Origin: Bradyrhizobium manausense
Lineage (GTDB): Bacteria; Pseudomonadota; Alphaproteobacteria; Rhizobiales; Xanthobacteraceae
Direction: 5' to 3'
Length of the DNA: 64,000 bases
NCBI RefSeq assembly: GCF_018131105.1
Contig: NZ_JAFCJI010000001.1
Span: forward strand, 1,116,001 to 1,180,000
A model generated the notes under the pieces. The model worked only from the letters and a program-made list of their open reading frames with translations, made no database searches and was not told the DNA's origin. Made by a program: the position numbers and the translations under genes. Below, one piece after another: positions 1-64,000 of this stretch (positions are counted from its first letter, which is position 1; each line of letters begins with the position of its first letter).

Positions 1-133
1 CCGTCTCGATGTCATCAGCCGCGTTACGGAATCGTATCGGATTGCACGACGACGAAGGCGCGGTCGGCGCAACGACGGAACATTCTGGCCCGATGATCGA
101 AGCCGGGCGGCGCGGTTGAGCAGGAGTGAGTGA
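1..133 (+). CDS. 3' end of an upstream gene (partial), probably part of the iol operon
   Basis: Frame 2 is open from the window edge to a TGA at 131-133. That TGA overlaps the iolD ATG (TGATG), the usual sign of translational coupling. The visible tail starts RLDVISRVTESYR and becomes Arg-rich. In rhizobia iolD often follows iolC (5-dehydro-2-deoxygluconokinase), so this may be the iolC end, but nothing in these 43 residues is diagnostic. Frame 3 is also open, to a TGA at 117-119, so frame choice rests on the overlap. Identity is a guess from position. Confidence 0.4.
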   Translation, partial: RLDVISRVTESYRIARRRRRGRRNDGTFWPDDRSRAARLSRSE

Positions 134-1974
134 TGGCGACGATCAGGCTCACCATGGCGCAGGCGCTCGTTGCTGCGATGGCCGCGCAGAGGACGGTGAT
201 CGACGGACAGGACCAGCCGCTCTTTGCCGGCGTCTGGGCCATCTTCGGGCACGGCAATGTCGCGGGGCTCGGCGAGGCGCTGTATGCGGTGCGCGATCGT
301 CTGCCGACCTTTCGCGCGCATAATGAGCAGGCGATGGCGCATGCCGCGATCGCCCTTGCCAAGGCCTCGCGCCGCCGGCGCATGATGGCGGTGACGAGTT
401 CGATCGGCCCCGGCGCGACCAATATGGTGACGGCGGCTGCGGTCGCTCACGTCAACCGCCTGCCGGTGCTGCTGTTGCCTGGCGATGTCTTCGCCGGACG
501 CCGCCCCGATCCGGTGCTGCAGCAGATCGAGGATTTCGGCGACGGGACCGTCTCCGCCAATGACTGCTTCCGGCCCGTCTCTCGCTATTTCGATCGCATC
601 ACCCGGCCCGAGCAGATCATGCCTGCTTTCGAGCGGGCGATGCAGGTTCTGACGGATGCTGCCGAATGCGGGCCCGTGACGCTCGCGCTCTGTCAGGACG
701 TGCAGACCGAAGCCTACGACTATCCCGACTGGTTCTTCGCCGAACGCGTCTGGCAGCCGCGCCGGGCGCGGGCCGACGTGACGCAGTTGGCGCAGGCCGC
801 AGCGCTGCTCAAGGCGGCGAAGCGCCCGCTCGTCGTCGCCGGCGGCGGCGTCCTCTACAGCGAGGCGGAGGGCGATCTCGCTGCCTTCTGCACCGCGCAC
901 GGCATCCCGGCGGCGGAAACCCAAGCCGGCAAGAGCGCGCTGCCGCACGACCATCCGCTCAATCTCGGCGCGATCGGCGTCACCGGCACAGGCGCGGCCA
1001 ACGATGCGGCGCGGCGTGCCGATCTCGTGCTCGCGATTGGCACGCGGTTGCAGGACTTCACCACAGGATCACGCTCGCTTTTCGCCGATCCCGCCTGCCG
1101 GATCGTCGGCCTCAACACGCAGAGCTTCGATGCGGGCAAGCATTGTGCGCAGCCGCTCGTTGCCGATGCCAAGGCCGCTCTGGCCGAACTCGGCGCCGCA
1201 CTTCGGGGCTGGGTGGCGCCCGCCATCTGGACCGAGCAGGCAAGGACCGGCCGCACGGTCTGGCTGGAAACGGCTGCACGCTACCTGGCTGCCGGCAACG
1301 AAACCTTGCCGAGCGACGCGCAGGTCATCGGCGCCGTTCAACGCCGCAGCCGGCCTGACGATGTCGTGCTCTGCGCCGCCGGCGGCTTGCCCGGCGAGCT
1401 GCACAAGCTCTGGCAGGCGGGCGCGCCCGGCGGCTACCACATGGAATACGGCTATTCCTGCATGGGCTACGAGATCGCCGGCGGGCTCGGCGTCAAGCTC
1501 GCCGATCCCGCGCGCGAAGTCATCGTGATGGTCGGCGACGGATCCTACCTGATGATGAATTCCGAGATCGCCACGTCGGTGATGTCAGGTGTGAAGCTCA
1601 TCATCGTCGTGCTCGACAACCGCGGCTTCGGCTGCATCAACCGGCTCCAGAATGCGACCGGCGGCGCCCCCTTCAACAACCTCCTGCGCGACGCCCGCCA
1701 CGAGACGCTGCCGGCGATCGACTTCGCAGCCCACGCGGCCGCGATGGGCGCGGTCGCGCGCAAGGTCGCTGGGCTCACCGAGCTGGAAGCGGCGTTCGAC
1801 GAGGCGCGAGGTCACGATCGGACCAGCGTCGTCGTGATCGACACCGACCCGTTGCCTTCGACCGATGCCGGCGGCCATTGGTGGGATGTCGCGGTGCCGG
1901 AGGTCTCGGAGCGCGCCGAGGTCGAGGCCGCAAGGCGCGGATATGTCGAGGCGCTCGTGCGCCGCAAATACTGA
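133..1974 (+). CDS. iolD: 3D-(3,5/4)-trihydroxycyclohexane-1,2-dione hydrolase (IolD)
   Basis: A 613-residue ThDP-dependent enzyme of myo-inositol catabolism. It opens the ring of the trihydroxycyclohexane-dione made by IolE to give 5-deoxy-glucuronate. The acetolactate-synthase fold is clear: an N-terminal pyrimidine-binding domain with FGHGNVAGLGEAL near residue 40, a middle domain (VVAGGGVLYSEA), and a C-terminal ThDP-binding motif starting GDGSYLMMNSEI near residue 468 and ending LDN about 25 residues later. ATG at 133 is preferred over the in-frame GTG at 130 because GGAG lies just upstream and ATG overlaps the preceding stop. It is followed after 15 bp by iolE, so the two are probably cotranscribed. 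Confidence 0.93.
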   Translation: MATIRLTMAQALVAAMAAQRTVIDGQDQPLFAGVWAIFGHGNVAGLGEALYAVRDRLPTFRAHNEQAMAHAAIALAKASRRRRMMAVTSSIGPGATNMVTAAAVAHVNRLPVLLLPGDVFAGRRPDPVLQQIEDFGDGTVSANDCFRPVSRYFDRITRPEQIMPAFERAMQVLTDAAECGPVTLALCQDVQTEAYDYPDWFFAERVWQPRRARADVTQLAQAAALLKAAKRPLVVAGGGVLYSEAEGDLAAFCTAHGIPAAETQAGKSALPHDHPLNLGAIGVTGTGAANDAARRADLVLAIGTRLQDFTTGSRSLFADPACRIVGLNTQSFDAGKHCAQPLVADAKAALAELGAALRGWVAPAIWTEQARTGRTVWLETAARYLAAGNETLPSDAQVIGAVQRRSRPDDVVLCAAGGLPGELHKLWQAGAPGGYHMEYGYSCMGYEIAGGLGVKLADPAREVIVMVGDGSYLMMNSEIATSVMSGVKLIIVVLDNRGFGCINRLQNATGGAPFNNLLRDARHETLPAIDFAAHAAAMGAVARKVAGLTELEAAFDEARGHDRTSVVVIDTDPLPSTDAGGHWWDVAVPEVSERAEVEAARRGYVEALVRRKY

Positions 1975-1989
1975 TCAAGCGAGGACGAC

Positions 1990-2889
1990 ATGCCTATCCG
2001 TATCGGCGCGAACCCCATCGGCTGGTCGAACGACGATCTGCAGGAGATCGGCGGCGAGACATCGCTCGAGACCTGCCTCGCCGAGGCGCGCGAGGTGGGC
2101 TTCGTCGGCATGGAGCTCGGCCACAAATTTCCGCGCGAGCCGCAGGCGCTGAAGGCAGCGCTCGCGCCGTTCGGTATGGCCTGTATCTCCGGCTGGTACT
2201 CGGCGGAGCTTTTGAAGCGCGATGCCGAGGAGGAGATGCGGTATCTGCGCCCGCATCTCGATCTGCTCAAGGCGATGGGATCGAACGTGCTGGTGTTCGC
2301 CGAGACGTCGAACGCGATCCATGGCGATCGCAGCAAGCCGCTATCGCAGCGGCCGGTCATGAAGGCCGGCGACTGGGCGCAGTTCGGTCGCCGTATCACT
2401 GAAGTTGCCGAGCGTACGCGCGCCGAGGGCGTCAGGCTGGTCTACCATCATCACATCGGTACCATCGTGGAAAGCGCCGATGACATCGACGCCTTCATGG
2501 CGGCGACCGGCGAGGCCGCTCATCTCCTGCTCGACACCGGTCATGCCACCTGGGGCGGAGCCGATCCAGCCGTGCTGGCCCGGAATTATCGTGCCCGCAT
2601 CAGCCATGTCCACGCCAAGGACGTACGCAGGCCGGTGATGGAGCAGGCGCGACGCGAAGATTGGAGCTTCCTCGACGCGGTGCTGGGGCGCGGCGGCGAG
2701 CTCGGTGTCTACACCGTCCCCGGCGACGGCATGGTCGATTACCCCTCCGTCTTCCGCGAGCTCAAGGGCTATTCCGGTTGGATTGTGGTCGAGGCGGAGC
2801 AGGACCCGCAGAAGGCAAACCCGCTGACCTATGCCAGGAAAGGTATGGCCCATCTGAAGCAGAGCATGAAGCAAGCCGGGCTTGCCTGA
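1990..2889 (+). CDS. iolE: Inosose dehydratase (IolE)
   Basis: A 299-residue TIM-barrel sugar isomerase/dehydratase that removes water from 2-keto-myo-inositol to give the dione used by IolD. The N-terminus GANPIGWSNDDL and the GFVGMELGHKFP segment are typical of IolE. Metal-binding residues of the AP-endonuclease-2 barrel are visible in LVYHHHIGTIV, LLLDTGHATWGG and ISHVHAKDVR, with a final Glu in IVVEAEQDP. GAGGAC lies 5-10 bases before the ATG. iolB does not follow; the next 800 bp hold a repeat and no gene. Confidence 0.93.
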   Translation: MPIRIGANPIGWSNDDLQEIGGETSLETCLAEAREVGFVGMELGHKFPREPQALKAALAPFGMACISGWYSAELLKRDAEEEMRYLRPHLDLLKAMGSNVLVFAETSNAIHGDRSKPLSQRPVMKAGDWAQFGRRITEVAERTRAEGVRLVYHHHIGTIVESADDIDAFMAATGEAAHLLLDTGHATWGGADPAVLARNYRARISHVHAKDVRRPVMEQARREDWSFLDAVLGRGGELGVYTVPGDGMVDYPSVFRELKGYSGWIVVEAEQDPQKANPLTYARKGMAHLKQSMKQAGLA

Positions 2890-2965
2890 TTTCAGGTATC
2901 GATGAATTGCAGCGGTTCTGCCGGCCCGTCGGGCAAAACACCCGTCAGCTCGTCAACCCCTCTTC

Positions 2966-3640
2966 ATGAAAATATTCCACTTTACCGAAATTCGGAAACG
3001 GCGTATGTCTCGGCCATCCCGGCTCATCCTCGAGGGGCGATCGTACGTCGTCACTGATTGCGAGCCGGGCTTGCGGTGGACGCGGCAGCGTCGGCACGGA
3101 ATGGTGCGGACAGGGCGGGTAGTCCCTGTGAGTCCGAAACCGCGTGCGGACGAACGGCGCTGTTAGTTCGTTTCGCCAACATTCTTGCGGCGCGTGTGCA
3201 CACTGCTGCAAGACCCTGTGGCGCCAACGGATGCGCGTACGGCAAAACCGTGTGGTCCTGACCGTCGTCGCTACGGTCAAGCTTTTCGCGGAGGTGCAGG
3301 TAGCCCAACCGGGTGAAGTGCATCGCTCATCTGCGAGGCGAGGGAGGCCAGAACGAATTCGGCTCCCGGGAGAGCACGGCATAAACCGTCAACCCATCGC
3401 GCAGGGAAGGCCGAGTGATTGGCACCACCTGTATGCTGCTGTGCGGTTTTCCTGCGCTACATTTTCGCGCAGCGGACCGCGGGTGCGAGGTCAGCACCCG
3501 GTCTTCCCTGCGCCCTCTTGGATAGGAGGGCGGAACGATGAAGCAAAGCTCGGGCGAAATGCGCCGCGAGAATGCGAATGTGCGTCTGTGCGTGACAGGT
3601 CAGCGCGTCTCGCGCGGGAGATGCGGGGGACGACCGCTAT
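2966..3640. repeat. Non-coding interspersed repeat with nested stem-loops (Bradyrhizobium-type)
   Basis: The 806 bp between iolE and the next gene contain no convincing coding sequence. Visible structure: GCGCAGGGAAGGCCG at 3399-3413 pairs with CGGTCTTCCCTGCGC at 3499-3513 (15 bp, one G-U). Inside it, GCGGT 3443-3447 pairs with ACCGC 3476-3480 and CTGCGC 3452-3457 with GCGCAG 3467-3472. CGGGTGC 3480-3486 pairs with GCACCCG 3494-3500. Immediately downstream, CGCCCTC 3511-3517 pairs with GAGGGCG 3526-3532. From memory, sequences with this order of segments recur in Bradyrhizobium genomes; that was not checked. Borders are approximate and strand unknown. Confidence 0.65.
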
Positions 3641-3696
3641 CGAAGTGACCCGCTGACGCTGTAGAGTCGGTTCTGGAACGTTCGGAGAGGCAAGGC

Positions 3697-4469
3697 ATGG
3701 CAATCGTTTTCATCACCGGCAGCACGGACGGGCTTGGCCGCGTGGCTGCGCACTCGCTGCTCGATCAAGGCCACCGGGTGGTGCTGCACGCGCGTTCGGC
3801 CGATCGGGCTGCGGCGCTAAAAGACCTCGCCTCGCGCGCCGAGGGCGTTGTGGTCGGCGATCTCCAGAGCGGCGCCGAGACGAGGGGAATGGCGGACCAG
3901 GTCAACGCGATCGGGCGCATGGATGCGATCATCCACAACGCCGGCGTCTACACGCAGCGAAGTCGCGGTTCCACTCCGGAAGGTCATGCGAGTACGCTCG
4001 CGATCAACGCCCTTGCGCCGTACATGCTGACGGCGCTGATCGAACGGCCCGCCAGGCTGGTCTATCTCAGCAGCGGCTTGCACCGCGGCGGGGCAGGGTC
4101 GCTGAATGATCTCGACTGGACGAAGAGACCCTGGGATTCTGCCAAGGCCTACGCGGAGAGCAAGCTTCACGTCGTGGCTCTTGCGTTTGCGCTCGCACGA
4201 CGCTGGCCGCGGGTCCTGAGCAACGCGGTCGATCCCGGCTGGGCGCGCACAAGGATGGGCGGCTCGGGCGCGCCGGTCGATGTCGAGACGGGCAGAAGAC
4301 GCAAGCCTGGTTGGCGGTCAGCAACGATCCCGCCGCGTTGATCAGCGGTCGCTACTGGCATCATTTGCGCGAGCAGGAGCCGGCTGGCGAAGCCATGGAC
4401 ACCGGTTTTCAGGACGCACTCATCGACAGGCTGCGCGAGCTGACTGGCGTCGCGCTGCCACGGTCGTAG
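3697..4469 (+). pseudogene. SDR-family oxidoreductase, frameshifted near its 3' end
   Basis: The frame opens with a Rossmann motif (FITGSTDGLGR, residues 5-15) and has NAG (IIHNAGVY) and YAESK (active-site Tyr/Lys) motifs of short-chain dehydrogenases. From 3697 the frame runs to a TGA at 4339-4341 with an Arg-rich nonsense tail. Moving to the next frame at 4293 restores a typical family C-terminus (QKTQAWLAVSNDPAALISGR, then about 38 residues) ending at TAG 4467-4469. One base appears lost in the Gly codon at 4291-4292. The repaired protein would be about 257 aa. GGAGAGG precedes the ATG. It could be a recent pseudogene or a sequencing error. Confidence 0.8.
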
Positions 4470-4481
4470 CCCACACGCGTC

Positions 4482-5240
4482 TCAGACCCAGCCGCCATCG
4501 ACAATGTAGTGCTGGGCAGTGCAGGCCGAGGCCTCGTCGGAGGCGAGGAAGAGGGTGACCTTCGCAACCTCGTCCGGAACGAGCCTGCGCTTCAGGCACT
4601 GCCGTTGCTGCAATTCGACCTCGCCGGCCGGGGTCATCCATTTCTCGAGCTGGCGCTCGGTCATGATCCAGCCCGGCGCGATCGCGTTCACGCGGATATT
4701 GTAGGGACCGTAGTCGCGCGCCAGCGAGCGCGTCAGGCCGATCACGCCCGATTTGCTGGCGGTGTACGCCGCCATGCCGCCTTGTCCGGCGATCCACGAC
4801 ACCGAGCCGAAATTGACGATGGCGCCGGCATTCGCGGCCTTCATGTCCGGCAGCACGGCCTGCGACGCAAAGAACTGGTGCTTCAAATTGACCGCGATGC
4901 GATCGTCCCAATATTCCGGCGTCATCTCCTCGGTCTTGTGCCGCTCGTCATGGGCGGCGTTGTTGACGAGAACGTTGATCGCGCCATGCGCCTTGCGTGC
5001 CTCGACGACGCCGGCGCGTAGCGCCGGGATGTCGGTCAGGTCGACATGCTGGAAATGCGCAGCCAGGCCTCGATCCGACAGCTCGCGCGCCAGGCGCTGG
5101 CCCTCGTCGACCTTGATGTCGAAGAATACGACCTTGGATTTCTGCTCCGCGAAGCGCCGCACGATTGCAGCGCCAATTCCCGCTGCACCTCCGGTGACGA
5201 GCACAACCTTGCCGGCGAGGTCGGAATAGATGGCAGCCAT
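4482..5240 (-). CDS. SDR-family sugar dehydrogenase
   Basis: A 252-residue classical short-chain dehydrogenase: TGGAAGIGAAI (NAD-binding, residues 16-26), VNNAAHDERH near 91, catalytic YTASK near 158-162, and a C-terminal YIVDGGWV. DIKVDEG after beta-2 carries an acidic residue, suggesting NAD(H) preference. Overall similarity is to the bacterial aldose 1-dehydrogenase group (xylose, arabinose or galactose). It is transcribed away from the adjacent sugar ABC transporter operon, from which it is separated by 168 bp, so it may act on the imported sugar. The substrate cannot be read from the sequence. Confidence 0.88.
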   Translation of the reverse strand: MAAIYSDLAGKVVLVTGGAAGIGAAIVRRFAEQKSKVVFFDIKVDEGQRLARELSDRGLAAHFQHVDLTDIPALRAGVVEARKAHGAINVLVNNAAHDERHKTEEMTPEYWDDRIAVNLKHQFFASQAVLPDMKAANAGAIVNFGSVSWIAGQGGMAAYTASKSGVIGLTRSLARDYGPYNIRVNAIAPGWIMTERQLEKWMTPAGEVELQQRQCLKRRLVPDEVAKVTLFLASDEASACTAQHYIVDGGWV

Positions 5241-5408
5241 GGGAACCTCTCAGTTTGTTGTGGACGCCGGACTGACCGCGCGCCCCGACTCTTTTCCCGA
5301 CCTTAGCCATTCCTTTCGTGAGGTGCATAGGTCAGAATTTGTGTTGCGTACCTCAAAAACTGAAGGCAGGATTGCAGTCAAAGAATAAGAGCCCGTTGGG
5401 AGGATGTG
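5241..5408. promoter_or_regulatory. Divergent intergenic region, sugar SDR / sugar ABC transporter
   Basis: 168 bp without a gene between two divergent starts; it must hold both promoters. A ribosome-binding site GGGAGG lies at 5398-5403 for the binding-protein gene. I see no clear palindromic operator, although a LacI-family regulator is encoded at the end of the operon. Confidence 0.5.
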
Positions 5409-6674
5409 ATGAGACTGCTTGAGAAGCTGGGACTCGCCGCTGCCGCATGCCTGCTTGGCGCCAATGTCGCCGCAGCTGATACCATCGTGAAATGGCTACA
5501 TATCGAGGTGAATCCTGCCCAAGTGAAGATCTGGGAGGAGGTCGCACGCAGCTATGAAGCGTCGCATCCCGGTGTGAAGATCGAGATGCAGTTCCTCGAA
5601 AACGAGGCTTACAAGGCCAAGCTGCCGACCATTCTGCAATCGAAGGACCGGCCGCACATCATCTATAGCTGGGCCGGCGGGGTGCTGAAGACGCAGGTCG
5701 AGGCGGGCGTGCTGGAAGACATCACCGATTCCGTGAAGAGCGGCGGCTACAGCGACACGATCGCACCGGCGGCGCTCGCCGCCTTCACCCAGAACGGCCA
5801 CGTCTATGGACTTCCCATTGCGCTGTCGCAGGTCGGCTTCCTCTACAACAAGGATCTGATGGCCAAGGGCAATGTCGATGCAAGCAAGATCAAGACATGG
5901 GACGATCTGCTCGGCGCGGTGAAAACGCTGAAAGCCGCGGGTGTTACGCCGATTGTGGTTGGCGGTGCCGACAAATGGCCGCTGCATTTCTTCTGGACGC
6001 ATCTCGCGGTGCGCGTCGGCGGCAAGCCGGCCTTCGATGCAGCGCTGAAGGGTGAAAACGGCGGCTTCGCCGGCGAGACCTTCCAGAAGTCCGGAGAGCT
6101 GTTCAAGCAGCTCGTTGATCTGCAGCCGTTCCAGAACGGCTTCCTCGGCTTCAAGAATCCGCAGGCGGTCGGCTATTTCGGTGACGGCAAGGCCGCGATG
6201 ATCCTGGCCATCTCGTCGTTCTATCACACCCAGCGCGCGCTCGCCGCCGACAAGGTCGGTCTTTCCGACGACAAGCTCGGCTGGTTCGATTTTCCGGTCG
6301 TACCCGGCGGCAAGGGTGAGCCGTCAGACACGCTCGGCGGCATCACCGGCTGGCTGATCACCAAGGGGGCGCCCAAGGAGGCCACCGACTTCCTCAAGTA
6401 CTTTATCTCCAAGGACGTGCAGGCGCGACTCGCCGTCGGCAACTTCATCGTTCCCGTCGTCAAGGGCGGCGAGGCCGGCCTCAACAGCACCTTCATGAAG
6501 CAGATCGCGGCCAATCTGGCGAAGTCCAACTATCATCAGAACTTCTATGACCAGAGTCTCGGCCCCTCGGTCGGTCGCGTCGTCAACGACGTCACGGCAG
6601 AGATCGCCGGCGGCAGCATGAGCCCGCAGGACGCTGCGAAGGCCATCGAAGCAGCGTACAAGCAGGGTAACTGA
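5409..6674 (+). CDS. ABC sugar transporter, periplasmic substrate-binding protein
   Basis: A 421-residue family 1 extracellular solute-binding protein. A Sec signal peptide (LGLAAAACLLGANVAAAD, cleavage near residue 24) is followed by the mature start TIVKWLHIEVNPAQ. Typical features are FLENEAYKAKLPTILQS, VYGLPIALSQVGFLYNKDL and LGGITGWLITKGAPKEA. ATG at 5409 is chosen over GTG 5406 from spacing to the SD sequence. It is the first gene of an operon with two CUT1-type permeases, an oxidoreductase, a ThuA-like protein and a LacI regulator, so it should bind a mono- or oligosaccharide; the ligand is unknown. Confidence 0.92.
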   Translation: MRLLEKLGLAAAACLLGANVAAADTIVKWLHIEVNPAQVKIWEEVARSYEASHPGVKIEMQFLENEAYKAKLPTILQSKDRPHIIYSWAGGVLKTQVEAGVLEDITDSVKSGGYSDTIAPAALAAFTQNGHVYGLPIALSQVGFLYNKDLMAKGNVDASKIKTWDDLLGAVKTLKAAGVTPIVVGGADKWPLHFFWTHLAVRVGGKPAFDAALKGENGGFAGETFQKSGELFKQLVDLQPFQNGFLGFKNPQAVGYFGDGKAAMILAISSFYHTQRALAADKVGLSDDKLGWFDFPVVPGGKGEPSDTLGGITGWLITKGAPKEATDFLKYFISKDVQARLAVGNFIVPVVKGGEAGLNSTFMKQIAANLAKSNYHQNFYDQSLGPSVGRVVNDVTAEIAGGSMSPQDAAKAIEAAYKQGN

Positions 6675-6676
6675 GA

Positions 6677-7618
6677 GTGGCGCGGCGGATCGCGATCGCG
6701 TCGCCGATGGGCGTTGCCGGCGAGACAGCCCCGCAGGTCGCGAGCCGCGGTCCGAGCTGGGACGGCCGTTTCACCGTCCTGATCCTGTTCCTGCCGCCGG
6801 CGCTGCTGCTGTTCACGTTGTTCGTGGTGCTGCCGATCGGCGAAGCCGCCTGGTACTCGGGCTTCAACTGGAACGGCTTTGGCAGGCCGACCCACTGGAT
6901 CGGCTTTGACAATTACCGCTTCGTGCTGGAGACGCGCGCGTTCTGGCTGGCACTGCGAAACAATGGGCTGATCGTCGCGGTCTCGCTCGCAATCCAGCTG
7001 CCGCTTGCGCTCACGCTGGCCTTGATGCTGGCCGAGAAGTTTCGCGGCGCCGTGGCGCTGCGCATGCTGTTCTTCATGCCCTACATCCTGGCCGAGATCG
7101 CGACCGGGTTGATCTTCTCTTTCGTCTATGACGGCGACTATGGCCTCGTTGCCTCGATCTGGCGCACCTTCGGCGCCGAGCCGCCGCATCTCCTGGCATC
7201 GACCGACACCGCGATGCTGGCGGTGCTGATCGTGATCGTGTGGAAGTATTTTGGCTTCCACATGATGCTGTTCATCGCGGCGCTCCAGAGCCTCGACAAG
7301 AGCCTGGTCGAGGCGGCGCGGATCGACGGCGCAACGCGCTCGCAGGCCCTGCGCCATGTCGTGATTCCCTTGCTCTATCCGACCATCCGGCTCTCCGTCT
7401 TCTTCGCCATCGTCGGCTCGTTGCAACTGTTCGATCTCGTCATGCCGCTGACGCGCGGGGGACCGGCGGATTCCTCCAACACCATGGTGAGCTTCCTTTA
7501 CAACAACGGTATCTCGCGCATGCGGGTCGGCTATGGCAGCGCCATCGGTGTCATTCTGTTCGTGATCTGCGTGACCTTTGCCTTCACGTACAAGCGATGG
7601 TTCATGCGCGATGAGTAA
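6677..7618 (+). CDS. ABC sugar transporter permease (MalF/UgpA type)
   Basis: A 313-residue inner-membrane permease with about six hydrophobic segments, the first at residues 32-55 (TVLILFLPPALLLFTLFVVL). The cytoplasmic EAA loop, which contacts the ATPase, reads EAARIDGATRSQALRHVVIP near residue 215. The start is a GTG two bases after the binding-protein stop. Its 3' end overlaps the next permease by 8 bases, showing translational coupling. No ATPase gene is present in the operon. Confidence 0.92.
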   Translation: MARRIAIASPMGVAGETAPQVASRGPSWDGRFTVLILFLPPALLLFTLFVVLPIGEAAWYSGFNWNGFGRPTHWIGFDNYRFVLETRAFWLALRNNGLIVAVSLAIQLPLALTLALMLAEKFRGAVALRMLFFMPYILAEIATGLIFSFVYDGDYGLVASIWRTFGAEPPHLLASTDTAMLAVLIVIVWKYFGFHMMLFIAALQSLDKSLVEAARIDGATRSQALRHVVIPLLYPTIRLSVFFAIVGSLQLFDLVMPLTRGGPADSSNTMVSFLYNNGISRMRVGYGSAIGVILFVICVTFAFTYKRWFMRDE

Positions 7619-8459
7619 TGCCGACACCACAAGCGCGCCGTTCGATCCCGCTGTTCTGTTCAAGACGGCGTTCCTCGCTGTCGTTGCGATCTTCGTGCTG
7701 GTGCCGCTGCTCGCGACGTTGCTTGGCGGATTCAAGTCGCTCGGCGAACTGCGCGTCAATCCGTTCGGGCTGCCGACTCACTGGGAATGGCAGAATTACG
7801 CCGACATCCTGTTCTCCGCGCGTTACTGGCAGCTGTTGCGCAACTCGCTGATCATCTCGACGCTGACGGTGACGTTGACCCTGATCACGGCCTCGATGGC
7901 CGCGTTCACCTTCGCCCATGTCAGGTTCTACGGCAGCTCGATGCTGCTGAGTTATCTGACGCTCGGCCTGCTGTTTCCGGCCGCGACCGCCGTGCTCCCT
8001 TTGTTCATCAAGGTGCGCGATCTCGGGTTGCTCGATACTTATCTCGGCGTCGCGCTGCCGCAAGTGGCCTTCAGTCTTGCCATGAGCGTCCTGCTGCTGC
8101 GACGCTTCTTCAAAGACATTCCCTATGAGCTGCTGGAAGCCGCGCTGGTCGACGGCTGCAGCTATATCAAGTTCTTCCGCTATGTGACGCTGCCGCTGTC
8201 GCGACCGATCCTCGCCACCGTCGGGACCATCACCTTCGTCAACAGCTGGAACGCCTACCTGCTCCCGCTGGTGATGCTCAACACCGATGCGCTCTATCCA
8301 TGGCCGCTCGGCATCATGGTCTATCAGGGCGAATATTCGTCGGAGTGGCACCTGATCCTGGCCTTCATCACGCTCACCATCCTGCCGACGATCATTCTGT
8401 TCCTGTTGGCGCAGAAGCACATCGTCGCCGGCCTCACCGCAGGTGCGGTCAAGGGATGA
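7611..8459 (+). CDS. ABC sugar transporter permease (MalG/UgpE type)
   Basis: A 282-residue second permease of the same transporter. ATG 7611 is read from within the upstream gene (ATGAGTAA overlap). It has six hydrophobic stretches, and the EAA loop ELLEAALVDGCSYIKFFRYV lies near residue 180. The C-terminus (LAQKHIVAGLTAGAVKG) is the usual one for MalG-type subunits. An in-frame upstream extension to 7578 exists but would run into the first permease and has no rationale. Confidence 0.92.
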   Translation: MSNADTTSAPFDPAVLFKTAFLAVVAIFVLVPLLATLLGGFKSLGELRVNPFGLPTHWEWQNYADILFSARYWQLLRNSLIISTLTVTLTLITASMAAFTFAHVRFYGSSMLLSYLTLGLLFPAATAVLPLFIKVRDLGLLDTYLGVALPQVAFSLAMSVLLLRRFFKDIPYELLEAALVDGCSYIKFFRYVTLPLSRPILATVGTITFVNSWNAYLLPLVMLNTDALYPWPLGIMVYQGEYSSEWHLILAFITLTILPTIILFLLAQKHIVAGLTAGAVKG

Positions 8460-8479
8460 ACGACTCCACGGAGACAAAA

Positions 8480-9577
8480 ATGAGAAAAGTCGGCATCGGA
8501 ATCATCGGCTGCGGTGTGATCAGTACCGCTTACCTCAAGGCCGCGCAGCGCTTTTCCGTCATGGAGGTGAGAGCGCTGGCCGACATGCGCAGCGATGTCG
8601 CGGAGCGCCAGGGTGCCGCCTTCGGGCTGCCGGCGATGCGGGTCGATCAGCTGCTCAAGCGCGACGACGTCGAGATCGTCATCAATCTCACCGTCCCGCT
8701 GGCCCACACCGACGTCAGCCTCGCGGTGCTCAACGCCGGCAAGCACGTTCACTCCGAGAAGCCGCTCGGCATCAACGTTGCGGAAGCCCGCAAGGTGATG
8801 GATCTCGCCGCACAAAAGGGCCTGCGCGTCGGCTGCGCGCCCGACACGTTCCTCGGTGGCGGGCACCAGACCGCGCGCAAGCTGATCGACGACGGCGCGA
8901 TCGGCACTCCGGTCGCCGGAAGTGCCTTCTTCGGCTGCCCCGGCCATGAGCGCTGGCATCCGGCGCCGGGCTTTTACTATCTCCGCGGCGGCGGGCCGAT
9001 GCTTGACATGGGACCTTATTACATCACCGATCTCGTGCAGCTGCTCGGTCCGGTCGCAAGCGTGATGGGCTCGACCGCGCGCCCTAAGTCCGAGCGCCTG
9101 GTCACCAGCCAGCCGATGAATGGCGCGCTGATCCCGGTCGAGGTCTCGACCCATGTCGCCGGGACACTCGAATTCGAGAGCGGAGCGGTCGTCTCGATCG
9201 CGATGAGCTTCGACGTGCCGAAACACCGGCATGCGCCGATCGAGATCTATGGCGACAAGGGCAGCATGCTGGTGCCGGACCCGAACCGCTTCGGCGGCGA
9301 GGTGCAGGTTGCGAAGACTGGCGGTGAATTTGAGACGGTGCCGCTGACGCACGGCCATGTCGAAGGCGAGTTCCGCTCCATTGGGGTCGCCGACATGGCT
9401 TCAGCGATCCTGAACAATCGGCCGCATCGTGCCAGCGGTGCGCTCGCCTTCCACGTGCTGGAGGTGATGGAGGCGTTCCAGATCTCCGCCGACGAAGGGC
9501 GACGCGTCAAGATCGAGAACCGCGTCGAGCGGCCGGCGATGCTGCCGGCCGGACGTGAAACCGGACAGATCGACTGA
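8480..9577 (+). CDS. Gfo/Idh/MocA-family oxidoreductase
   Basis: A 365-residue NAD(P)-dependent sugar oxidoreductase: Rossmann motif VGIGIIGCGVIS at the N-terminus, HSEKPLGIN (EKP motif) near residue 93, then the C-terminal alpha/beta domain with FFGCPGHERWHP and GGPMLDMGPYYITDLV. ATG 8480 is preceded by GGAG at good spacing. The alternative ATG 8456 overlaps the permease stop (ATGA) and would add 8 residues. Position in the operon suggests it oxidises the imported sugar or a derivative. Confidence 0.9.
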   Translation: MRKVGIGIIGCGVISTAYLKAAQRFSVMEVRALADMRSDVAERQGAAFGLPAMRVDQLLKRDDVEIVINLTVPLAHTDVSLAVLNAGKHVHSEKPLGINVAEARKVMDLAAQKGLRVGCAPDTFLGGGHQTARKLIDDGAIGTPVAGSAFFGCPGHERWHPAPGFYYLRGGGPMLDMGPYYITDLVQLLGPVASVMGSTARPKSERLVTSQPMNGALIPVEVSTHVAGTLEFESGAVVSIAMSFDVPKHRHAPIEIYGDKGSMLVPDPNRFGGEVQVAKTGGEFETVPLTHGHVEGEFRSIGVADMASAILNNRPHRASGALAFHVLEVMEAFQISADEGRRVKIENRVERPAMLPAGRETGQID

Positions 9578-9587
9578 GGGAATGACC

Positions 9588-10232
9588 ATGCGCAAGGCAA
9601 TGATTGTATGGGGCGGCTGGCCGGGACACGATCCCGATTTGTGTGCCTCGATGATCCGCGGCTGGCTCAAGGCGGAAGGCTTCGAGGTCCGGATTGAAAC
9701 GACGACGGAGGCATTCGGCGATCCCGCCATCCATGATCTCTCCTTGATCATCCCGATCTATACCATGTCGAAGATTGAGAAGGCAGACGCGCTCAATCTC
9801 TGCGCGGCAGTCAGGGGCGGCGTTGGGCTCGCCGGCCACCATGGCGGCATGTGCGATGCGTTCCGCGATTCTGTGGACTACCAGTTCCTGTGTGGTGGGC
9901 AGTGGGTTGCGCATCCCGGCAACATCATCGATTACAAGGTCGACGTGACCAAGGCCGACGATCCCATCATGATGGGCCTGAAAAGTTTCGAGCATCGTTC
10001 CGAGCAATATTACATGCATATCGACCCCGCCATCGAGGTATTGGCGACGACGACCTTCACCGGTGAACACGCGCCATGGATCGATGGCGTGGTAATGCCC
10101 GTGGTCTGGAAGAAGCGCTACGGTGCGGGCAGGGTGTTCTACTCCTCACTTGGTCACCGCGCCTACGAACTCGACGTCCCGGAGATCCGAACGTTGATGA
10201 CCCGCGGCATGCTGTGGGCTGCGCGCGAATGA
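9588..10232 (+). CDS. ThuA-like domain protein
   Basis: A 214-residue protein of the ThuA/trehalose-utilisation family, a class I glutamine-amidotransferase-like fold often found beside Gfo/Idh oxidoreductases and sugar ABC transporters. Diagnostic parts are KAMIVWGGWPGHDPD, VGLAGHHGGMCDAF and the C-terminal VVWKKRYGAGRVFYSSLGHR. Biochemical function in this family is poorly defined; a role in keto-sugar metabolism is usually assumed. Start ATG 9588 has GAGGG about 9 bases upstream; ATG 9582 is possible. Its stop overlaps the next gene's start. Confidence 0.88.
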   Translation: MRKAMIVWGGWPGHDPDLCASMIRGWLKAEGFEVRIETTTEAFGDPAIHDLSLIIPIYTMSKIEKADALNLCAAVRGGVGLAGHHGGMCDAFRDSVDYQFLCGGQWVAHPGNIIDYKVDVTKADDPIMMGLKSFEHRSEQYYMHIDPAIEVLATTTFTGEHAPWIDGVVMPVVWKKRYGAGRVFYSSLGHRAYELDVPEIRTLMTRGMLWAARE

Positions 10233-11278
10233 CAGCTGGCGCGACGCAGCCGGCGATGCGCGCCACGCTGGAAGACGTCGCGCGTGCGGCGGGCGTTTCG
10301 CTCGCCACCGTCGATCGCGTCGTCAACCGGCGCGAGGGCGTGCGTGCCAAGACCGTCGCGCGTGTCGAGGCCGCGGTGGCGAAGCTCGGCTATCGTGCCG
10401 ACGTCGCGGCCGCGCGGCTCGCCCGGGGGCAGTCGTTTCGTTTCGCCTTCGTGCTGCCGGCCGGCAGCAATAGCTTCATGACCAATCTGACCGAGCAGGT
10501 CCAGCGCACGGCGGACTGGCTTGCGGGCCAGCGCGGCTTCATCGACATCCTCCACGTCGACGTGTTTGATCCGGATGTCCTCGCCGGCGCGCTGGAACGC
10601 TTGTCGCCGGTCTATCAGGGGGTCGCCGTCGTCGCGCTCGATCATCCCAAGGTACGCGACGCGATCGACGAACTCACCGCGCGCGGGGTCGCCGTGGTGA
10701 CCCTGGTATCGGACGCGCCGAGCTCGCGCCGCCTGCATTATGTCGGCATCGACAATCCCGCAGCGGGGCGAACCGCGGCAACGCTGATGGGGCGCTTTCT
10801 CGCCGCCCGTGAGGGCAAGGTTGCGGTGATCGCGGGATCGTTGTCGCTCCGCGATCACACCGAGCGGCAGTTCGGGTTCCACCAGATATTGTCCAGCGAG
10901 TATCCGAGCCTGACGGCATTGCCGGTGATCGAGGGCCGCGACGACAGCGAGCGCACGCGGGAATTGACCACCGCGCTGCTCAAGCGCCATATGGATCTGC
11001 GCGGCATCTACTGCTGCGGTGCAGGCAATCGCGGCATTGCCGAGGCGCTAGAGGCGTCCGGTCGCGCTCGCGACGTGGTCTGGATTACTCACGAGCTGAC
11101 TCAACATACGCGGCGCTTCCTCGTTCGCGGGACGCTCGGTGCCGTCATCAACCAGGACCCCGGCCACGAGGCGCGCTCCGCGGCGCGGGTGCTGCTGGCG
11201 CATTGCATGGAAGAGCCGATCAGCCCGGACCAGGAGCGCATCCGCATCGACATTTTCCTGCGTGACAATCTGCCGTAA
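10229..11278 (+). CDS. LacI-family transcriptional regulator of the sugar operon
   Basis: A 349-residue repressor-type regulator. The N-terminal helix-turn-helix and hinge read ATLEDVARAAGVSLATVDRV and continue to LARGQS near residue 68, followed by a periplasmic-binding-protein-like effector domain (FRFAFVLPAGSNSF, VAVVALDHPKV, KVAVIAGSLSLRDHTERQ). ATG 10229 overlaps the ThuA stop (ATGA), so it is cotranscribed with the transporter it probably controls. The effector is likely the transported sugar. Confidence 0.9.
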   Translation: MTAGATQPAMRATLEDVARAAGVSLATVDRVVNRREGVRAKTVARVEAAVAKLGYRADVAAARLARGQSFRFAFVLPAGSNSFMTNLTEQVQRTADWLAGQRGFIDILHVDVFDPDVLAGALERLSPVYQGVAVVALDHPKVRDAIDELTARGVAVVTLVSDAPSSRRLHYVGIDNPAAGRTAATLMGRFLAAREGKVAVIAGSLSLRDHTERQFGFHQILSSEYPSLTALPVIEGRDDSERTRELTTALLKRHMDLRGIYCCGAGNRGIAEALEASGRARDVVWITHELTQHTRRFLVRGTLGAVINQDPGHEARSAARVLLAHCMEEPISPDQERIRIDIFLRDNLP

Positions 11279-11362
11279 TCGGCAGTTCGCGTCTGGAGAC
11301 CGGCGCGTGGGGCACTTCAGGCCGGCGCGCGCATCATTGGAGTCGGCTCCAGTGCGGTCGAT

Positions 11363-11401
11363 GGCACGGCCGCGCTTCGGCATCGGAAGCGCGGCCATGC
11401 C
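11363..11401. terminator. Bidirectional terminator hairpin
   Basis: A 16-bp stem (11363-11378 with 11386-11401, one C/A mismatch) and a 7-nt loop lie between the convergent LacI-type and NADH-dehydrogenase genes. There is no long T tract on either side, but position and stability fit a shared terminator. Confidence 0.75.
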
Positions 11402-11412
11402 TTGTGAAGTTC

Positions 11413-12618
11413 TTAGACTTCGGTGACGCGCTCCGGATCGGCCGACGCAAGCGCGGCGGCACGCTCTGCCTGCGGCGGATAGATCCACACGGTGTTGATC
11501 TCCTGCTTGGTCTTCTTGGCGACATCGCCGACCATCTCGACTTTCCGTTCCCAGCCGCGCGTGAAGACGGCGCCGGCTTCACCAAGGTCGAGGCATGTGA
11601 CGTAGGCTTTCTGGTGATACGGCTTGGTCGGGACGCCGAGGAGCTCGGCGGCAGCATTGTTACCTGCGAAGGCGCCCATTCGGGTGGCGTGCTGGCAGGA
11701 CATCAGCGCAAAATTGCCGGCATCGTCGCACGCTGCCTTGGCGGCATCGCCAGTGGCAAAGACGCCGGGCACCGATGTCACGCGCAGATCCCGATCGACC
11801 AGCAGCCGCCCGGAATTGTCGCGTTCGGCCGGGATCTGCTGAGTCAATGGAGCGGCGCGAATGCCCGCAGCCCAGACGACGGTCTCCGCTTCGATGCGCT
11901 CGCCATTCGAAAGCGTGACCCCGGCTTCATCGAGCGAGCTGACGCCAACGCCGACCCGGGTCTCCACGCCGAGCTTGCGCAGCGCATCCTCGATGACGGG
12001 GCGAGGGCCAGCGCCCATGTCGGGGGCGATCGCGCCGTTGCGCTCGACGATGATCACGCGCGGCCTGGTATCCTTGCCGAGGATTGCACGAAGCCGCGCG
12101 GGCATCTCTGTAGCGGCTTCGATGCCGGTGAAGCCGCCGCCGGCAACGACGATGGTGTCGCGTCCGTTTCTCGCCGGCCTGTCGGCCAGGCTGTGCAGAT
12201 GTCTGTCGAGGGCGACCGCATCGTCAAGCGAGTCGACACTGAATCCATGTTCGGCGAGGCCTGGAATATTCGGGCGGAAGAGCCGGCTGCCGGTGGCGAC
12301 GACCAGTCGGTCATAGGAGAGCGTCTTTCGTGTCCCGCCGGCGGTCGAGATCTGCACCACGCGGGACTTGGTATCGATCGTTTCCGCATTGCCCTGCACG
12401 TAGACGACGTCGATGGATTTGAGCACCTCCAGCAGGGGCGCGGTTAGCGTTTCCGGCTTCGCTTCGTAAAGCCGCGGGCGAACCACGAGTGTCGGCTCCG
12501 GTGCGACCAGCGCGATCTCCAGTTCTTCGGGCGAAACGCCCTGGATGTCGCGCAGGCGGGCAGCTGAAAGTGCGGCATACATGCCGGCGAAGCCGGCGCC
12601 GATGATGACTAGTCGCAT
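11413..12618 (-). CDS. Type II NADH dehydrogenase / FAD-dependent oxidoreductase
   Basis: A 401-residue two-dinucleotide-binding flavoprotein. FAD-binding GAGFAGMYAALSAARL at residues 7-22, NADH-binding VVAGGGFTGIEAATEM near 160-175, VFATGDAAKA near 300, and a C-terminal region with GLVPTKPYHQ-like spacing (GVPTKPYHQKAYVTCLDLG). It would pass electrons from NADH to quinone on the inner face of the membrane without pumping protons. No TM helix is obvious, as usual for this monotopic family. It stands alone with its own promoter region (12619-12729, no motif seen). Confidence 0.87.
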   Translation of the reverse strand: MRLVIIGAGFAGMYAALSAARLRDIQGVSPEELEIALVAPEPTLVVRPRLYEAKPETLTAPLLEVLKSIDVVYVQGNAETIDTKSRVVQISTAGGTRKTLSYDRLVVATGSRLFRPNIPGLAEHGFSVDSLDDAVALDRHLHSLADRPARNGRDTIVVAGGGFTGIEAATEMPARLRAILGKDTRPRVIIVERNGAIAPDMGAGPRPVIEDALRKLGVETRVGVGVSSLDEAGVTLSNGERIEAETVVWAAGIRAAPLTQQIPAERDNSGRLLVDRDLRVTSVPGVFATGDAAKAACDDAGNFALMSCQHATRMGAFAGNNAAAELLGVPTKPYHQKAYVTCLDLGEAGAVFTRGWERKVEMVGDVAKKTKQEINTVWIYPPQAERAAALASADPERVTEV

Positions 12619-12729
12619 GTGGTATTCTCCTCTGGTTGATCTTCGGGCATAAACGCGTCGCCGCCGCCGCTCTGCTTGCGGTTTCGTGTGGTCGTCGACG
12701 CGAAGACGTGAAACGGAATCGTTGGGTTT

Positions 12730-13017
12730 CTAAGGGGAGGCGCAGCTCGACTTCGATGCGGCCCAGCGCCGACGAAAGAAGATCGGCTCGGCGGCATTCG
12801 GGCCGCCCCAATTGGCGTAGGGAAGGGGTGCGTCATCGTTGGTCATGACGGACAGCACCGGGTTCGCCCTTTGCAGGGACTGTGGTGGGATTTCCACTTC
12901 CTCGCCTGTTGCGGACGTGAAGCGAACCGCCAGGGAGAGGCCATACATGATGGTCGTTGCGGCGAGCCTCCGCCGCGGAGGGAATGCAAAGAGGCTGACG
13001 AAGGTCTTCGAAGTCAT
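12730..13017 (-). CDS. Small hypothetical protein
   Basis: A 95-residue open frame starting MTSKTFVSLFAFPPRRRL. I do not recognise it. Support for coding: ACGGAGAC lies about 8 bases upstream of ATG 13017, and the central part (MYGLSLAVRFTSATGEEVEI) is not compositionally odd. Against: there are no domain motifs and it has an Arg/Ser-rich C-terminus. A shorter start at the internal Met (near codon 24) is possible. It lies between two minus-strand genes without overlap. Confidence 0.45.
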   Translation of the reverse strand: MTSKTFVSLFAFPPRRRLAATTIMYGLSLAVRFTSATGEEVEIPPQSLQRANPVLSVMTNDDAPLPYANWGGPNAAEPIFFRRRWAASKSSCASP

Positions 13018-13092
13018 CGTTTGTCTCCGTCCGTTGGGAGCGTTGGGCACCCTGATCATCTAGCGGATCGGACCCTCAACTGCGCCAGCGAG

Positions 13093-13114
13093 ATTGCTCT
13101 GCCTGCAGAGCAAT
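13093..13114 (-). terminator. Hairpin downstream of the first AraC gene
   Basis: ATTGCTCTGC at 13093-13102 and GCAGAGCAAT at 13105-13114 form a near-perfect palindrome just past the AraC stop codon on the minus strand. With a realistic loop it gives an 8-bp stem. There is no T tract, so it could equally be a protein-binding palindrome. Confidence 0.4.
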
Positions 13115-13119
13115 TGCTG

Positions 13120-14070
13120 CTACCGCATGCGCCGTCGCCAATCGCTCGGAGTTTCCTCGGTTAGTTTCTTGAATGCCGCGGCGAACGCAGTCTGCGAAGC
13201 GTAGCCAAGCTGAGCGGCGATCGCCGCGATCGGAGTATCGGTATCGCGCAGCATATTCATGGCTTGATCCAGCCGCTGCTGGCGTAGCCATGCATGAGGC
13301 GAAAGCCCGGTGCTTTCCTTAAACGCACGACAGAAGTGGAAACGCGAGAGCCCGGCATCGGATGCGAGCATCGTGAGAGATACGTCGGTATCGCGGTCCG
13401 AGCGCAGCCGTTCGATTGCACGCCGGAGAGCATGGGGCGACAGCCCGCCGATGGCCAGCTCGAAGGTGGGTGCCTCGCCAGCGTGTTCAGCCAGGAGACG
13501 TGTGGCCAGAACATCCGTCAGCTGCTGCCTGAACAGGTGATCGAGGGCCGCGTTGCCCTCCAGCATGTCCGCCGCACTCATCAACAGTCCTGATACGACG
13601 GGGTCAGGGTATCCCGTCCGTTCGAGAAGATCGCCAGGAGCAAGCATGTTGGCTTCGTGGGCGATGCGTCCGAGCGCGGCCTGCGGGAGATAGAGTTGGA
13701 TTACGTCGACGGAGCCGGGAATATCCCATCTTGCGCTCGAACCGGCCGGGATGATCGTCACAACTCCGGAACGTGCCGTTCCAATGGCAACCGATTTGCC
13801 GGTACGCCTCTCGAGGCGTTGAACGCCTGTGGGATAGGTCATGATCACGTGGTCGGTCATGGGCTCGACGACGTCATGCAGAGCCCCGTGCTTCCAGTGT
13901 GTGATGGCGCCGCTGGAAGGGTCCGAGGCTATTTGAAGCGGTGCGGTCTTGAGGACGCGCGCCATCTCCACATCGGCGCGACGCCGCTCGATGCTCGCGG
14001 AGCTGTCGTGGGCCGCACCGGGTGCGGCGAGCAGAGCCTCCGAGGGAGACTGTGCGATTGGTCTGGTCAT
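13120..14070 (-). CDS. AraC-family transcriptional regulator (paralogue 1)
   Basis: A 316-residue regulator with a variable N-terminal sensing domain and a C-terminal AraC-type double helix-turn-helix (about residues 215-316): SLTMLASDAGLSRFHFCRAF, ESTGLSPHAWLRQQRL and IAAIAAQLGYASQTAFAAAF. The first 26 residues and most of the body align without gaps with the next gene, so the two are tandem duplicates. The intergenic gap to the paralogue is only 51 bp. No target operon is obvious; a third AraC gene and a catalase-like gene are neighbours. Confidence 0.9.
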   Translation of the reverse strand: MTRPIAQSPSEALLAAPGAAHDSSASIERRRADVEMARVLKTAPLQIASDPSSGAITHWKHGALHDVVEPMTDHVIMTYPTGVQRLERRTGKSVAIGTARSGVVTIIPAGSSARWDIPGSVDVIQLYLPQAALGRIAHEANMLAPGDLLERTGYPDPVVSGLLMSAADMLEGNAALDHLFRQQLTDVLATRLLAEHAGEAPTFELAIGGLSPHALRRAIERLRSDRDTDVSLTMLASDAGLSRFHFCRAFKESTGLSPHAWLRQQRLDQAMNMLRDTDTPIAAIAAQLGYASQTAFAAAFKKLTEETPSDWRRRMR

Positions 14071-14121
14071 GGAGCCGTCCTCGCCTTCCGAGGCATTTCA
14101 TTGACAGCGGGAAGACCGTCG

Positions 14122-15069
14122 CTAACGCACGCCTCGTCGCCAATCGCTCGGCGTCTCACCGCTAAATCGCCTGAACGCCGCCGCGAACGCCGTCTGGGAG
14201 GCATAGCCGAGCTCCATCGCGACCGACACGACGGATGCATCTGTGTCGCGCAGCATCTTCTTGGCCCGCTCGAGCCGGTATTGCCGCAACCAGGCAAGTG
14301 GGGAAAGCCCGGTGCTCTCTTTGAACGCGCGGCAGAAGTGAAAGCGCGACAGCCCGGCGTCGGAAGCCAGAGCATCGAGGGAGACGTCCGCATCGCTATT
14401 CGAGCGCAAACGCTCGATGGCACGGAGCAGGACCTTCGGCGAGAGTCCCCCGATAGCCGGCTGGAATGTGGCTGGCGAACCGGTATGCGCAGCCAGGAGG
14501 CGCGTCGCCAGGAGGTCAGTCAATTGATGCCTGAACAATGCATCCAGGGTCTGATTGCCCTCGAGCACGCTGGCCGCGCTCAGGAGCAATCGGGATGTAA
14601 TGGGGTCGGGATGCGCCGTTCGTTCCAGGAGGTCGGCCGGTGTGCCAGCCGCGGCTTCGTCGGCTACGCGCTTCAGCGTTGCGTCGGGAAGATAGAGCTG
14701 AACGACGTCGACTGGCTTCGGAATGTCCCATCTGGAACTTGATCCTTCCGGAATGATGATCAGCACCCCGGGACGAAACGTCCCACTCGCCACCGATCGT
14801 CCCGACCGCCGCTCCATGTGCTGAATCACGCCGTTGTAAGCCATGATCACGTGGTGGCTCATGGGTTCGACGACGTCGTGTAGGGGTTCATGCTTCCAGT
14901 GGGCGATCCCGGCGCCCGTGCCGTCCAAAGCCATTCGAAACGGCGTGGTCCCGAGAACGCGCGCCATCTCCACGTCGGCGTGACGCCGGTCGGAAGCCGA
15001 CGAGTCCAGGCCGGGCGTCGTGGGTAAGACTGGCAGGATCTCCTGAGGATCGACGCTCGGATTGCTCAT
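14122..15069 (-). CDS. AraC-family transcriptional regulator (paralogue 2)
   Basis: A 315-residue AraC regulator closely related to its downstream neighbour: the stretch GLSRFHFCRAFKESTGLSP is identical in both. HTH region about residues 214-315 (LDALASDAGLSRFHFCRAF, VAMELGYASQTAFAAAFRR). ATG 15069 is chosen over GTG 15084 because it makes the N-terminus exactly the same length as the paralogue's (26 residues to a shared DSSAS). The SD is weak. Its promoter must lie in 15070-15583, shared with the divergent third AraC gene. Confidence 0.9.
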   Translation of the reverse strand: MSNPSVDPQEILPVLPTTPGLDSSASDRRHADVEMARVLGTTPFRMALDGTGAGIAHWKHEPLHDVVEPMSHHVIMAYNGVIQHMERRSGRSVASGTFRPGVLIIIPEGSSSRWDIPKPVDVVQLYLPDATLKRVADEAAAGTPADLLERTAHPDPITSRLLLSAASVLEGNQTLDALFRHQLTDLLATRLLAAHTGSPATFQPAIGGLSPKVLLRAIERLRSNSDADVSLDALASDAGLSRFHFCRAFKESTGLSPLAWLRQYRLERAKKMLRDTDASVVSVAMELGYASQTAFAAAFRRFSGETPSDWRRGVR

Positions 15070-15583
15070 GAATGGTGCTCGCACTGGGGAGGTCTAAAGC
15101 ATGAGTGGCCTCTCGATCGCTTCCAGCTCCGCGTTTTCATGGGTCTTACGGGTGTACCGCGTGACCGTCTTTCCTAAAGCGAGCGAATTTTGTCTAATCC
15201 TGCGCGACGCCACGCAGGCCCACGCGGATGTGACTGCGCAGGATGATATCGCTCAAGGCAGATGCGCTTGGATTGTCGACGCTTTGGATACGCTGCCTCT
15301 GGATCACAAATGGCGACAGAAGTCGCTGCTCCAGCGGGTCGGCGATCGGATTTCACAAACGCACGATAGAACCGGGCCTGGGCTTGTTCCGGGGCAAGGT
15401 CTTAGGGCTCAATCATATTGAAATTGCTCCGGAAAATCGCCGATTGAGATCATAACGTGCGACATTCAGCGCCGCTGCCTGTGCCAGCGCAGGTCTGGAC
15501 GACCGCTGCCGGTTTTCGATAATGAGGGCGGATTCACGGGCGGATGACCTGCCCGGTCCAACTTCAGGAATCGGGCCGACTGG
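15070..15583. promoter_or_regulatory. 514-bp divergent region between AraC genes, with a palindrome
   Basis: No convincing gene here: the frames at 15101-15421 (+) and 15174-15356 (-) show no motif or good SD. It contains the palindrome TCAAT-CAT-ATTGA at 15409-15421. Its first 12 bases recur exactly at 24673-24684 in the rhaR/rhaD region. It should hold promoters for both AraC genes. Confidence 0.45.
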
Positions 15584-16513
15584 ATGTTACGCGCAGGCGC
15601 CTTCGGAGAGATGGTCAGGCAACAGTTGCGCCTGCGGGATGCGCCTCCCTCGCTGGTCACGCGTTCATTGCGCGGCATCGACCTCGCGGTCACCGAGACC
15701 CAGGATGACAATCCCGTACCAGGCCGTTCCGGCTCGATGGCTGACGAAGCCTATCTCGTCAGCCTGAAACTTCACGATTACCCGGATTGCGAACTCTGGG
15801 ACCATGGCAAGTCTGTCATGAAGGCGGACGTTAGAGCCGGCACGACTTATCTCTACGACCTCAGGAGCGATCCGGGCTATATCATCGACAAGCCGTTCCA
15901 TTCTCTCCAGTTTTATCTTCCGCGGTCGGCCCTTGACGGCATCGTCAAGGAATCTGGTGCACCGCGTGTCGGGGACCTCGCCTGTCGGTTTGGCTTCGGC
16001 CATGACGACAAGGTCATGCGTCATATCGGGGCATGTCTGATGGAAGCGCTGAGTCGCCCAAGCGAGGCTAACCAGCTTTTTATCGATCACATGATGCTCG
16101 CATTCGCTGCGCACATCGCCCAGGCCTATGGCGGGCTACAAACCGTTGCCGGATCGGCTCGCGGCGGTCTCGCCCCATGGCAGGTGAAACGCGCCTGCGA
16201 AAGGCTCGACGCGAATCTCGGCGGGACCCTTCCGTTGCAACAGATCGCGGCGGAATTTGATCTTTCGGTCAGCCATTTTTCGCGCGCATTTCGCATTTCC
16301 ACAGGCCTGCCGCCGCACCAATGGCTGCTGCGCCAACGCGTGAAGGCAGCTCAGCAACTGATGACCGTCCGCGACCTGCCTCTGTCCGAAATCGCGATCT
16401 CGGTCGGATTCGCCAATCAAAGTCACTTTACGAAGGTGTTCTCGGCGCAGGTTGGCGTTAGCCCGGCAACATGGCGTCGCGGATCACTGGGCATCAGGGG
16501 AAGCGAAAACTGA
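15584..16513 (+). CDS. AraC-family transcriptional regulator (third, divergent)
   Basis: A 309-residue AraC regulator distinct from the tandem pair. The N-terminal domain holds SLKLHDYPDCELWDHGKS and DKPFHSLQFYLPRSAL. The C-terminal HTH pair (about residues 205-305) reads LQQIAAEFDLSVSHFSRAFR, STGLPPHQWLLRQRVKAAQ and EIAISVGFANQSHFTKVF. It converges on the catalase-like gene, with which its stop codon shares a hairpin. ATG 15584 follows a weak SD (CAGGAAT); no better start is visible. Confidence 0.9.
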   Translation: MLRAGAFGEMVRQQLRLRDAPPSLVTRSLRGIDLAVTETQDDNPVPGRSGSMADEAYLVSLKLHDYPDCELWDHGKSVMKADVRAGTTYLYDLRSDPGYIIDKPFHSLQFYLPRSALDGIVKESGAPRVGDLACRFGFGHDDKVMRHIGACLMEALSRPSEANQLFIDHMMLAFAAHIAQAYGGLQTVAGSARGGLAPWQVKRACERLDANLGGTLPLQQIAAEFDLSVSHFSRAFRISTGLPPHQWLLRQRVKAAQQLMTVRDLPLSEIAISVGFANQSHFTKVFSAQVGVSPATWRRGSLGIRGSEN

Positions 16514-16542
16514 TCGGAGGAGCCACGCGTATCCTCTGATCA
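16511..16542. terminator. Bidirectional hairpin joining two stop codons
   Basis: TGATCGGAGGA (16511-16521) pairs with TCCTCTGATCA (16532-16542), 11 bp with one G-U and a 10-nt loop. The two outer triplets are the stop codons of the convergent AraC and catalase-like genes. Confidence 0.6.
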
Positions 16543-17481
16543 ACGACGCGTCGTCAGCGAGATGGCATAAGCGGCGCAGCGAGCTGCGAAGATCTCGTCG
16601 GGCGGTTGGGCAATGCCTTCGGCGAGATTCGCTGGATCGAAGGCGGAAGCGTCGCAGGTTTCGTCCGGCTCGAGGCCGGTGATGACGATCGTTCCCAGCC
16701 GAATCTCTTCACGATTGTCCTCGTCTGGCCATCTGATGGTTACGTCCGTGGTGGGGTCGCCGGGACGATCGAGCAGCGCCATTACACTGAACCGGATATC
16801 GCCGCTGGTGACCCGATGTTCGAGGTCGTCGTGCAGGAAGTTGGCGAAGCTCGCCGTAAGGTCGCTCTCCCTCGGCGCGACCTCTGCGCCGACGGGGGTG
16901 ACCTTGAACTTGATGAACCGTGTTTCGCCGGCTGAATTTGTTGCAGGAAATGAATGCACGCCCCAATAGGTGGTGCTGGCAAAATTCCGGGGCAGTGGAT
17001 GCGCGGCGATATAACCGGCCTGATGCAGTGTTTCGGGATTGGCGGCGGAGAATGCCTTGACTCTCTCGATATCCGGACTGCCGTCCGGCCCTGGAATGCG
17101 CGCCTCGAGGAACGCGAGCATTTGGTCCAGCGTCTTCGCAAAATGCACCGGAGCGCTTTGCGCGAGAATGTCCGAACGGTGGTGAATCTCTCCGAGCCTG
17201 AAGCTAAAGCCGCTTAGCACGAGATTGTCGGTAACTGTGGCCCCGGGATTGGTGCTCCCGATCGAGAAGCGCGCCAACACGCGCGATGGTCTTGTGAAAC
17301 TCCGCGATCTCGTGATTTCCTCCGCCCGATCCGACGGGACATAGGTCCCTCGCACACATCTGCCCTTGCCAAAGCTCGCGCGTACCTTAGGCGGAACGAC
17401 CGCTCCCGCTTTCAGCGCATCGACAATCGCCGCGGGCGTGGCGGTCGGAATTTGGGGCGTTGGCAGCTTTGGGCTTGACAC
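16540..17481 (-). CDS. Catalase-like (SrpA-type) heme protein with the distal His replaced
   Basis: A 313-residue protein of the small catalase-related family (clade of SrpA peroxidases). Family signatures: VLARFSIGSTNPGA, LSGFSFRLG, SAPVHFAKTLDQMLAFLEAR, NPETLHQAGYIAA, YWGVHSFPATNSAG and the C-terminal RCAAYAISLTTRR. The proximal heme ligand motif RxxxY is present (R301-Y305). Where family members have the catalytic HAKG motif, this protein reads FGKG (Phe37), so normal peroxide cleavage is doubtful. No signal peptide is visible. It may bind heme for another reaction or for sensing. It converges on an AraC gene. Confidence 0.85.
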   Translation of the reverse strand: MSSPKLPTPQIPTATPAAIVDALKAGAVVPPKVRASFGKGRCVRGTYVPSDRAEEITRSRSFTRPSRVLARFSIGSTNPGATVTDNLVLSGFSFRLGEIHHRSDILAQSAPVHFAKTLDQMLAFLEARIPGPDGSPDIERVKAFSAANPETLHQAGYIAAHPLPRNFASTTYWGVHSFPATNSAGETRFIKFKVTPVGAEVAPRESDLTASFANFLHDDLEHRVTSGDIRFSVMALLDRPGDPTTDVTIRWPDEDNREEIRLGTIVITGLEPDETCDASAFDPANLAEGIAQPPDEIFAARCAAYAISLTTRR

Positions 17482-17520
17482 CGCGATGGTCTAGCGGATC
17501 TGCCATCTCGCTACTCCAGA

Positions 17521-17550
17521 GCGATTGCTGCGATTATCGTGCGATTGCTG
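17521..17550. promoter_or_regulatory. 10-bp direct repeat upstream of the catalase-like gene
   Basis: GCGATTGCTG occurs at 17521-17530 and again at 17541-17550, a 20-base period, 40-70 bp upstream of the catalase-like start. Direct repeats two helical turns apart are the usual arrangement of AraC-family binding sites, and three AraC genes lie next to this gene. The assignment as an operator is inference. Confidence 0.4.
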
Positions 17551-17592
17551 GTAAGGGGATTCCGCAGTCGCTCGGCCTGTTCGGCGTCTGGC

Positions 17593-18957
17593 TCACCGAG
17601 CAATCTTGTCGACTGCTGCCGTCCATGCCTTGCGATAAGCATCAAGGCCTGTCATCGACATCGGAGCGACGGGGCCGGGTTCCGCGATATGGTAAGAGGG
17701 GGGCCAGTGCGCGAGCATGGCGGCGCCGCGTGCCGTGCCTGCGGCGTCCTCGGCCCTGAAGACACGCTGCGCCGGTCGTAGTGCGCCGAGAGCCTGACAG
17801 AAGGGAAGATTGCCGGCGAACGTCCCTTCGACGATGAGATCTCCCCCAGTTACGCCCATCCGTGTCAGCATCAGATCGCTGACCAAAGCGCAATACAGCG
17901 TCGCAAGTGCGGTTCGATCGCGCGTTGCGACGTCGCCGCGGATCTTGCCTTTGGACGTCGCATAAGGTCCGCCATGGCCGGTGAAACAGGGTAGGGCCAT
18001 CGCGCCCGAGGCGATGACGCGTTCGAGGGCGCCAGGCTCAGGATTTCCGCCGCCGCGAGCGATGACCGCGTATTCGCGTCCGCCCATGAAGCGTCCGCAG
18101 GCGATGGGGCGGCCCAGCGCGTCGACGTTGGCGAGGGTGTCGTCGCGAGGGTCGAGTTTCTCGAGCGAAAGGCCCACGCACATCAGGATTACCCAGGTGC
18201 CGGTCGACAGCACGGTGAATGGCGCCTGACGCGAGACGAGATAGGGCAGAAGTGAAGCGTTGGAATCGTGGATACCGCAAAAGACCGGCGTTTCAGGTGC
18301 GAGCCGGCATGTGGCGGCGATTTCTGGTTTGATCGGACCGAGCGGATCGAAGGCGCGGCGCAGCGGCGGCAGCAAGTGCTCGACGGAGAGAGATTTGACG
18401 AGGCTCGAGGGCTGTCCCTGCCGCGGCGCCCAGAGATCAGCATGAGCGCCGAGAGTCGTGACTTCGGAGACTGCGACCCCGCTCAAGCGCCAGGCCCAAT
18501 ATTGTGGATAGCCGACGAAATGCCTCGCCTTGGCAAAGAGGTCCGGACAGCGCCATTTCTGATAGGCGAGCTGTCGACCGAGATTGAGGCCGGCGGGCAG
18601 GTTCGGCGATAGGCTCTCCGCAAAGGGCGGCCGCAGCTTGGCATACTCGGGCTCGATCACCTCTACGCCTGCGAATTCGTAGTCCAAGACCGGAGCGGCG
18701 AGATTGCTCTCGCCGATCAAAGCACCGGCTGCGCCATGTGCGGTCGGAACGATCGCATCAATCCGGTGCGTGCGTGCGGCCTCACGAAGCGCATCGAGAA
18801 AGAAGTTCCAGGCGGTCTCGACGTCTTCGTGCGGATAGGGCGGTCCTAGCAAAACGCGGTTGGGCGCTGTCTTTTCCCAGAGAAGCCGGCCGTGGTCGAA
18901 CAAGGCAAGCTTGACGTTGGTCTTGCCGATGTCGAAGACTGCGACCGTCTGGCTCAT
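17593..18957 (-). CDS. rhaK: Rhamnulokinase-type FGGY sugar kinase
   Basis: A 454-residue FGGY-family kinase. N-terminal ATP-binding phosphate-1 motif VAVFDIGKTNVKLALFD, substrate-site VPTAHGAAGALIGE, middle IHDSNASLLPYL and STGTWVILMCVG, C-terminal GGDLIVEGTFAGN. In the rhizobial rha locus the kinase RhaK is needed both to phosphorylate rhamnulose and for transport; this gene ends the rhaRTPQSK operon. ATG 18957 is chosen because family members start at the MSQTVAVFDIG segment. It is separated from rhaS by 134 bp containing two hairpins. A general FGGY kinase for another sugar cannot be excluded from sequence alone. Confidence 0.85.
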   Translation of the reverse strand: MSQTVAVFDIGKTNVKLALFDHGRLLWEKTAPNRVLLGPPYPHEDVETAWNFFLDALREAARTHRIDAIVPTAHGAAGALIGESNLAAPVLDYEFAGVEVIEPEYAKLRPPFAESLSPNLPAGLNLGRQLAYQKWRCPDLFAKARHFVGYPQYWAWRLSGVAVSEVTTLGAHADLWAPRQGQPSSLVKSLSVEHLLPPLRRAFDPLGPIKPEIAATCRLAPETPVFCGIHDSNASLLPYLVSRQAPFTVLSTGTWVILMCVGLSLEKLDPRDDTLANVDALGRPIACGRFMGGREYAVIARGGGNPEPGALERVIASGAMALPCFTGHGGPYATSKGKIRGDVATRDRTALATLYCALVSDLMLTRMGVTGGDLIVEGTFAGNLPFCQALGALRPAQRVFRAEDAAGTARGAAMLAHWPPSYHIAEPGPVAPMSMTGLDAYRKAWTAAVDKIAR

Positions 18958-19091
18958 CGTCAACTCAAGGCAGGTGGACAATTCGACAAGCAACGTGATC
19001 ACCGTGTCATGGCCGGCTTGCTGCGGCCATGACCGCGGAGATCAAAGTGCGTCGCCCGACTGCTTTCGGCGGGCCGGGCGACGAGTTCGGA
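18958..19091 (-). promoter_or_regulatory. Intercistronic hairpins between rhaS and rhaK
   Basis: Two stem-loops lie between the rhaS stop and the rhaK start: GTCATGGCC/GGCCATGAC at 19006-19033 (9 bp perfect, 10-nt loop) and GTCGCCCG/CGGGCGAC at 19051-19082 (8 bp). They could protect the rhaS message or attenuate transcription into rhaK, giving more binding protein than kinase. There is no T tract for a full terminator. Confidence 0.55.
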
Positions 19092-20207
19092 TCAGAAATC
19101 GAAATCCTTGATGTTCTGCTTCGTGAAAATGAACGGCGACCCAAGCAGAATCTCGCTGCCATTGACCACGTTCAGCTTGCCGAGCTTGCCCGCGTCCACG
19201 GACGTTGCACCGGGCTTCAGGCTGCCGTCGACCACGGCACGCATCACGTAGGTTGCGGCATAGCCGAGATCGACCGGATTCCACAGCACAACCGACTTGA
19301 CGCAGTCCGCGTTGACATACGGCTTCATCGCATTTGGCGTGGCGAGGCCGACCACCGCCACCTTGCCGCAGAGCTTGGCCTTGGTCACGGCTTCCGCCGA
19401 AGCAGGCGTTGCGACCGAGGTCATGCCGAACAGGCCGGCGAGTTTGTCGCCATGCTTGTTGATCAGGGTCGTCGCCTGGTTGAAGGACAGGTTGTTGTCC
19501 TCCTGCGCCTCGACCGTTTCCAGCCATTTCAGCTTCGGATGGCACTTCTGCGCATAGGCCCACATCTCGGCGATCCAGCGTGCCTGGTTCGGTGTCGTGA
19601 AGGTCGAGGTGACGATCGCGAAGCTCTTGTCTTCGCCGGCCTCCTTGGCCATCGAATCCATCATCGCCTTGGCGATGCCGTTGAACTCGGCCTGGTTGAC
19701 GAACCATTCGCGGGCGTCTGGAGCCGAGTTGGCGTCATAGCCGACGACATGGATGCCCTTCGACAGGGCCTTCTTCAGGACCGGCGCGATCGCCACCGGA
19801 TCGTTGGCGGCGAAAAGAATGCCGTCGACGCCGCTGGTGATGTAATTGTCGATAAACTTGATCTGCTCGTCGATCTTGGCCTCAGTCGGGCCGTCGGTCT
19901 TCACCGTGACATTGCCGAGCGCCTTGGCAGCCTCCTGCATGCCTTTCGTCGTCGCGTTGAAATAGCCGATGCCGATCAGCTTCGGCACGTCGACCAGGGT
20001 GATCGGTTTGCCTGCCTTGTCGGCCGCATTGGTTGGCTTGCCACCGTCATATGGCTTGGCAGCCGGTGCGGCGTTGGCTTCGCCTGCCGAGCACGCAAGC
20101 GGATTGACCGGCAGGTCGTCCGCGCCGTCCCATCTCTTGTCCGCCGCGGAGGCCGTTCCCGCCAGGATCGTCGCGCCGAGGAATGCAACTGCTAATCCGA
20201 GTTTCAT
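19092..20207 (-). CDS. rhaS: Rhamnose ABC transporter, periplasmic binding protein
   Basis: A 371-residue periplasmic sugar-binding protein of the ribose/rhamnose class. Signal peptide at the N-terminus (MKLGLAVAFLGATILAGTAS, cleavage near residue 24), then KPITLVDVPKLIGIGYFNAT, GILFAANDPVAIAPVLKKAL, VVGYDANSAPDAREWFVNQA and ILLGSPFIFTKQNIKDFDF. ATG 20207 has a strong GGGAGGA SD 7-13 bases upstream; the longer open frame is not used. It sits 49 bp after rhaQ with a hairpin between them. Confidence 0.93.
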   Translation of the reverse strand: MKLGLAVAFLGATILAGTASAADKRWDGADDLPVNPLACSAGEANAAPAAKPYDGGKPTNAADKAGKPITLVDVPKLIGIGYFNATTKGMQEAAKALGNVTVKTDGPTEAKIDEQIKFIDNYITSGVDGILFAANDPVAIAPVLKKALSKGIHVVGYDANSAPDAREWFVNQAEFNGIAKAMMDSMAKEAGEDKSFAIVTSTFTTPNQARWIAEMWAYAQKCHPKLKWLETVEAQEDNNLSFNQATTLINKHGDKLAGLFGMTSVATPASAEAVTKAKLCGKVAVVGLATPNAMKPYVNADCVKSVVLWNPVDLGYAATYVMRAVVDGSLKPGATSVDAGKLGKLNVVNGSEILLGSPFIFTKQNIKDFDF

Positions 20208-20228
20208 CTTGTTTTCCTCCCCTGTTGA

Positions 20229-20246
20229 AGCCGCTTCTTCGCGGCT
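20229..20246 (-). promoter_or_regulatory. Hairpin between rhaQ and rhaS
   Basis: AGCCGC (20229-20234) pairs with GCGGCT (20241-20246), 6-nt loop, in the 49-bp gap just upstream of the strong rhaS SD. Such intercistronic stems before or after binding-protein genes often stabilise that part of the transcript. Confidence 0.45.
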
Positions 20247-20256
20247 AGACACGCCA

Positions 20257-21249
20257 TCAAACGCCCTCGCGTTTCCGCTGGAGCGAACTCGCCACAAGAG
20301 TTGAAAGGATGAGGACCGCGCCGATCACGATGATCGTCGCATCGCCCTTGACGCCGGTCAGGGCTAGACCGTTTTTCAACAGCTGGATCATTGCGAGGCC
20401 GACCACCGTGCCCCAGATCGTGCCGACGCCTCCGAATATGCTGGTGCCGCCGAGCACCACTGCCGCGATCACGTCGAGCTCATAACCGATCCCCATATCC
20501 GAGCGGGTCGTGGTCACGCGGGAGACGAGAACACAAGCGGAAAGTCCGGCCATCAGGCCCGACAATGTGTAGATGATCAGCTTGACGCGATCGACCGGCA
20601 AGCCGGAAAAGCGCGCGGCTGTCTCGTTGTTGCCGATCGCATAGAGCGTTCGGCCGAAGGTGGTGCGGTCGAGGACGATGGCCGAGACCACGATCGCGAT
20701 CAGCAAGAGCCAGAGCTGCGCCGGCACACCGAAGAGGTTTTCCTGTCCGATAAAGTAGAACCATTCCGGGTAACCGCGCACCGAACGCGCCTGGCTGATG
20801 CCCTCCGCCAGCCCGCGGTAGAGGGCGAGCGTCGCAATGGTCATGATCAGCGGCGGAACTTTCACTTTGGTGATGACGATCCCGTTGAGAAAGCCAGCCG
20901 CGGCGCCGACGAGCAGCGAGAAGCCAATCGCCAGCGGAAGAGGAAAGCCGAAAATTTTCCAGGAATAGCCAAGCAGGATCGCGCAGAGCCCGACGATCGA
21001 GCCGACTGACAGATCGATGCCGCCGGTGATGATGATGAACGTCATCGGTAGCGCGATCAGCCCGACCTCGGTCGTCAGCCTGCCCTGGTTCAGCAGATTG
21101 TCGAGTGTAAGGAAGCGACTGTTCAAGCCTCCGAGCCCGATCAGCGCAACAAGCAGGATCGCCGCGAGCATGGTCTCGTGGCGCAGCAGCCACCAGGGCA
21201 CGACGCGCTTGGCGGCTTGGGGGAGGGGAATCTCGCTCATGGCGCTCAT
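20257..21249 (-). CDS. rhaQ: Rhamnose ABC transporter permease
   Basis: A 330-residue RbsC-type permease with 8-10 hydrophobic segments (for example MLAAILLVALIGLGGLNSRF). Family signatures are LPMTFIIITGGIDLSVGSIV, GRTLYAIGNNETAARFSGLP (the conserved GNN-EAAR loop) and AAVVLGGTSIFGGVGTIWGT. Its ATG overlaps the stop of the upstream permease by 4 bases. The assignment to rhaQ rather than rhaP follows gene order only. Confidence 0.9.
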   Translation of the reverse strand: MSAMSEIPLPQAAKRVVPWWLLRHETMLAAILLVALIGLGGLNSRFLTLDNLLNQGRLTTEVGLIALPMTFIIITGGIDLSVGSIVGLCAILLGYSWKIFGFPLPLAIGFSLLVGAAAGFLNGIVITKVKVPPLIMTIATLALYRGLAEGISQARSVRGYPEWFYFIGQENLFGVPAQLWLLLIAIVVSAIVLDRTTFGRTLYAIGNNETAARFSGLPVDRVKLIIYTLSGLMAGLSACVLVSRVTTTRSDMGIGYELDVIAAVVLGGTSIFGGVGTIWGTVVGLAMIQLLKNGLALTGVKGDATIIVIGAVLILSTLVASSLQRKREGV

Positions 21250-22232
21250 GCTCCGGCCATGCGCCGGCGCCGCAGAATGTCGGCAATCACGGTCGCGAGG
21301 ATAAGCACGCCCTGGACCGCGCGGATCCAGTAGGGCGAGACGTCGGTGAAGACCAGCGCGCTGGCAATCTCGGCGATCAGGACGGCGGCAAGGGTCGAGC
21401 CGACCACCGTGCCGACGCCGCCGAGAATGCTGACGCCTCCGACGACCGACGCGGTGATGATCGTCAGCTCAAGATTGGGCGGCACGGTCGACTGGATGAC
21501 GCGCAGTTGCGTCGCGTAGAGCAATGCGGCCGCCCCCGCGAACAAGCCGTGCAGCGCGAACACCATCACGACCGTGCGCGGCTGCGAAATGCCGCAGAGC
21601 CGCGCCGCTTCGGCATTGCCGCCGACCGCGTAGATCGCACGTCCTGAGGCCGTATAGCGCATCCACAATGCGGCCAGGATCGTTACCAGGATCATGAGAA
21701 AGACCGGAAATGGCAGCGCACCGAAGATCTCGATATCGGCGAGATGGAAACTATCGGGCAGGTCGGTGATCCATTTGCCGCCGGTCACGCTGATCAGGCC
21801 GCCTTTGAGGATCGACAGCATGCCGAGCGTCACCACGATCGCCGGAATGCGCAGATAGGCAATGATGACGCCCTGCAACGCCATCACGAGGACGCCGGCA
21901 ACGAGTGCCGCGAGCCAGGCGACCACGATCGGCGCACCGTTCACAGCCAGAGTGCCGCTGATCGTCGCCAGGACGCCGATCAGCGCGCCGACGGAAATGT
22001 CGATGTTGCCAGACACGATCACCATCGACATGCCGACTGCCGCGACGGCGATATAGGCGTTGCCGAGCAGCACGTCGGAAAGATTGCGTGCCGCCAGAAA
22101 GCGCGGGTTATATAGGCCGACGGCAATGGCAAGGCCGATCACCGCGATCGCGAGCAAAGCCTCCTGCGAGGCAAGGGCCCTCAGCCGTCGTCGCGGATCA
22201 GCCTCGGCGCCGGCTAAGGTCACCGCCGTCAT
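21246..22232 (-). CDS. rhaP: Rhamnose ABC transporter permease
   Basis: A 328-residue RbsC-type permease, partner of the next gene. Signatures: [40 protein letters not shown] and [20 protein letters not shown]. Cytoplasmic Arg-rich ends ([10 protein letters not shown] at the N-terminus, RRRRMAGA at the C-terminus) fit the positive-inside rule. It overlaps both neighbours by 4 bases (ATGA), so it is translated as part of one polycistron. Confidence 0.9.
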
Positions 22233-23770
22233 GCTGCTTTCTCCGCCTTTTCATGGCTGCCCATCATCGCTGCGCCAACCGACTCCTGGGTTGCATCCTC
22301 GCGCGAGAATTCGGCAACGATACGGCCTTCGCGCATCACGAGCACACGGTCGCTCATGCCGAGCACCTCCGGTAGTTCGCTCGAAATCATCAGGATGGCG
22401 AGTCCCTGGGCCGCAAGCTCGCCCATCAGCCGATGGATCTCCGCCTTGGCGCCGACATCGATGCCGCGCGTCGGTTCGTCGAGGATCAGCAGCTTCGGCC
22501 CGTTGGCCAGCCATTTGCCGAGCACGATCTTCTGTTGATTGCCGCCGGAGAGCTTGCCTGCGATCTGCTCGAGCGAACTTGTCTTGACTGCAAAGCGCTT
22601 GACGCCATCGCCGGCGAGCTTGCGTTCGGCACCACGGTCGATGAAGCCGCCGAATGCGACCTTGCCGAGCGCGGCGAGGCTGAAGTTTTCGCGCACCGTC
22701 ATCGGCCGCACCAGGCCTTGCGTGCCGCGATCCTCGGGAACGTAGGCGACGCCCAGAGACCGCGCCTGGGCGGGCGAGCGAATGTCGACTTGCCGACCGG
22801 CGATCCGGATTTCGCCATCCTCCGCAGGCGTGACGCCGAAGATGGTTTGCGCCAGCTCGCTACGGCCCGAGCCGACGAGGCCGGCAAGACCGACGATCTC
22901 GCCGGCTCGCACCGAAAGCGAGGCGCTCTTCGTCAGCGGCCGTCGTTCGAGGTCCTTCACCTCCAGCACCGGCTTGCCGATCGGAACCGTGATCTTCGGG
23001 AACAGGCTTTCGATCCTGCGGCCGACCATCAATTGCACGAGCTCGGCCGCGTCCGTATCGGCGACGCGCTTGGTTGCGACATGCGCGCCATCGCGCAGCA
23101 CGGTGACACGATCGGCGATCGCAAAGATCTCATCGAGACGATGGCTGATATAGATCACGGCGACGCCGCGAGCCTTCAGCTTGCGCACGATGTCGAACAG
23201 TCGCGTCACATCGTACTCGGTCAGGGCCGCGGTCGGTTCGTCCATGATCAGGATGCGCGCATCCTGCGACAGCGCGCGCAGGATTTCGACACGCTGGCGA
23301 TTGCCGACGCTGAGTGAGCCGACGACGCGCTCGGCCTGCAGGTCATGAATCTCGAGTGAGGCGAGCAGCGCATTCGTCTTCTCGCGCATCGCCCGCCAGT
23401 CGATCCGGCCGAGGCCGGCGCGCGGCGCATGCCCCATGAAGATATTTTCGGCGACCGTGAGCTCCGGGAAAAGCAGCAGTTCCTGATAGATCGTGGCGAT
23501 GCCGGCGCGCCTCGCATCGTCCGGCCGCGCGAGGTCCACCTGCCTGCCGTCCACGAGCACCTCGCCGCGATCGGGCGGGAACACGCCCGAGATGATTTTG
23601 ATCAGCGTCGATTTGCCAGCGCCGTTTTCGCCGAGCAGGGCGTGGACCTCGCCCCTGGCAGCCTCGAAGGAGACGCCGGACAGCGCCCGCACGCCTGGAA
23701 AGGACTTCTCTATTGCGTGCACCGAAAGAAGCGGAGCCGAGGGAGCTTCAGTTTGCGTGTCCGTCATCAT
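22229..23770 (-). CDS. rhaT: Rhamnose ABC transporter ATPase (two NBDs)
   Basis: A 513-residue duplicated ATP-binding subunit as in RbsA/AraG. NBD1 has Walker [10 protein letters not shown], signature [10 protein letters not shown] and Walker [16 protein letters not shown]2 has a degenerate P loop ([12 protein letters not shown]), signature LSGGNQQK and Walker [13 protein letters not shown]. The asymmetry between halves is normal for this family. ATG 23770 is used; GTG 23776 would overlap the rhaR stop, and ATG 23767 is also possible. Confidence 0.93.
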
Positions 23771-23772
23771 GG

Positions 23773-24585
23773 TCACGCCGCCGCAGTGGTTTGAGTGCTC
23801 GCATCGACGACAACGACGCGGACGCCGTGCCCGCGCAGCATGTCGAGTGCGTCGTGTGGCGCGTCGGAATCTGTGATCATCGTATCGATGCGCGAGAGTG
23901 GGCAGACGACAAGGCTGCCGCGCGAGACGAACTTCGAGGAATCTGCGAGCACGATCAGCTTGTCGGCACGCTTGAGCAGCTTGGATTCGGCGCGGGCAAG
24001 CAGGGGATCACCTTCGATCACGCCGAGCGGTCCGATCGAGATCGCACTCATGAACATCCGCGTCGCCGAATAATGCTGGATCGCATCCTCCTCGAAAGGC
24101 GAGACGATCATGCCCTGCTCACGATAGACCTCACCGCCCGGCAATGCGACGCGGCATTTCGACGTGTGGATCAGCGCATCGGCGAGCAGATAGGAATTGG
24201 TCAAAACCTTCAGGCGGCGCTCGCGCAGATACTCGCCCATCTGATAGGTGGTCGTGCCGCCATTGATGATGATGGTCTCGCCGTCGGCGCAGAGAGCGAC
24301 GGCCGCTTTCGCGATGGCGCGCTTGGCATCGATATTGAGCGTCTGGCTGACGTCGAAGGAGCGCGTGGCAAGGGAGAGAACGTCGCTTGGTGCGCTCGCG
24401 GTTTCCGGCAGGGCTTCCAGTCCGCCGTGCACCCTGATCGCGATACCTTGCTCGGCGAGCCTGGCGAAGTCGCGCCGGATTGAGGCCTCGGAGACACCGG
24501 TCGCGCGACAGGCGTCGGCGATGCGCACTAGCGACCGCTCGCGCAAAAGCGCCTTGATGACCTGCCAGCGTTCCCGCTCGTGCAC
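23773..24585 (-). CDS. rhaR: DeoR-family regulator of rhamnose catabolism
   Basis: A 270-residue DeoR-type repressor. N-terminal winged HTH: RIADACRATGVSEASIRRDF near residues 22-41. C-terminal sugar-phosphate-binding domain with IINGGTTTYQMGEYL, VALPGGEVYREQGMI and KLIVLADSSKFVSRGSL. The start is a GTG at 24585 with an excellent SD (GGGGAGG) 6 bases upstream; the longer frame to 24660 has none. It leads the minus-strand rha operon and diverges from rhaD, so it probably controls both from the region between. Confidence 0.9.
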   Translation of the reverse strand: MHERERWQVIKALLRERSLVRIADACRATGVSEASIRRDFARLAEQGIAIRVHGGLEALPETASAPSDVLSLATRSFDVSQTLNIDAKRAIAKAAVALCADGETIIINGGTTTYQMGEYLRERRLKVLTNSYLLADALIHTSKCRVALPGGEVYREQGMIVSPFEEDAIQHYSATRMFMSAISIGPLGVIEGDPLLARAESKLLKRADKLIVLADSSKFVSRGSLVVCPLSRIDTMITDSDAPHDALDMLRGHGVRVVVVDASTQTTAAA

Positions 24586-24769
24586 GTCGTCCTCCCCTTT
24601 GCTTGTAAATAGGTCACGCTCTCGCGCAGTGGTCAACTGTAATCCGTCACAATCGATCAATATCGCGCCGCGTCAATCATATTGCGTCGCGAGGTTGAGT
24701 GTCGGTGATTGACCTTGATTGAATCCGTGGCCTAAGCTGCCCAGAGATCAAGCACAGGGAGGATGCGTC
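24586..24769. promoter_or_regulatory. rhaR/rhaD divergent promoter region with repeated GATTGA/TCAATC elements
   Basis: 184 bp, AT-richer than its surroundings. GATTGA occurs at 24707-24712 and 24717-24722 (10-bp phase). Its complement TCAATC is at 24673-24678 within TCAATCATATTG, and a related CAATCGATCAAT is at 24650-24661. DeoR proteins bind repeated short elements on one helical face, so these are the best operator candidates for RhaR. Confidence 0.6.
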
Positions 24770-26866
24770 ATGAGCGAGGTTGCGGCCACGCCCCTGCCAA
24801 ATCTATGGGACGACGCGCGCGCCGCCGGGCTCGATGAAGCCGGCCAATTGCTCTACCGCTCGAACCTGCTCGGGGCTGATCTGCGCATCACCAATTTCGG
24901 CGGCGGCAACACCTCGGCCAAGATCGAGATGAAGGATCCGCTGACGCGCGAGAGCGTCCGCGTGCTCTGGGTCAAAGGCTCGGGCGGCGACATCGGCTCG
25001 ATGAAGCGCGATGGCTTCTCGACGCTGTATCTCGACAAGCTCGAGAGCCTGAAAGGCCACTATCGCGGCCTCGCCCATGAGGACGAGATGGTCGCTTTGT
25101 TCAATCATTGCACCTTCGACCTCAATCCGCGCGCGACGTCGATCGATACGCCCTTGCACGCCTTCGTGCCGCACCGGCACGTCGATCATGTTCATGCCGA
25201 TGCGGTCATCGCCATTGCGGCCTCGGAAGACGCCGAACGTTTGACCCGCGAGGTGTTCGGCGGCAAGCTCGGCTTCCTGCCGTGGCAGCGGCCCGGCTTC
25301 GAACTCGGCCTGAAGCTCGGCGAGATGGCTGCGCGCCATCCCGACTATGTCGGCGTGGTCCTCGGCGGCCACGGGCTGTTCACTTGGGCCGAGACGTCGA
25401 AAGCCTGTTACGAGATGACTCTGCGCGTGATTCAGCAGGCCGCCGATTGGCTTGCAGCGCACGAGCAGAAGCCGGCCTTCGGCGGTGCCAAGGTCCAAGC
25501 GGCCCCACCGGAAAAGCGTCGAGCGATCGCGGCCAGGCTGATGCCGCTGATCCGCGGCAAGATCTCAGCGGACGAGCGCAAGATTGGGCATTTCACCGAT
25601 GCGCCGGAGGTCCTGGAGTTCGTCAATTCCAGCGCGCTGACGAAGTTGGCGCCGCTCGGCACCTCCTGTCCGGATCACTTTCTTCGTACCAAGATCCGGC
25701 CGCTGTTGCTGCCCTACGATCCCGTGCGCGATAATCTCGGCGAGGTGATCACCGGCCTCGACGACGTTCTCGTCGCTTACCGGCGTGACTACGCCGCCTA
25801 CTACGAGCGCTGCAAGCATCCGAACTCGCCGGCGATGCGCGACCCCAACGCGGTCGTGTATCTCATCCCCGGAATCGGCATGTTTACTTTTGCCAAGGAC
25901 AAGGCGACGGCGCGGGTTGCGGCTGAGTTCTACGTCAACGCTATCAATGTCATGCGCGGCGCTTCGGGCGTCAGCGCCTATGTCGGCCTTGCCGAGCAGG
26001 AGGCCTTCAACATCGAGTACTGGCTGCTGGAAGAGGCCAAGCTCCAGCGCATGCCCAAGCCGAAATCGATGGCCGGGCGGATCGCCTATGTGACCGGCGG
26101 TGCCGGCGGCATCGGGGGGGCAACCGCGCTGCGGCTGCTCGGTGAGGGCGCGTGCATCGTCATTGCGGATATCGACGAGAAGGCCTTGAGCGAGCGTATC
26201 ACGGCGATCACGAAGCACCACGGCCGCGACGCGGCGATCGGCGTGAAGCTCGATGTGACCGATGAGGCGGCAGTGGTCGCTTCGTTCGAAGAGGCCGCGC
26301 GCGCCTTCGGCGGCATCGACGTCGTGGTCTCGAATGCCGGCATCGCTTCGGCTTCGCCTGTCGAGGACACGAGTCTTGGACTGTGGCAGAAGAACATGGA
26401 CATTCTCGCCACGGGGTATTTCCTTGTTTCGCGCGAGGCATTCCGCCTGATGCAGCGCCAGAGCATCGGCGGCGCCATCATCTTCGTCGCTTCGAAAAAC
26501 GGTCTCGCCGCTTCGGCCGGCGCATCGGCCTATTGCGCCGCCAAGGCGTCGGAGATTCATCTTGCCCGCTGCCTGGCGCTGGAAGGCGCAGTGCATGGCA
26601 TCCGCGTCAACACGGTCAATCCGGATGCAGTGCTGCGCGGCTCGAAGATCTGGGAGGGCGAGTGGCGCCAGCAGCGTGCGGCGTCCAACAAGGTCACCGA
26701 GGACCAGCTCGAGGAAGTCTACCGTCAGCGCTCGATGCTCAAACTGTCGGTCTTTCCCGAGGACATCGCCGAGGGTGTCTACTTCTTTGCGTCCGATCTT
26801 TCGGCCAAATCGACCGGCAACATCCTCAATGTCGATGCCGGCAACGCCCAGGCCTTCACGCGATGA
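24770..26866 (+). CDS. rhaD: Bifunctional rhamnulose-1-phosphate aldolase / short-chain dehydrogenase
   Basis: A 698-residue fusion. Residues 1 to about 430 are a class II aldolase/adducin domain with NFGGGNTSAKIEMKD, the zinc-site HRHVDHVHADAV and GGHGLFTWAE. Residues from about 435 are an SDR with TGGAGGIGGATALRLLGEG, VVSNAGIASASP and catalytic AYCAAKASE, ending in NILNVDAGNAQAFTR. It cleaves rhamnulose-1-phosphate to DHAP and lactaldehyde and should oxidise the lactaldehyde. This fusion is known in rhizobial rha loci. SD CAGGGAGG precedes ATG 24770. It overlaps rhaI by 4 bases. Confidence 0.93.
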   Translation: MSEVAATPLPNLWDDARAAGLDEAGQLLYRSNLLGADLRITNFGGGNTSAKIEMKDPLTRESVRVLWVKGSGGDIGSMKRDGFSTLYLDKLESLKGHYRGLAHEDEMVALFNHCTFDLNPRATSIDTPLHAFVPHRHVDHVHADAVIAIAASEDAERLTREVFGGKLGFLPWQRPGFELGLKLGEMAARHPDYVGVVLGGHGLFTWAETSKACYEMTLRVIQQAADWLAAHEQKPAFGGAKVQAAPPEKRRAIAARLMPLIRGKISADERKIGHFTDAPEVLEFVNSSALTKLAPLGTSCPDHFLRTKIRPLLLPYDPVRDNLGEVITGLDDVLVAYRRDYAAYYERCKHPNSPAMRDPNAVVYLIPGIGMFTFAKDKATARVAAEFYVNAINVMRGASGVSAYVGLAEQEAFNIEYWLLEEAKLQRMPKPKSMAGRIAYVTGGAGGIGGATALRLLGEGACIVIADIDEKALSERITAITKHHGRDAAIGVKLDVTDEAAVVASFEEAARAFGGIDVVVSNAGIASASPVEDTSLGLWQKNMDILATGYFLVSREAFRLMQRQSIGGAIIFVASKNGLAASAGASAYCAAKASEIHLARCLALEGAVHGIRVNTVNPDAVLRGSKIWEGEWRQQRAASNKVTEDQLEEVYRQRSMLKLSVFPEDIAEGVYFFASDLSAKSTGNILNVDAGNAQAFTR

Positions 26867-28161
26867 GCGCGCCGTTTTCGATCAGCGCGGAGTTCGTCGC
26901 CGAGCACAATGCGCAGCTCGAAGGTGCGATCACCGAAGACTATGATGCTCTGAAGCGCGCATTGGCGCGGCGCGGGATCGACGCGGAAGCGCTGGCGCAG
27001 AAAGTCGCGGCCTTCGGCGTCGCCATTCCGACCTGGGGCGTCGGCACGGGAGGCACGCGATTTGCCCGCTTTCCAGGACAGGGTGAGCCGCGCAATGTCT
27101 TCGAGAAGATCGACGATTGCGCCGTGATCCAGCAATTGGGGCGAGCAACCCCGACGATCTCGCCGCACTTCCCTTGGGATAAGGTCGACGACTATGCCGC
27201 CCTGCGCGAACAGGCCGCGAGCCACGGCCTTGCCTTCGACGCAGTCAACTCGAACACCTTTCAGGATCAGCCGGGGCAAGAACTCTCGTACAAGTTCGGC
27301 TCGCTGTCGCATACAGATGCGCGTGTGCGCGCCCGGGCCATTGCCCACAACGTCGAATGTATCGAGGTCGGCCGCAAGCTTGGCTCGAAGGCGCTGACCG
27401 TCTGGATCGCCGACGGCTCGAACTTTGCCGGTCAATCGAATCTGACCAAAGCGCTCGACCGCTATATTGACGCGACGCGCGAGATCGTCGCGGCGCTGCC
27501 CGCCGACTGGCGGGTGTTCCTCGAGCACAAACTGTACGAGCCGGCGTTCTACTCGACCGTGATCTCGGATTGGGGCACGAGCTTTGCGGCCGCGCAGGAG
27601 CTTGGGCCGAAGGCCTATTGCCTCGTCGACCTCGGTCACCATGCGCCGAACGTGAATATCGAGCAGATCGTCGCCCGGCTCGTTCGCTTCAACAAGCTCG
27701 CGGGCTTCCATTTCAACGATTCCAAATATGGCGACGACGATCTCGATAGTGGCTCGGTCGAGCCGTTCCGGCTGTTTTTGGTCTTCAACGAGTTGATCGA
27801 CGCCGAACGCCGCAAGGCGGAAGGCTTCGCGCCGGCCTACATGATCGACCAGTCGCACAATGTGACCGATCCGATCGAGAGTTTGATGCAATCGGCGATC
27901 GAGTTGCAGCGCGCCTATGCGCAGGCACTCATCGTCGATCGCGCCGCGCTTGAAGCGGCGCAAGAGACCAACGACGCGCTCGGCGCGCATCTCGAATTGA
28001 AACGCGCCTTCACCACCGATGTCTCGCCACTCCTCGCCGTCGCTCGCATGCGGGCCGGCGGGGCGATCGCACCCATCGCGGCCTATCGCGCGTCCGGCTA
28101 TCGGGCGCGAAAGGCGAGGGAGCGTCCCGCCGTCGGCGGAACTTCGTCAGGCATTGTCTAG
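26863..28161 (+). CDS. rhaI: L-rhamnose isomerase
   Basis: A 432-residue TIM-barrel isomerase of the Pseudomonas stutzeri type, converting L-rhamnose to L-rhamnulose. Metal-site segments: VFLEHKLYEPAFYST (Glu near residue 219), CLVDLGHHAPNVN (Asp and His near 254-258) and GFHFNDSKYGDDDLDSG (His/Asp near 283). ATG 26863 overlaps the rhaD stop (ATGA); the long open frame upstream of it lies out of frame inside rhaD. The mutarotase gene rhaU, present in some rhizobial rha loci, is not in this window. Confidence 0.93.
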   Translation: MSAPFSISAEFVAEHNAQLEGAITEDYDALKRALARRGIDAEALAQKVAAFGVAIPTWGVGTGGTRFARFPGQGEPRNVFEKIDDCAVIQQLGRATPTISPHFPWDKVDDYAALREQAASHGLAFDAVNSNTFQDQPGQELSYKFGSLSHTDARVRARAIAHNVECIEVGRKLGSKALTVWIADGSNFAGQSNLTKALDRYIDATREIVAALPADWRVFLEHKLYEPAFYSTVISDWGTSFAAAQELGPKAYCLVDLGHHAPNVNIEQIVARLVRFNKLAGFHFNDSKYGDDDLDSGSVEPFRLFLVFNELIDAERRKAEGFAPAYMIDQSHNVTDPIESLMQSAIELQRAYAQALIVDRAALEAAQETNDALGAHLELKRAFTTDVSPLLAVARMRAGGAIAPIAAYRASGYRARKARERPAVGGTSSGIV

Positions 28162-28323
28162 GCGAGGCACCCGCAGAGCGAGCGGGAAAGAAGCCGTGAC
28201 ATTTCGACCGAGGCGGTGCGGCGATGGTCGCCGATCGCTTACGCCGAGTTGGGATCCCCGCGTGGTTCGTGTCCGACACCGACGTGTCGACGTACGTTGT
28301 ATTCCAATGTTCCAAATCGCGGA

Positions 28324-28348
28324 GGAACCAGCGACCTCTTCTCAAGTT
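28324..28348 (+). promoter_or_regulatory. Candidate EcfG-type promoter, FdhF-like gene
   Basis: GGAAC (28324-28328), 16-base spacer, AGTT (28345-28348), 35 bp before the ATG at 28383. It matches the alphaproteobacterial general-stress sigma consensus GGAAC-N16/17-CGTT except for the first base of the -10. The rest of the 221-bp gap after rhaI holds no gene. Confidence 0.55.
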
Positions 28349-28382
28349 TTCCGAGCGGGGCTTGCAGTTGAAGGTCCCCGCC

Positions 28383-30704
28383 ATGCGGCAGAAAGCCAAA
28401 GTCGAGAACTACGATGCTCCCGCCGGCGGTTGGGGGTCTCTGAACGCCGTCATTCACATTCTCACGCAAGAAGAGGTCGCGCTCCTCGGGAGCGAGATTC
28501 TGCTGAAGCAGAACAAGCCCGGCGGTTACATGTGCGTGAGCTGCTCCTGGGCCAAGCCCGCCAGTCCCCACCCATTCGAGTTCTGCGAGAATGGTGCCAA
28601 GGCGACCGCGTGGGAAATAACGGGCAAGGTCGTTACGCCGGAGTTCTTCGCTCGGCATACGTTATCGGAGCTACGATCCTGGTCCGACCACAAGCTGGAA
28701 GAGCAGGGGCGGCTCACCAATCCGATGCGCTACGATCCCGTCAGCGACAAATATGTGGCTGTCGATTGGGGTGTGGCTTTCCGCGAGATCGGGGTTGAGC
28801 TGAACAAGCTCGATCCACGCTCGGTCATCATGTACACCTCTGGCCGCGCCTCGCTGGAGGCCAGCTACATGTATCAGCTGTTCGGCCGGATGTACGGCAC
28901 TAACAATTTTCCCGATAGCTCCAACATGTGCCATGAGACGACCTCGGTGGCATTGCCGCAGGTGATCGGGGTTCCGGTCGGCACCGTACAGCTGAAGGAC
29001 TTCGGCGACACCGACTGCATTTTCTTTTTTGGCCACAATACCACGACAAACGCACCGCGGATGCTGCATCCACTCCAGGAAGCAGCCCAGCGCGGCGTTC
29101 CGATCGTGACCTTCAATCCGCTCCGGGAGCGCGGGCTCGAGCGCTTCGTCAATCCGCAAAACCCGCTCCAGATGATCGCGGGCGGCACGCGCATCAGCAC
29201 GCAATATCATCAGGTTCGGGTCGGCGGCGACGCCGCGGCGATGATTGGGATCTGCAAATGCGTGATCGAGTCGGATGATCTGGCGCAGGCGAACGGAATG
29301 CCGCGCGTCGTCGACGCCGACTTCATCGCGCAGCACACTGCGGGATTTGAGGAGTTTGCCGCGTTTTGCCGCGCACAGGACTGGAACGCGATCGAGCGGG
29401 CCTCCGGTCTCACGCGGGCCGCAGTGATCGATGCAGCGAATGTGTACATGGCGGCCAATGCCGTGATCGCCAATTACGGCATGGGCGTTACGCAGCACAA
29501 GCACGGCGTCGAAACCGCCAAGATGATCGTCAATCTGCTGCTGTTGCGTGGCAATATAGGCAAGCCGGGCGCTGGAATCTCGCCGATCCGGGGACATTCC
29601 AACGTCCAGGGCCAGCGTACGGTCGGCATCTCCGAGAAGACAAAGCTCGTGCCGCTCGACAAGCTCGCAGAGCTTTACGGCTTCGAGCCACCGCGATGGG
29701 ACGGCCTTTCGACCGTGGATGCCTGCGAGGGCATTTTGAAGGGCGACGTTCGCGGCTTCGTAAGCCTCGGCGGCAATTTCGTGCGCGCTATCCCGGAGCG
29801 CTTGCTGATGGAGCCGGCCTGGTCCGGCCTGCGCCTGTCGGTGCAGATCGCGACAAAGCTCAATCGCAGCCATATCGTGCCTGGCGAGGTCACGTACCTC
29901 CTGCCATGCCTCGGTCGCATCGAGGTTGATGAGCAGGCCGGCGGTGCGCAGGCCGTGTCGATGGAGGATTCCACCGCCTGCATTCACGGCTCGCGCGGTC
30001 AGCGCAAGCCGGTGGCCGAGCATGCCCTCTCAGAGCCGGCGATCATCGCAGGCCTCGCCAAGGCAACGCTGAAGCCCAATCCCAAGGTCGACTGGGACGT
30101 GTGGATCGCTGACTATTCGCGCGTGAGAGACGCTATCGAGCGCACATATCCGGACCAGTTCAAGGACTTCAACAAGCGCATGTTCGAGCCCGGCGGCTTT
30201 CCGCGCCCGCTGGCGGCGCGGGAGCGCAAGTGGAAGACGCCGAACGGTAAGGCCAACTTTACCGTTCCCAAGGCTGCCTTCGCGCCGCCAAAGGAGAGCG
30301 ACGGCGTCTATGAGCTGATGACTATGCGCGCTGACGGCCAGTTCAACACGACAATCTACAATGAGGATGATCGCTTTCGCGGCATCGCGGGCAGCCGATA
30401 CGTCGTTCTGATGAACCCGACTGACATGGAGGCAGATGGCCTCAAGGCGGGAGATACGGTCACCCTGGTAACCGAAGCCGGCGACGGCGTCGAGCGCAGT
30501 CTGAGCGAACTCCAGGTCGTGCCTTACGACATCCCACGCAGGAGTATTGCGGGCTACTATCCCGAGTGCAACGGGCTCATCCCGCTGTGGCACTACGCCG
30601 AGGGCAGCAAAGTCCCGGCCGCCAAGTCGGTGCCGGTGCGAGTTTTCAAGGATGTCCCGCCGGAGATCATCGAGGGCGGCGAGATGCCGATCTCGGCTAC
30701 CTGA
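28383..30704 (+). CDS. FdhF/YdeP-family molybdopterin oxidoreductase
   Basis: A 773-residue molybdenum enzyme of the FdhF-like alpha-subunit family (E. coli YdeP relatives). The N-terminus VENYDAPAGGWGS is followed by YMCVSCSWAKP (cysteines that may hold a cluster), an SNMCHETTS motif with Cys183-His184 at the position of the Sec/Cys-His pair of formate dehydrogenases, and FFFGHNTTTNAPRM. The C-terminal MopB-binding barrel includes RFRGIAGSRYVVLMNPTDME. Start 28383 fits the family N-terminus and has GAAGG about 9 bases upstream. No electron-transfer partner is encoded beside it. Physiological substrate is unknown; YdeP has been linked to acid tolerance. Confidence 0.88.
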   Translation: MRQKAKVENYDAPAGGWGSLNAVIHILTQEEVALLGSEILLKQNKPGGYMCVSCSWAKPASPHPFEFCENGAKATAWEITGKVVTPEFFARHTLSELRSWSDHKLEEQGRLTNPMRYDPVSDKYVAVDWGVAFREIGVELNKLDPRSVIMYTSGRASLEASYMYQLFGRMYGTNNFPDSSNMCHETTSVALPQVIGVPVGTVQLKDFGDTDCIFFFGHNTTTNAPRMLHPLQEAAQRGVPIVTFNPLRERGLERFVNPQNPLQMIAGGTRISTQYHQVRVGGDAAAMIGICKCVIESDDLAQANGMPRVVDADFIAQHTAGFEEFAAFCRAQDWNAIERASGLTRAAVIDAANVYMAANAVIANYGMGVTQHKHGVETAKMIVNLLLLRGNIGKPGAGISPIRGHSNVQGQRTVGISEKTKLVPLDKLAELYGFEPPRWDGLSTVDACEGILKGDVRGFVSLGGNFVRAIPERLLMEPAWSGLRLSVQIATKLNRSHIVPGEVTYLLPCLGRIEVDEQAGGAQAVSMEDSTACIHGSRGQRKPVAEHALSEPAIIAGLAKATLKPNPKVDWDVWIADYSRVRDAIERTYPDQFKDFNKRMFEPGGFPRPLAARERKWKTPNGKANFTVPKAAFAPPKESDGVYELMTMRADGQFNTTIYNEDDRFRGIAGSRYVVLMNPTDMEADGLKAGDTVTLVTEAGDGVERSLSELQVVPYDIPRRSIAGYYPECNGLIPLWHYAEGSKVPAAKSVPVRVFKDVPPEIIEGGEMPISAT

Positions 30705-30756
30705 CCGGGATTGCGGCCCGGGCGTGGAGCCGAAACTCACAACAGCGAGACTGCGG

Positions 30757-31191
30757 ATGAAATCGAAATCCATCAATGACGGCGCCGAGCGGACCTTTGT
30801 CCTCATCCTCGACCAGGGCGAGGAGGCGTTCAAAACCATCACGGAATTTGCCGATCGCGAGAAAATTACGGGTGCCTCGGTCTCGGCGATCGGTGCCTTC
30901 TCGCACGCGAAGGTCGGCTGGTTCGATTTTGCGGCCAAAAAATACAAGCCGATCGAGGTAAACGAGCAATGCGAGGTGCTGAGCCTGCTCGGCGACGTCG
31001 CGCAAGGCGACGACGGCAAGGCCAGCCTGCATCTTCATGCCGTGCTCGGCTTGCAGGACGGCACGCTACGCGGCGGCCATCTCCTGTCGGGATCGGTCCA
31101 GCCGACCCTGGAGGTGACGATCACCGAGACGGTGGTTCATCTCCGCCGCAAGAAGCGGCCGGAGCTTGGTATTGCCTTGATCAGTATTTAG
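30757..31191 (+). CDS. PPC-domain (DUF296) protein
   Basis: A 144-residue single-domain PPC/DUF296 protein. Features: TFVLILDQGEEAFKTITEFA, ASVSAIGAFSHAKVGWFD, and the conserved LHLHAVLG and LRGGHLLSGSV segments, where the His residues can bind metal. Plant homologues bind AT-rich DNA through an added AT-hook; this one has no AT-hook, so a DNA-binding role is uncertain. It lies 52 bp after the FdhF-like gene, probably in the same transcript. Confidence 0.88.
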   Translation: MKSKSINDGAERTFVLILDQGEEAFKTITEFADREKITGASVSAIGAFSHAKVGWFDFAAKKYKPIEVNEQCEVLSLLGDVAQGDDGKASLHLHAVLGLQDGTLRGGHLLSGSVQPTLEVTITETVVHLRRKKRPELGIALISI

Positions 31192-31205
31192 CCGCTGGAG
31201 CCCTC

Positions 31206-31415
31206 ATGTATGCGCTTTTTGAAGGGGAGAGGCAGATTGGAAACCCGTTCACCACGGAGAAAGAGGTCTGGGAGGCTGCCTTGATCGAAGGACTTCTCAC
31301 GGATGTTCCGGTCGCGGACGAGGAGGGCGGTCAGCTCCTGCCGGCCGGCTATCACGTTCAGCGCGTCGACGAAGGGGCGCGTCCGCGCGGTGAGGGGGCG
31401 AGAAGGCGTCCCTGA
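31206..31415 (+). CDS. Small conserved-looking hypothetical protein
   Basis: A 69-residue acidic protein, MYALFEGERQIGNPFTTEKE then VWEAALIEGLLTDVPVADEE and a C-terminal GYHVQRVDEG followed by an Arg-rich tail. I do not recognise a domain. It begins 14 bp after the PPC gene and precedes mgtC-like by 39 bp on the same strand, consistent with one operon. No cysteine, signal or membrane segment is present. Confidence 0.65.
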   Translation: MYALFEGERQIGNPFTTEKEVWEAALIEGLLTDVPVADEEGGQLLPAGYHVQRVDEGARPRGEGARRRP

Positions 31416-31454
31416 CGGGCCGGGATCGCTCGGGACTTTAGGGACGCGAACATC

Positions 31455-32168
31455 ATGCCGCTCCATCCGACTGTGACCGACATTGCGATAAGGCTTGCGC
31501 TGACCATGCTGGCCGGCGGCATCATCGGTCTCAATCGCGGCGCGCGCGGCCATGCGGCCGGCTTTCGGACGACGATTCTGGTGTGCCTCGCGGCCTCGGT
31601 CGCAATGATTCAAGCCAATATCCTGCTGCCGCTGGCGGGCAAAACGCCGGAATCGTTCTCAGTCATGGACCTCATGCGTCTTCCGCTCGGTATTTTGACC
31701 GGCGTTGGCTTCATTGGCGGCGGCACGATCCTGAAACGGGGCGACCTCGTGACCGGGGTGACCACTGCGGCAACGCTATGGCTCGTCACCGTGATCGGTC
31801 TCTGCTTCGGCGGCGGGCAGCTCGCACTCGGCGGGGTGACGACCGTGCTTGCCGTGTGCACGCTCTGGGCACTGAAGAAGGTCGACATCTGGATGCCGCG
31901 AGAGCACCGCGCCCGGGTGGTTGTGATCGGCCCCGCGCAGTGGGATACGGTCGTGGAGATCCAGCGGCTGGTCGCGCCAAGACAAGTCGACGCGCGATTT
32001 CAGGAGCAATCGCGAACATCCAGCGACAACAAGATCGCGGAATATGTGTTCGAGCTTGGATGGCGGAAGCCAGACGCGGCCGAATTGCCCCCTCTCGATA
32101 TCTTGCGGCTCATCGAAAGCAAGTTCGAGATCAAGGCCTTCGAGCTCACGACCGACAATGGCCGTTGA
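31455..32168 (+). CDS. MgtC/SapB-family membrane protein
   Basis: A 237-residue protein with four to five TM segments in its first 150 residues: LALTMLAGGIIGLNRGARGH with the family N-terminal R/G-rich signature, FRTTILVCLAASVAMIQANI, LGILTGVGFIGGGTILKRGD and GVTTAATLWLVTVIGLCFGG. The soluble C-terminal part (about 150-237) is ACT-like. MgtC proteins help growth under low Mg2+ or acid and can modulate F1Fo-ATPase in pathogens; here the role is open. Context with the FdhF-like enzyme suggests an acid or stress setting. Confidence 0.88.
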   Translation: MPLHPTVTDIAIRLALTMLAGGIIGLNRGARGHAAGFRTTILVCLAASVAMIQANILLPLAGKTPESFSVMDLMRLPLGILTGVGFIGGGTILKRGDLVTGVTTAATLWLVTVIGLCFGGGQLALGGVTTVLAVCTLWALKKVDIWMPREHRARVVVIGPAQWDTVVEIQRLVAPRQVDARFQEQSRTSSDNKIAEYVFELGWRKPDAAELPPLDILRLIESKFEIKAFELTTDNGR

Positions 32169-32285
32169 TGCCGGCAGGCCGGCTGGAGGCGGTCCGCTGG
32201 CACTATATGGCGCGCGTCGGGCTCCTCGGTGGGCGCTTGTCGACTCGACATCCCGAGGTTGGACGACACCCATCTGGGCATCTTA

Positions 32286-32310
32286 GGAACATCCAAATCC
32301 GGCCCACGTT
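32286..32310 (+). promoter_or_regulatory. Candidate EcfG-type promoter, gluconate-dehydrogenase-type operon
   Basis: GGAAC (32286-32290), 16-base spacer, CGTT (32307-32310): an exact match to the EcfG consensus. It lies 26 bp before the ATG at 32336, inside the 167-bp gap after the MgtC-like gene, leaving a short leader. Confidence 0.7.
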
Positions 32311-32335
32311 GGCGACACGGGCTTATGGATGTTCC

Positions 32336-33061
32336 ATGCGGCGCAGAACATTTCTTACACTCGCGGCCTGGCTTGTCGGCACGACATCCCTGACGCGCGC
32401 AACCGTGATCCACAATCACGTGCCATGGGCGCCTCATCCGAACTCGCCGCCGGAGATCGCGCGGCCAGGTCCCTGGCAGTTCTTCACTCTGGATGAAGCT
32501 CGTGCGATGGAAGCGATCGTCGATCGCATCATCCCGCCGGATCCGGAGACGCCCGGCGGCAAGATCGCCGGCTGCGCCGTGTTCATCGATCGCCAGCTCA
32601 AGGGGCCGTATGGCTCCAACCAGGGCCTCTACACGCTTGGACCGCATACCAAGGGCACCAAGGAGCAGGGGCCGCAATCGGCGCTGACTCATGCCGACCT
32701 CTATCGCAAGGCGCTTGCAGCACTCGACAAGCACTGCAAGTCGACGCAGGGCGGAAAGTCCTTCGCGGAACTCGATGCCGCCGCGCAGGACGACGTGTTG
32801 CGGAAGATCGAGTCAGGTGAGGTCAAGTTCGAAACGGTCGATGCCCAGGGCTTCTTCTCGGCTCTGCTGAAGGACGTCCCGGAGGGCTTCTTTTCCGATC
32901 CCATCCATGGCGGCAACAACGACATGGTCGGCTGGAAGATGATCGGCTTTCCCGGAATCCGGTACGACTACCGCGACTGGGTCAATCGTCACAACGAACG
33001 CTATCCGCATCCGCCCGTCAGCATCGCCGGGCGGGCCGACTGGACACCTGCAAAATCGTGA
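32336..33061 (+). CDS. Gluconate 2-dehydrogenase subunit 3 family protein (small subunit)
   Basis: A 241-residue small subunit of membrane-bound FAD dehydrogenases. The N-terminus MRRRTFLTLAAWLVGTTSLT is a twin-arginine-like export signal, consistent with Tat export of the folded FAD subunit as a hitchhiking complex. Core family features: TLDEARAMEAIVDRIIPPDP, GCAVFIDRQL and DPIHGGNNDMVGWKMIGFPG. It is first in an operon with a GMC flavoprotein and a triheme cytochrome. Start at ATG 32336 gives the export signal; longer frames are inside mgtC-like. Confidence 0.9.
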   Translation: MRRRTFLTLAAWLVGTTSLTRATVIHNHVPWAPHPNSPPEIARPGPWQFFTLDEARAMEAIVDRIIPPDPETPGGKIAGCAVFIDRQLKGPYGSNQGLYTLGPHTKGTKEQGPQSALTHADLYRKALAALDKHCKSTQGGKSFAELDAAAQDDVLRKIESGEVKFETVDAQGFFSALLKDVPEGFFSDPIHGGNNDMVGWKMIGFPGIRYDYRDWVNRHNERYPHPPVSIAGRADWTPAKS

Positions 33062-33070
33062 GCGCCGCAC

Positions 33071-34849
33071 ATGGCTCGTAAGCTTCCGCGGAAGGACGTC
33101 GTCATCATCGGGCTCGGCTGGACCGGTTCGATCATGGCCTACGAACTCGCGGATGCCGGGCTCGACGTGATCGCGATCGAGCGCGGTCCCTGGCGCAATA
33201 CGGCGACGGACTATCCGCCCGGCTATGCGGCCGACGAGTTGCGCTACCGCATCCGTCACGAGTTGTTCCTGAGCCCCGGCCAAACCACCTTCACCTTCCG
33301 CAACAAGATGAGCGAGGCAGCGCTGCCGATCCGCAGCTGGGGCGCCTTCATGCCCCCGAACGGCGTCGGCGGAGGTGGGGTGCACTGGAACGCGGAGACG
33401 TGGCGCTTCCTGCCGTCGGACTTCGTTCTGAAGACGCATCTGACCGAGCGCTATGGCGCCGGATTCCTGCCCGGTGACATGACCATCCAGGATTGGGGCG
33501 TGACCTATGACGAGCTAGAGCCGCATTACGACCGGTTCGAATATCTCTGCGGTACGTCCGGTCAGGCCGGCAACATCAAGGGCACGATCATGGAGGGCGG
33601 TAATCCCTTCGAAGGGCCGCGCTCGCGCGCCTATCCCAATCCGCCGCAGGATCAGCCATTCGGTCACACGTTGTTCGGCAAGGCGGCGCGCGAGCTCGGC
33701 TACAAGCCGTTTCCGCAGCCCTCGGGCAACATGTCGCGACCTTACCAAAACCCACTCGGTGTCCGCCTCGGGCCATGCACCTATTGCGGTTTCTGCGAGT
33801 GGTTCGGCTGCGGCAATTACTCGAAGGCCTCGCCGCAGACCACGGTGCTGCCGGCACTGGTGCGAAAGCCCAACTTCACGGCCCGTGACAACAGCGAGGT
33901 CACGCGGATCAACATCGACAGCTCCGGCAAGCGCGCCACTGGCGTGACTTTCGTCGATGCCTCAGGCGACGAATGGGAGCAGCCGGCCGACCTCGTCGTG
34001 CTTTCGGCCTATACGATCTTCAATGTCCAGCTCCTGCTGCTGTCGGGCATCGGCAAGGCCTACGATCCCGCCGCCAACACCGGCGTGGTCGGGCGCAATT
34101 TCACCCACCAGACCATCTCGGACGTTGTCAGCTTCTTCGATCCGGAAAAATTTGTCTTCAATCCATTTATCGCCTCAGGCGCGATTGGAATGTGCATCGA
34201 CGAGTTCAATGGCGACAATTTCGACCACGGTCCGCACGGCTTCGTCGGCGGCGGCTATGTCGGGCAGGTGCAGACCAATGGGCGTCCGATCGAGACCACG
34301 CCGGTGCCACCGGGAACGCCGCTGTGGGGCGCGGCGTGGAAGAAGGCCGTGAAAGATAATTATCAGAGCGCGATCAAGCCGGGCACCGGTGTGCACGGCA
34401 GCATGTACAGCTACCGCGACGTCTATGTCGATCTTGATCCCACCTATAAGGATCGCTTCAACCGGCCGCTGGTGCGGATCACCATGGATTTCCATGATAA
34501 CGAGATCAAGCAGAACAAATTCCTGACCGACAAGTTCGCCGAGATCTTTCAGGCGATGGGCGCCAGGCAGGTCCACAAGGAATATCGCAAGGCGCCATAC
34601 GACATCACCAAATACCAGACCACGCATCTCTGCGGGGGCGCGATCATGGGAACGGACCCCGGCACCAGCGCGCTCAACCGCTATCTTCAGAGCTGGGACG
34701 TGCCCAACCTGTTTGTGCTTGGCGCCAGCGCGTTTCCTCAAAACGCCGGCTACAACCCGACCGGAACGGTCGCAGCGCTCGCTTATTGGGCCGCGGATGC
34801 GATCCGCTCGAAATATCTCAAGAACCCGGGGCAGCTCATCAATGCATAG
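33071..34849 (+). CDS. GMC-family FAD dehydrogenase, large subunit (gluconate-dehydrogenase type)
   Basis: A 592-residue flavoprotein. ADP-binding VVIIGLGWTGSIMAYELADA at residues 11-30, FAD-contact GVGGGGVHWNAETWRF near 100, C-terminal catalytic region with TTHLCGGAIMGTDPG and NAGYNPTGTVAALAYWAADA. CTYCGFCEWFGC at residues 236-247 supplies four cysteines, likely a [3Fe-4S]-type cluster as in related dehydrogenases. It would oxidise a sugar or sugar acid in the periplasm and pass electrons to the triheme cytochrome. The exact substrate (gluconate, sorbitol, glucoside) is not readable. Confidence 0.9.
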   Translation: MARKLPRKDVVIIGLGWTGSIMAYELADAGLDVIAIERGPWRNTATDYPPGYAADELRYRIRHELFLSPGQTTFTFRNKMSEAALPIRSWGAFMPPNGVGGGGVHWNAETWRFLPSDFVLKTHLTERYGAGFLPGDMTIQDWGVTYDELEPHYDRFEYLCGTSGQAGNIKGTIMEGGNPFEGPRSRAYPNPPQDQPFGHTLFGKAARELGYKPFPQPSGNMSRPYQNPLGVRLGPCTYCGFCEWFGCGNYSKASPQTTVLPALVRKPNFTARDNSEVTRINIDSSGKRATGVTFVDASGDEWEQPADLVVLSAYTIFNVQLLLLSGIGKAYDPAANTGVVGRNFTHQTISDVVSFFDPEKFVFNPFIASGAIGMCIDEFNGDNFDHGPHGFVGGGYVGQVQTNGRPIETTPVPPGTPLWGAAWKKAVKDNYQSAIKPGTGVHGSMYSYRDVYVDLDPTYKDRFNRPLVRITMDFHDNEIKQNKFLTDKFAEIFQAMGARQVHKEYRKAPYDITKYQTTHLCGGAIMGTDPGTSALNRYLQSWDVPNLFVLGASAFPQNAGYNPTGTVAALAYWAADAIRSKYLKNPGQLINA

Positions 34850-36071
34850 AGCTGCACAAATCGCGCTGGTGATATTGACGCTTGCTGCCGGCATTGGCGA
34901 GGCCACGAGCGCAGGTTCGCAGGACTTTGCCGCTGTCGAGCGCGGGCGTTATCTCGCGAACGCGGCCGATTGTGGAAGCTGTCATACGGTTCCGGGCAGT
35001 GACCATCCCCTGAGCGGCGGTCGTCCCATCGAAACCCCGTTCGGCACGCTGGTCGCGCCCAACATCACGTCGGATCGGGAGACCGGGATCGGCGCCTGGA
35101 GCGACGACGAATTCGACGCGGCGGTGCGGACCGGAATGCGCCGCGACGGCAAGCGGCTTTATCCGGCCATGCCGTTTCCCTACTTCGCGCGGATGACACG
35201 CGAGGACATCAAGGACATCCGCGCCTATCTCGAGACTGTCGAGCCCGTGCATAATCCGGTGAAAGTCAACCAGCTGCCGTTCCCGCTGAACCAGCGGATG
35301 GCCATGACGGTCTGGGACAAGCTCTATTTCACGCCGGGCGAGTTCATGGAACGGTCGGACAAGTCGAAGCAGTGGAATCGAGGCGCCTATCTGGTCGAAG
35401 GCCCCGGCCATTGCGGCGCCTGTCATACGCCGAAGACGGCGTTGGGCGGCGACAAGTCCGACAAACGCTTTCAGGGTTACACGCTTCAGGGATGGGTTGC
35501 GCCTGACATCACCAGTGGACAGGGGCCGCTCGCGGACTGGTCGGCCGACGATCTCGCGCAATATCTCAAGACGGGCCATAATCGGTTTGCGGCCGCGGCC
35601 GGCTTGATGGGGGAGGTCGTCGAACTTTCGACATCGAAACTCAGCGACGACGACACCAAGGCGATGGCAGCCTATCTGAAGGATCAGTCGGGACCGAAAC
35701 CGGCGGCGGACAGCTCGGCGGATTCACACGTGATGGCTGCGGGCGGCGCGATCTATCAGGACCTTTGTGCGGCCTGCCACAAATCAGACGGGACCGGCGT
35801 TCCCAATCTCATTCCGAACCTCTCCCACGCCGCGACCGTCAACACGGGAGACCCGACGACGGTACTGCGCGTGATCCTCCAGGGCGCGCAGAGCGTGGCA
35901 ACCGACAAGGAGCCGACCGGTCCGGCGATGCCTGCCTTCGGCTGGCAGCTAAACGACGCGCAAGTCGCGGCGGTCGCGACCTATGTCCGAAACCATTGGG
36001 GCAAGGCGCCGCCGGTTAGCGAGGATGAGGCAAAGAAGGAGCGCACGGCGCTCGATGCAAGGACCAACTGA
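34842..36071 (+). CDS. Triheme cytochrome c subunit of the FAD dehydrogenase
   Basis: A 409-residue secreted cytochrome with a Sec signal (IALVILTLAAGIGEATSAG) and three heme sites: CGSCH near residue 46, CGACH near 191 and CAACH near 309. The first part resembles gluconate/alcohol dehydrogenase cytochrome subunits (RGRYLANAADCGSCHTVPGS; PNITSDRETGIGAWSDDEFD). It should pass electrons from the GMC flavoprotein to ubiquinone. ATG 34842 overlaps the flavoprotein stop by 8 bases. It converges on the oxidase operon with only 3 bp between. Confidence 0.92.
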   Translation: MHRAAQIALVILTLAAGIGEATSAGSQDFAAVERGRYLANAADCGSCHTVPGSDHPLSGGRPIETPFGTLVAPNITSDRETGIGAWSDDEFDAAVRTGMRRDGKRLYPAMPFPYFARMTREDIKDIRAYLETVEPVHNPVKVNQLPFPLNQRMAMTVWDKLYFTPGEFMERSDKSKQWNRGAYLVEGPGHCGACHTPKTALGGDKSDKRFQGYTLQGWVAPDITSGQGPLADWSADDLAQYLKTGHNRFAAAAGLMGEVVELSTSKLSDDDTKAMAAYLKDQSGPKPAADSSADSHVMAAGGAIYQDLCAACHKSDGTGVPNLIPNLSHAATVNTGDPTTVLRVILQGAQSVATDKEPTGPAMPAFGWQLNDAQVAAVATYVRNHWGKAPPVSEDEAKKERTALDARTN

Positions 36072-36074
36072 TCC

Positions 36075-36350
36075 TCACGTTCGGGTCAGGAAATCCATCG
36101 AGCCGAGGTAGAGAAGAATCCCGAGCCAGAACAGCCCGGCGCCGGCGAACACGAGCGTGAGACCGCTCCGATGCCGCAGCTCCATGAAGATGGCTGCGAC
36201 GACCCCTGCCTTGATCGTGCCGATGATCAGGGCCACGGCGGCATTCCCGGCTCCGAGCGGCACGTAAGCCAGAGTCACGGTGAGCGCCAGCAAGGCGAGC
36301 AACCCAAGCCATGAGCCGATCAGGGCAAGCGGCGGCCGCCAGTCCGTCAT
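36075..36350 (-). CDS. coxP: Cytochrome c oxidase subunit IV (caa3 type)
   Basis: A 91-residue membrane protein with three hydrophobic segments (SWLGLLALLALTVTLAYVPL, AAVALIIGTIKAGVVAAIFM, LTLVFAGAGLFWLGILLYLG), the pattern of bacterial caa3/bo3 subunit IV. It is last in a five-gene minus-strand operon and overlaps the subunit III gene by 4 bases. The symbol follows the Bradyrhizobium coxMNOP operon, whose order and subunit II type match; it was not verified. Confidence 0.82.
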   Translation of the reverse strand: MTDWRPPLALIGSWLGLLALLALTVTLAYVPLGAGNAAVALIIGTIKAGVVAAIFMELRHRSGLTLVFAGAGLFWLGILLYLGSMDFLTRT

Positions 36351-36991
36351 GATGTAGACCTCCCGGGCAGGTAGATCAGCGCGAACAGGAAGATCCAGAC
36401 CACGTCGACGAAATGCCAGTACAGCGCGGCGCTGTGCAGCGCCGTATGATGACGCGTCGTCGGCGCCTTCCGGCAGATCGTCGCAAGCGTGAGCAGCAGG
36501 CAGATCCCGATCAGCATATGCAGGGCGTGGATGGCCGTTGCGATGAAGTAGAAGATGAAGAATAGTTGGACGCCGTTGGCTTTCGGACCCGCGAATTGGA
36601 AGTCGATCCCGGGAATCAGATGTTCGTCATATTCCCTACTGTACTCAATGCCCTTGAGTGCGATGAAGACAAGGCCGAGACACGCAGCCCCGACGAGCAG
36701 CCATGTGACGATCCTCGTGGTGGCGGGCGAAAAGACCTCGACGGCCCACGCCACCAAAAAGCTCGATGTCAGCAACACCGCTGTGTTGGCCGTTCCGATC
36801 ACGATCTCGGTGTGCCGGCTGCCCGCGGCGAAACCTTGCGGCAAAGCATGACGGTAGACGAAATAGGCGAGGATCAGGCCGCCGAACAGCAACACTTCCG
36901 TGGCGATGAACACCCACATGCCGAGTTCGGCGGTGTGATCGCGGTGGGGGATCGATGCGTATTGGGGCGCGAAGGCGGAGCTGTCAGGCAT
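36347..36991 (-). CDS. coxO: Cytochrome c oxidase subunit III
   Basis: A 214-residue subunit III with five TM helices. Signatures: [20 protein letters not shown] near the N-terminus, [20 protein letters not shown], and [20 protein letters not shown] at the C-terminus, where the conserved WHFVDVVW is diagnostic. ATG 36991 lies within the 3' end of subunit I (8-base overlap). The longer in-frame start at 37009 has no advantage. Confidence 0.92.
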
Positions 36992-38591
36992 TTTGCGGCT
37001 CCGCCTCAAAAGCCTCGTTGTATTGGTAAGGATCGCGCGTCACCACCGGTTGGACCGTGAAGTTGAACTCCGGCGGCGGCGAGGACGTCTGCCATTCGAG
37101 TCCGGGCGCGTCCCACGGGTTCGCCGGCGCGCGCCGGCCAAAAAACGCGGAATAGCCGAGATAGAATACCGGCATCAGATACGCCACGGCGAGGATCACC
37201 GCACCGCCCGATGACAACACGTTCCAGAGCTGAAATTCCGGCGGATAGACGTGATAGCGCCGCGGCATGCCTTCCGCGCCGAGTATGAACTGCGGGAAGA
37301 AAGTGAGGTTGAAGCCGAAGAAGATCAGCACCGCGGCGGTGCGCGCCCAATATTCCGAGTAGAGCCGGCCGGTGATCTTTGGCCACCAATAATGCAGCCC
37401 GCCGAAATAGGCCGTCACCATGCCGCCAACCATGATGTAATGGAAATGAGCGACGACAAAGTAGGTGTCGGTCGCGTGCACGTCGAAGGCAAGGCAGGCA
37501 AGGAACAGGCCGGTGAGGCCGCCGATCGTGAAGAGCCCGATGAAGGCCAGCGCATAGAGCATGGGGGCGTCGAAATGGATCGAGCCCTTGTGCAGCGTCG
37601 CGGTCCAGTTGAACACCTTGATCGCGGAGGGCACCGCGACGATGAAGCTCATGAAGGAGAATACGAGGCTTGCGATCAGCGACTGGCCGCTGACGAACAT
37701 GTGATGGCCCCAGACCAGGAAACCGACCGCAGCGATAGCCAGACTGCACCAGGCCACGAACTTGTAGCCGAACACCTGCTTGCGCGAGAAGCACGAAATC
37801 AACTCGTTGATTACACCCATGCCCGGCAGGATCATGATGTAGACCGCGGGATGCGAGTAGAACCAGAACAGGTGCTGGAATAGCAGCGGATCGCCGCCAA
37901 TCCTGGGATCGAAGATGCCGACGCCGAAGAAGCGTTCCGTCGCCATCAAAAGCAGCGTGATGGCGAGTACCGGCGTTGCCAGCACAAGGATGACTGAGGT
38001 CGCGTAAAGCGACCACAGGAACAGTGGTAGCCGATACCAGGTCAATCCCGGCGCGCGCAAGCGGTGGATGGTGACGATGAAATTGAGGCCGGTCAGGATC
38101 GACGAGAAGCCGGCGATGAAGACGCCCGCGGCTGCGACGATCACGTAACTGTTGGAATAAAGCGTCGAGAACGGCGTGTAAAACGTCCAGCCGGTGTCGA
38201 CACCGCCCGCGAAGATTGCGAACAGCGTGGTGCAGCCGCCGAGCATGAAGATGTACCAGCTCATCAGATTGAGCCGGGGAAACGCAAGGTCCCGGGCGCC
38301 GATCATCAGTGGGACAATGAAATTGCCGAGCGTGTTTGGGATCGATGGAATCAGGAAGAACCACACCATGATGATGCCGTGCATGGTGAAGAGGCGATTG
38401 TAGATGTCAGAGCTGACTAGATCGGCCTGCGGTGTTGCGAGCTCGATCCGGATCGCGGTGGCGGCCGCGCCGCCGATGAAGAAAAAGACGATCAGGCTCG
38501 CGAAATACAGGATCGCGATGCGCTTATGATCTGTAGTGAAGAACCAGGATCGCAGCGTGAAATCGGCGGTGAGATAATTCTTCTCGCTCAT
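36984..38591 (-). CDS. coxN: Cytochrome c oxidase subunit I (heme-copper catalytic subunit)
   Basis: A 535-residue heme-copper oxidase subunit I with 12 TM helices. Heme and CuB ligands lie in [42 protein letters not shown] and [16 protein letters not shown]. The HPxVY and HH motifs, with no bd- or cbb3-type features, make it an A-type aa3 enzyme. It overlaps subunit II by 4 bases and subunit III by 8. Heme A synthesis genes (ctaA, ctaB) are not in the window. Confidence 0.95.
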
Positions 38592-39529
38592 GTTGGATGT
38601 CCTGCGAGCGATTTGATGTAAACGACGAGCCGCAACAGCTGATCCTCGCTGACCTTGCCCTCGAACGACGGCATCAACGGCTGATAGCTTGCGACCACTT
38701 GGCTGCGCGGCATCAGGATCGAATCCCGGATGTACTTGTCGTCCGCGATGACGGTGGTGCCGTCCGAGAGCGGCACCGGCTTGCCGTAGACGCCTTCGAG
38801 CGGAGGAGCGCGGATCGTGCCGCCGCCACCGTGGCAGCCGCTGCAGCCGAGTTCGCGGAACAGCTGACCGCCTTCGCTCGCCAGCGGGCTCGATGGCGCC
38901 TGCTGCGTCAGCCAGTTGGAGAAGTCGGCCGGGTCCATCGCAACGATCTCGCCGATCATGCCGGAATGGTCGGTGCCGCAATATTCGGCGCAGAACAGAT
39001 GATAGTGGCCCGGCTTGTCGATTTCGATCTCGAGGTCCTGGTAGCGGCCCGGTACGACATCATGCTTGAGCCGAAGGGCGGGAATGAAGAAGCTGTGAAT
39101 GACGTCCTGCGAGGCCATCACCAGGCGGATGGGGCGCTTGACCGGAATATGCAGCGCATCGATCTCCGCCTGGCCGCCGGGATGCTGGGTCTTCCACATC
39201 CATTGTTTGGCCACGATGAAAATATCGTGCTCGTCTGCCGGCGTCCGGTAGATCTGGAAGTAGACGGTCGCACCCCAGACGAAGAGGCCGAGAAAGCAGA
39301 CGAACGAAGCGGCGGTCCAGCTCACCTCCCAATGCCAGCTCTTCTTGACGCGATGGTCTCGGTCGGTCTGATTGCCGGCGCGATAGCGCGCGCAAAACAA
39401 CGTGAGCAGGAAGAACAGCAGTCCGACCACGAGTGCGCTGGCAATCAGGAGGCCGGTAAACAGCAGGTCGACGTCGCCGCTGTGCGGCGAGAGACCGGGA
39501 TGCCAGAACGGAATCCACTGGCGCCACAT
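38588..39529 (-). CDS. coxM: Cytochrome c oxidase subunit II with fused cytochrome c domain (caa3 type)
   Basis: A 313-residue subunit II: two N-terminal TM helices ([20 protein letters not shown] and [20 protein letters not shown]), a cupredoxin domain with the CuA site [12 protein letters not shown], and a C-terminal cytochrome c domain with CSGCH near residue 232. The fused heme c makes this a caa3 oxidase, as in the Bradyrhizobium alternative oxidase CoxMNOP. A heme c docked on the oxidase fits direct electron delivery from the alternative complex III encoded next door. Confidence 0.94.
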
Positions 39530-39555
39530 CTAGGGCAACCCCAATTGACGCGCGC

Positions 39556-39909
39556 TCATGGAGACGGCCATCCTGGCAAACCCTTGCGCAGGAGGATATC
39601 GATCGCGCGATCGATCGGAATCCGGACCTCTCCTCGGCTGCGATCGGCCCAGCCGTAGCCGCCCTCGATCTGCGCTTCTCCTTGCCGTGTCGCCTGCAAC
39701 GTGGCCCGTGGGTTAACCTCGAGCGGAGGCGCATTGGAGCTCATCGCCGGGCGGCTCGCGGGTGTGATGCGCTTGGTGGACAGCGGAAATAAAGGGGGGA
39801 GGACGAGCGGCGTAATGAGGACAAAAGTCGCAAGGCCTGCCGCGAGCCAGCCGACAAGGCGCAGTCCGACGTCCGACCGCTCGTAGTCGACGTGGTTAGT
39901 GTCCGCCAT
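39556..39909 (-). CDS. Membrane-anchored protein of the caa3 / alternative complex III locus
   Basis: A 117-residue protein with one TM segment near the N-terminus (LVGWLAAGLATFVLITPLVL) and a periplasmic part ending in YGWADRSRGEVRIPIDRAID. The RIPIDRAIDILL element resembles short proteins found beside alternative complex III and caa3 genes, of unknown function. It is first in the oxidase operon, 26 bp before subunit II. I infer a role in assembly or as an accessory subunit; no cofactor motif is visible. Confidence 0.75.
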   Translation of the reverse strand: MADTNHVDYERSDVGLRLVGWLAAGLATFVLITPLVLPPLFPLSTKRITPASRPAMSSNAPPLEVNPRATLQATRQGEAQIEGGYGWADRSRGEVRIPIDRAIDILLRKGLPGWPSP

Positions 39910-39956
39910 GGGTGCTGTCCTCGATCGCGGCGGGACAATGCGGTCCCGGGGATTGT

Positions 39957-39973
39957 GTTCCTAGTTTAGGAAC
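39957..39973. promoter_or_regulatory. Palindrome with two opposed GGAAC motifs between oxidase and complex III operons
   Basis: GTTCCTA-GTT-TAGGAAC is a perfect 7-3-7 inverted repeat in the divergent gap 39910-40030. Read on either strand it gives GGAAC followed after 17 bases by ATTGTC (plus strand 39991-39996; minus strand 39939-39934). In the N16 register the -10 would be GATT (+) or CATT (-), close to but not matching CGTT. It may be a pair of ECF-type promoters sharing their -35 region, or an operator for both operons. Confidence 0.5.
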
Positions 39974-40030
39974 CATCGTAGAAGGGCAAGATTGTCGACC
40001 GGACAGCTCGCTCACCGGGTCACGGCGAGA

Positions 40031-40687
40031 ATGGTGCAAATATTCTCACCTGTGGCGGACACGTGGATTCGCCTGTTCCTGATCGGCGGCCTGTCGCTCG
40101 CCGGCGGCAGCATCGTGGCCGCTGTCGGCTTCGCACATTCGGCGTACATGACCGAGACCGATATTCGCCCGCATCAGCCGGTGCCCTTCAGTCACCGCCA
40201 TCACGCAGGGGAACTGGGAATCGACTGCCGCTATTGCCATAGCAATGTCGAGGCCGGGCCGCAGGCGGGCCTCCCACCGACCGAGACCTGCATGACATGT
40301 CACTCGCAGATATGGACGAACGCGTCGATGCTGGAGCCGGTGCGCAAGAGCCTCGCCGACAACAAGCCGATCCCATGGAGGCGCGTCGCAAAGTTGCCTG
40401 ATTACGTGTTCTTTCGCCACGACATCCATATCGCCAAGGGGGTCGGCTGCGAGAGCTGCCACGGGCGCATCGACCGGATGGCGCTGACCTATCGCGCCAA
40501 GCCGTTCACGATGCAGTTCTGCATCGATTGCCATCGCGATCCAGTGCCACATCTGCGTCCGCCGGATCACATCACCGACATGGCGTGGACGCCGTCTGCG
40601 AATGCGCGCAAGGAGGGTGAGGCGATCGCTGCCCATGAGGGCATTCGCTTCGGCGAACTCACGCATTGCTACGTGTGCCACCGATGA
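40031..40687 (+). CDS. actA: Alternative complex III pentaheme cytochrome subunit (ActA)
   Basis: A 218-residue membrane-anchored multiheme cytochrome. One N-terminal TM helix (LFLIGGLSLAGGSIVAAVGF) precedes five CXXCH sites (CRYCH, CMTCH, CESCH, CIDCH, CYVCH), the ActA pattern of quinol:cytochrome c oxidoreductase. ATG 40031 gives the usual family start MVQIFSP; a TTG at 39992 with AGGG upstream would add 13 residues. It heads a six-gene operon, each gene overlapping the next. ActA takes part in electron transfer to periplasmic cytochrome c. Confidence 0.92.
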   Translation: MVQIFSPVADTWIRLFLIGGLSLAGGSIVAAVGFAHSAYMTETDIRPHQPVPFSHRHHAGELGIDCRYCHSNVEAGPQAGLPPTETCMTCHSQIWTNASMLEPVRKSLADNKPIPWRRVAKLPDYVFFRHDIHIAKGVGCESCHGRIDRMALTYRAKPFTMQFCIDCHRDPVPHLRPPDHITDMAWTPSANARKEGEAIAAHEGIRFGELTHCYVCHR

Positions 40688-43569
40688 AACGCCGCATCGA
40701 CCATCGATCGGCGGACGGGCCGCGAGTGTGGGCAGGTATCGAGGAGCTGTCGGATGATCCGCGGTTTCAGGCCTTCATCGATGCCGAATATCCCGCGGTT
40801 CACGAATTATCCAAGACCGCGCGCCGCGAATTCCTCAAACTGATGGGGGCCTCCTTTGCGCTGGCGGGGCTGACCGGCTGCGAGAAGAGCTCGTTCATTA
40901 CGGCACTGCCCTATGTCGACCAGCCGCCGAGCGAGACCATCGGCCTGCCGCGCTATTATGCGACAGCGGTGCTGCTCGACGGCTACGCGCAGCCGGTGGT
41001 CGCCACGGCCCATGCCGGTCGTCCGACCAAGCTCGACGGCAATCCCGGACATCCGGCGACGCAAGGCCGCAGCGACATCTTCATGCAGAGCGCGGTGCTG
41101 CAACTCTATGATCCCGATCGCGCGGCGGCACCGACCCGGCATGGCGAGGCGACGAGCTGGGCCGACGTAGAAGCCGCGATCGGAATCATGCGCGAGAACT
41201 GGCGCCCTGATCAGGGCGATGGCGTGCGACTTTTGCTTGGGCCGACGACATCGCCGACGCTTCTGCGGCAGATCGATGCCTTCCGGGAGCAGTTTCCGAA
41301 GGCACGCGTTCATGTGCATGCGGCGACGGACCACGAGGCGAGGCGGCAAATGGCGACCGCCGTTTATGGTCAGGCCCTCGATTTGCACTATGTGCTTAAC
41401 GAGTGCGAGATCGTCGTTGGCCTTGACGACGATTTTCTCGGGCCAGGTCCTCATCAGGTACGCAATGCGCTGGGGTGGTCGCAATCGCGGCGGCGGTCCC
41501 ATGATCGTCCTGGCAATCGATTGTTCATGGCTGAGAGCGTGCCAACGGCCACAGGGGCGATGGCGGGTCAGCGTCTGATCGCAGACGCCGGGCGGATGCC
41601 CGTTCTCGCCGAGGCCCTCGCCAACGCGCTCGGTGTGACGGGCGCATCGAAGCCCGAAATATCGGCCGCAGAAACAGGCTGGATTGCGCGTGTCGTTGCG
41701 GCTTGCAAGGATCGTTCGGTGCGATCGCTGTTCGTCTCAGGCTTGAGCGGCGGCGCGGCCACGGCGTTCTGGATTGCGCGGATCAACCAGCAGCTAGGGA
41801 ACGCCGGTGCAAGCCTGAAACTGACCGCTCCGATCGCGGGCCCTGCTGATGCGGGAACGCTGGCCGACCTGGTGACCGATATCATTGCGGAGCGCGTCAC
41901 CGCTCTCCTCGTGCTCGATTGCAATCCCGCCTACAGCGCGCCCGGTGAGCTCGAACTCGGCGACGCCATCAAGCGTGTCCACTCATCGCTTTATCTCGGC
42001 CTGTATCGAGATGAGACAGCTGCACTCTGCGAATGGCAACTGCCCCTGGCGCATCCGCTTGAGAGTTGGAGCGATGCGCGCGCTGTCGACGGCACTGCAA
42101 CCATCGTTCAGCCGGTGATCTCGCCGTTCTACGACGTCAGATCGGTACATTATGTCCTGGCGAAGCTGCTTGGTGAGGTTGACCAGGCACTGGATGCCGC
42201 AGTCCGTGAGACCTGGCAGGTGAGGCTTGGCGATCAATTCGAACTGCGCTGGAAGCAAGCGCTGCACGACGGCTTTATCGAGGGAGCGGCTTCGTTCATC
42301 ACGGCATCCCCCACAAGCAATACCGATGCGCCGCCGAAGACGACCGGCGGCCTGGACGTCGTGTTTCAGCCGGACCCGACGATCCGGGACGGCCGGTTCG
42401 CCAATATCGGCTGGCTTCAGGAGCTTCCCAAAACGCTGACGACGGTAACCTGGAGCAACGTGATCGCGGTGAGCCCGGGGCTGGCGAAGCGCTTCAGTGC
42501 CGCCAACGGCGATCATGTCGAAGTGACGGTCGGCGAGCGTCACATCAAAGGGCCGCTCTGGATCATGCCGGGCCAGGCCGACAATACGGTCGCACTCTAT
42601 CTCGGCTACGGCAGGACCAGGGCAGGACGGGTCGGCGACAATCTCGGCTACGACGCCTATCTGGTACGGCCGGCCGCCGAACCGTGGCTTGCACAGGGAA
42701 GCCTGCGCAAGCTCGACACGAGTGAGGATCTGGCGGTGACGCAGCTCCATCACCGCCTCGATGGATTTGATCTCGCTCGCGAGGTCAGCCCCGGTCAGCT
42801 TGAGCGGACAAAGCCAGAGCCGGCCAGTCTTTACGCTCCCTGGCCGTCGTCCAGGAACGCCTGGGGCATGGTGATCGATCTCGACAGCTGCATCGGCTGC
42901 AACGCCTGCGTGACCGCGTGCACAGCCGAGAACAACGTTCCGGTGGTCGGTGCGGATCAGGTCAGGGCCGGCCGCGAGATGCACTGGCTACGGATCGCGC
43001 GGTACTACACCGGCGATGTCAGCCAGCCACACAGCTTCTTCGAGCCGGTGCCCTGCATGCATTGCGAGGACGCGCCCTGCGAGATGGGCTGCCCGGTGCA
43101 TGCCACGACGCACAGTCCCGAGGGCGTCAACCAGATGGTCTATAACCGCTGCATCGGCACGCGCACCTGCTCGAGCTATTGTCCTTACAAGGTGCGGCGC
43201 TTCAATTTCTACGACTATCGGGCGCCAGCTGATTCATCGGAGCACGCCGCCCACAACCCAGACGTGACGGTACGCTCGCGTGGCGTCATGGAGAAATGCA
43301 CCTACTGCACCCAGCGCATCGAGGCGGCACATGTCGCCGCGGACAAGGAGAACCGCCCCGTACGTGATGGCGAGATCGTCACCGCCTGCCAGCAGGCCTG
43401 TCCGACCAAGGCGATCGTGTTCGGCGACATCAACGACCCGAATTCCGAGGTGTCGCGGCTAAAGCGTGACGGCCGGCATTATGTACTGCTCGAGGAGCAG
43501 GGGACGCGGCCTCGCACGACTTATCTGGCGCGCTGGCGTGACGATGACTCGGAATCGAGGCAGGGATGA
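40684..43569 (+). CDS. actB: Alternative complex III iron-sulfur/molybdopterin-like subunit (ActB)
   Basis: A 961-residue fusion of a molybdopterin-oxidoreductase-like domain and a ferredoxin-like domain. A twin-arginine segment with a lipobox-like end (RREFLKLMGASFALAGLTGC) lies near residue 50. From about residue 735 come four clusters' worth of cysteines: CIGCNACVTACTAENN, CMHCEDAPCEMGCPVH, CIGTRTCSSYCPYK and CTYCTQRIE with CQQACPTK. The large domain is thought to lack molybdenum in this complex. It overlaps actA and actC by 4 bases each. Confidence 0.94.
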   Translation: MKRRIDHRSADGPRVWAGIEELSDDPRFQAFIDAEYPAVHELSKTARREFLKLMGASFALAGLTGCEKSSFITALPYVDQPPSETIGLPRYYATAVLLDGYAQPVVATAHAGRPTKLDGNPGHPATQGRSDIFMQSAVLQLYDPDRAAAPTRHGEATSWADVEAAIGIMRENWRPDQGDGVRLLLGPTTSPTLLRQIDAFREQFPKARVHVHAATDHEARRQMATAVYGQALDLHYVLNECEIVVGLDDDFLGPGPHQVRNALGWSQSRRRSHDRPGNRLFMAESVPTATGAMAGQRLIADAGRMPVLAEALANALGVTGASKPEISAAETGWIARVVAACKDRSVRSLFVSGLSGGAATAFWIARINQQLGNAGASLKLTAPIAGPADAGTLADLVTDIIAERVTALLVLDCNPAYSAPGELELGDAIKRVHSSLYLGLYRDETAALCEWQLPLAHPLESWSDARAVDGTATIVQPVISPFYDVRSVHYVLAKLLGEVDQALDAAVRETWQVRLGDQFELRWKQALHDGFIEGAASFITASPTSNTDAPPKTTGGLDVVFQPDPTIRDGRFANIGWLQELPKTLTTVTWSNVIAVSPGLAKRFSAANGDHVEVTVGERHIKGPLWIMPGQADNTVALYLGYGRTRAGRVGDNLGYDAYLVRPAAEPWLAQGSLRKLDTSEDLAVTQLHHRLDGFDLAREVSPGQLERTKPEPASLYAPWPSSRNAWGMVIDLDSCIGCNACVTACTAENNVPVVGADQVRAGREMHWLRIARYYTGDVSQPHSFFEPVPCMHCEDAPCEMGCPVHATTHSPEGVNQMVYNRCIGTRTCSSYCPYKVRRFNFYDYRAPADSSEHAAHNPDVTVRSRGVMEKCTYCTQRIEAAHVAADKENRPVRDGEIVTACQQACPTKAIVFGDINDPNSEVSRLKRDGRHYVLLEEQGTRPRTTYLARWRDDDSESRQG

Positions 43570-44921
43570 GCGAGCATTCCGACATCCTGCCGACGCGCCA
43601 GAGCATGGGCGGCATCGCCGACCAGCTCACCCGCATCCCCCTGCATTTCCCGGCGGACCGTCGTTGGGTGATTGCGATGTCGATCGCGAGCGCGCTGCTG
43701 TTGCTGCTGATGGTTTCGGTGGTCGAGCTGTTCACCCGCGGGGTCGGTATCTGGGGCATCAACATCCCCGTCAACTGGGCCTTTGCCATTCACAATTATG
43801 TCTGGTGGCTCGGCATCGGCCATGCCGGCACGTTGATCTCGGCGCTGCTGCTGCTGACGGGCAGCGAATGGCGCAACTCGCTCAATCGCTTCGCCGAGAC
43901 CATGACGCTATTCGCTGTGGTCTGCGCCGGCATCTATCCGATCCTGCATCTTGGGCGGCCCTGGTACGTCTACTGGATGTTTCCCTATCCGGCGACGATG
44001 GGCGTGTGGCCTCAATTTCGCAGCCCGCTGGAATGGGACATCTGGGCGGTGCTGACCTATCTGACGGTGTCGCTGGCCTTCTGGTACACGGGCCTGATCC
44101 CTGACCTCGCCGCAGCGCGCGATCGGGCGACGCGGCGCGGCTGGCAGATCTTCTTCGGCATCACGGCGCTCGGATGGCGCGGCTCGGCCAGGCATTGGCA
44201 GCGCTGGCAGCAGGCCTACCGGTTGACCGCGGGACTTGCCGTGCCTTTGGTTGTCTCAGTTCACAGCGAGGTGTCGCTGCTGTTCGCCGTCGGGCAGATC
44301 CCGGGCTGGCATTCGACGATCTTCCCACCATACTTCGTGCTGGGCGCCGCCTTCTCCGGTTTCGCCGTCGTCTCCATCATCGCGGTATCGCTGCGCTCGT
44401 GGTTCGGCTTGAAGAACCTCGTGACCGACGATCATCTCGATCTGCTCGGAATGGTCCTGCTCGCGACCGGCCTGATGACCGGCTACGGTTACGTCTTCGA
44501 GGTATTCGACGCCGTCTATTCCGGCGAGGCGCACGAGATTCAAACGCTGGCGGATCGCTTCACCGGCGCCTACGCCTGGACCTATTGGGGGGCGGTCATC
44601 TTCAACTTCATCCCGCTGCAGGCGCTGTGGCTGCGCACGGTCCGGCGAAGCGGATGGATGCTGCTGCTGGTCTCGGCGTCCGTCGTGATCGGAATGTGGC
44701 TCGAGCGCTACATGATCCTGGTCACCAGCCTCTATCGCGACTTCCTCGTCTCGTCCTGGAGCCACTTCACGCCGAGCTTCTGGGACTGGTCGACTTATTT
44801 CGGCACGATCGGGCTGTTCCTGGTGCCGTTCCTCATCGCTATCCGCTTCGTGCCCATGATCTCGATCTTCGAGAGCAAGGAGCTGCTCCACGAAGAGAAA
44901 GAGGAGCGGCAGCATGGCTGA
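43566..44921 (+). CDS. actC: Alternative complex III membrane subunit ActC (NrfD/PsrC family)
   Basis: A 451-residue polytopic protein with about ten TM helices, such as WVIAMSIASALLLLLMVSVV and WWLGIGHAGTLISALLLLTG. The GHAGTLIS motif and IYPILHLGRPWYVYW belong to the NrfD/PsrC family, which binds quinol. ActC carries one of the two candidate quinol sites of the complex. ATG overlaps the actB stop. Confidence 0.93.
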   Translation: MSEHSDILPTRQSMGGIADQLTRIPLHFPADRRWVIAMSIASALLLLLMVSVVELFTRGVGIWGINIPVNWAFAIHNYVWWLGIGHAGTLISALLLLTGSEWRNSLNRFAETMTLFAVVCAGIYPILHLGRPWYVYWMFPYPATMGVWPQFRSPLEWDIWAVLTYLTVSLAFWYTGLIPDLAAARDRATRRGWQIFFGITALGWRGSARHWQRWQQAYRLTAGLAVPLVVSVHSEVSLLFAVGQIPGWHSTIFPPYFVLGAAFSGFAVVSIIAVSLRSWFGLKNLVTDDHLDLLGMVLLATGLMTGYGYVFEVFDAVYSGEAHEIQTLADRFTGAYAWTYWGAVIFNFIPLQALWLRTVRRSGWMLLLVSASVVIGMWLERYMILVTSLYRDFLVSSWSHFTPSFWDWSTYFGTIGLFLVPFLIAIRFVPMISIFESKELLHEEKEERQHG

Positions 44922-45444
44922 ACGGCTCTACGGCGCACTGGCGGAGTTCAGGAGTCCGGAAGACCTGCTGGCCGCGACACGCAAGACGCGCGAGGCGGGC
45001 TACCGCAGTCTCGACGCCTTCACGCCATTTCCGGTCGAAGGACTGGATCGCATTCTGCGTTTTCCGCGGCCGACCATCTCCTTCGTCGGCCTTGGCGGGG
45101 CCATCGCCGGCGCAAGCGCCGCGCTCGCCATGCAGTTCTTCACGAACTACGATTACCCGCTCAATGTCGGTGGACGGCCGATCTATCCGATCTCGGCCTT
45201 CGCAGTCGTGACTTTCGAGCTCACCATCCTGTTCTCTGCGCTCGCGATGCTGTTCGGGATGCTCTGGCAGAACGGGCTGCCCCGGCTCAGCTACCCCGTG
45301 TTCGACGGCGAGCGATTTCATCGCGCCAGCAAGGACAGGTTTTTTCTTTGCGTCGGCGCTGACGATGCCAAGTTCGATGCGGGCGAAACGCTAGCCTTCC
45401 TGAGCAGAACCGGCGCGTTGTCGGTGGAACTGGTGCCGGAATGA
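44914..45444 (+). CDS. actD: Alternative complex III subunit ActD (DUF3341)
   Basis: A 176-residue protein with two TM helices (TISFVGLGGAIAGASAALAM; AFAVVTFELTILFSALAMLF) after a soluble N-terminus with YGALAEFRSPEDLLAATRKT and YRSLDAFTPFPVEGL. This is the DUF3341/ActD layout. The family has no cofactor; it is a structural subunit in the membrane. It overlaps actC by 8 and actE by 4 bases. Confidence 0.92.
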   Translation: MAERLYGALAEFRSPEDLLAATRKTREAGYRSLDAFTPFPVEGLDRILRFPRPTISFVGLGGAIAGASAALAMQFFTNYDYPLNVGGRPIYPISAFAVVTFELTILFSALAMLFGMLWQNGLPRLSYPVFDGERFHRASKDRFFLCVGADDAKFDAGETLAFLSRTGALSVELVPE

Positions 45445-45971
45445 ACAGGGTTCTGGTCATCGTTGCGCTGGCCGGTCTGCTCGCCGGGTGTGACCAGAAC
45501 ATGGACGAGCAGCCGCGCTACAGCGAATATTCGCGTGCGCCGTTGTTTCGCGGCAGTGTGCTGCGACCGCCGCCGGCAAACACGGTCGCCCGCGACGATC
45601 TCGACCGGGAGAAGGCGGCGAGCACGAAGCCTGCGCTCACGGCCAAACTGCTGGCGCGGGGGCGTGAGCGTTTCGGCATCTTCTGCTCGCCATGCCACGG
45701 CGCCGGCGGCGATGGAACAGGCATCGTCGTCCAGCGCGGCATGCCGCGTCCGACGAGCTATCACGACAACAGGCTGCGCACGGCGGATGACCAGTATTTC
45801 TTCGACGTCATCACCAACGGCCATGGCGCGATGTATTCCTATGCGGCCCGCGTGCCGCCGGCGGATCGCTGGGCGATCATCGCCTATATCCGGGCGCTGC
45901 AGCTCAGCCGTCAGGCCTCGCTCGACGACGTGCCGGCCGATGAACGCGCCAGGCTGGAGAGCCGGCCATGA
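45441..45971 (+). CDS. actE: Alternative complex III monoheme cytochrome c subunit (ActE)
   Basis: A 176-residue lipoprotein cytochrome. Lipobox LAGC at residues 14-17 (MNRVLVIVALAGLLAGC), heme site CSPCHGAGGDGTG near residue 81, and a distal Met candidate in GHGAMYSYAARV. ActE is the likely exit point for electrons to soluble cytochrome c or directly to the heme c of the caa3 oxidase. It overlaps actF by 4 bases. Confidence 0.92.
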   Translation: MNRVLVIVALAGLLAGCDQNMDEQPRYSEYSRAPLFRGSVLRPPPANTVARDDLDREKAASTKPALTAKLLARGRERFGIFCSPCHGAGGDGTGIVVQRGMPRPTSYHDNRLRTADDQYFFDVITNGHGAMYSYAARVPPADRWAIIAYIRALQLSRQASLDDVPADERARLESRP

Positions 45972-47077
45972 GAATTCTTAGCAGCGCGCGGAGCATGGGG
46001 GCGGTGGTGTCAGGCCTGGTCCTGATCGTGGGATTTGTTGTCGATACCCGCTCCACCACTGCTGCCTATCTTGTCGCCTGGAGCGCCTGGGGTGCCATTC
46101 CGATCGGTGCGCTGATTGTGTTCATGACCAGCTATCTGGTGCGACGCCGCTGGACCGACGCGTTGCATCCGGTCTTCGTCGCGACAACAGGCATTTTGCC
46201 CGTTACGGCGCTAACGTTCATTCCCGTCCTGCTCTTGATGAAGGAGATCTATCCGGCCATCGCGGATGGATCCTCATTGCCATCCTTCAAGGCGCACTGG
46301 TTCGTGCCTTGGTTCTTCGTGCTGCGGACCGTGCTTTACTTCCTGATTTGGATCGCGCTTGCCGAATGGCTCCGACGTGCCTGGCGCAATGACGAGGCTA
46401 TGATGCGTGCCGCGTCGGTCGGATCGATCGTTTGGACGCTGACCGTGTCGTTTGCCGGGGTCGACTGGCTGGAATCGCTGGAACCGGAATTTCATTCATC
46501 GATCTATGGGCTCATCGTCCTCAGCTTCCTGCTGGTGAACGGAACGGCCTTCGTCATCGCAGCGGGCCTGCTGTCGACGCGACGGATCGGTCCGAGCCGC
46601 GGCTATAGCGGGCTGCTGCTCTCGGTCCTGCTGCTGTGGTGCTACCTCCACGCCATGCAATACATCGTGATCTGGTCGGGCAACATCCCCAAAGAGGTTA
46701 CCTGGTACATCGCGCGGTCGAATAATGGCTGGCAGCTCGTCCTGGCAGCGCTCTCGTTCGGGCAGTTCGTCTTCCCGTTCTGTGCGATGCTCAGCAGCCG
46801 AGTGCGATCGGACCCGCATTGGCTGCTGGGGCTCTGCGGGCTGACGCTGGCGATGCGCTGGCTCGAAGCCGCGATCCTCATCCTGCCGGCGATTCACGGG
46901 CTGTCGGTGATGGTCACTGGCGCCATGCTGATTGCGGCCGGGCTCTTCCTCGGCACGGTGTTCTGGTTGGCGTTCGACGCGGTTCTGAGGCGGTCCGAAC
47001 AAAGGGAGCCTTTGGGAGCTATCTGGTGGCGTGCTCGCGCCGAAGCAGGACTCCGATCAACAGGGCAAGGACAATGA
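45968..47077 (+). CDS. actF: Alternative complex III membrane subunit ActF
   Basis: A 369-residue membrane protein with about ten TM helices (for example AAYLVAWSAWGAIPIGALIV, YSGLLLSVLLLWCYLHAMQY). QYIVIWSGNIPKEVTWYIAR is a characteristic ActF loop. It is the second PsrC-like membrane subunit. Its last 59 bases run antisense into the 3' end of the convergent SCO-like gene, so both messages overlap. Confidence 0.92.
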   Translation: MRILSSARSMGAVVSGLVLIVGFVVDTRSTTAAYLVAWSAWGAIPIGALIVFMTSYLVRRRWTDALHPVFVATTGILPVTALTFIPVLLLMKEIYPAIADGSSLPSFKAHWFVPWFFVLRTVLYFLIWIALAEWLRRAWRNDEAMMRAASVGSIVWTLTVSFAGVDWLESLEPEFHSSIYGLIVLSFLLVNGTAFVIAAGLLSTRRIGPSRGYSGLLLSVLLLWCYLHAMQYIVIWSGNIPKEVTWYIARSNNGWQLVLAALSFGQFVFPFCAMLSSRVRSDPHWLLGLCGLTLAMRWLEAAILILPAIHGLSVMVTGAMLIAAGLFLGTVFWLAFDAVLRRSEQREPLGAIWWRARAEAGLRSTGQGQ

Positions 47078-47864
47078 CACTGAAGGAGGATGTCGCAATC
47101 AATAGCCGTCGCGCCGCCAGTGTATACGTGCCGCTCGCGGGATCGAAGCCATAGCAGAGCAGATGGATCTGGTCGCTCCAGCGTCCGACATGACCCTGGC
47201 CGGCTTCGACAAGGGCGAGGCGCAGGCTGGTGGCATCGACCGCAAGGGCCGAGAGCGTGCGCGAAATTCGCCCGTCCGGTGTCACCACGAAGGCGGCAGC
47301 GGGATGAGCGAATTGGTCATGCTCGCGATCGTAAACGGGCTGCACGCCGAATGCGTCGGTCAAAGCACTGACTTCCGACGCTACCGCGCGCAGGAACACA
47401 CTGTGATCGGCGACCCCGTTCCTCGGGCTGAGCTGCGCATTCTTCATGATCAGCGCCTGGGCGGCGGTATCCTTGGAATCGAAGCCGACGATGATCAGCC
47501 GAAAGTCCTTGCCGGCGTTCAGGCCGGTATCGGCGAGGGCGTTCGACACGATCGAGATCGCGGGCCCGCAGAGTGTTTCGCAGGTGTAGTCGGCCAGGAT
47601 CCAGACTGTCGGGAAGCCACCAAGCCAATCCTGCAACGGCGCGCTACGCTCGTGCAGGTCGCGAAGCGGGGTTCGCAGAGGCAGTTGCACATTGGCGCGA
47701 GGCACGAGAGCGACCTGCTCGAGCTGCGAGCTGGAAAGGGCTGCTTGTGCCGGCAGCGGCATCGCTACCCACGCAACGAGCGCCAGGACCCATCCTGCGA
47801 TCTGCACGCGGGGGTGGCTGGTAGGCTTTTCGATCCAGCATGGCAGCCGCAAAATGTGCCTCAT
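47019..47864 (-). CDS. SCO1/SenC-like copper chaperone for the oxidase
   Basis: A 281-residue thioredoxin-fold protein. N-terminal signal or TM segment (VQIAGWVLALVAWVAMPLPA), copper-binding CETLC (CXXXC, within DYTCETLCGP, about residue 95) and the conserved His in FAHPAAAFVVTPDGR. A C-terminal hydrophobic segment (LLIATSSFSVIVLALLIGVL) could be a second anchor. SCO proteins deliver copper to the CuA site of subunit II; the caa3 operon is close by. It has its own candidate EcfG-type promoter. Confidence 0.87.
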   Translation of the reverse strand: MRHILRLPCWIEKPTSHPRVQIAGWVLALVAWVAMPLPAQAALSSSQLEQVALVPRANVQLPLRTPLRDLHERSAPLQDWLGGFPTVWILADYTCETLCGPAISIVSNALADTGLNAGKDFRLIIVGFDSKDTAAQALIMKNAQLSPRNGVADHSVFLRAVASEVSALTDAFGVQPVYDREHDQFAHPAAAFVVTPDGRISRTLSALAVDATSLRLALVEAGQGHVGRWSDQIHLLCYGFDPASGTYTLAARRLLIATSSFSVIVLALLIGVLLRREHATR

Positions 47865-47884
47865 CTCGGGCGATCGCTGGAACG

Positions 47885-47909
47885 AACTTGCGCGCTTGGC
47901 AATGGTTCC
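47885..47909 (-). promoter_or_regulatory. Candidate EcfG-type promoter, SCO-like gene
   Basis: On the minus strand GGAAC (47909-47905), 16-base spacer, AGTT (47888-47885), 21 bases before the ATG at 47864. It is the same -10 variant as the site before the FdhF-like gene. Confidence 0.55.
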
Positions 47910-47985
47910 AAGAGATACCGCGCGCGTCTTTGGATCGTCGGCGTTTCGGGCCAGTTATCCGCCTTAACGGCATTGGCAGCGAGTG

Positions 47986-50535
47986 ATGGACGATAAGGTT
48001 TACAAGCTGGAGCAGGGCACCAGGCAATCGACTCCCGGGTTTGTCCGGGTGCGCGGTGCGCGCGAGCACAATTTGAAGAACGTGGACGTGGACATCCCGC
48101 GCGATGCACTGGTGGTGTTTACCGGCGTGTCCGGTTCCGGAAAATCGTCTCTGGCATTCGGGACTCTGTATGCTGAGGCGCAGCGGCGATATCTGGAGTC
48201 CGTTTCGCCTTACGCCCGGCGCCTGTTTCACCAGATGGCGGTCCCTGAAGTTGACGAGGTCGAGGGGTTGCCGCCGGCCGTGGCGCTCCAGCAGCAGCGG
48301 GGATCACCGACGACGCGATCCAGCGTGGGCAGCGTCACGACGTTGTCGAACCTGCTTCGGATGCTCTATTCGCGCGCCGGCGACTATCCGAAGTCGCAGC
48401 CGCTGCTTTACGCCGAGTCCTTCTCGCCCAATTCGGCGGAAGGAGCCTGTCCGAAGTGTCATGGCCTCGGGCGCGTCTACGACGCGACCGAACGTTCAAT
48501 GGTGCCGGACGACACGCTCACCATCCGAGAGCGTGCTGTCGCGGCCTGGCCGACGGCATGGCACGGCCAGAACCTGCGCGACATTCTGACGACGCTTGGC
48601 CACGACATCGACACGCCTTGGCGTGAGTTGCCCAACAAGGCGCGAAACTGGATCCTTTTTACGGACGAGCAGCCAACGGTCCCGGTCTATGCGGGCTATG
48701 ATCGCAAGGAAGTCCAGCGAGCGTTGCGGCGAAAGGAAGAGCCGAGCTACCAGGGTACATTCACAGGTGCCCGGCGCTACGTCATGGAGACGTTTGCCAA
48801 CACGACCAGCGCGATGATGAAGAAGCGGGTCTCGCAATTTATGCTGAGCACCGAGTGCTCGGCCTGTCACGGCAAGCGGCTGAAGCCAGAGGCGTTGTCC
48901 GTCAAGTTTGCCGGCATGGATATTGCCGACATGGCACGCGTTCCATTGAAGCAATTGGCGATGCTGATGCGGCCTTATTGCGACGGCAAGGCTGGCCGGC
49001 AGGACGCTCACCCGGAGAAGGCAATCGTCGTGCAGCGGATCTCGCAGGACCTGAGCGCGCGGCTTGGCGTGCTGCTCGACCTTGGTCTCGGTTATCTCAC
49101 GCTGGAACGGAGCACGCCGACCTTGTCCCCCGGCGAACTCCAGCGCCTGCGTCTGGCGACGCAGGTGCGCTCAAACCTGTTCGGCGTGGTCTATGTGCTA
49201 GACGAGCCGTCTGCTGGTCTCCATCCCTCTGATACCGAGGCGCTGCTTCGTGCGCTCGACCGGCTGAAGGCGGCCGGAAATTCGCTTTTCGTCGTCGAGC
49301 ATGAGCTGGACGTCGTGCGCCACGCCGATTGGATTGTCGATGTCGGACCCGACGCGGGCTGGCATGGCGGCGAAATCCTTTACAGCGGTCCCATCGATGG
49401 ACTGAAGCCCGTCGAGAGATCGCGCACGGCAAAATACCTGTTTGGCCAAGTGGTCCCACCACAGCAAAGGGAGCGCACGCCGCAGGGATGGCTCAAGCTG
49501 AGCGGTGTCACGCGCAACAATCTCAGGGGGATCGACGTCGCATTCCCATTGGGCGTGCTGACGACGGTCACCGGCGTATCCGGATCGGGCAAGTCCAGCC
49601 TCGTCAGCCAGTTCCTTGTCGAGGCACTGGGTGCTCATTTTGGGCAATCTCATTCACCTGATGATGACGGCGAAGCCGTCCTTGAACGCGCGCCGGTCGA
49701 GACTTCGAGCGGCAGGATCACTGAGGGACTTGGTCGCCTGAAACGGCTGGTCGTCGTGGACCAAAAGCCGATCGGACGGACGCCGCGTTCCAATCTGGCG
49801 ACCTATACCGGTCTCTTTGACGATGTACGAAAGCTGTTTGCGCAGACGAAGGAAGCGCGCCGACGGCGCTTCGATGCCGGGCGCTTTTCTTTCAATCTGC
49901 CGAAGGGGCGCTGTCCGACGTGCAAGGGAGAGGGATTTGTCTGCGTGGAACTGCTGTTCCTGCCGAGCGTCTATGCGCCTTGCCCGGAATGCCATGGCGC
50001 GCGCTACAACAGGGAGACGCTCCAGATCAAGCTTAACGGCAAATCGATCGCCGACGTGCTCGGAATGACCGTCGATGAGGCGCATGCGTTTTTCGCCGGC
50101 GACGCTCAGATTTCGAGGTCGCTCGACGTGATCCGGCAAGTCGGGCTTGGATATATCCGCCTCGGTCAGCCGGCAACAGAGCTGTCCGGCGGCGAGGCGC
50201 AACGGGTGAAGCTCGCCACCGAGCTGCAGCGCACCCAGCGCGCCGGAAGCATCTATATCCTCGATGAGCCGACCACGGGATTGCATCCCTCGGATGTCGA
50301 GAATCTCATCGTCCAGTTGGAAGGATTGGTGGAGGCGGGAAGCACCGTCATCGTCGTCGAGCACGACTTGAGAGTCGTGTCCGTAAGCGATTGGGTGATC
50401 GACATCGGTCCTGGTGCCGGCGATGAGGGAGGGCAGATCGTTGCGGCGGGGCCGCCGGCGGAGATCGCGCGGCACAAGTCAGGCCGCACGGCGCCATATC
50501 TCGCGCGGGCGCTGGACGAATATCGGATGCGATGA
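47986..50535 (+). CDS. UvrA-like ABC ATPase lacking the UvrB-binding domain (UvrA2/DrrC type)
   Basis: An 849-residue UvrA homologue, about 100 residues shorter than canonical UvrA. Two Walker A motifs ([13 protein letters not shown] near 43, [13 protein letters not shown] near 527), signatures [12 protein letters not shown] and [12 protein letters not shown], and zinc-module cysteines ([25 protein letters not shown] and [10 protein letters not shown]). Between [15 protein letters not shown] and [13 protein letters not shown] the usual UvrB-binding insert is absent. Such paralogues occur with drug resistance or stress functions rather than core excision repair. ATG 47986 is used (GTG 47983 adjacent). 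It overlaps the next gene. Confidence 0.9.
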
Positions 50536-51143
50536 TGAGAAGCAACAAATCTGAGATCGCCGAAATTCAGGATGCTGTGCACCTCTGCATCGATATGCAG
50601 AACATCTTTGCGCTGGGCGGCCTCTGGCAAACGCCCTGGATGGAGAGGGTCTTGCCCACGATCGCATCGATCGTGTCGCGCTATCAGGTGAGAACGGTCT
50701 TTACGCGCTTCATCACGCCGCAGGCGCCGGAAGATCGCCCCGGGCAATGGCAGAGCTATTTTCGGCGCTGGCAGCAGGCCACGCGCGACCAACTCCCGCC
50801 GTTTGCTCTCGACCTCGTGCCTGCGTTGGCGCGCTACGTTCCTCCGGTTCGCATCATCGACAAGCCTGCCTATTCCGCGTTCAGCAATCCAGCCCTGGCA
50901 AGTCTGCTGATCGAAAAGGGCGTCGGGACCGTCGTCGTGACCGGCGCGGAGACGGATGTTTGCGTTCTGTCGACAGTGCTGAGCGCCGTGGACCTCGGCT
51001 TCAGGGTCGTCCTCGCGGAGGACGCGCTGTGCAGTTCGTCGGACGTCGGACACGACGCGCTGATGACGATGTACCGTACTCGGTTCCACGGTCAGGTTGA
51101 TCTCGTGACCGCCGAGGAACTGATCGAGTTCTGGCGTGAATGA
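50532..51143 (+). CDS. Isochorismatase-family cysteine hydrolase
   Basis: A 203-residue hydrolase of the isochorismatase-like fold. Catalytic triad residues are visible: Asp in HLCIDMQNIFALG, Lys in IIDKPAYSAFSN, and Cys in VTGAETDVCVLSTVLSAVDL, with a GFRVVLAEDALCSSSD segment after it. Substrates in this superfamily range from isochorismate to nicotinamide, ureidoacrylate and N-carbamoyl compounds; none can be chosen. ATG 50532 overlaps the uvrA-like stop by 4 bases, so both are translated from one message. Confidence 0.88.
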   Translation: MMRSNKSEIAEIQDAVHLCIDMQNIFALGGLWQTPWMERVLPTIASIVSRYQVRTVFTRFITPQAPEDRPGQWQSYFRRWQQATRDQLPPFALDLVPALARYVPPVRIIDKPAYSAFSNPALASLLIEKGVGTVVVTGAETDVCVLSTVLSAVDLGFRVVLAEDALCSSSDVGHDALMTMYRTRFHGQVDLVTAEELIEFWRE

Positions 51144-51317
51144 CTGGACTGCCGTTTGCTTGTCTCTGCGCAGTTTCTCGATCACGGCCCGGTCGATGTT
51201 CAGATGGTGCCGTCACGAGTTGCCCAGCGACAATATGGCTGCCGGATTCACATAGCCTAATGCAGGGACCGTCGTGAGCCGTCAAACTTACCTCCGGGAC
51301 CAGGGGCTACGACGACG
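51144..51317. other. Non-coding stretch, nothing recognised
   Basis: 174 bp between the cysteine hydrolase and the first tiny membrane-protein frame. I see no terminator with a T tract and no clear promoter motif. Confidence 0.4.
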
Positions 51318-51407
51318 ATGGATCGCGTCGAAAAAGTGTTTGTCGGCACGGCGATCACGGGCTTCGTCATTATGCTCGGGGCGATTATATGGATGATGTT
51401 GAGTTAG
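51318..51407 (+). CDS. Putative 29-aa single-TM small protein
   Basis: ATG 51318 to TAG 51405-51407 encodes MDRVEKVFVGTAITGFVIML followed by nine residues. A short charged head precedes one uninterrupted hydrophobic stretch of about 20 residues, as in genuine small membrane proteins. The SD is weak (GGGG about 12 bases upstream). It overlaps the next small frame by 19 bases. No homology can be claimed. Confidence 0.5.
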   Translation: MDRVEKVFVGTAITGFVIMLGAIIWMMLS

Positions 51408-51508
51408 CGGACAGGGCGACCTCTGCTTTGCGTATCACTCTGCCGTACCTCGCGGTTTTCATATGTATTGCGGTCGCTGCGTGGGTGACTTGGAGCAGGC
51501 TGCTCTGA
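51389..51508 (+). CDS. Putative 39-aa single-TM small protein, overlapping the previous one
   Basis: ATG 51389 to TGA 51506-51508 encodes an acidic head (MDDVELADRATSALRI) and a hydrophobic segment (TLPYLAVFICIAVAAWVTWS) ending RLL. The CTCGGGG about 12 bases upstream is a possible SD. Two overlapping frames that both give a clean charged-head plus TM layout is more than chance would suggest, and coupled translation is possible. No known family. Confidence 0.45.
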   Translation: MDDVELADRATSALRITLPYLAVFICIAVAAWVTWSRLL

Positions 51509-51576
51509 TCCTGCGCGCGTTGCGCCAAGCCGCAGCATTTGCAACCGCAAGACCGCTTTCCCATCGCTCGCGCCTA

Positions 51577-51601
51577 GGAACCGCATTCTGAACCTCGGGT
51601 T
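51577..51601 (+). promoter_or_regulatory. Candidate EcfG-type promoter, Cys-rich flavoprotein gene
   Basis: GGAAC (51577-51581), 16-base spacer, GGTT (51598-51601), 33 bases before ATG 51634. The sequence around the -10 (GGGTTGGTCG) is the same as in the site at 55422-55446. Confidence 0.6.
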
Positions 51602-51633
51602 GGTCGGATTGACCAATCGATCGAGGACGCAGC

Positions 51634-52710
51634 ATGACGGAACCGGACGTTCGCAAGGGCATGCCGCCCGTCAAGCTGTCGCGAGAGGAATTCGAGAGCC
51701 GTTACAAGAGCCAGTTCGTCGACCCCGCCTTCGCACCGCTCGGTCGCGAGCTGGATGCAATCGTTGGCGCGGCTTGGGACGCCTACAGCCATTCACGCAA
51801 ATCGCCGGTGACGCGGAAAGCGGGGGCGGGGTTTAGCGATCCGGATTATGATCTTGCCGTCGATTGGCTGACAGCACGGGCCGCCATTCTGGCGGCGCAG
51901 CGGCAGCACGACGAAGCCAGCGCGACGCCGCGTATCCTGGTCATCAACGGCTCGGCCCGCAGCGAGCACACCTGTCCCGGCGAGATGTCCAAGACCTGGC
52001 GCATGGTCAAGCTTGCCGAGCCCGTCCTCTCCGAAATGGGATTTGCTGTCGATATCCTCGATCTGTCGCGGCTGACCTCCGAGTTCGGCAAAAACATCCA
52101 TCCCTGTAAATCCTGCGTCTCGACGGCGATGCCGCTTTGCCACTGGCCCTGCAGCTGCTATCCGAACTATTCACTGGGGCAGACCAGCGACTGGATGAGC
52201 GAGATCTATCCGCTTTGGGTCGCAGCGCATGGAATCCTGATCGTCACGCCGGTGAACTGGTATCACGTGCCGGGCGGGCTGAAGGCGATGATGGACCGTC
52301 TGGTCTGCGCCGACGGCGGCAATCCCGATCCGACGTCGACCCACGGCAAGAAGGCCGCTGAGGCGAAGGCGCTGGAGCTGAAGGGCTGGCCGTATCCCCG
52401 CCATCTCGCCGGCCGCTATTTTGGCCTCATCGTTCATGGCGACAGCGTCGGTGCCGAGGGCGTTCGCCGAACCTTGTCCGATTGGCTGACCGACATGCAC
52501 CTGATCTCGGCCGGTCGGTTCGGCGAGATGGACGGCTATGTCGGCTACATGGAGCAATACGCGACCTCCCACCAGGAGCTGGACGAAGATGGGGCGTTCC
52601 AGCAGGAGGTGGTGAATGTCGCGACGGCACTGGGTCGTGCCGTGAAGCTCGGCCGCAGCGGGCGGCTCGAAGATCCCGGGGCGGAACTCTCGGATCCAGC
52701 TCCGAAGTAG
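51634..52710 (+). CDS. NAD(P)H-dependent FMN reductase-like flavoprotein with a Cys-rich loop
   Basis: A 358-residue flavodoxin-fold protein. About 95 N-terminal residues of unknown role precede the FMN-binding start ILVINGSARSEHTCPGEMSK near residue 105. TPVNWYHVPGGLKAMMDRLV is the family's second flavin loop. Between them lies HPCKSCVSTAMPLCHWPCSC with five cysteines (158, 161, 169, 173, 175), which could bind iron-sulfur or another metal. It stands alone behind a candidate EcfG promoter, so a stress reductase is plausible. Confidence 0.85.
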   Translation: MTEPDVRKGMPPVKLSREEFESRYKSQFVDPAFAPLGRELDAIVGAAWDAYSHSRKSPVTRKAGAGFSDPDYDLAVDWLTARAAILAAQRQHDEASATPRILVINGSARSEHTCPGEMSKTWRMVKLAEPVLSEMGFAVDILDLSRLTSEFGKNIHPCKSCVSTAMPLCHWPCSCYPNYSLGQTSDWMSEIYPLWVAAHGILIVTPVNWYHVPGGLKAMMDRLVCADGGNPDPTSTHGKKAAEAKALELKGWPYPRHLAGRYFGLIVHGDSVGAEGVRRTLSDWLTDMHLISAGRFGEMDGYVGYMEQYATSHQELDEDGAFQQEVVNVATALGRAVKLGRSGRLEDPGAELSDPAPK

Positions 52711-52778
52711 CGCCTATCGAGGCTGTCGATTCCGAGCGTCGCGGGCCGGTTCGCTGATGGCAACTGAGGATTCGGTGC

Positions 52779-53738
52779 GTGAGCAAGACGGCGGAAGGAT
52801 CGTCGAAGACCATTGTCTATGCCGCGCTCGTCGGCAACGTCCTGGTCGCGGTGACCAAGATCGGTGCTGCGGCCTGGACCGGCAGCTCCGCGATGATGAG
52901 CGAGGCCGTACACTCGGTGGTCGATACCACCAACGAGGTGCTGCTACTCTATGGTTACCATCGCGCGGGCCGACCGCCTGATGAATCCCATCCGCTCGGC
53001 TACGGGCGCGAGCTGTATTTCTGGAGCTTCATTGTCGCCCTGCTGATCTTCGCGCTCGGCGCGGGCGCGTCGCTCTATCAGGGCGTCCTCCACGTCGCCG
53101 CACCCGAGCCGATCGAGGATCCCGTCGTCAGTTTCATCGTGCTCGGCTTGTCCTTCGTGTTCGAGGGCATCTCCTGGCTCTTCGCCTGGCGCCGCTTCCG
53201 GTCCGAGACCTCCCGCCTTGGATGGTACGAGGCCTTCGTCCGCAGCAAGGACCCTCCTGCCTTTATGGTGTTGCTCGAGGACAGCGCGGCGCTGGTCGGC
53301 ATCGTCATTGCGGCTGCGCCAACCGCCGCGGCATCATTCTTCGCTCAGCCGGTCTGGGACGGCGTCGGCTCGATCCTGATCGGCATTCTCTTGGGGATCA
53401 CCTCCATCGGGCTTGCCAGGGAAAGCAAGAGCCTGCTCATCGGCGAGCCGGCCCATTCCGATTTGTCGCGATCCATCCTGGACATCGCGCGGCGGTCACC
53501 CGGCGTGCTCCGCGCCAACGGACTATTGACGGTGCAATTGTCGCCTGCCGAGGTGGTCGCGGCATTGAGCGTCGAATTTGCGGACGACAAGCGCGCCGAC
53601 GATATCGAGCACTGCGTCATCTCGATCGAGACCGAGATACGCAGACAACATCCAAGCGTTGCGGCCCTGTTCATCAAGCCGCAGACCAACGCGCGATTTC
53701 ACGCCGTTCGCGCGAGGCGCTGGGGCACCGGAGCCTGA
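52779..53738 (+). CDS. Cation diffusion facilitator (CDF) metal transporter
   Basis: A 319-residue CDF antiporter, probably exporting Zn2+ or a similar divalent ion. TM2 holds the H-x3-D metal site in MSEAVHSVVDTTNEVLLLYG; the GYGRELYFWSFIVALLIFAL loop follows; TM5 has FMVLLEDSAALVGIVIAA. The C-terminal cytoplasmic domain (about 225-319) has the ferredoxin-like pattern. Start is a GTG at 52779 with GAGG about 12 bases upstream. The combination resembles the ZnT9-like branch. Confidence 0.88.
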   Translation: MSKTAEGSSKTIVYAALVGNVLVAVTKIGAAAWTGSSAMMSEAVHSVVDTTNEVLLLYGYHRAGRPPDESHPLGYGRELYFWSFIVALLIFALGAGASLYQGVLHVAAPEPIEDPVVSFIVLGLSFVFEGISWLFAWRRFRSETSRLGWYEAFVRSKDPPAFMVLLEDSAALVGIVIAAAPTAAASFFAQPVWDGVGSILIGILLGITSIGLARESKSLLIGEPAHSDLSRSILDIARRSPGVLRANGLLTVQLSPAEVVAALSVEFADDKRADDIEHCVISIETEIRRQHPSVAALFIKPQTNARFHAVRARRWGTGA

Positions 53739-53843
53739 AACGCCTTCGCCCACGGCCAGGAACCAACCGCTCTGCGTCGTTTTACTTTGGAAGAAGAGGG
53801 CGGTGCTCAAGGGCAATGGGAGTGATCTGATCCCTTCCGTGCC

Positions 53844-54038
53844 ATGGCTGCCAAGGAAAAGCGCATGTTGGAAGAAAAACTCAAGCAAGCCATCATCGAC
53901 GAGCTCAAGCGTCAGGCGGCCAATCGGCCGCAGGCGCTGAAGGTCGAAGGCTTCGCGGACGAGCTGATTGTCAACGGAAAGATCGATATGGCCGACCTCG
54001 TCATGGTGATCGCAGGGTCAGTTGCCGGCGGGCCATAG
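53844..54038 (+). CDS. Small hypothetical protein, helical
   Basis: A 64-residue protein: MAAKEKRMLEEKLKQAIIDE then LKRQAANRPQALKVEGFADE and an IDMADLVMVIAGSVAGGP end. The first half is a charged amphipathic helix. I do not recognise it. GGAAAAGC before the internal ATG 53865 makes that a possible alternative start (57 aa). It lies alone between the CDF gene and the broken DUF72 gene. Confidence 0.7.
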   Translation: MAAKEKRMLEEKLKQAIIDELKRQAANRPQALKVEGFADELIVNGKIDMADLVMVIAGSVAGGP

Positions 54039-54040
54039 CG

Positions 54041-54203
54041 TTAGAGCATCCGCTTCAGCTTGAGCGCATCGGCAGGAGCCGCGCTCTTCTGGTCGTTGTC
54101 GAAATAGACATAGACATCGCATCCTTGTCGCTTCCAGGACTTGATGCGCCGCCCATTGCGTCAGCGCTGGCCTTGTATAGCGGCCGCTTGGGCCGTGGCC
54201 GCG
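54041..54203 (-). pseudogene. Remnant of a DUF72 (YecE-like) gene
   Basis: On the minus strand RIKSWKRQGCDVYVYFDNDQ followed by a 15-residue end to TAA (54043-54041) is the C-terminus of a DUF72 protein. The preceding family segment RGHGPSGRY (54203-54177) with ALTQWA is in another frame, so there is a frameshift near 54150. The N-terminal two thirds is missing. This is a degraded fragment. Confidence 0.75.
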
Positions 54204-54330
54204 CACATTGGTCGCGAGAAGTTGAATCGCTCGCTTCAGCAGCGTCACGAACCGTCGCGGAATTAACCTATGTTCCTGCAGACCTTCGGCAGTGAGCGCA
54301 AAATCACTCCATCAGACGATGGAGCCCATG

Positions 54331-54519
54331 ATGGGACTGAGACGCAGACGATTCAAACACACGGATTCTCTTGAAGCACGGCTCGCGAAATTCGCGCGAG
54401 ACATGCGCGATCGCGCCAAAAAAGAGCCGCCCGGGCAAGAGCGGAGCGAACTGCTGAAACGGGCTTACAACGCCGGTCAGGCCGCCGACCTCGATCGCCA
54501 GCTTCGTGGATCGCATTAG
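54331..54519 (+). CDS. Small basic hypothetical protein
   Basis: A 62-residue protein, MGLRRRRFKHTDSLEARLAK with RDMRDRAKKEPPGQERSELL and a C-terminal AADLDRQLRG. This charged layout is common among short rhizobial proteins of unknown function. GGAG lies about 7 bases before ATG 54331 (ATG 54328 also possible). A strong terminator follows at 54565-54596, supporting an expressed single gene. Confidence 0.75.
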   Translation: MGLRRRRFKHTDSLEARLAKFARDMRDRAKKEPPGQERSELLKRAYNAGQAADLDRQLRGSH

Positions 54520-54564
54520 AAGCGAGCTGAAGGGGAACGATTGGTTTCGTATCCACGACCATTC

Positions 54565-54596
54565 GGCCTCCGCCTTGTTGCGGAGGCCTTTCTCTT
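54565..54596 (+). terminator. Rho-independent terminator
   Basis: Perfect 9-bp stem GGCCTCCGC (54565-54573) / GCGGAGGCC (54580-54588), 6-nt loop, followed by TTTCTCTT. It ends the 62-aa gene just upstream. Confidence 0.9.
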
Positions 54597-54635
54597 GCGG
54601 ACGAAATGCCGTCGCAGATCGGGCCTCTTGATCCG

Positions 54636-54932
54636 CTATCGCCGCTTCGCGGCGCGCGTCTTGGTCGCGCGCCGATTATAGGGCGAGCGATTGACTGGCC
54701 TCAGCGAGATGCCTTCGCGATGTGCCTTGCTACGGATCGCCGCGATCGGACGCTGAAGCTTAACGCTCATGACGCCCGTGGGCGTGTTGCCCTTCGCAAG
54801 CTGCCGCAGCATCCTGACGTCTGCGGTCGACCACGGCTGGCGCGAACGACGCTTGTATGATGGGTTTACCTTGCGCGGTCCCTTCTTGCCGATCGGCGAG
54901 CCGGGTCGTTTCCAGGTTGTTGTGCGTGCCAT
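54636..54932 (-). CDS. Small basic protein with an HTH/SANT-like segment
   Basis: A 98-residue very basic protein. WSTADVRMLRQLAKGNTPTG with VMSVKLQRPIAAIRSKAHRE (about residues 34-73) has the Trp-start, helix-turn-helix pattern of SANT/GcrA-like DNA-binding domains seen in short rhizobial proteins. The flanks are rich in Lys and Arg (C-terminus ATKTRAAKRR). It probably binds DNA. AGGAGG precedes the ATG about 7 bases upstream (AGGAGGATCAATATG on the minus strand), a strong SD. Confidence 0.78.
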   Translation of the reverse strand: MARTTTWKRPGSPIGKKGPRKVNPSYKRRSRQPWSTADVRMLRQLAKGNTPTGVMSVKLQRPIAAIRSKAHREGISLRPVNRSPYNRRATKTRAAKRR

Positions 54933-55026
54933 ATTGATCCTCCTGGAATCGTTAAGGCACGAATCAGCGTGTTAGTTCCCTGAACTGATCGGCCCGCTCT
55001 CGCAGGCTTTGCCAATTCGAACATCG

Positions 55027-55203
55027 CTACTGGTGCGGATCAAACTCCGCGATCTTCAGAGGGCCGCGATAGAGCTCGACGCCGCAATCCTGCGCGAGTT
55101 GTTGAGCGCGCTCCTTCGCGGTGTCTTCGTCGACAGAGACGAGATCGACCCGGCCGGCAATATGTCCGTCCGGCCCGAGAAGATAGGCCTTGTAGTCTTC
55201 CAT
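55027..55203 (-). CDS. Small conserved-looking hypothetical protein (58 aa)
   Basis: ATG 55203 to TAG 55027 encodes MEDYKAYLLGPDGHIAGRVD and VDEDTAKERAQQLAQDCGVE, ending GPLKIAEFDPHQ. It has a strong SD (GAGGGACG) 5-12 bases upstream and a balanced, acidic composition unlike the Arg/Ser-rich antisense frames here. Comparable short proteins with a YxAYLLGPDG start are common in Bradyrhizobium, in my recollection; function unknown. Confidence 0.8.
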   Translation of the reverse strand: MEDYKAYLLGPDGHIAGRVDLVSVDEDTAKERAQQLAQDCGVELYRGPLKIAEFDPHQ

Positions 55204-55421
55204 CGAACGTCCCTCGCATCCAGCTTACGGCCGAGCGCCAAAATTCTAAGCTCAGACAGAGATCATGGTCATCGGGAAAAATATGCAATGCTGGCCGGCA
55301 TCTTTGCAAGCGTAACATTTGTTAAAGCGGGAACTCGCAGGCGAGCTCTGTTCTGATCGGCTAAGCCAGGAAAGTGTCGGCCGATCGATCAACCGCGCAT
55401 CGGCCGCAATTCCCGGGACTA

Positions 55422-55446
55422 GGAACCTCGGTCCCGAGGCCGGGTT
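55422..55446 (+). promoter_or_regulatory. Candidate EcfG-type promoter, SDR gene
   Basis: GGAAC (55422-55426), 16-base spacer, GGTT (55443-55446), followed by GGTCG as at 51598. It is 128 bases before the chosen ATG at 55575, leaving a long leader; an ATG at 55488 in the same frame would be 41 bases away. Confidence 0.55.
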
Positions 55447-55574
55447 GGTCGCCGGAAAGATCCGCGCATGACGCATCAAGACGAAACATGACTGTCACGC
55501 CGCAAATTGTCCGGGCGGCGAGCGTGACGTTCGCTGCGGCTTCGCTGGCATCGCCGACGGCGAAAGGAAATGTT

Positions 55575-56465
55575 ATGGCCGAGCAGGAATTGATTGATCC
55601 CGTCACCCGCTATCCGAAGCCGCCGTTCAAGAAGCAGTCGCAGCCATGGCCGGGCCTTGCTGGCAAGATGGAGCCGCGTCCCGATCACGGCGAGACCAGC
55701 TACAAGGGGTCAGGCCGCCTCATTGGCCGCAAGGCGCTGATCACTGGTGGCGATTCCGGCATGGGCCGCGCAGCCGCGATCGCGTATGCACGCGAGGGTG
55801 CCGACGTCGCGATCAATTATCTGCCGGCGGAGGACCCCGACGCCCAGGAGGTGATCTCGCTGATCAGGAAAGAAGGCCGTGCCGGCCTGGCAATCCCCGG
55901 CGACCTCAAGGACGAAGCCTTCTGCAAGAAGCTGGTTGCGCAAGCCGTACAGGGCCTCGGCGGGCTCGACATCATCGTCAATAATGCCGCACGTCAGCAG
56001 ACCCGCGCCTCCATCCTCGACGTCTCGTCGGAGGATTTCGATGCGACCATGAAGACCAACATCTACGCACCATTCTGGATCATCAAGGCGGCACTGCCGC
56101 ACCTCAAGGCAGGGTCCTGCATCGTCGGCACGACGTCTGAGCAGGCTTACGATCCTTCGCCGGATCTCTACGACTATGCGCAGACCAAGGCAGCGACGAT
56201 GAATTATGTGAAGTCGCTGGCAAAGCAACTCGCCTCGAAAGGCATTCGCGTCAACGGCGTTGCGCCGGGACCGATCTGGACACCGCTCCAGGTCTCGGGC
56301 GGCGCTACGATGGAAAAGCTCGAAAAGTTCGGCGGCATGACGCCGCTCGGCCGCCCCGGCCAACCTGCCGAACTCGCGTCGGTCTATGTGCAGCTTGCTG
56401 CCGCCGATGCGAGCTATGCGACCGGGCAGGTCTATGGCTCCGCCGGCGGATCGGGCCAGCCGTAG
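55575..56465 (+). CDS. SDR-family oxidoreductase (YghA/YhdF type)
   Basis: A 296-residue short-chain dehydrogenase with the extended N-terminus of the stress-related group (DPVTRYPKPPFKKQSQPWPG). Rossmann motif ALITGGDSGMGRAAAIAYAR near residue 57, VNNAARQQ near 135, catalytic YAQTK near 203, C-terminal GQVYGSAGGSG. ATG 55575 has AAAGGAAA upstream and matches the family start; ATG 55488 would add 29 residues. The substrate is unknown. A candidate EcfG promoter lies upstream, and homologues are often general-stress genes. Confidence 0.88.
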   Translation: MAEQELIDPVTRYPKPPFKKQSQPWPGLAGKMEPRPDHGETSYKGSGRLIGRKALITGGDSGMGRAAAIAYAREGADVAINYLPAEDPDAQEVISLIRKEGRAGLAIPGDLKDEAFCKKLVAQAVQGLGGLDIIVNNAARQQTRASILDVSSEDFDATMKTNIYAPFWIIKAALPHLKAGSCIVGTTSEQAYDPSPDLYDYAQTKAATMNYVKSLAKQLASKGIRVNGVAPGPIWTPLQVSGGATMEKLEKFGGMTPLGRPGQPAELASVYVQLAAADASYATGQVYGSAGGSGQP

Positions 56466-56717
56466 CGCGCCAATCGGGATCGCGGCTTCGACGCCCGTGA
56501 CCCCTCGGACACGGCCCCACCAAAAACTCCTATGCTCGCCCCGCGTGCGGCCTGTGTACGCTTGCTCGCGCACCAGAAAATCTGGAGGCGCGATTTCCGC
56601 TTCCAATTCATGCCTATATGGTCCTAGAAGCACCGGACGGTGGAAGCTCGAATAGCCAGATTTCTTAATCGGTCCAATAGCATGCGGGATCGATCCTGAA
56701 GTAAATGACTCAGTTAA
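56466..56717. other. Non-coding stretch, nothing recognised
   Basis: 252 bp between the SDR gene and dusA. A CCCCACCA string at about 56513 was examined as a tRNA or tmRNA 3' end, but no matching T-arm or acceptor strand is present. Presumably it carries the dusA promoter; no sharp motif seen. Confidence 0.4.
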
Positions 56718-57713
<996 letters not shown>

Positions 57714-57717
57714 CCTG

Positions 57718-58272
57718 TTAATCGACCGCCGTCCGCGAGCGGCGGTGGCTGCTCTGAAGCTCCGGATAGCCGGTGAGCATCAGCGTGTCGGAGCGGACGC
57801 CCCAGCTCTCCAGGCGATCGAGGAAGCTCATGCCGAGCAAATTGGTCTTCATCTGCCCACGCTGCACCACGAGTGCCGGCACCGATTTCTCGACGAGATG
57901 GCCGACAGCGAGGCGGTCGATCGTGAGCCGCGCCGCTTTGGTGTGACCGCCGGCGGTCTCGAGGTCGACGTCATATTCGAGCATTTCGAGCGGAAGCCCG
58001 ATTGCTTTCGCGGTCTCCCAGGTTAGCACCACGGAGGTGGCGCCGGTGTCGATCACCATCGGTGCGGCAACGCCGTTGATCTTGGCCCGCAGCGCGAACT
58101 CGCCGCCCTGGCCGCGCTGGATCTGCACTGCGGGGGCGGGCTTCGCCGTCTGTGCGCGAAAAATGTGCGAGACCTTGTGGCTCGCGCGCGCAAACTGGTC
58201 TGGATCACCATAGGCGACCACGGCGCCAGCGGTGCCGGCCAGCATCATGAGAACGAGCAGGAAGCGGATCAT
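57718..58272 (-). CDS. Retropepsin-like aspartyl protease (TIGR02281/clan AA family)
   Basis: A 184-residue membrane-anchored or secreted protease. N-terminal signal segment FLLVLMMLAGTAGAVVA, then the single active-site motif PMVIDTGATSVVLT (Asp75), LEYDVDLETAGGHTKAARLT and LLGMSFLDRLESW. With one DTGA motif per chain it must dimerise, as retropepsins do. It faces the periplasm if the N-terminus anchors it. Its 3' coding end contains a hairpin, ACCGCCG/CGGCGGT at 57725-57746, near the convergent dusA stop. Confidence 0.88.
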   Translation of the reverse strand: MIRFLLVLMMLAGTAGAVVAYGDPDQFARASHKVSHIFRAQTAKPAPAVQIQRGQGGEFALRAKINGVAAPMVIDTGATSVVLTWETAKAIGLPLEMLEYDVDLETAGGHTKAARLTIDRLAVGHLVEKSVPALVVQRGQMKTNLLGMSFLDRLESWGVRSDTLMLTGYPELQSSHRRSRTAVD

Positions 58273-58300
58273 CGCGCGCCTCCGATGGCACGCGGGCCCG

Positions 58301-58504
58301 TCAGGCGCGTTTCGCAGATCCCGCGATCGGCTGCAAACCGGCGTCCGCCATGCGCGCCGGCAACAGCGCCATCAGCGCGAGCCGCTCCGCGCTCTCCATG
58401 GTGTGCCAGCGTGCGATCTCCGGCAAGGTCCGGCCGCAGCCGAAGCACAGCCTGGTCTTGGGATCGATCATGCAGACGGCGACGCACGGCGTTTCTTTGC
58501 TCAT
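58301..58504 (-). CDS. DUF1289-family small Cys-rich protein
   Basis: A 67-residue protein. The family core is MSKETPCVAVCMIDPKTRLC followed by FGCGRTLPEIARWHTM; four cysteines in a C-x3-C...C-x2-C pattern suggest metal binding. Start ATG 58504 is chosen since the family begins just before the first cysteine; upstream in-frame codons lack similarity. It lies 28 bp upstream of the aspartyl protease on the same strand. Function of DUF1289 is unknown. Confidence 0.88.
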   Translation of the reverse strand: MSKETPCVAVCMIDPKTRLCFGCGRTLPEIARWHTMESAERLALMALLPARMADAGLQPIAGSAKRA

Positions 58505-58548
58505 CCGGGCATTGTGGGGGATAGGCGGGCAGGTCTGCAAGCATGTGT

Positions 58549-60144
58549 TTACGAACCCGTGCCCGCGCTCATGATCGGCTTGTGCCGCGGCCGGCGCTTT
58601 TCGTCGGGCACCATGGAACTCTCGGGCTGGAGCGGCGGCGCATCCTCCGACAGCGGCGCCAGCGCGCTCATCACGCGCTCCGGTGGGAAGGTGACGATCA
58701 CCTCTGTGCCGATGCGCAGCTTCGATTTCAGCGTGAACGTGCCGCCATGCAGATCGATCAGATTCTTGGCGATGGGCAGGCCGAGGCCTGCGCCCTGTTC
58801 GGCCGACTTGATCGAATTGGAGCCCTGACCGAACGAGGCCAGCACCACCGGAATCTCGTCCTCGGGAATGCCGGAGCCGGAATCTCTTACCGAGAGATAC
58901 TGCCCGCCCGAGGCGGTCCAGCCGGCCTTCAGCCAGATCTCGCCGCCTTGCGGGGTGAACTTGATCGAGTTGGAGAGCAGGTTGAGCACGACCTGGCGGA
59001 TCGCGCGCTCGTCGGCCCAGAGCCGCGGCATCGCCTGCTCGAACACCTCGTGGATGGTGATGCCGCGGCTGGAGGCACGCAGCTTCATCAGATGATGGCA
59101 GTCGGCGACAATGCCGACCAGCGACACCGCTTCCTCGTTCAATTCGTAGCGGCCTGCTTCGATCCGCGACAGATCGAGAATTTCGTTGATGAGGTTGAGC
59201 AGGTGCACGCCGGAATTATGGATGTCGGCCGAGTATTCCTTGTAGACCGGCACAGCATGCGCGCCAAAGATCTCGCTCTTCATCACCTCGGAGAAGCCGA
59301 GGATGGCGTTGAGGGGCGTGCGCAGCTCATGGCTCATCTGCGCCAGGAAACGTGATTTCGCGACGTTTGCGGATTCGGCGCGATGACGCGCTTCGTCCGA
59401 GATCGCCTTGGCCTGCTCAAGCTCGCCGATCAATGCGTCCTTCTCGGCTCGCGCCTCCAGCGTGGCGAACGTTGAGGAGTGCAGGCGATGCGCCAGCAAC
59501 ACGAAATACCCTTCGGCCGCGAGCGAGAGCGCGCCGAGGATGTAATTGTCCAGCGAGCCGCTCATCACGAAGCTCAGCGCCATCGCGACCGCAACCGGCG
59601 CGGTGGCGGCCAGCGCTGCGATCGGCAGATTGGCGGCAAGCATACTCGACACTGCGATCACCAGCAGCATCAGAAACATCATCAGCGTTTCCGTGACCGT
59701 GTCGAGCACGGGATGAATCAGGATCGCCATCCAGCACAGGCCGTAGAGCAGGTCGAGCACGACGAAGCGCGTGCGCCAGCTGCGCGTCGCGATGGGCGAG
59801 GCGGGTTCGGTCAGGAAACGCTTGCAACTGCGGATCATCGCCGCGTGAATGCAGATCATGCCGGCGGTCCAGGCCGCAGCCGGGATCGGCTGCATCCACA
59901 AGCCGAACAGCACGCCGGTGGCGACCACCAGCAGCATCACGACATAAGAGGCGGAGAGCCGCGTCTGCGCATATTGGCGCAACAGCTCGGCGTCGAAGGC
60001 CGGTCGGGTTCCGCTGGTCGACGTTAACTTATCGCGCGCCTCGCGCACCCGTTGCGACGCAGCCCTTCGGCTGCTCGCTGATGGAGCGCTGACCGGCTCG
60101 GCCGGAAGCTGCACTACCTCAGGCTTTTCCGCGGGGTTACTCAT
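58549..60144 (-). CDS. Sensor histidine kinase (PleC/PdhS-like)
   Basis: A 531-residue membrane kinase. N-terminal cytoplasmic tail, then about six TM segments between residues 60 and 210 (SASYVVMLLVVATGVLFGLW; ALMMFLMLLVIAVSSMLAANL-like stretch). A coiled coil leads to the H-box FLAQMSHELRTPLNAILGFS (His near 298). Then DIHNSGVHLLNLINEILDLS and the ATPase domain with N-box VVLNLLSNSIKFT, G-box SVRDSGSGIPEDE and QGAGLGLPIAKNLIDLHGG. This resembles the DivK-controlling kinases of alphaproteobacteria. No receiver domain follows. A CtrA box lies upstream. Confidence 0.9.
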   Translation of the reverse strand: MSNPAEKPEVVQLPAEPVSAPSASSRRAASQRVREARDKLTSTSGTRPAFDAELLRQYAQTRLSASYVVMLLVVATGVLFGLWMQPIPAAAWTAGMICIHAAMIRSCKRFLTEPASPIATRSWRTRFVVLDLLYGLCWMAILIHPVLDTVTETLMMFLMLLVIAVSSMLAANLPIAALAATAPVAVAMALSFVMSGSLDNYILGALSLAAEGYFVLLAHRLHSSTFATLEARAEKDALIGELEQAKAISDEARHRAESANVAKSRFLAQMSHELRTPLNAILGFSEVMKSEIFGAHAVPVYKEYSADIHNSGVHLLNLINEILDLSRIEAGRYELNEEAVSLVGIVADCHHLMKLRASSRGITIHEVFEQAMPRLWADERAIRQVVLNLLSNSIKFTPQGGEIWLKAGWTASGGQYLSVRDSGSGIPEDEIPVVLASFGQGSNSIKSAEQGAGLGLPIAKNLIDLHGGTFTLKSKLRIGTEVIVTFPPERVMSALAPLSEDAPPLQPESSMVPDEKRRPRHKPIMSAGTGS

Positions 60145-60211
60145 CAAGCAACAACGATTCCTGCCCACGTCGGACGCGGGACTTCTGCATTGTCTATCTC
60201 TGGCAAGAAAT

Positions 60212-60231
60212 CCTTAAGAGGTGACTTAAGG
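60212..60231. promoter_or_regulatory. Inverted repeat upstream of the histidine kinase gene
   Basis: CCTTAAG (60212-60218) and CTTAAGG (60225-60231) form a 7-6-7 palindrome 68-87 bp before the kinase start. It contains TTAA-N8-TTAA, one base off a CtrA half-site pair. Confidence 0.45.
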
Positions 60232-60245
60232 AGCTAAAAAATTAC

Positions 60246-60261
60246 GTTAACCGGGCGTTAA
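60246..60261 (-). promoter_or_regulatory. CtrA-type binding site
   Basis: Read on the minus strand this is TTAA-CGCCCGG-TTAAC, an exact match to the CtrA consensus TTAA-N7-TTAAC. It lies about 102 bp upstream of the histidine kinase start and just past the end of the nhaD-like gene. A CtrA link would fit a cell-cycle kinase. Confidence 0.65.
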
Positions 60262-60284
60262 TTTGAATCTGCGGCAAGCGCCGC

Positions 60285-61562
60285 TCAGTGCAGCCACGCA
60301 TGCTGCGCGACATAGACCACGGCGCCCGCCAGATAGCCGGCGAATGCCGGGACCGCGATGCGGCGGGCGTACCAGAGGAACTCGATCCGCTCGAGCCCCA
60401 TGGCAGCGACGCCTGCGGCCGAGCCGATGATCAGGATCGAACCGCCGGTGCCGGCGCAATAGGCGATGAACTCCCAGAGGAAGCTGTCGGGCGGGTAGTG
60501 GCCGAGGTCGTACATGCCCATGGTCGCGGCGACCAGCGGCACGTTGTCGATGATGGCGCTGAGCAGGCCGAGCACGACGACGATGACGTCCTGGCGGCCG
60601 ATGGTCGCCTCAAGCCATCGGGCCAGCATCGTCAGGAGGCCGGCATGTTCGAGGCAGGCGACCGCCAGGAGAATGCCGACAAAAAATACGATCGAACCCA
60701 TGTCGATCCGTGTCAGCGCATGCGCGAGCGAAAGGGGACGGCGCACATGCTCGTCCTTGTCGCGGTGAATGACCTCACCGATCAGCCAGACGATGCCGAG
60801 GCCGAGCAGCACGCCCATGAACGGCGGCAGATGCGTGACCGTTTTGAAAGCGGGCACAGCGATCAGGACGCCGAGCCCGAGATAGAACATCAGATTGCGC
60901 TCGAACCTGTCGACAGTGAGCAATCCACTGTCTCTTGGCGGCGCCGCGATGGTCTTTCCCCTGAGTGACAGGCTGATGAAAGCCAGGGGCACGAGCAGAT
61001 TGACCAGCGAAGGCAGGAACACCGCCCGCATGATGTTCAACGGCGTGATTTGTCCACCGATCCAAAGCATGGTCGTGGTGACGTCGCCGATCACGGTCCA
61101 TGCGCCGCCGGCATTGGCGGCAATGACGATGAGGGAGGCGAACAGCAGGCGGTCGTCACGTTTGGCGATCAGCCGCTGGATCAGCGAGACCATCACGATG
61201 GTCGTGGTCAGATTGTCCAGGATCGCGCTCAGGAAAAACGCAACGAATCCGACCAGCCACATCAGTGTGACCTGGTTCGTGGTGTCGATGCGCGAGGTGA
61301 TGACCTCGAAGCCGTCATGGGCGTCGATCACCTCGACGATCGTCATGGCGCCGATCAGGAAGAACACGATCTGCGCGGTCGAAGCGACGGATTCGTCGAG
61401 CTGATGACTGACCAGCGCATGATCGCCGATCGTGACGGCATAGATCGTCCAGAGCAGCCCCGCACCGAGGAGCGCGGTTGCGGTCTTGCTGACGCCGAGG
61501 GGGTGCTCGAGCGCGATCGCCGCATAGGTCAGGACGAAGATTGCGGCGATCGCGGTCAGCAA
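60285..61562 (-). CDS. nhaD: NhaD-type sodium:proton antiporter
   Basis: A 425-residue polytopic protein of the ion-transporter superfamily with 11-12 hydrophobic segments. NhaD/ArsB-like features: VFFLIGAMTIVEVIDAHDGF, FFLSAILDNLTTTIVMVSLI, VIAANAGGAWTVIGDVTTTM and LSAIIDNVPLVAATMGMYDL, with the paired DNLTT and DNVPL motifs in the discontinuous helices. It should exchange Na+ or Li+ for protons at the inner membrane. It sits 12 bp after the dehydrogenase gene on the same strand. Confidence 0.9.
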   Translation of the reverse strand: MLTAIAAIFVLTYAAIALEHPLGVSKTATALLGAGLLWTIYAVTIGDHALVSHQLDESVASTAQIVFFLIGAMTIVEVIDAHDGFEVITSRIDTTNQVTLMWLVGFVAFFLSAILDNLTTTIVMVSLIQRLIAKRDDRLLFASLIVIAANAGGAWTVIGDVTTTMLWIGGQITPLNIMRAVFLPSLVNLLVPLAFISLSLRGKTIAAPPRDSGLLTVDRFERNLMFYLGLGVLIAVPAFKTVTHLPPFMGVLLGLGIVWLIGEVIHRDKDEHVRRPLSLAHALTRIDMGSIVFFVGILLAVACLEHAGLLTMLARWLEATIGRQDVIVVVLGLLSAIIDNVPLVAATMGMYDLGHYPPDSFLWEFIAYCAGTGGSILIIGSAAGVAAMGLERIEFLWYARRIAVPAFAGYLAGAVVYVAQHAWLH

Positions 61563-61574
61563 GGCAATATCAGG

Positions 61575-62447
61575 TCAGCGATTGAGGCGTGCGAGCAGGC
61601 TCGACGTATCCCAGCGCTTGCCGCCCATCTTCTCGACCTCGGCGTAGAACTGGTCGACCAGCGCGGTGACCGGCAAATTGGCGCCGTTGCGGCGGGCCTC
61701 GGCCAGCGAGATCGAGAGATCTTTGCGCATCCATTCGACCGCGAAGCCGAAATCGTACTTGTCGTCGTTCATGGTCTTGTAGCGGTTCTCCATCTGCCAG
61801 GACTGCGCCGCGCCCTTGGAGATGGTCTCGATCACCGCCGCGACGTCGAGGCCGCTCTTCTTGGCGAAGTGGATGCCTTCGGAGAGGCCCTGCACGAGGC
61901 CGGCGATGCAGATCTGGTTGACCATCTTGGTGAGCTGGCCGCTCCCGGCGGGCCCGAGCAGTTTGCACATCCGTGCGTAAGCGCCCGTGATGATCGGCTC
62001 GGCGCCGGCATAGGCGCCCTCGGCGCCACCGCACATCACCGTCAGCACGCCATTCTCGGCGCCGGCCTGACCGCCGGAGACGGGAGCGTCGATGAACTTG
62101 AAGCCGGCCTTGGTCGCGGCCGCATCGAGTTCGCGCGCGACCTCGGCCGAAGCGGTGGTGTGGTCGACGAAGGTCGCGCCCTTCTTCATGCCGGCGAATG
62201 CGCCATCAGCGCCGATCGTGACTGCGCGCAGATCGTTGTCGTTGCCGACGCAGCACATCACGAAGTCCTGGCCTTCGGCCGCGGCCTTCGGGGTCGCCGC
62301 GGTCTTGCCACCGAACTTGTCCGCCCACTCCTTCGACTTGGCCGCGGTCCGGTTGTAGACGGTGACCTCATGGCCCCCTTTTTTCACGAGGTGTCCGGCC
62401 ATGGGGAATCCCATCACGCCGAGACCGAGGAAAGCGACTTTAGCCAT
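61575..62447 (-). CDS. 3-hydroxyisobutyrate dehydrogenase-family (beta-hydroxyacid) dehydrogenase
   Basis: A 290-residue NAD(P)-dependent dehydrogenase. N-terminal Rossmann VAFLGLGVMGFPMAGHLVKK, substrate-site DAPVSGGQAGAENG near residue 118-131, and catalytic lysine in GQLTKMVNQICIAGL near 170. Members act on 3-hydroxyisobutyrate, tartronate semialdehyde or related acids; GarR/GlxR-type (2-hydroxy-3-oxopropionate reductase) is likely from the NDNDLRAV loop, but not certain. It diverges from the VOC gene over 192 bp. Confidence 0.9.
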   Translation of the reverse strand: MAKVAFLGLGVMGFPMAGHLVKKGGHEVTVYNRTAAKSKEWADKFGGKTAATPKAAAEGQDFVMCCVGNDNDLRAVTIGADGAFAGMKKGATFVDHTTASAEVARELDAAATKAGFKFIDAPVSGGQAGAENGVLTVMCGGAEGAYAGAEPIITGAYARMCKLLGPAGSGQLTKMVNQICIAGLVQGLSEGIHFAKKSGLDVAAVIETISKGAAQSWQMENRYKTMNDDKYDFGFAVEWMRKDLSISLAEARRNGANLPVTALVDQFYAEVEKMGGKRWDTSSLLARLNR

Positions 62448-62639
62448 GTGTGTGTCCGTAGCTTGAGTTTTACGGTTGCAGCCGGGCGAGGGGCGCCAAG
62501 CCGGGTCCTTGGGGTTCCGCCTGAGGAGCGGACCGGGCGCACCATAAACCCTTGCGGCCGGAGGGCAACGGCTTCGTTTGGCCGCCTCCTGTGCTAGGAT
62601 GGCGGGACTCTAAGGACTTCAAAACAAGGGAGCGAAGGC

Positions 62640-63077
62640 ATGGGCGGCGTGAGTGTTGGCGTGCTCGATCATTTCAACATCCGGACCCGGAATCTGGCCG
62701 AGACGGTCCGCTTCTACGAGGACGTGCTGGGCCTGGAAAAAGGCGCGCGGCCGAATTTCGCCTTCCCGGGGGCCTGGATGTACAGCGAGGGCAAGCCGGT
62801 GGTGCACCTCGTCGATATTTCCCCGACCTCCGAGCCGCAAAAGCCGGATTCCGGCGTTGTCCACCACGTCGCCTTCGTCAGCCGCGGCTTTGACGGCATG
62901 AAGCAGCGCCTGACGTCCAAGGGCATGAAGTTCGACTCCCGCCAGGTGCCCGGGGGAGACCTCTGGCAGATCTTCGTCCACGACCCCAACGGGGTCATGA
63001 TCGAGCTCAATTACGAGGCGGCTCTGGAGCAGGGGGCAGCTCCAACCGAGATGGCTGAGGATATCGGCAAGCTGTAG
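62640..63077 (+). CDS. VOC-family (glyoxalase/dioxygenase-like) protein
   Basis: A 145-residue vicinal-oxygen-chelate protein with two beta-alpha-beta3 units. VLDHFNIRTRNLAETVRFYE gives the first metal His (near residue 10); VVHHVAFVSRGFDGMKQRL the second; WQIFVHDPNGVMIELNYEA the C-terminal Glu. It could be a lyase, isomerase or dioxygenase; the family does not allow a choice. GGGAGCGAAGGC precedes ATG 62640. Confidence 0.88.
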   Translation: MGGVSVGVLDHFNIRTRNLAETVRFYEDVLGLEKGARPNFAFPGAWMYSEGKPVVHLVDISPTSEPQKPDSGVVHHVAFVSRGFDGMKQRLTSKGMKFDSRQVPGGDLWQIFVHDPNGVMIELNYEAALEQGAAPTEMAEDIGKL

Positions 63078-63131
63078 CCTTTTGGCCGTTTCCGCTCTAA
63101 TGGGGCATCCTGAACTTCTGGGAGATGCGCT

Positions 63132-64000
63132 TTGAGCGTGACGCAGCAACAGGTCCTCGACAGCCTCGCCAAGATCAAGTCGCCCCGCGGGGTCGCGCTC
63201 ACCAATGCCAATGTGCTGAGCGCGATCAGCGCGTCCGACGGCAAGGTGTTCTTCTCGATCAATGTCGATGCCGCCGAGGCGCGGGCCTGGGAATCCGTCC
63301 GGGCCGAAGCCGAGGCCGCCGTGCGCGCCATGCCCGGCGTCACCACCGTGATGGTCGCGCTGACCGCCGAGCGCAAGGCGGGCGCAGCACCTCCGCCGCC
63401 CCCGCAGCCGAGCCGCGGTGCACCCGGCGTCCAGCCGGTCCATGCCCACAAGCCGCCGCCGCAGGGCGGCGCCCAATCGCCGATGTCGCGGCAGTCCGAG
63501 ATTCCGGGCGTCGCTGCCGTGATCGCGGTCGCCTCCGGCAAGGGCGGCGTCGGCAAGTCGACCACTGCGCTCAATCTGGCGCTGGGCCTGCGCGACCTCG
63601 GTCTCAAGGTCGGACTGCTGGATGCCGACATCTACGGCCCCTCGGTACCGCGGCTGACCGGCCTGCACGAGAAGCCGGAGCTGGACGGCGAGCGAAAGAT
63701 GATTCCGCTCCGTCGCTTCGGTCTCGCCATCATGTCGATCGGCTTCCTGGTCGAGGAGGAGACCGCGATGATCTGGCGCGGCCCGATGGTGATGTCGGCG
63801 GTGACGCAGATGCTGCGCGATGTCGCATGGGGCGCGCTCGACGTGCTCGTCGTCGACATGCCGCCGGGCACCGGTGACGCCCAGCTCACGCTGGCGCAGA
63901 ACGTGCCGCTGAAGGGCGCCGTGATCGTCTCGACCCCGCAGGATCTGTCCTTGATCGACGCGCGGCGCGGGCTTGCCATGTTCAAGAAGGTCAACGTGCC
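63132..64000 (+). CDS. mrp: Mrp/NBP35-family iron-sulfur cluster carrier ATPase (3' end beyond window)
   Basis: The first 289 codons of an ApbC/Mrp protein that carries and inserts [4Fe-4S] clusters. N-terminal MIP18-like domain (VLDSLAKIKSPRGVALTNAN, residues 8-27), a Pro-rich linker (about 85-115), then the deviant Walker A GKGGVGKST at 136-144, LLDADIYGPSVPRL and VLVVDMPPGTGDAQLTL. The start is a TTG at 63132 with GGGAG 7 bases upstream; GTG 63138 is possible. The C-terminal CXXC motif lies past the window. Confidence 0.93.
   Translation, partial: MSVTQQQVLDSLAKIKSPRGVALTNANVLSAISASDGKVFFSINVDAAEARAWESVRAEAEAAVRAMPGVTTVMVALTAERKAGAAPPPPPQPSRGAPGVQPVHAHKPPPQGGAQSPMSRQSEIPGVAAVIAVASGKGGVGKSTTALNLALGLRDLGLKVGLLDADIYGPSVPRLTGLHEKPELDGERKMIPLRRFGLAIMSIGFLVEEETAMIWRGPMVMSAVTQMLRDVAWGALDVLVVDMPPGTGDAQLTLAQNVPLKGAVIVSTPQDLSLIDARRGLAMFKKVNV

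Follow-up and report, generated by a model that had tools for sequence, protein, structure and literature searches.

A palindrome between the alternative complex III and caa3 oxidase operons of Bradyrhizobium is probably the meeting point of two back-to-back ECF promoters, most likely read by EcfG

What is the function of a perfect palindrome situated between two divergent respiratory operons? The question is raised by a stretch of 64,000 nucleotides from Bradyrhizobium manausense (hereafter, the window), in which an earlier note had located such a site with an oxidase operon on one side and that of alternative complex III on the other, a location confirmed by the flanking genes. On the + strand, the site is followed by genes for an ActA-type multihaem cytochrome c (40031-40687, ATG at 40031), an ActB-type iron-sulfur/molybdopterin-like subunit (40666-43569, family match), an NrfD-type subunit, ActC (43566-44921, family match), ActD (44914-45444, PF11821) and a cytochrome c subunit that matches its family and is assigned as ActE by position (45441-45971). 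On the - strand, the first ORF of the oxidase side encodes 117 aa (39556-39909, ATG at 39909) and has no Pfam or NCBIfam match. Beyond it lie COX2 with a cytochrome c domain, of the caa3 type (38588-39529; TIGR02866 at 146.1 bits, slightly below the cut-off of 147.7), and, both by family match, COX1, i.e., cytochrome c oxidase subunit I (36984-38981), and COX3 (36347-37009), all of them on the - strand.

The palindrome (39957-39973) reads GTTCCTAGTTTAGGAAC, with the arms GTTCCTA and TAGGAAC around a central GTT, and it is present as a single copy in the window. Its arms, which are conserved around a variable gap, contain two opposed GGAAC motifs that represent putative -35 elements, one at 39957-39961 on the - strand and the other at 39969-39973 on the + strand, with 7 bp between them. 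Reading outward from the palindrome, GGAAC on the + strand (39969-39973) is followed after 17 bases by ATTGTC (39991-39996), and GGAAC on the - strand (39961-39957) is followed, also after 17 bases, by ATTGTC (39939-39934), exactly as had been described. The additional claim of a symmetry reaching far beyond the palindrome holds for the -10 blocks but not for the remaining sequence: complementarity about the centre at 39965 covers distances 2-8 and then 26-31, which correspond to the two ATTGTC blocks, and between distances 9 and 44 it is found at 13 of 36 positions, six of which belong to the ATTGTC block. The interval originally delimited, starting at 39939, omits most of the left -10. No single -10 serves both strands; there are two separate ones, at 39934-39940 and 39990-39996. 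These elements would constitute one putative promoter directed towards the alternative complex III operon (39969-39993, + strand; GGAAC, N16, GATT at 39990-39993) and another directed towards the oxidase operon (39937-39961, - strand; GGAAC, N16, CATT at 39940-39937), from which transcripts would be expected to start around 40001-40003 (+) on the act side and around 39927-39930 (-) on the cox side.

The earlier note had proposed conservation in orthologous loci as a test, and the palindrome site proved to be kept. A total of 112 ActA loci were collapsed into 98 distinct upstream regions, 33 of which contained GTTCC-N0..12-GGAAC; one of these (L064; 152 bp from the match start, without -10s) was excluded, leaving 32 regions for the study of spacing and phylogeny. 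Opposed GGAAC arms accompanied by -10s are therefore present in 32/98 regions, the presence of GGAAC itself in 32/32 being a consequence of how the regions were selected. The site is present whenever ActA shares 74% identity or more with that of the window, which accounts for all 32 regions, and the next lower ActA relative, at 60% identity, is devoid of it. When the neighbours of all 112 loci were counted (45 with the site and 67 without; several genomes are in both collections), a small ORF and a divergent COX2 were found next door in 45/45 site-bearing loci and in 0/67 site-less ones, the absence of COX2 referring to the upstream stretch searched, which spans 6 kb at most and goes down to 0.3-1.5 kb in some loci. 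ActA and COX2 also co-occur across the genus, in the same 46 of 265 genomes (COX2 E-values up to 1e-60). The 117-aa ORF (39556-39909, -) keeps its first place in the oxidase operon at each of the 45 site-bearing loci. There is also a second Bradyrhizobium ActA/COX2 group, formed by 22 pairs with ActA 47-56% identical, in which the two genes are not divergent but share a strand, with about 8 kb between them (e.g., G149:C11:96574-105949); the palindrome is absent from the six loci of this group examined (L008, L029-L033).

The reading that we favour, with a probability of roughly 0.78, is that the palindrome represents the meeting point of two back-to-back ECF promoters whose sigma factor is most likely EcfG. 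EcfG is the general stress sigma factor of the Alphaproteobacteria, and it is released once the anti-sigma factor NepR has been bound by phosphorylated PhyR. The genome under study contains one NepR, and both PhyR and an ECF sigma adjoin nepR; it is on account of this position that the ECF sigma is referred to as EcfG. On both strands, the site displays the GGAAC -35 and the spacing of 16 or 17 bases that characterize EcfG promoters, but GATT and CATT replace the consensus -10 CGTT. This departure was not taken as an exclusion, because the EcfG -10 has been described as flexible and because the -10 of the nepR-ecfG promoter is itself [AC]ATT. NepR was found in 97 of 98 genomes, and in the 30 of these 97 loci that were examined the nepR-ecfG promoter always reads GGAAC-N16-[AC]ATT[GA], with AATTG in 12 cases, CATTA in 10, CATTG in 5 and AATTA in 3, although the act-side GATT of our site differs from these AATT and CATT forms. 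On the phyR side of the same 30 loci, the promoter reads GGAAC-N16-CGTA in 26, CGTC in 3 and CGTT in 1. In the genome of the window, the nepR side is GGAAC-N16-AATTG, the phyR side is GGAAC-N16-CGTA, and the arms are 9 bp apart. The phyR/nepR-ecfG region of Bradyrhizobium thus resembles the act/cox site in having opposed, back-to-back GGAAC promoters with N16 spacing and, on the nepR side, an ATT -10; it differs in that the arms are separated by 9, 10, 20 or 21 bp (30 loci), in the CGT of the phyR side and in that the genes served are stress regulators.

The flexibility of the EcfG -10 is illustrated in the consulted parts of two reports: putative EcfG sites in Sphingomonas include CATT and AATT (PMC6599016), and up to 14 different EcfG -10 boxes have been counted in Sphingopyxis (PMC7083833). 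As far as the portions consulted go, autoregulation is common among EcfG sigmas (PMC7083833, PMC3892343), one exception being a Sphingopyxis paralogue (PMC7083833). Given this common self-control and the ATT -10 of the nepR-ecfG promoter, the EcfG of this genus most likely reads ATT -10s. Also in favour of EcfG, the act orthologue of L049 carries the consensus -10, CGTT. The spacing of similar motifs was also analysed in a sample of 804 kb, formed by the window and 37 further stretches with rough gene calls. Upstream of genes,.[AG]TT lies 16 bases from GGAAC in 13/92 cases, two of them being the act/cox sites themselves, whereas the other spacings average 2.3; as coding DNA also shows an excess at spacing 16, albeit smaller (30/1047 versus a mean of 16.9), this peak was considered supporting evidence only.

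The same two promoters might instead be read by a different ECF sigma that recognizes a GGAAC -35 and an ATTG -10, which we regard as unlikely. The earlier note had raised this option from the non-CGTT -10, and CGTT is indeed rare among the 32 regions, with one act-side case (L049, GGAAC-N16-CGTT) and none on the cox side; the genome, in addition, contains many sigma-region-4 genes (26 matches). The inference is nevertheless not supported, since an ATT -10 is also what the nepR-ecfG promoter displays in 30/30 loci. Besides EcfG, there are 25 sigma-region-4 loci, and the upstream reading covered 20 of them; of the other five, four fall under the family cut-off. GGAAC-N16/17-[ACG]ATT was found upstream on the own strand in 0/20, a result to be read with the caveat that missing autoregulation does not exclude a sigma; moreover, some of the 20 resemble response regulators rather than ECFs. 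Six looser GGAAC...TT matches are distributed over four of these loci (L201, L203, L215 and L216), and in L203 (G000:C1:3632400-3634400) a GGAAC-N16-CGTT lies on the strand opposite a sigma-region-4 gene. An ECF sigma encoded nearby was also considered and rejected, as none of the 26 sigma-region-4 matches of the genome falls in the window and a Pfam scan of 18 ORFs of the window revealed none either. A further argument against another sigma comes from EcfF of B. japonicum, whose promoters are likewise ECF promoters of the same genus but, according to the part of the report consulted, have a GTAAC -35, a spacer of N14-15 and CG in the -10 (PMC3420878).

Considerably less probable is a dimeric regulator, the other possibility raised by the earlier note, for which the palindrome would be a single operator controlling both operons. 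A dimeric protein requires a fixed distance between half-sites, and a promoter requires a fixed distance between -35 and -10. Among the 32 regions, no fixed half-site distance is found, the gap between the GGAAC arms being 3 bp in one, 6 in 15, 7 in 15 and 8 in one, a spread in which the two frequent values differ by 1 bp and the extremes are single rows. On the act-gene tree, with good support for 14 of its 29 inner branches, the arm gap has changed at least seven times. Each promoter half, on the contrary, keeps its spacing: with 16 tried ahead of 17 in assigning the -10, the distance from GGAAC is 16 bases in 32/32 regions on the cox side, and on the act side 16 in 29 and 17 in 3. The cox-side -10 is.ATT in 31/32 regions, the exception being ACTT in L050. 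Conservation peaks at GGAAC and the -10s, which also argues against an operator, and is low over most of the spacer. The dimer is favoured by the perfect 7-bp arms of the window site and by the complementarity of the outermost gap bases in 14/15 rows with a 7-bp gap, a figure that drops to 8/15 in rows with a 6-bp gap. Because the -35/-10 spacing is kept while the arm gap varies, we interpret the site as two back-to-back ECF promoters and not as one dimeric operator. Two ECF promoters overlapping at their -35 elements had been the first suggestion of the earlier note, of which the promoters with neighbouring -35s stand and the overlap does not, since the -35s share no bases and are 7 bp apart.

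That the palindrome arose by chance and has no function is very improbable: short palindromes do arise in this way, and 1/100 shuffles of the window gave a match with up to 2 mismatches, but 22 of the 23 occurrences of the full two-sided pattern in 265 genus genomes are at the act/cox locus, and the site is kept in 32 distinct orthologous regions. At the same threshold of mismatches, the window contains one match against a mean of 0.01 over the 100 shuffles, and the exact palindrome has one site in the whole 6.87-Mb genome. The full pattern used in the genus search was CAAT-N17-GTTCC-N2..12-GGAAC-N17-ATTG, whose backward-read control gave 0 matches in the 265 genomes. Its sole match away from act/cox (L147, 1501-1560, in G067) has on one side a 202-aa ORF lacking any Pfam match and on the other a 27-aa ORF. 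GGAAC-N17-ATTG alone was discarded as a regulon signature, being too unspecific with 65 genome matches and with a backward control that differs in composition; the one-sided GTTCC-N2..12-GGAAC-N17-RTT gives 17 rows in the genome of the window, several of them within ORFs.

If the site does consist of two EcfG promoters, EcfG holoenzyme would, under stress, bind either of the two -35s, the right one leading to transcription of the alternative complex III operon and the left one to that of the caa3 oxidase operon. In this manner, both halves of one respiratory branch would enter the stress regulon together, in Bradyrhizobium as well as in its close relatives. The 7 bp between the -35s should leave too little room for two holoenzymes at a time, and the directions would therefore be expected to compete at each binding event. 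From the sequence, we infer EcfG dependence, the start sites, stress induction and this competition. The earlier suggestion that one event switches between or couples both operons is plausible. As a tentative extension, which we consider doubtful, the arrangement could act as a symmetric 'splitter', in which close, opposed EcfG -35s force each polymerase into one direction and so set the ratio of act to oxidase; selection would then maintain the opposition while the gap drifts.

Known promoters share several of these features. In the portions consulted (PMC3892343, PMC7083833), EcfG promoters are described as GGAAC-N16/17-CGTT, and the act/cox site is alike in the GGAAC -35, the spacing of 16/17 and the TT of the -10; it differs in that the -10 is mostly GATT or CATT instead of CGTT and in that the target is a respiratory branch. 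The bidirectional promoters of E. coli, as presented in part of PMC12825309, are likewise symmetric DNA with divergent transcription and one polymerase at a time, but they share a -10 and their starts are about 10-23 bp apart, whereas at the act/cox site it is the -35s that abut, each direction has its own -10 and the sigma would be of the ECF kind. EcfG promoters and divergent operons are already known, as is the same layout at phyR/nepR-ecfG; for an alternative complex III under EcfG control, no report was found in the open-licence PMC literature, a scope outside which the main B. japonicum EcfG papers lie.

Should the proposal be correct, the general stress system would, in part of Bradyrhizobium, govern a whole respiratory branch formed by alternative complex III and caa3 oxidase. 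If the splitter also operates, the general stress response would include a complete route from quinol to oxygen in which cytochrome bc1 is bypassed. The results suggest that EcfG promoters of Bradyrhizobium should be sought with NATT besides CGTT, and the locus is a natural setting in which to ask whether divergent operons with abutting -35 elements compete or remain in balance. Two further sites deserve mention. Within the window, GGAAC-N16-GGTT (51577-51601, +) precedes the FMN reductase-like ORF 51634-52710 by 57 bases and is possibly an EcfG promoter. Elsewhere, at G000:C8:24016-24069 (L269, L270), where a long ORF begins, two opposed GGAAC arms are separated by 4 bp and each is followed by N16-CGTT; they perhaps form another back-to-back EcfG site.
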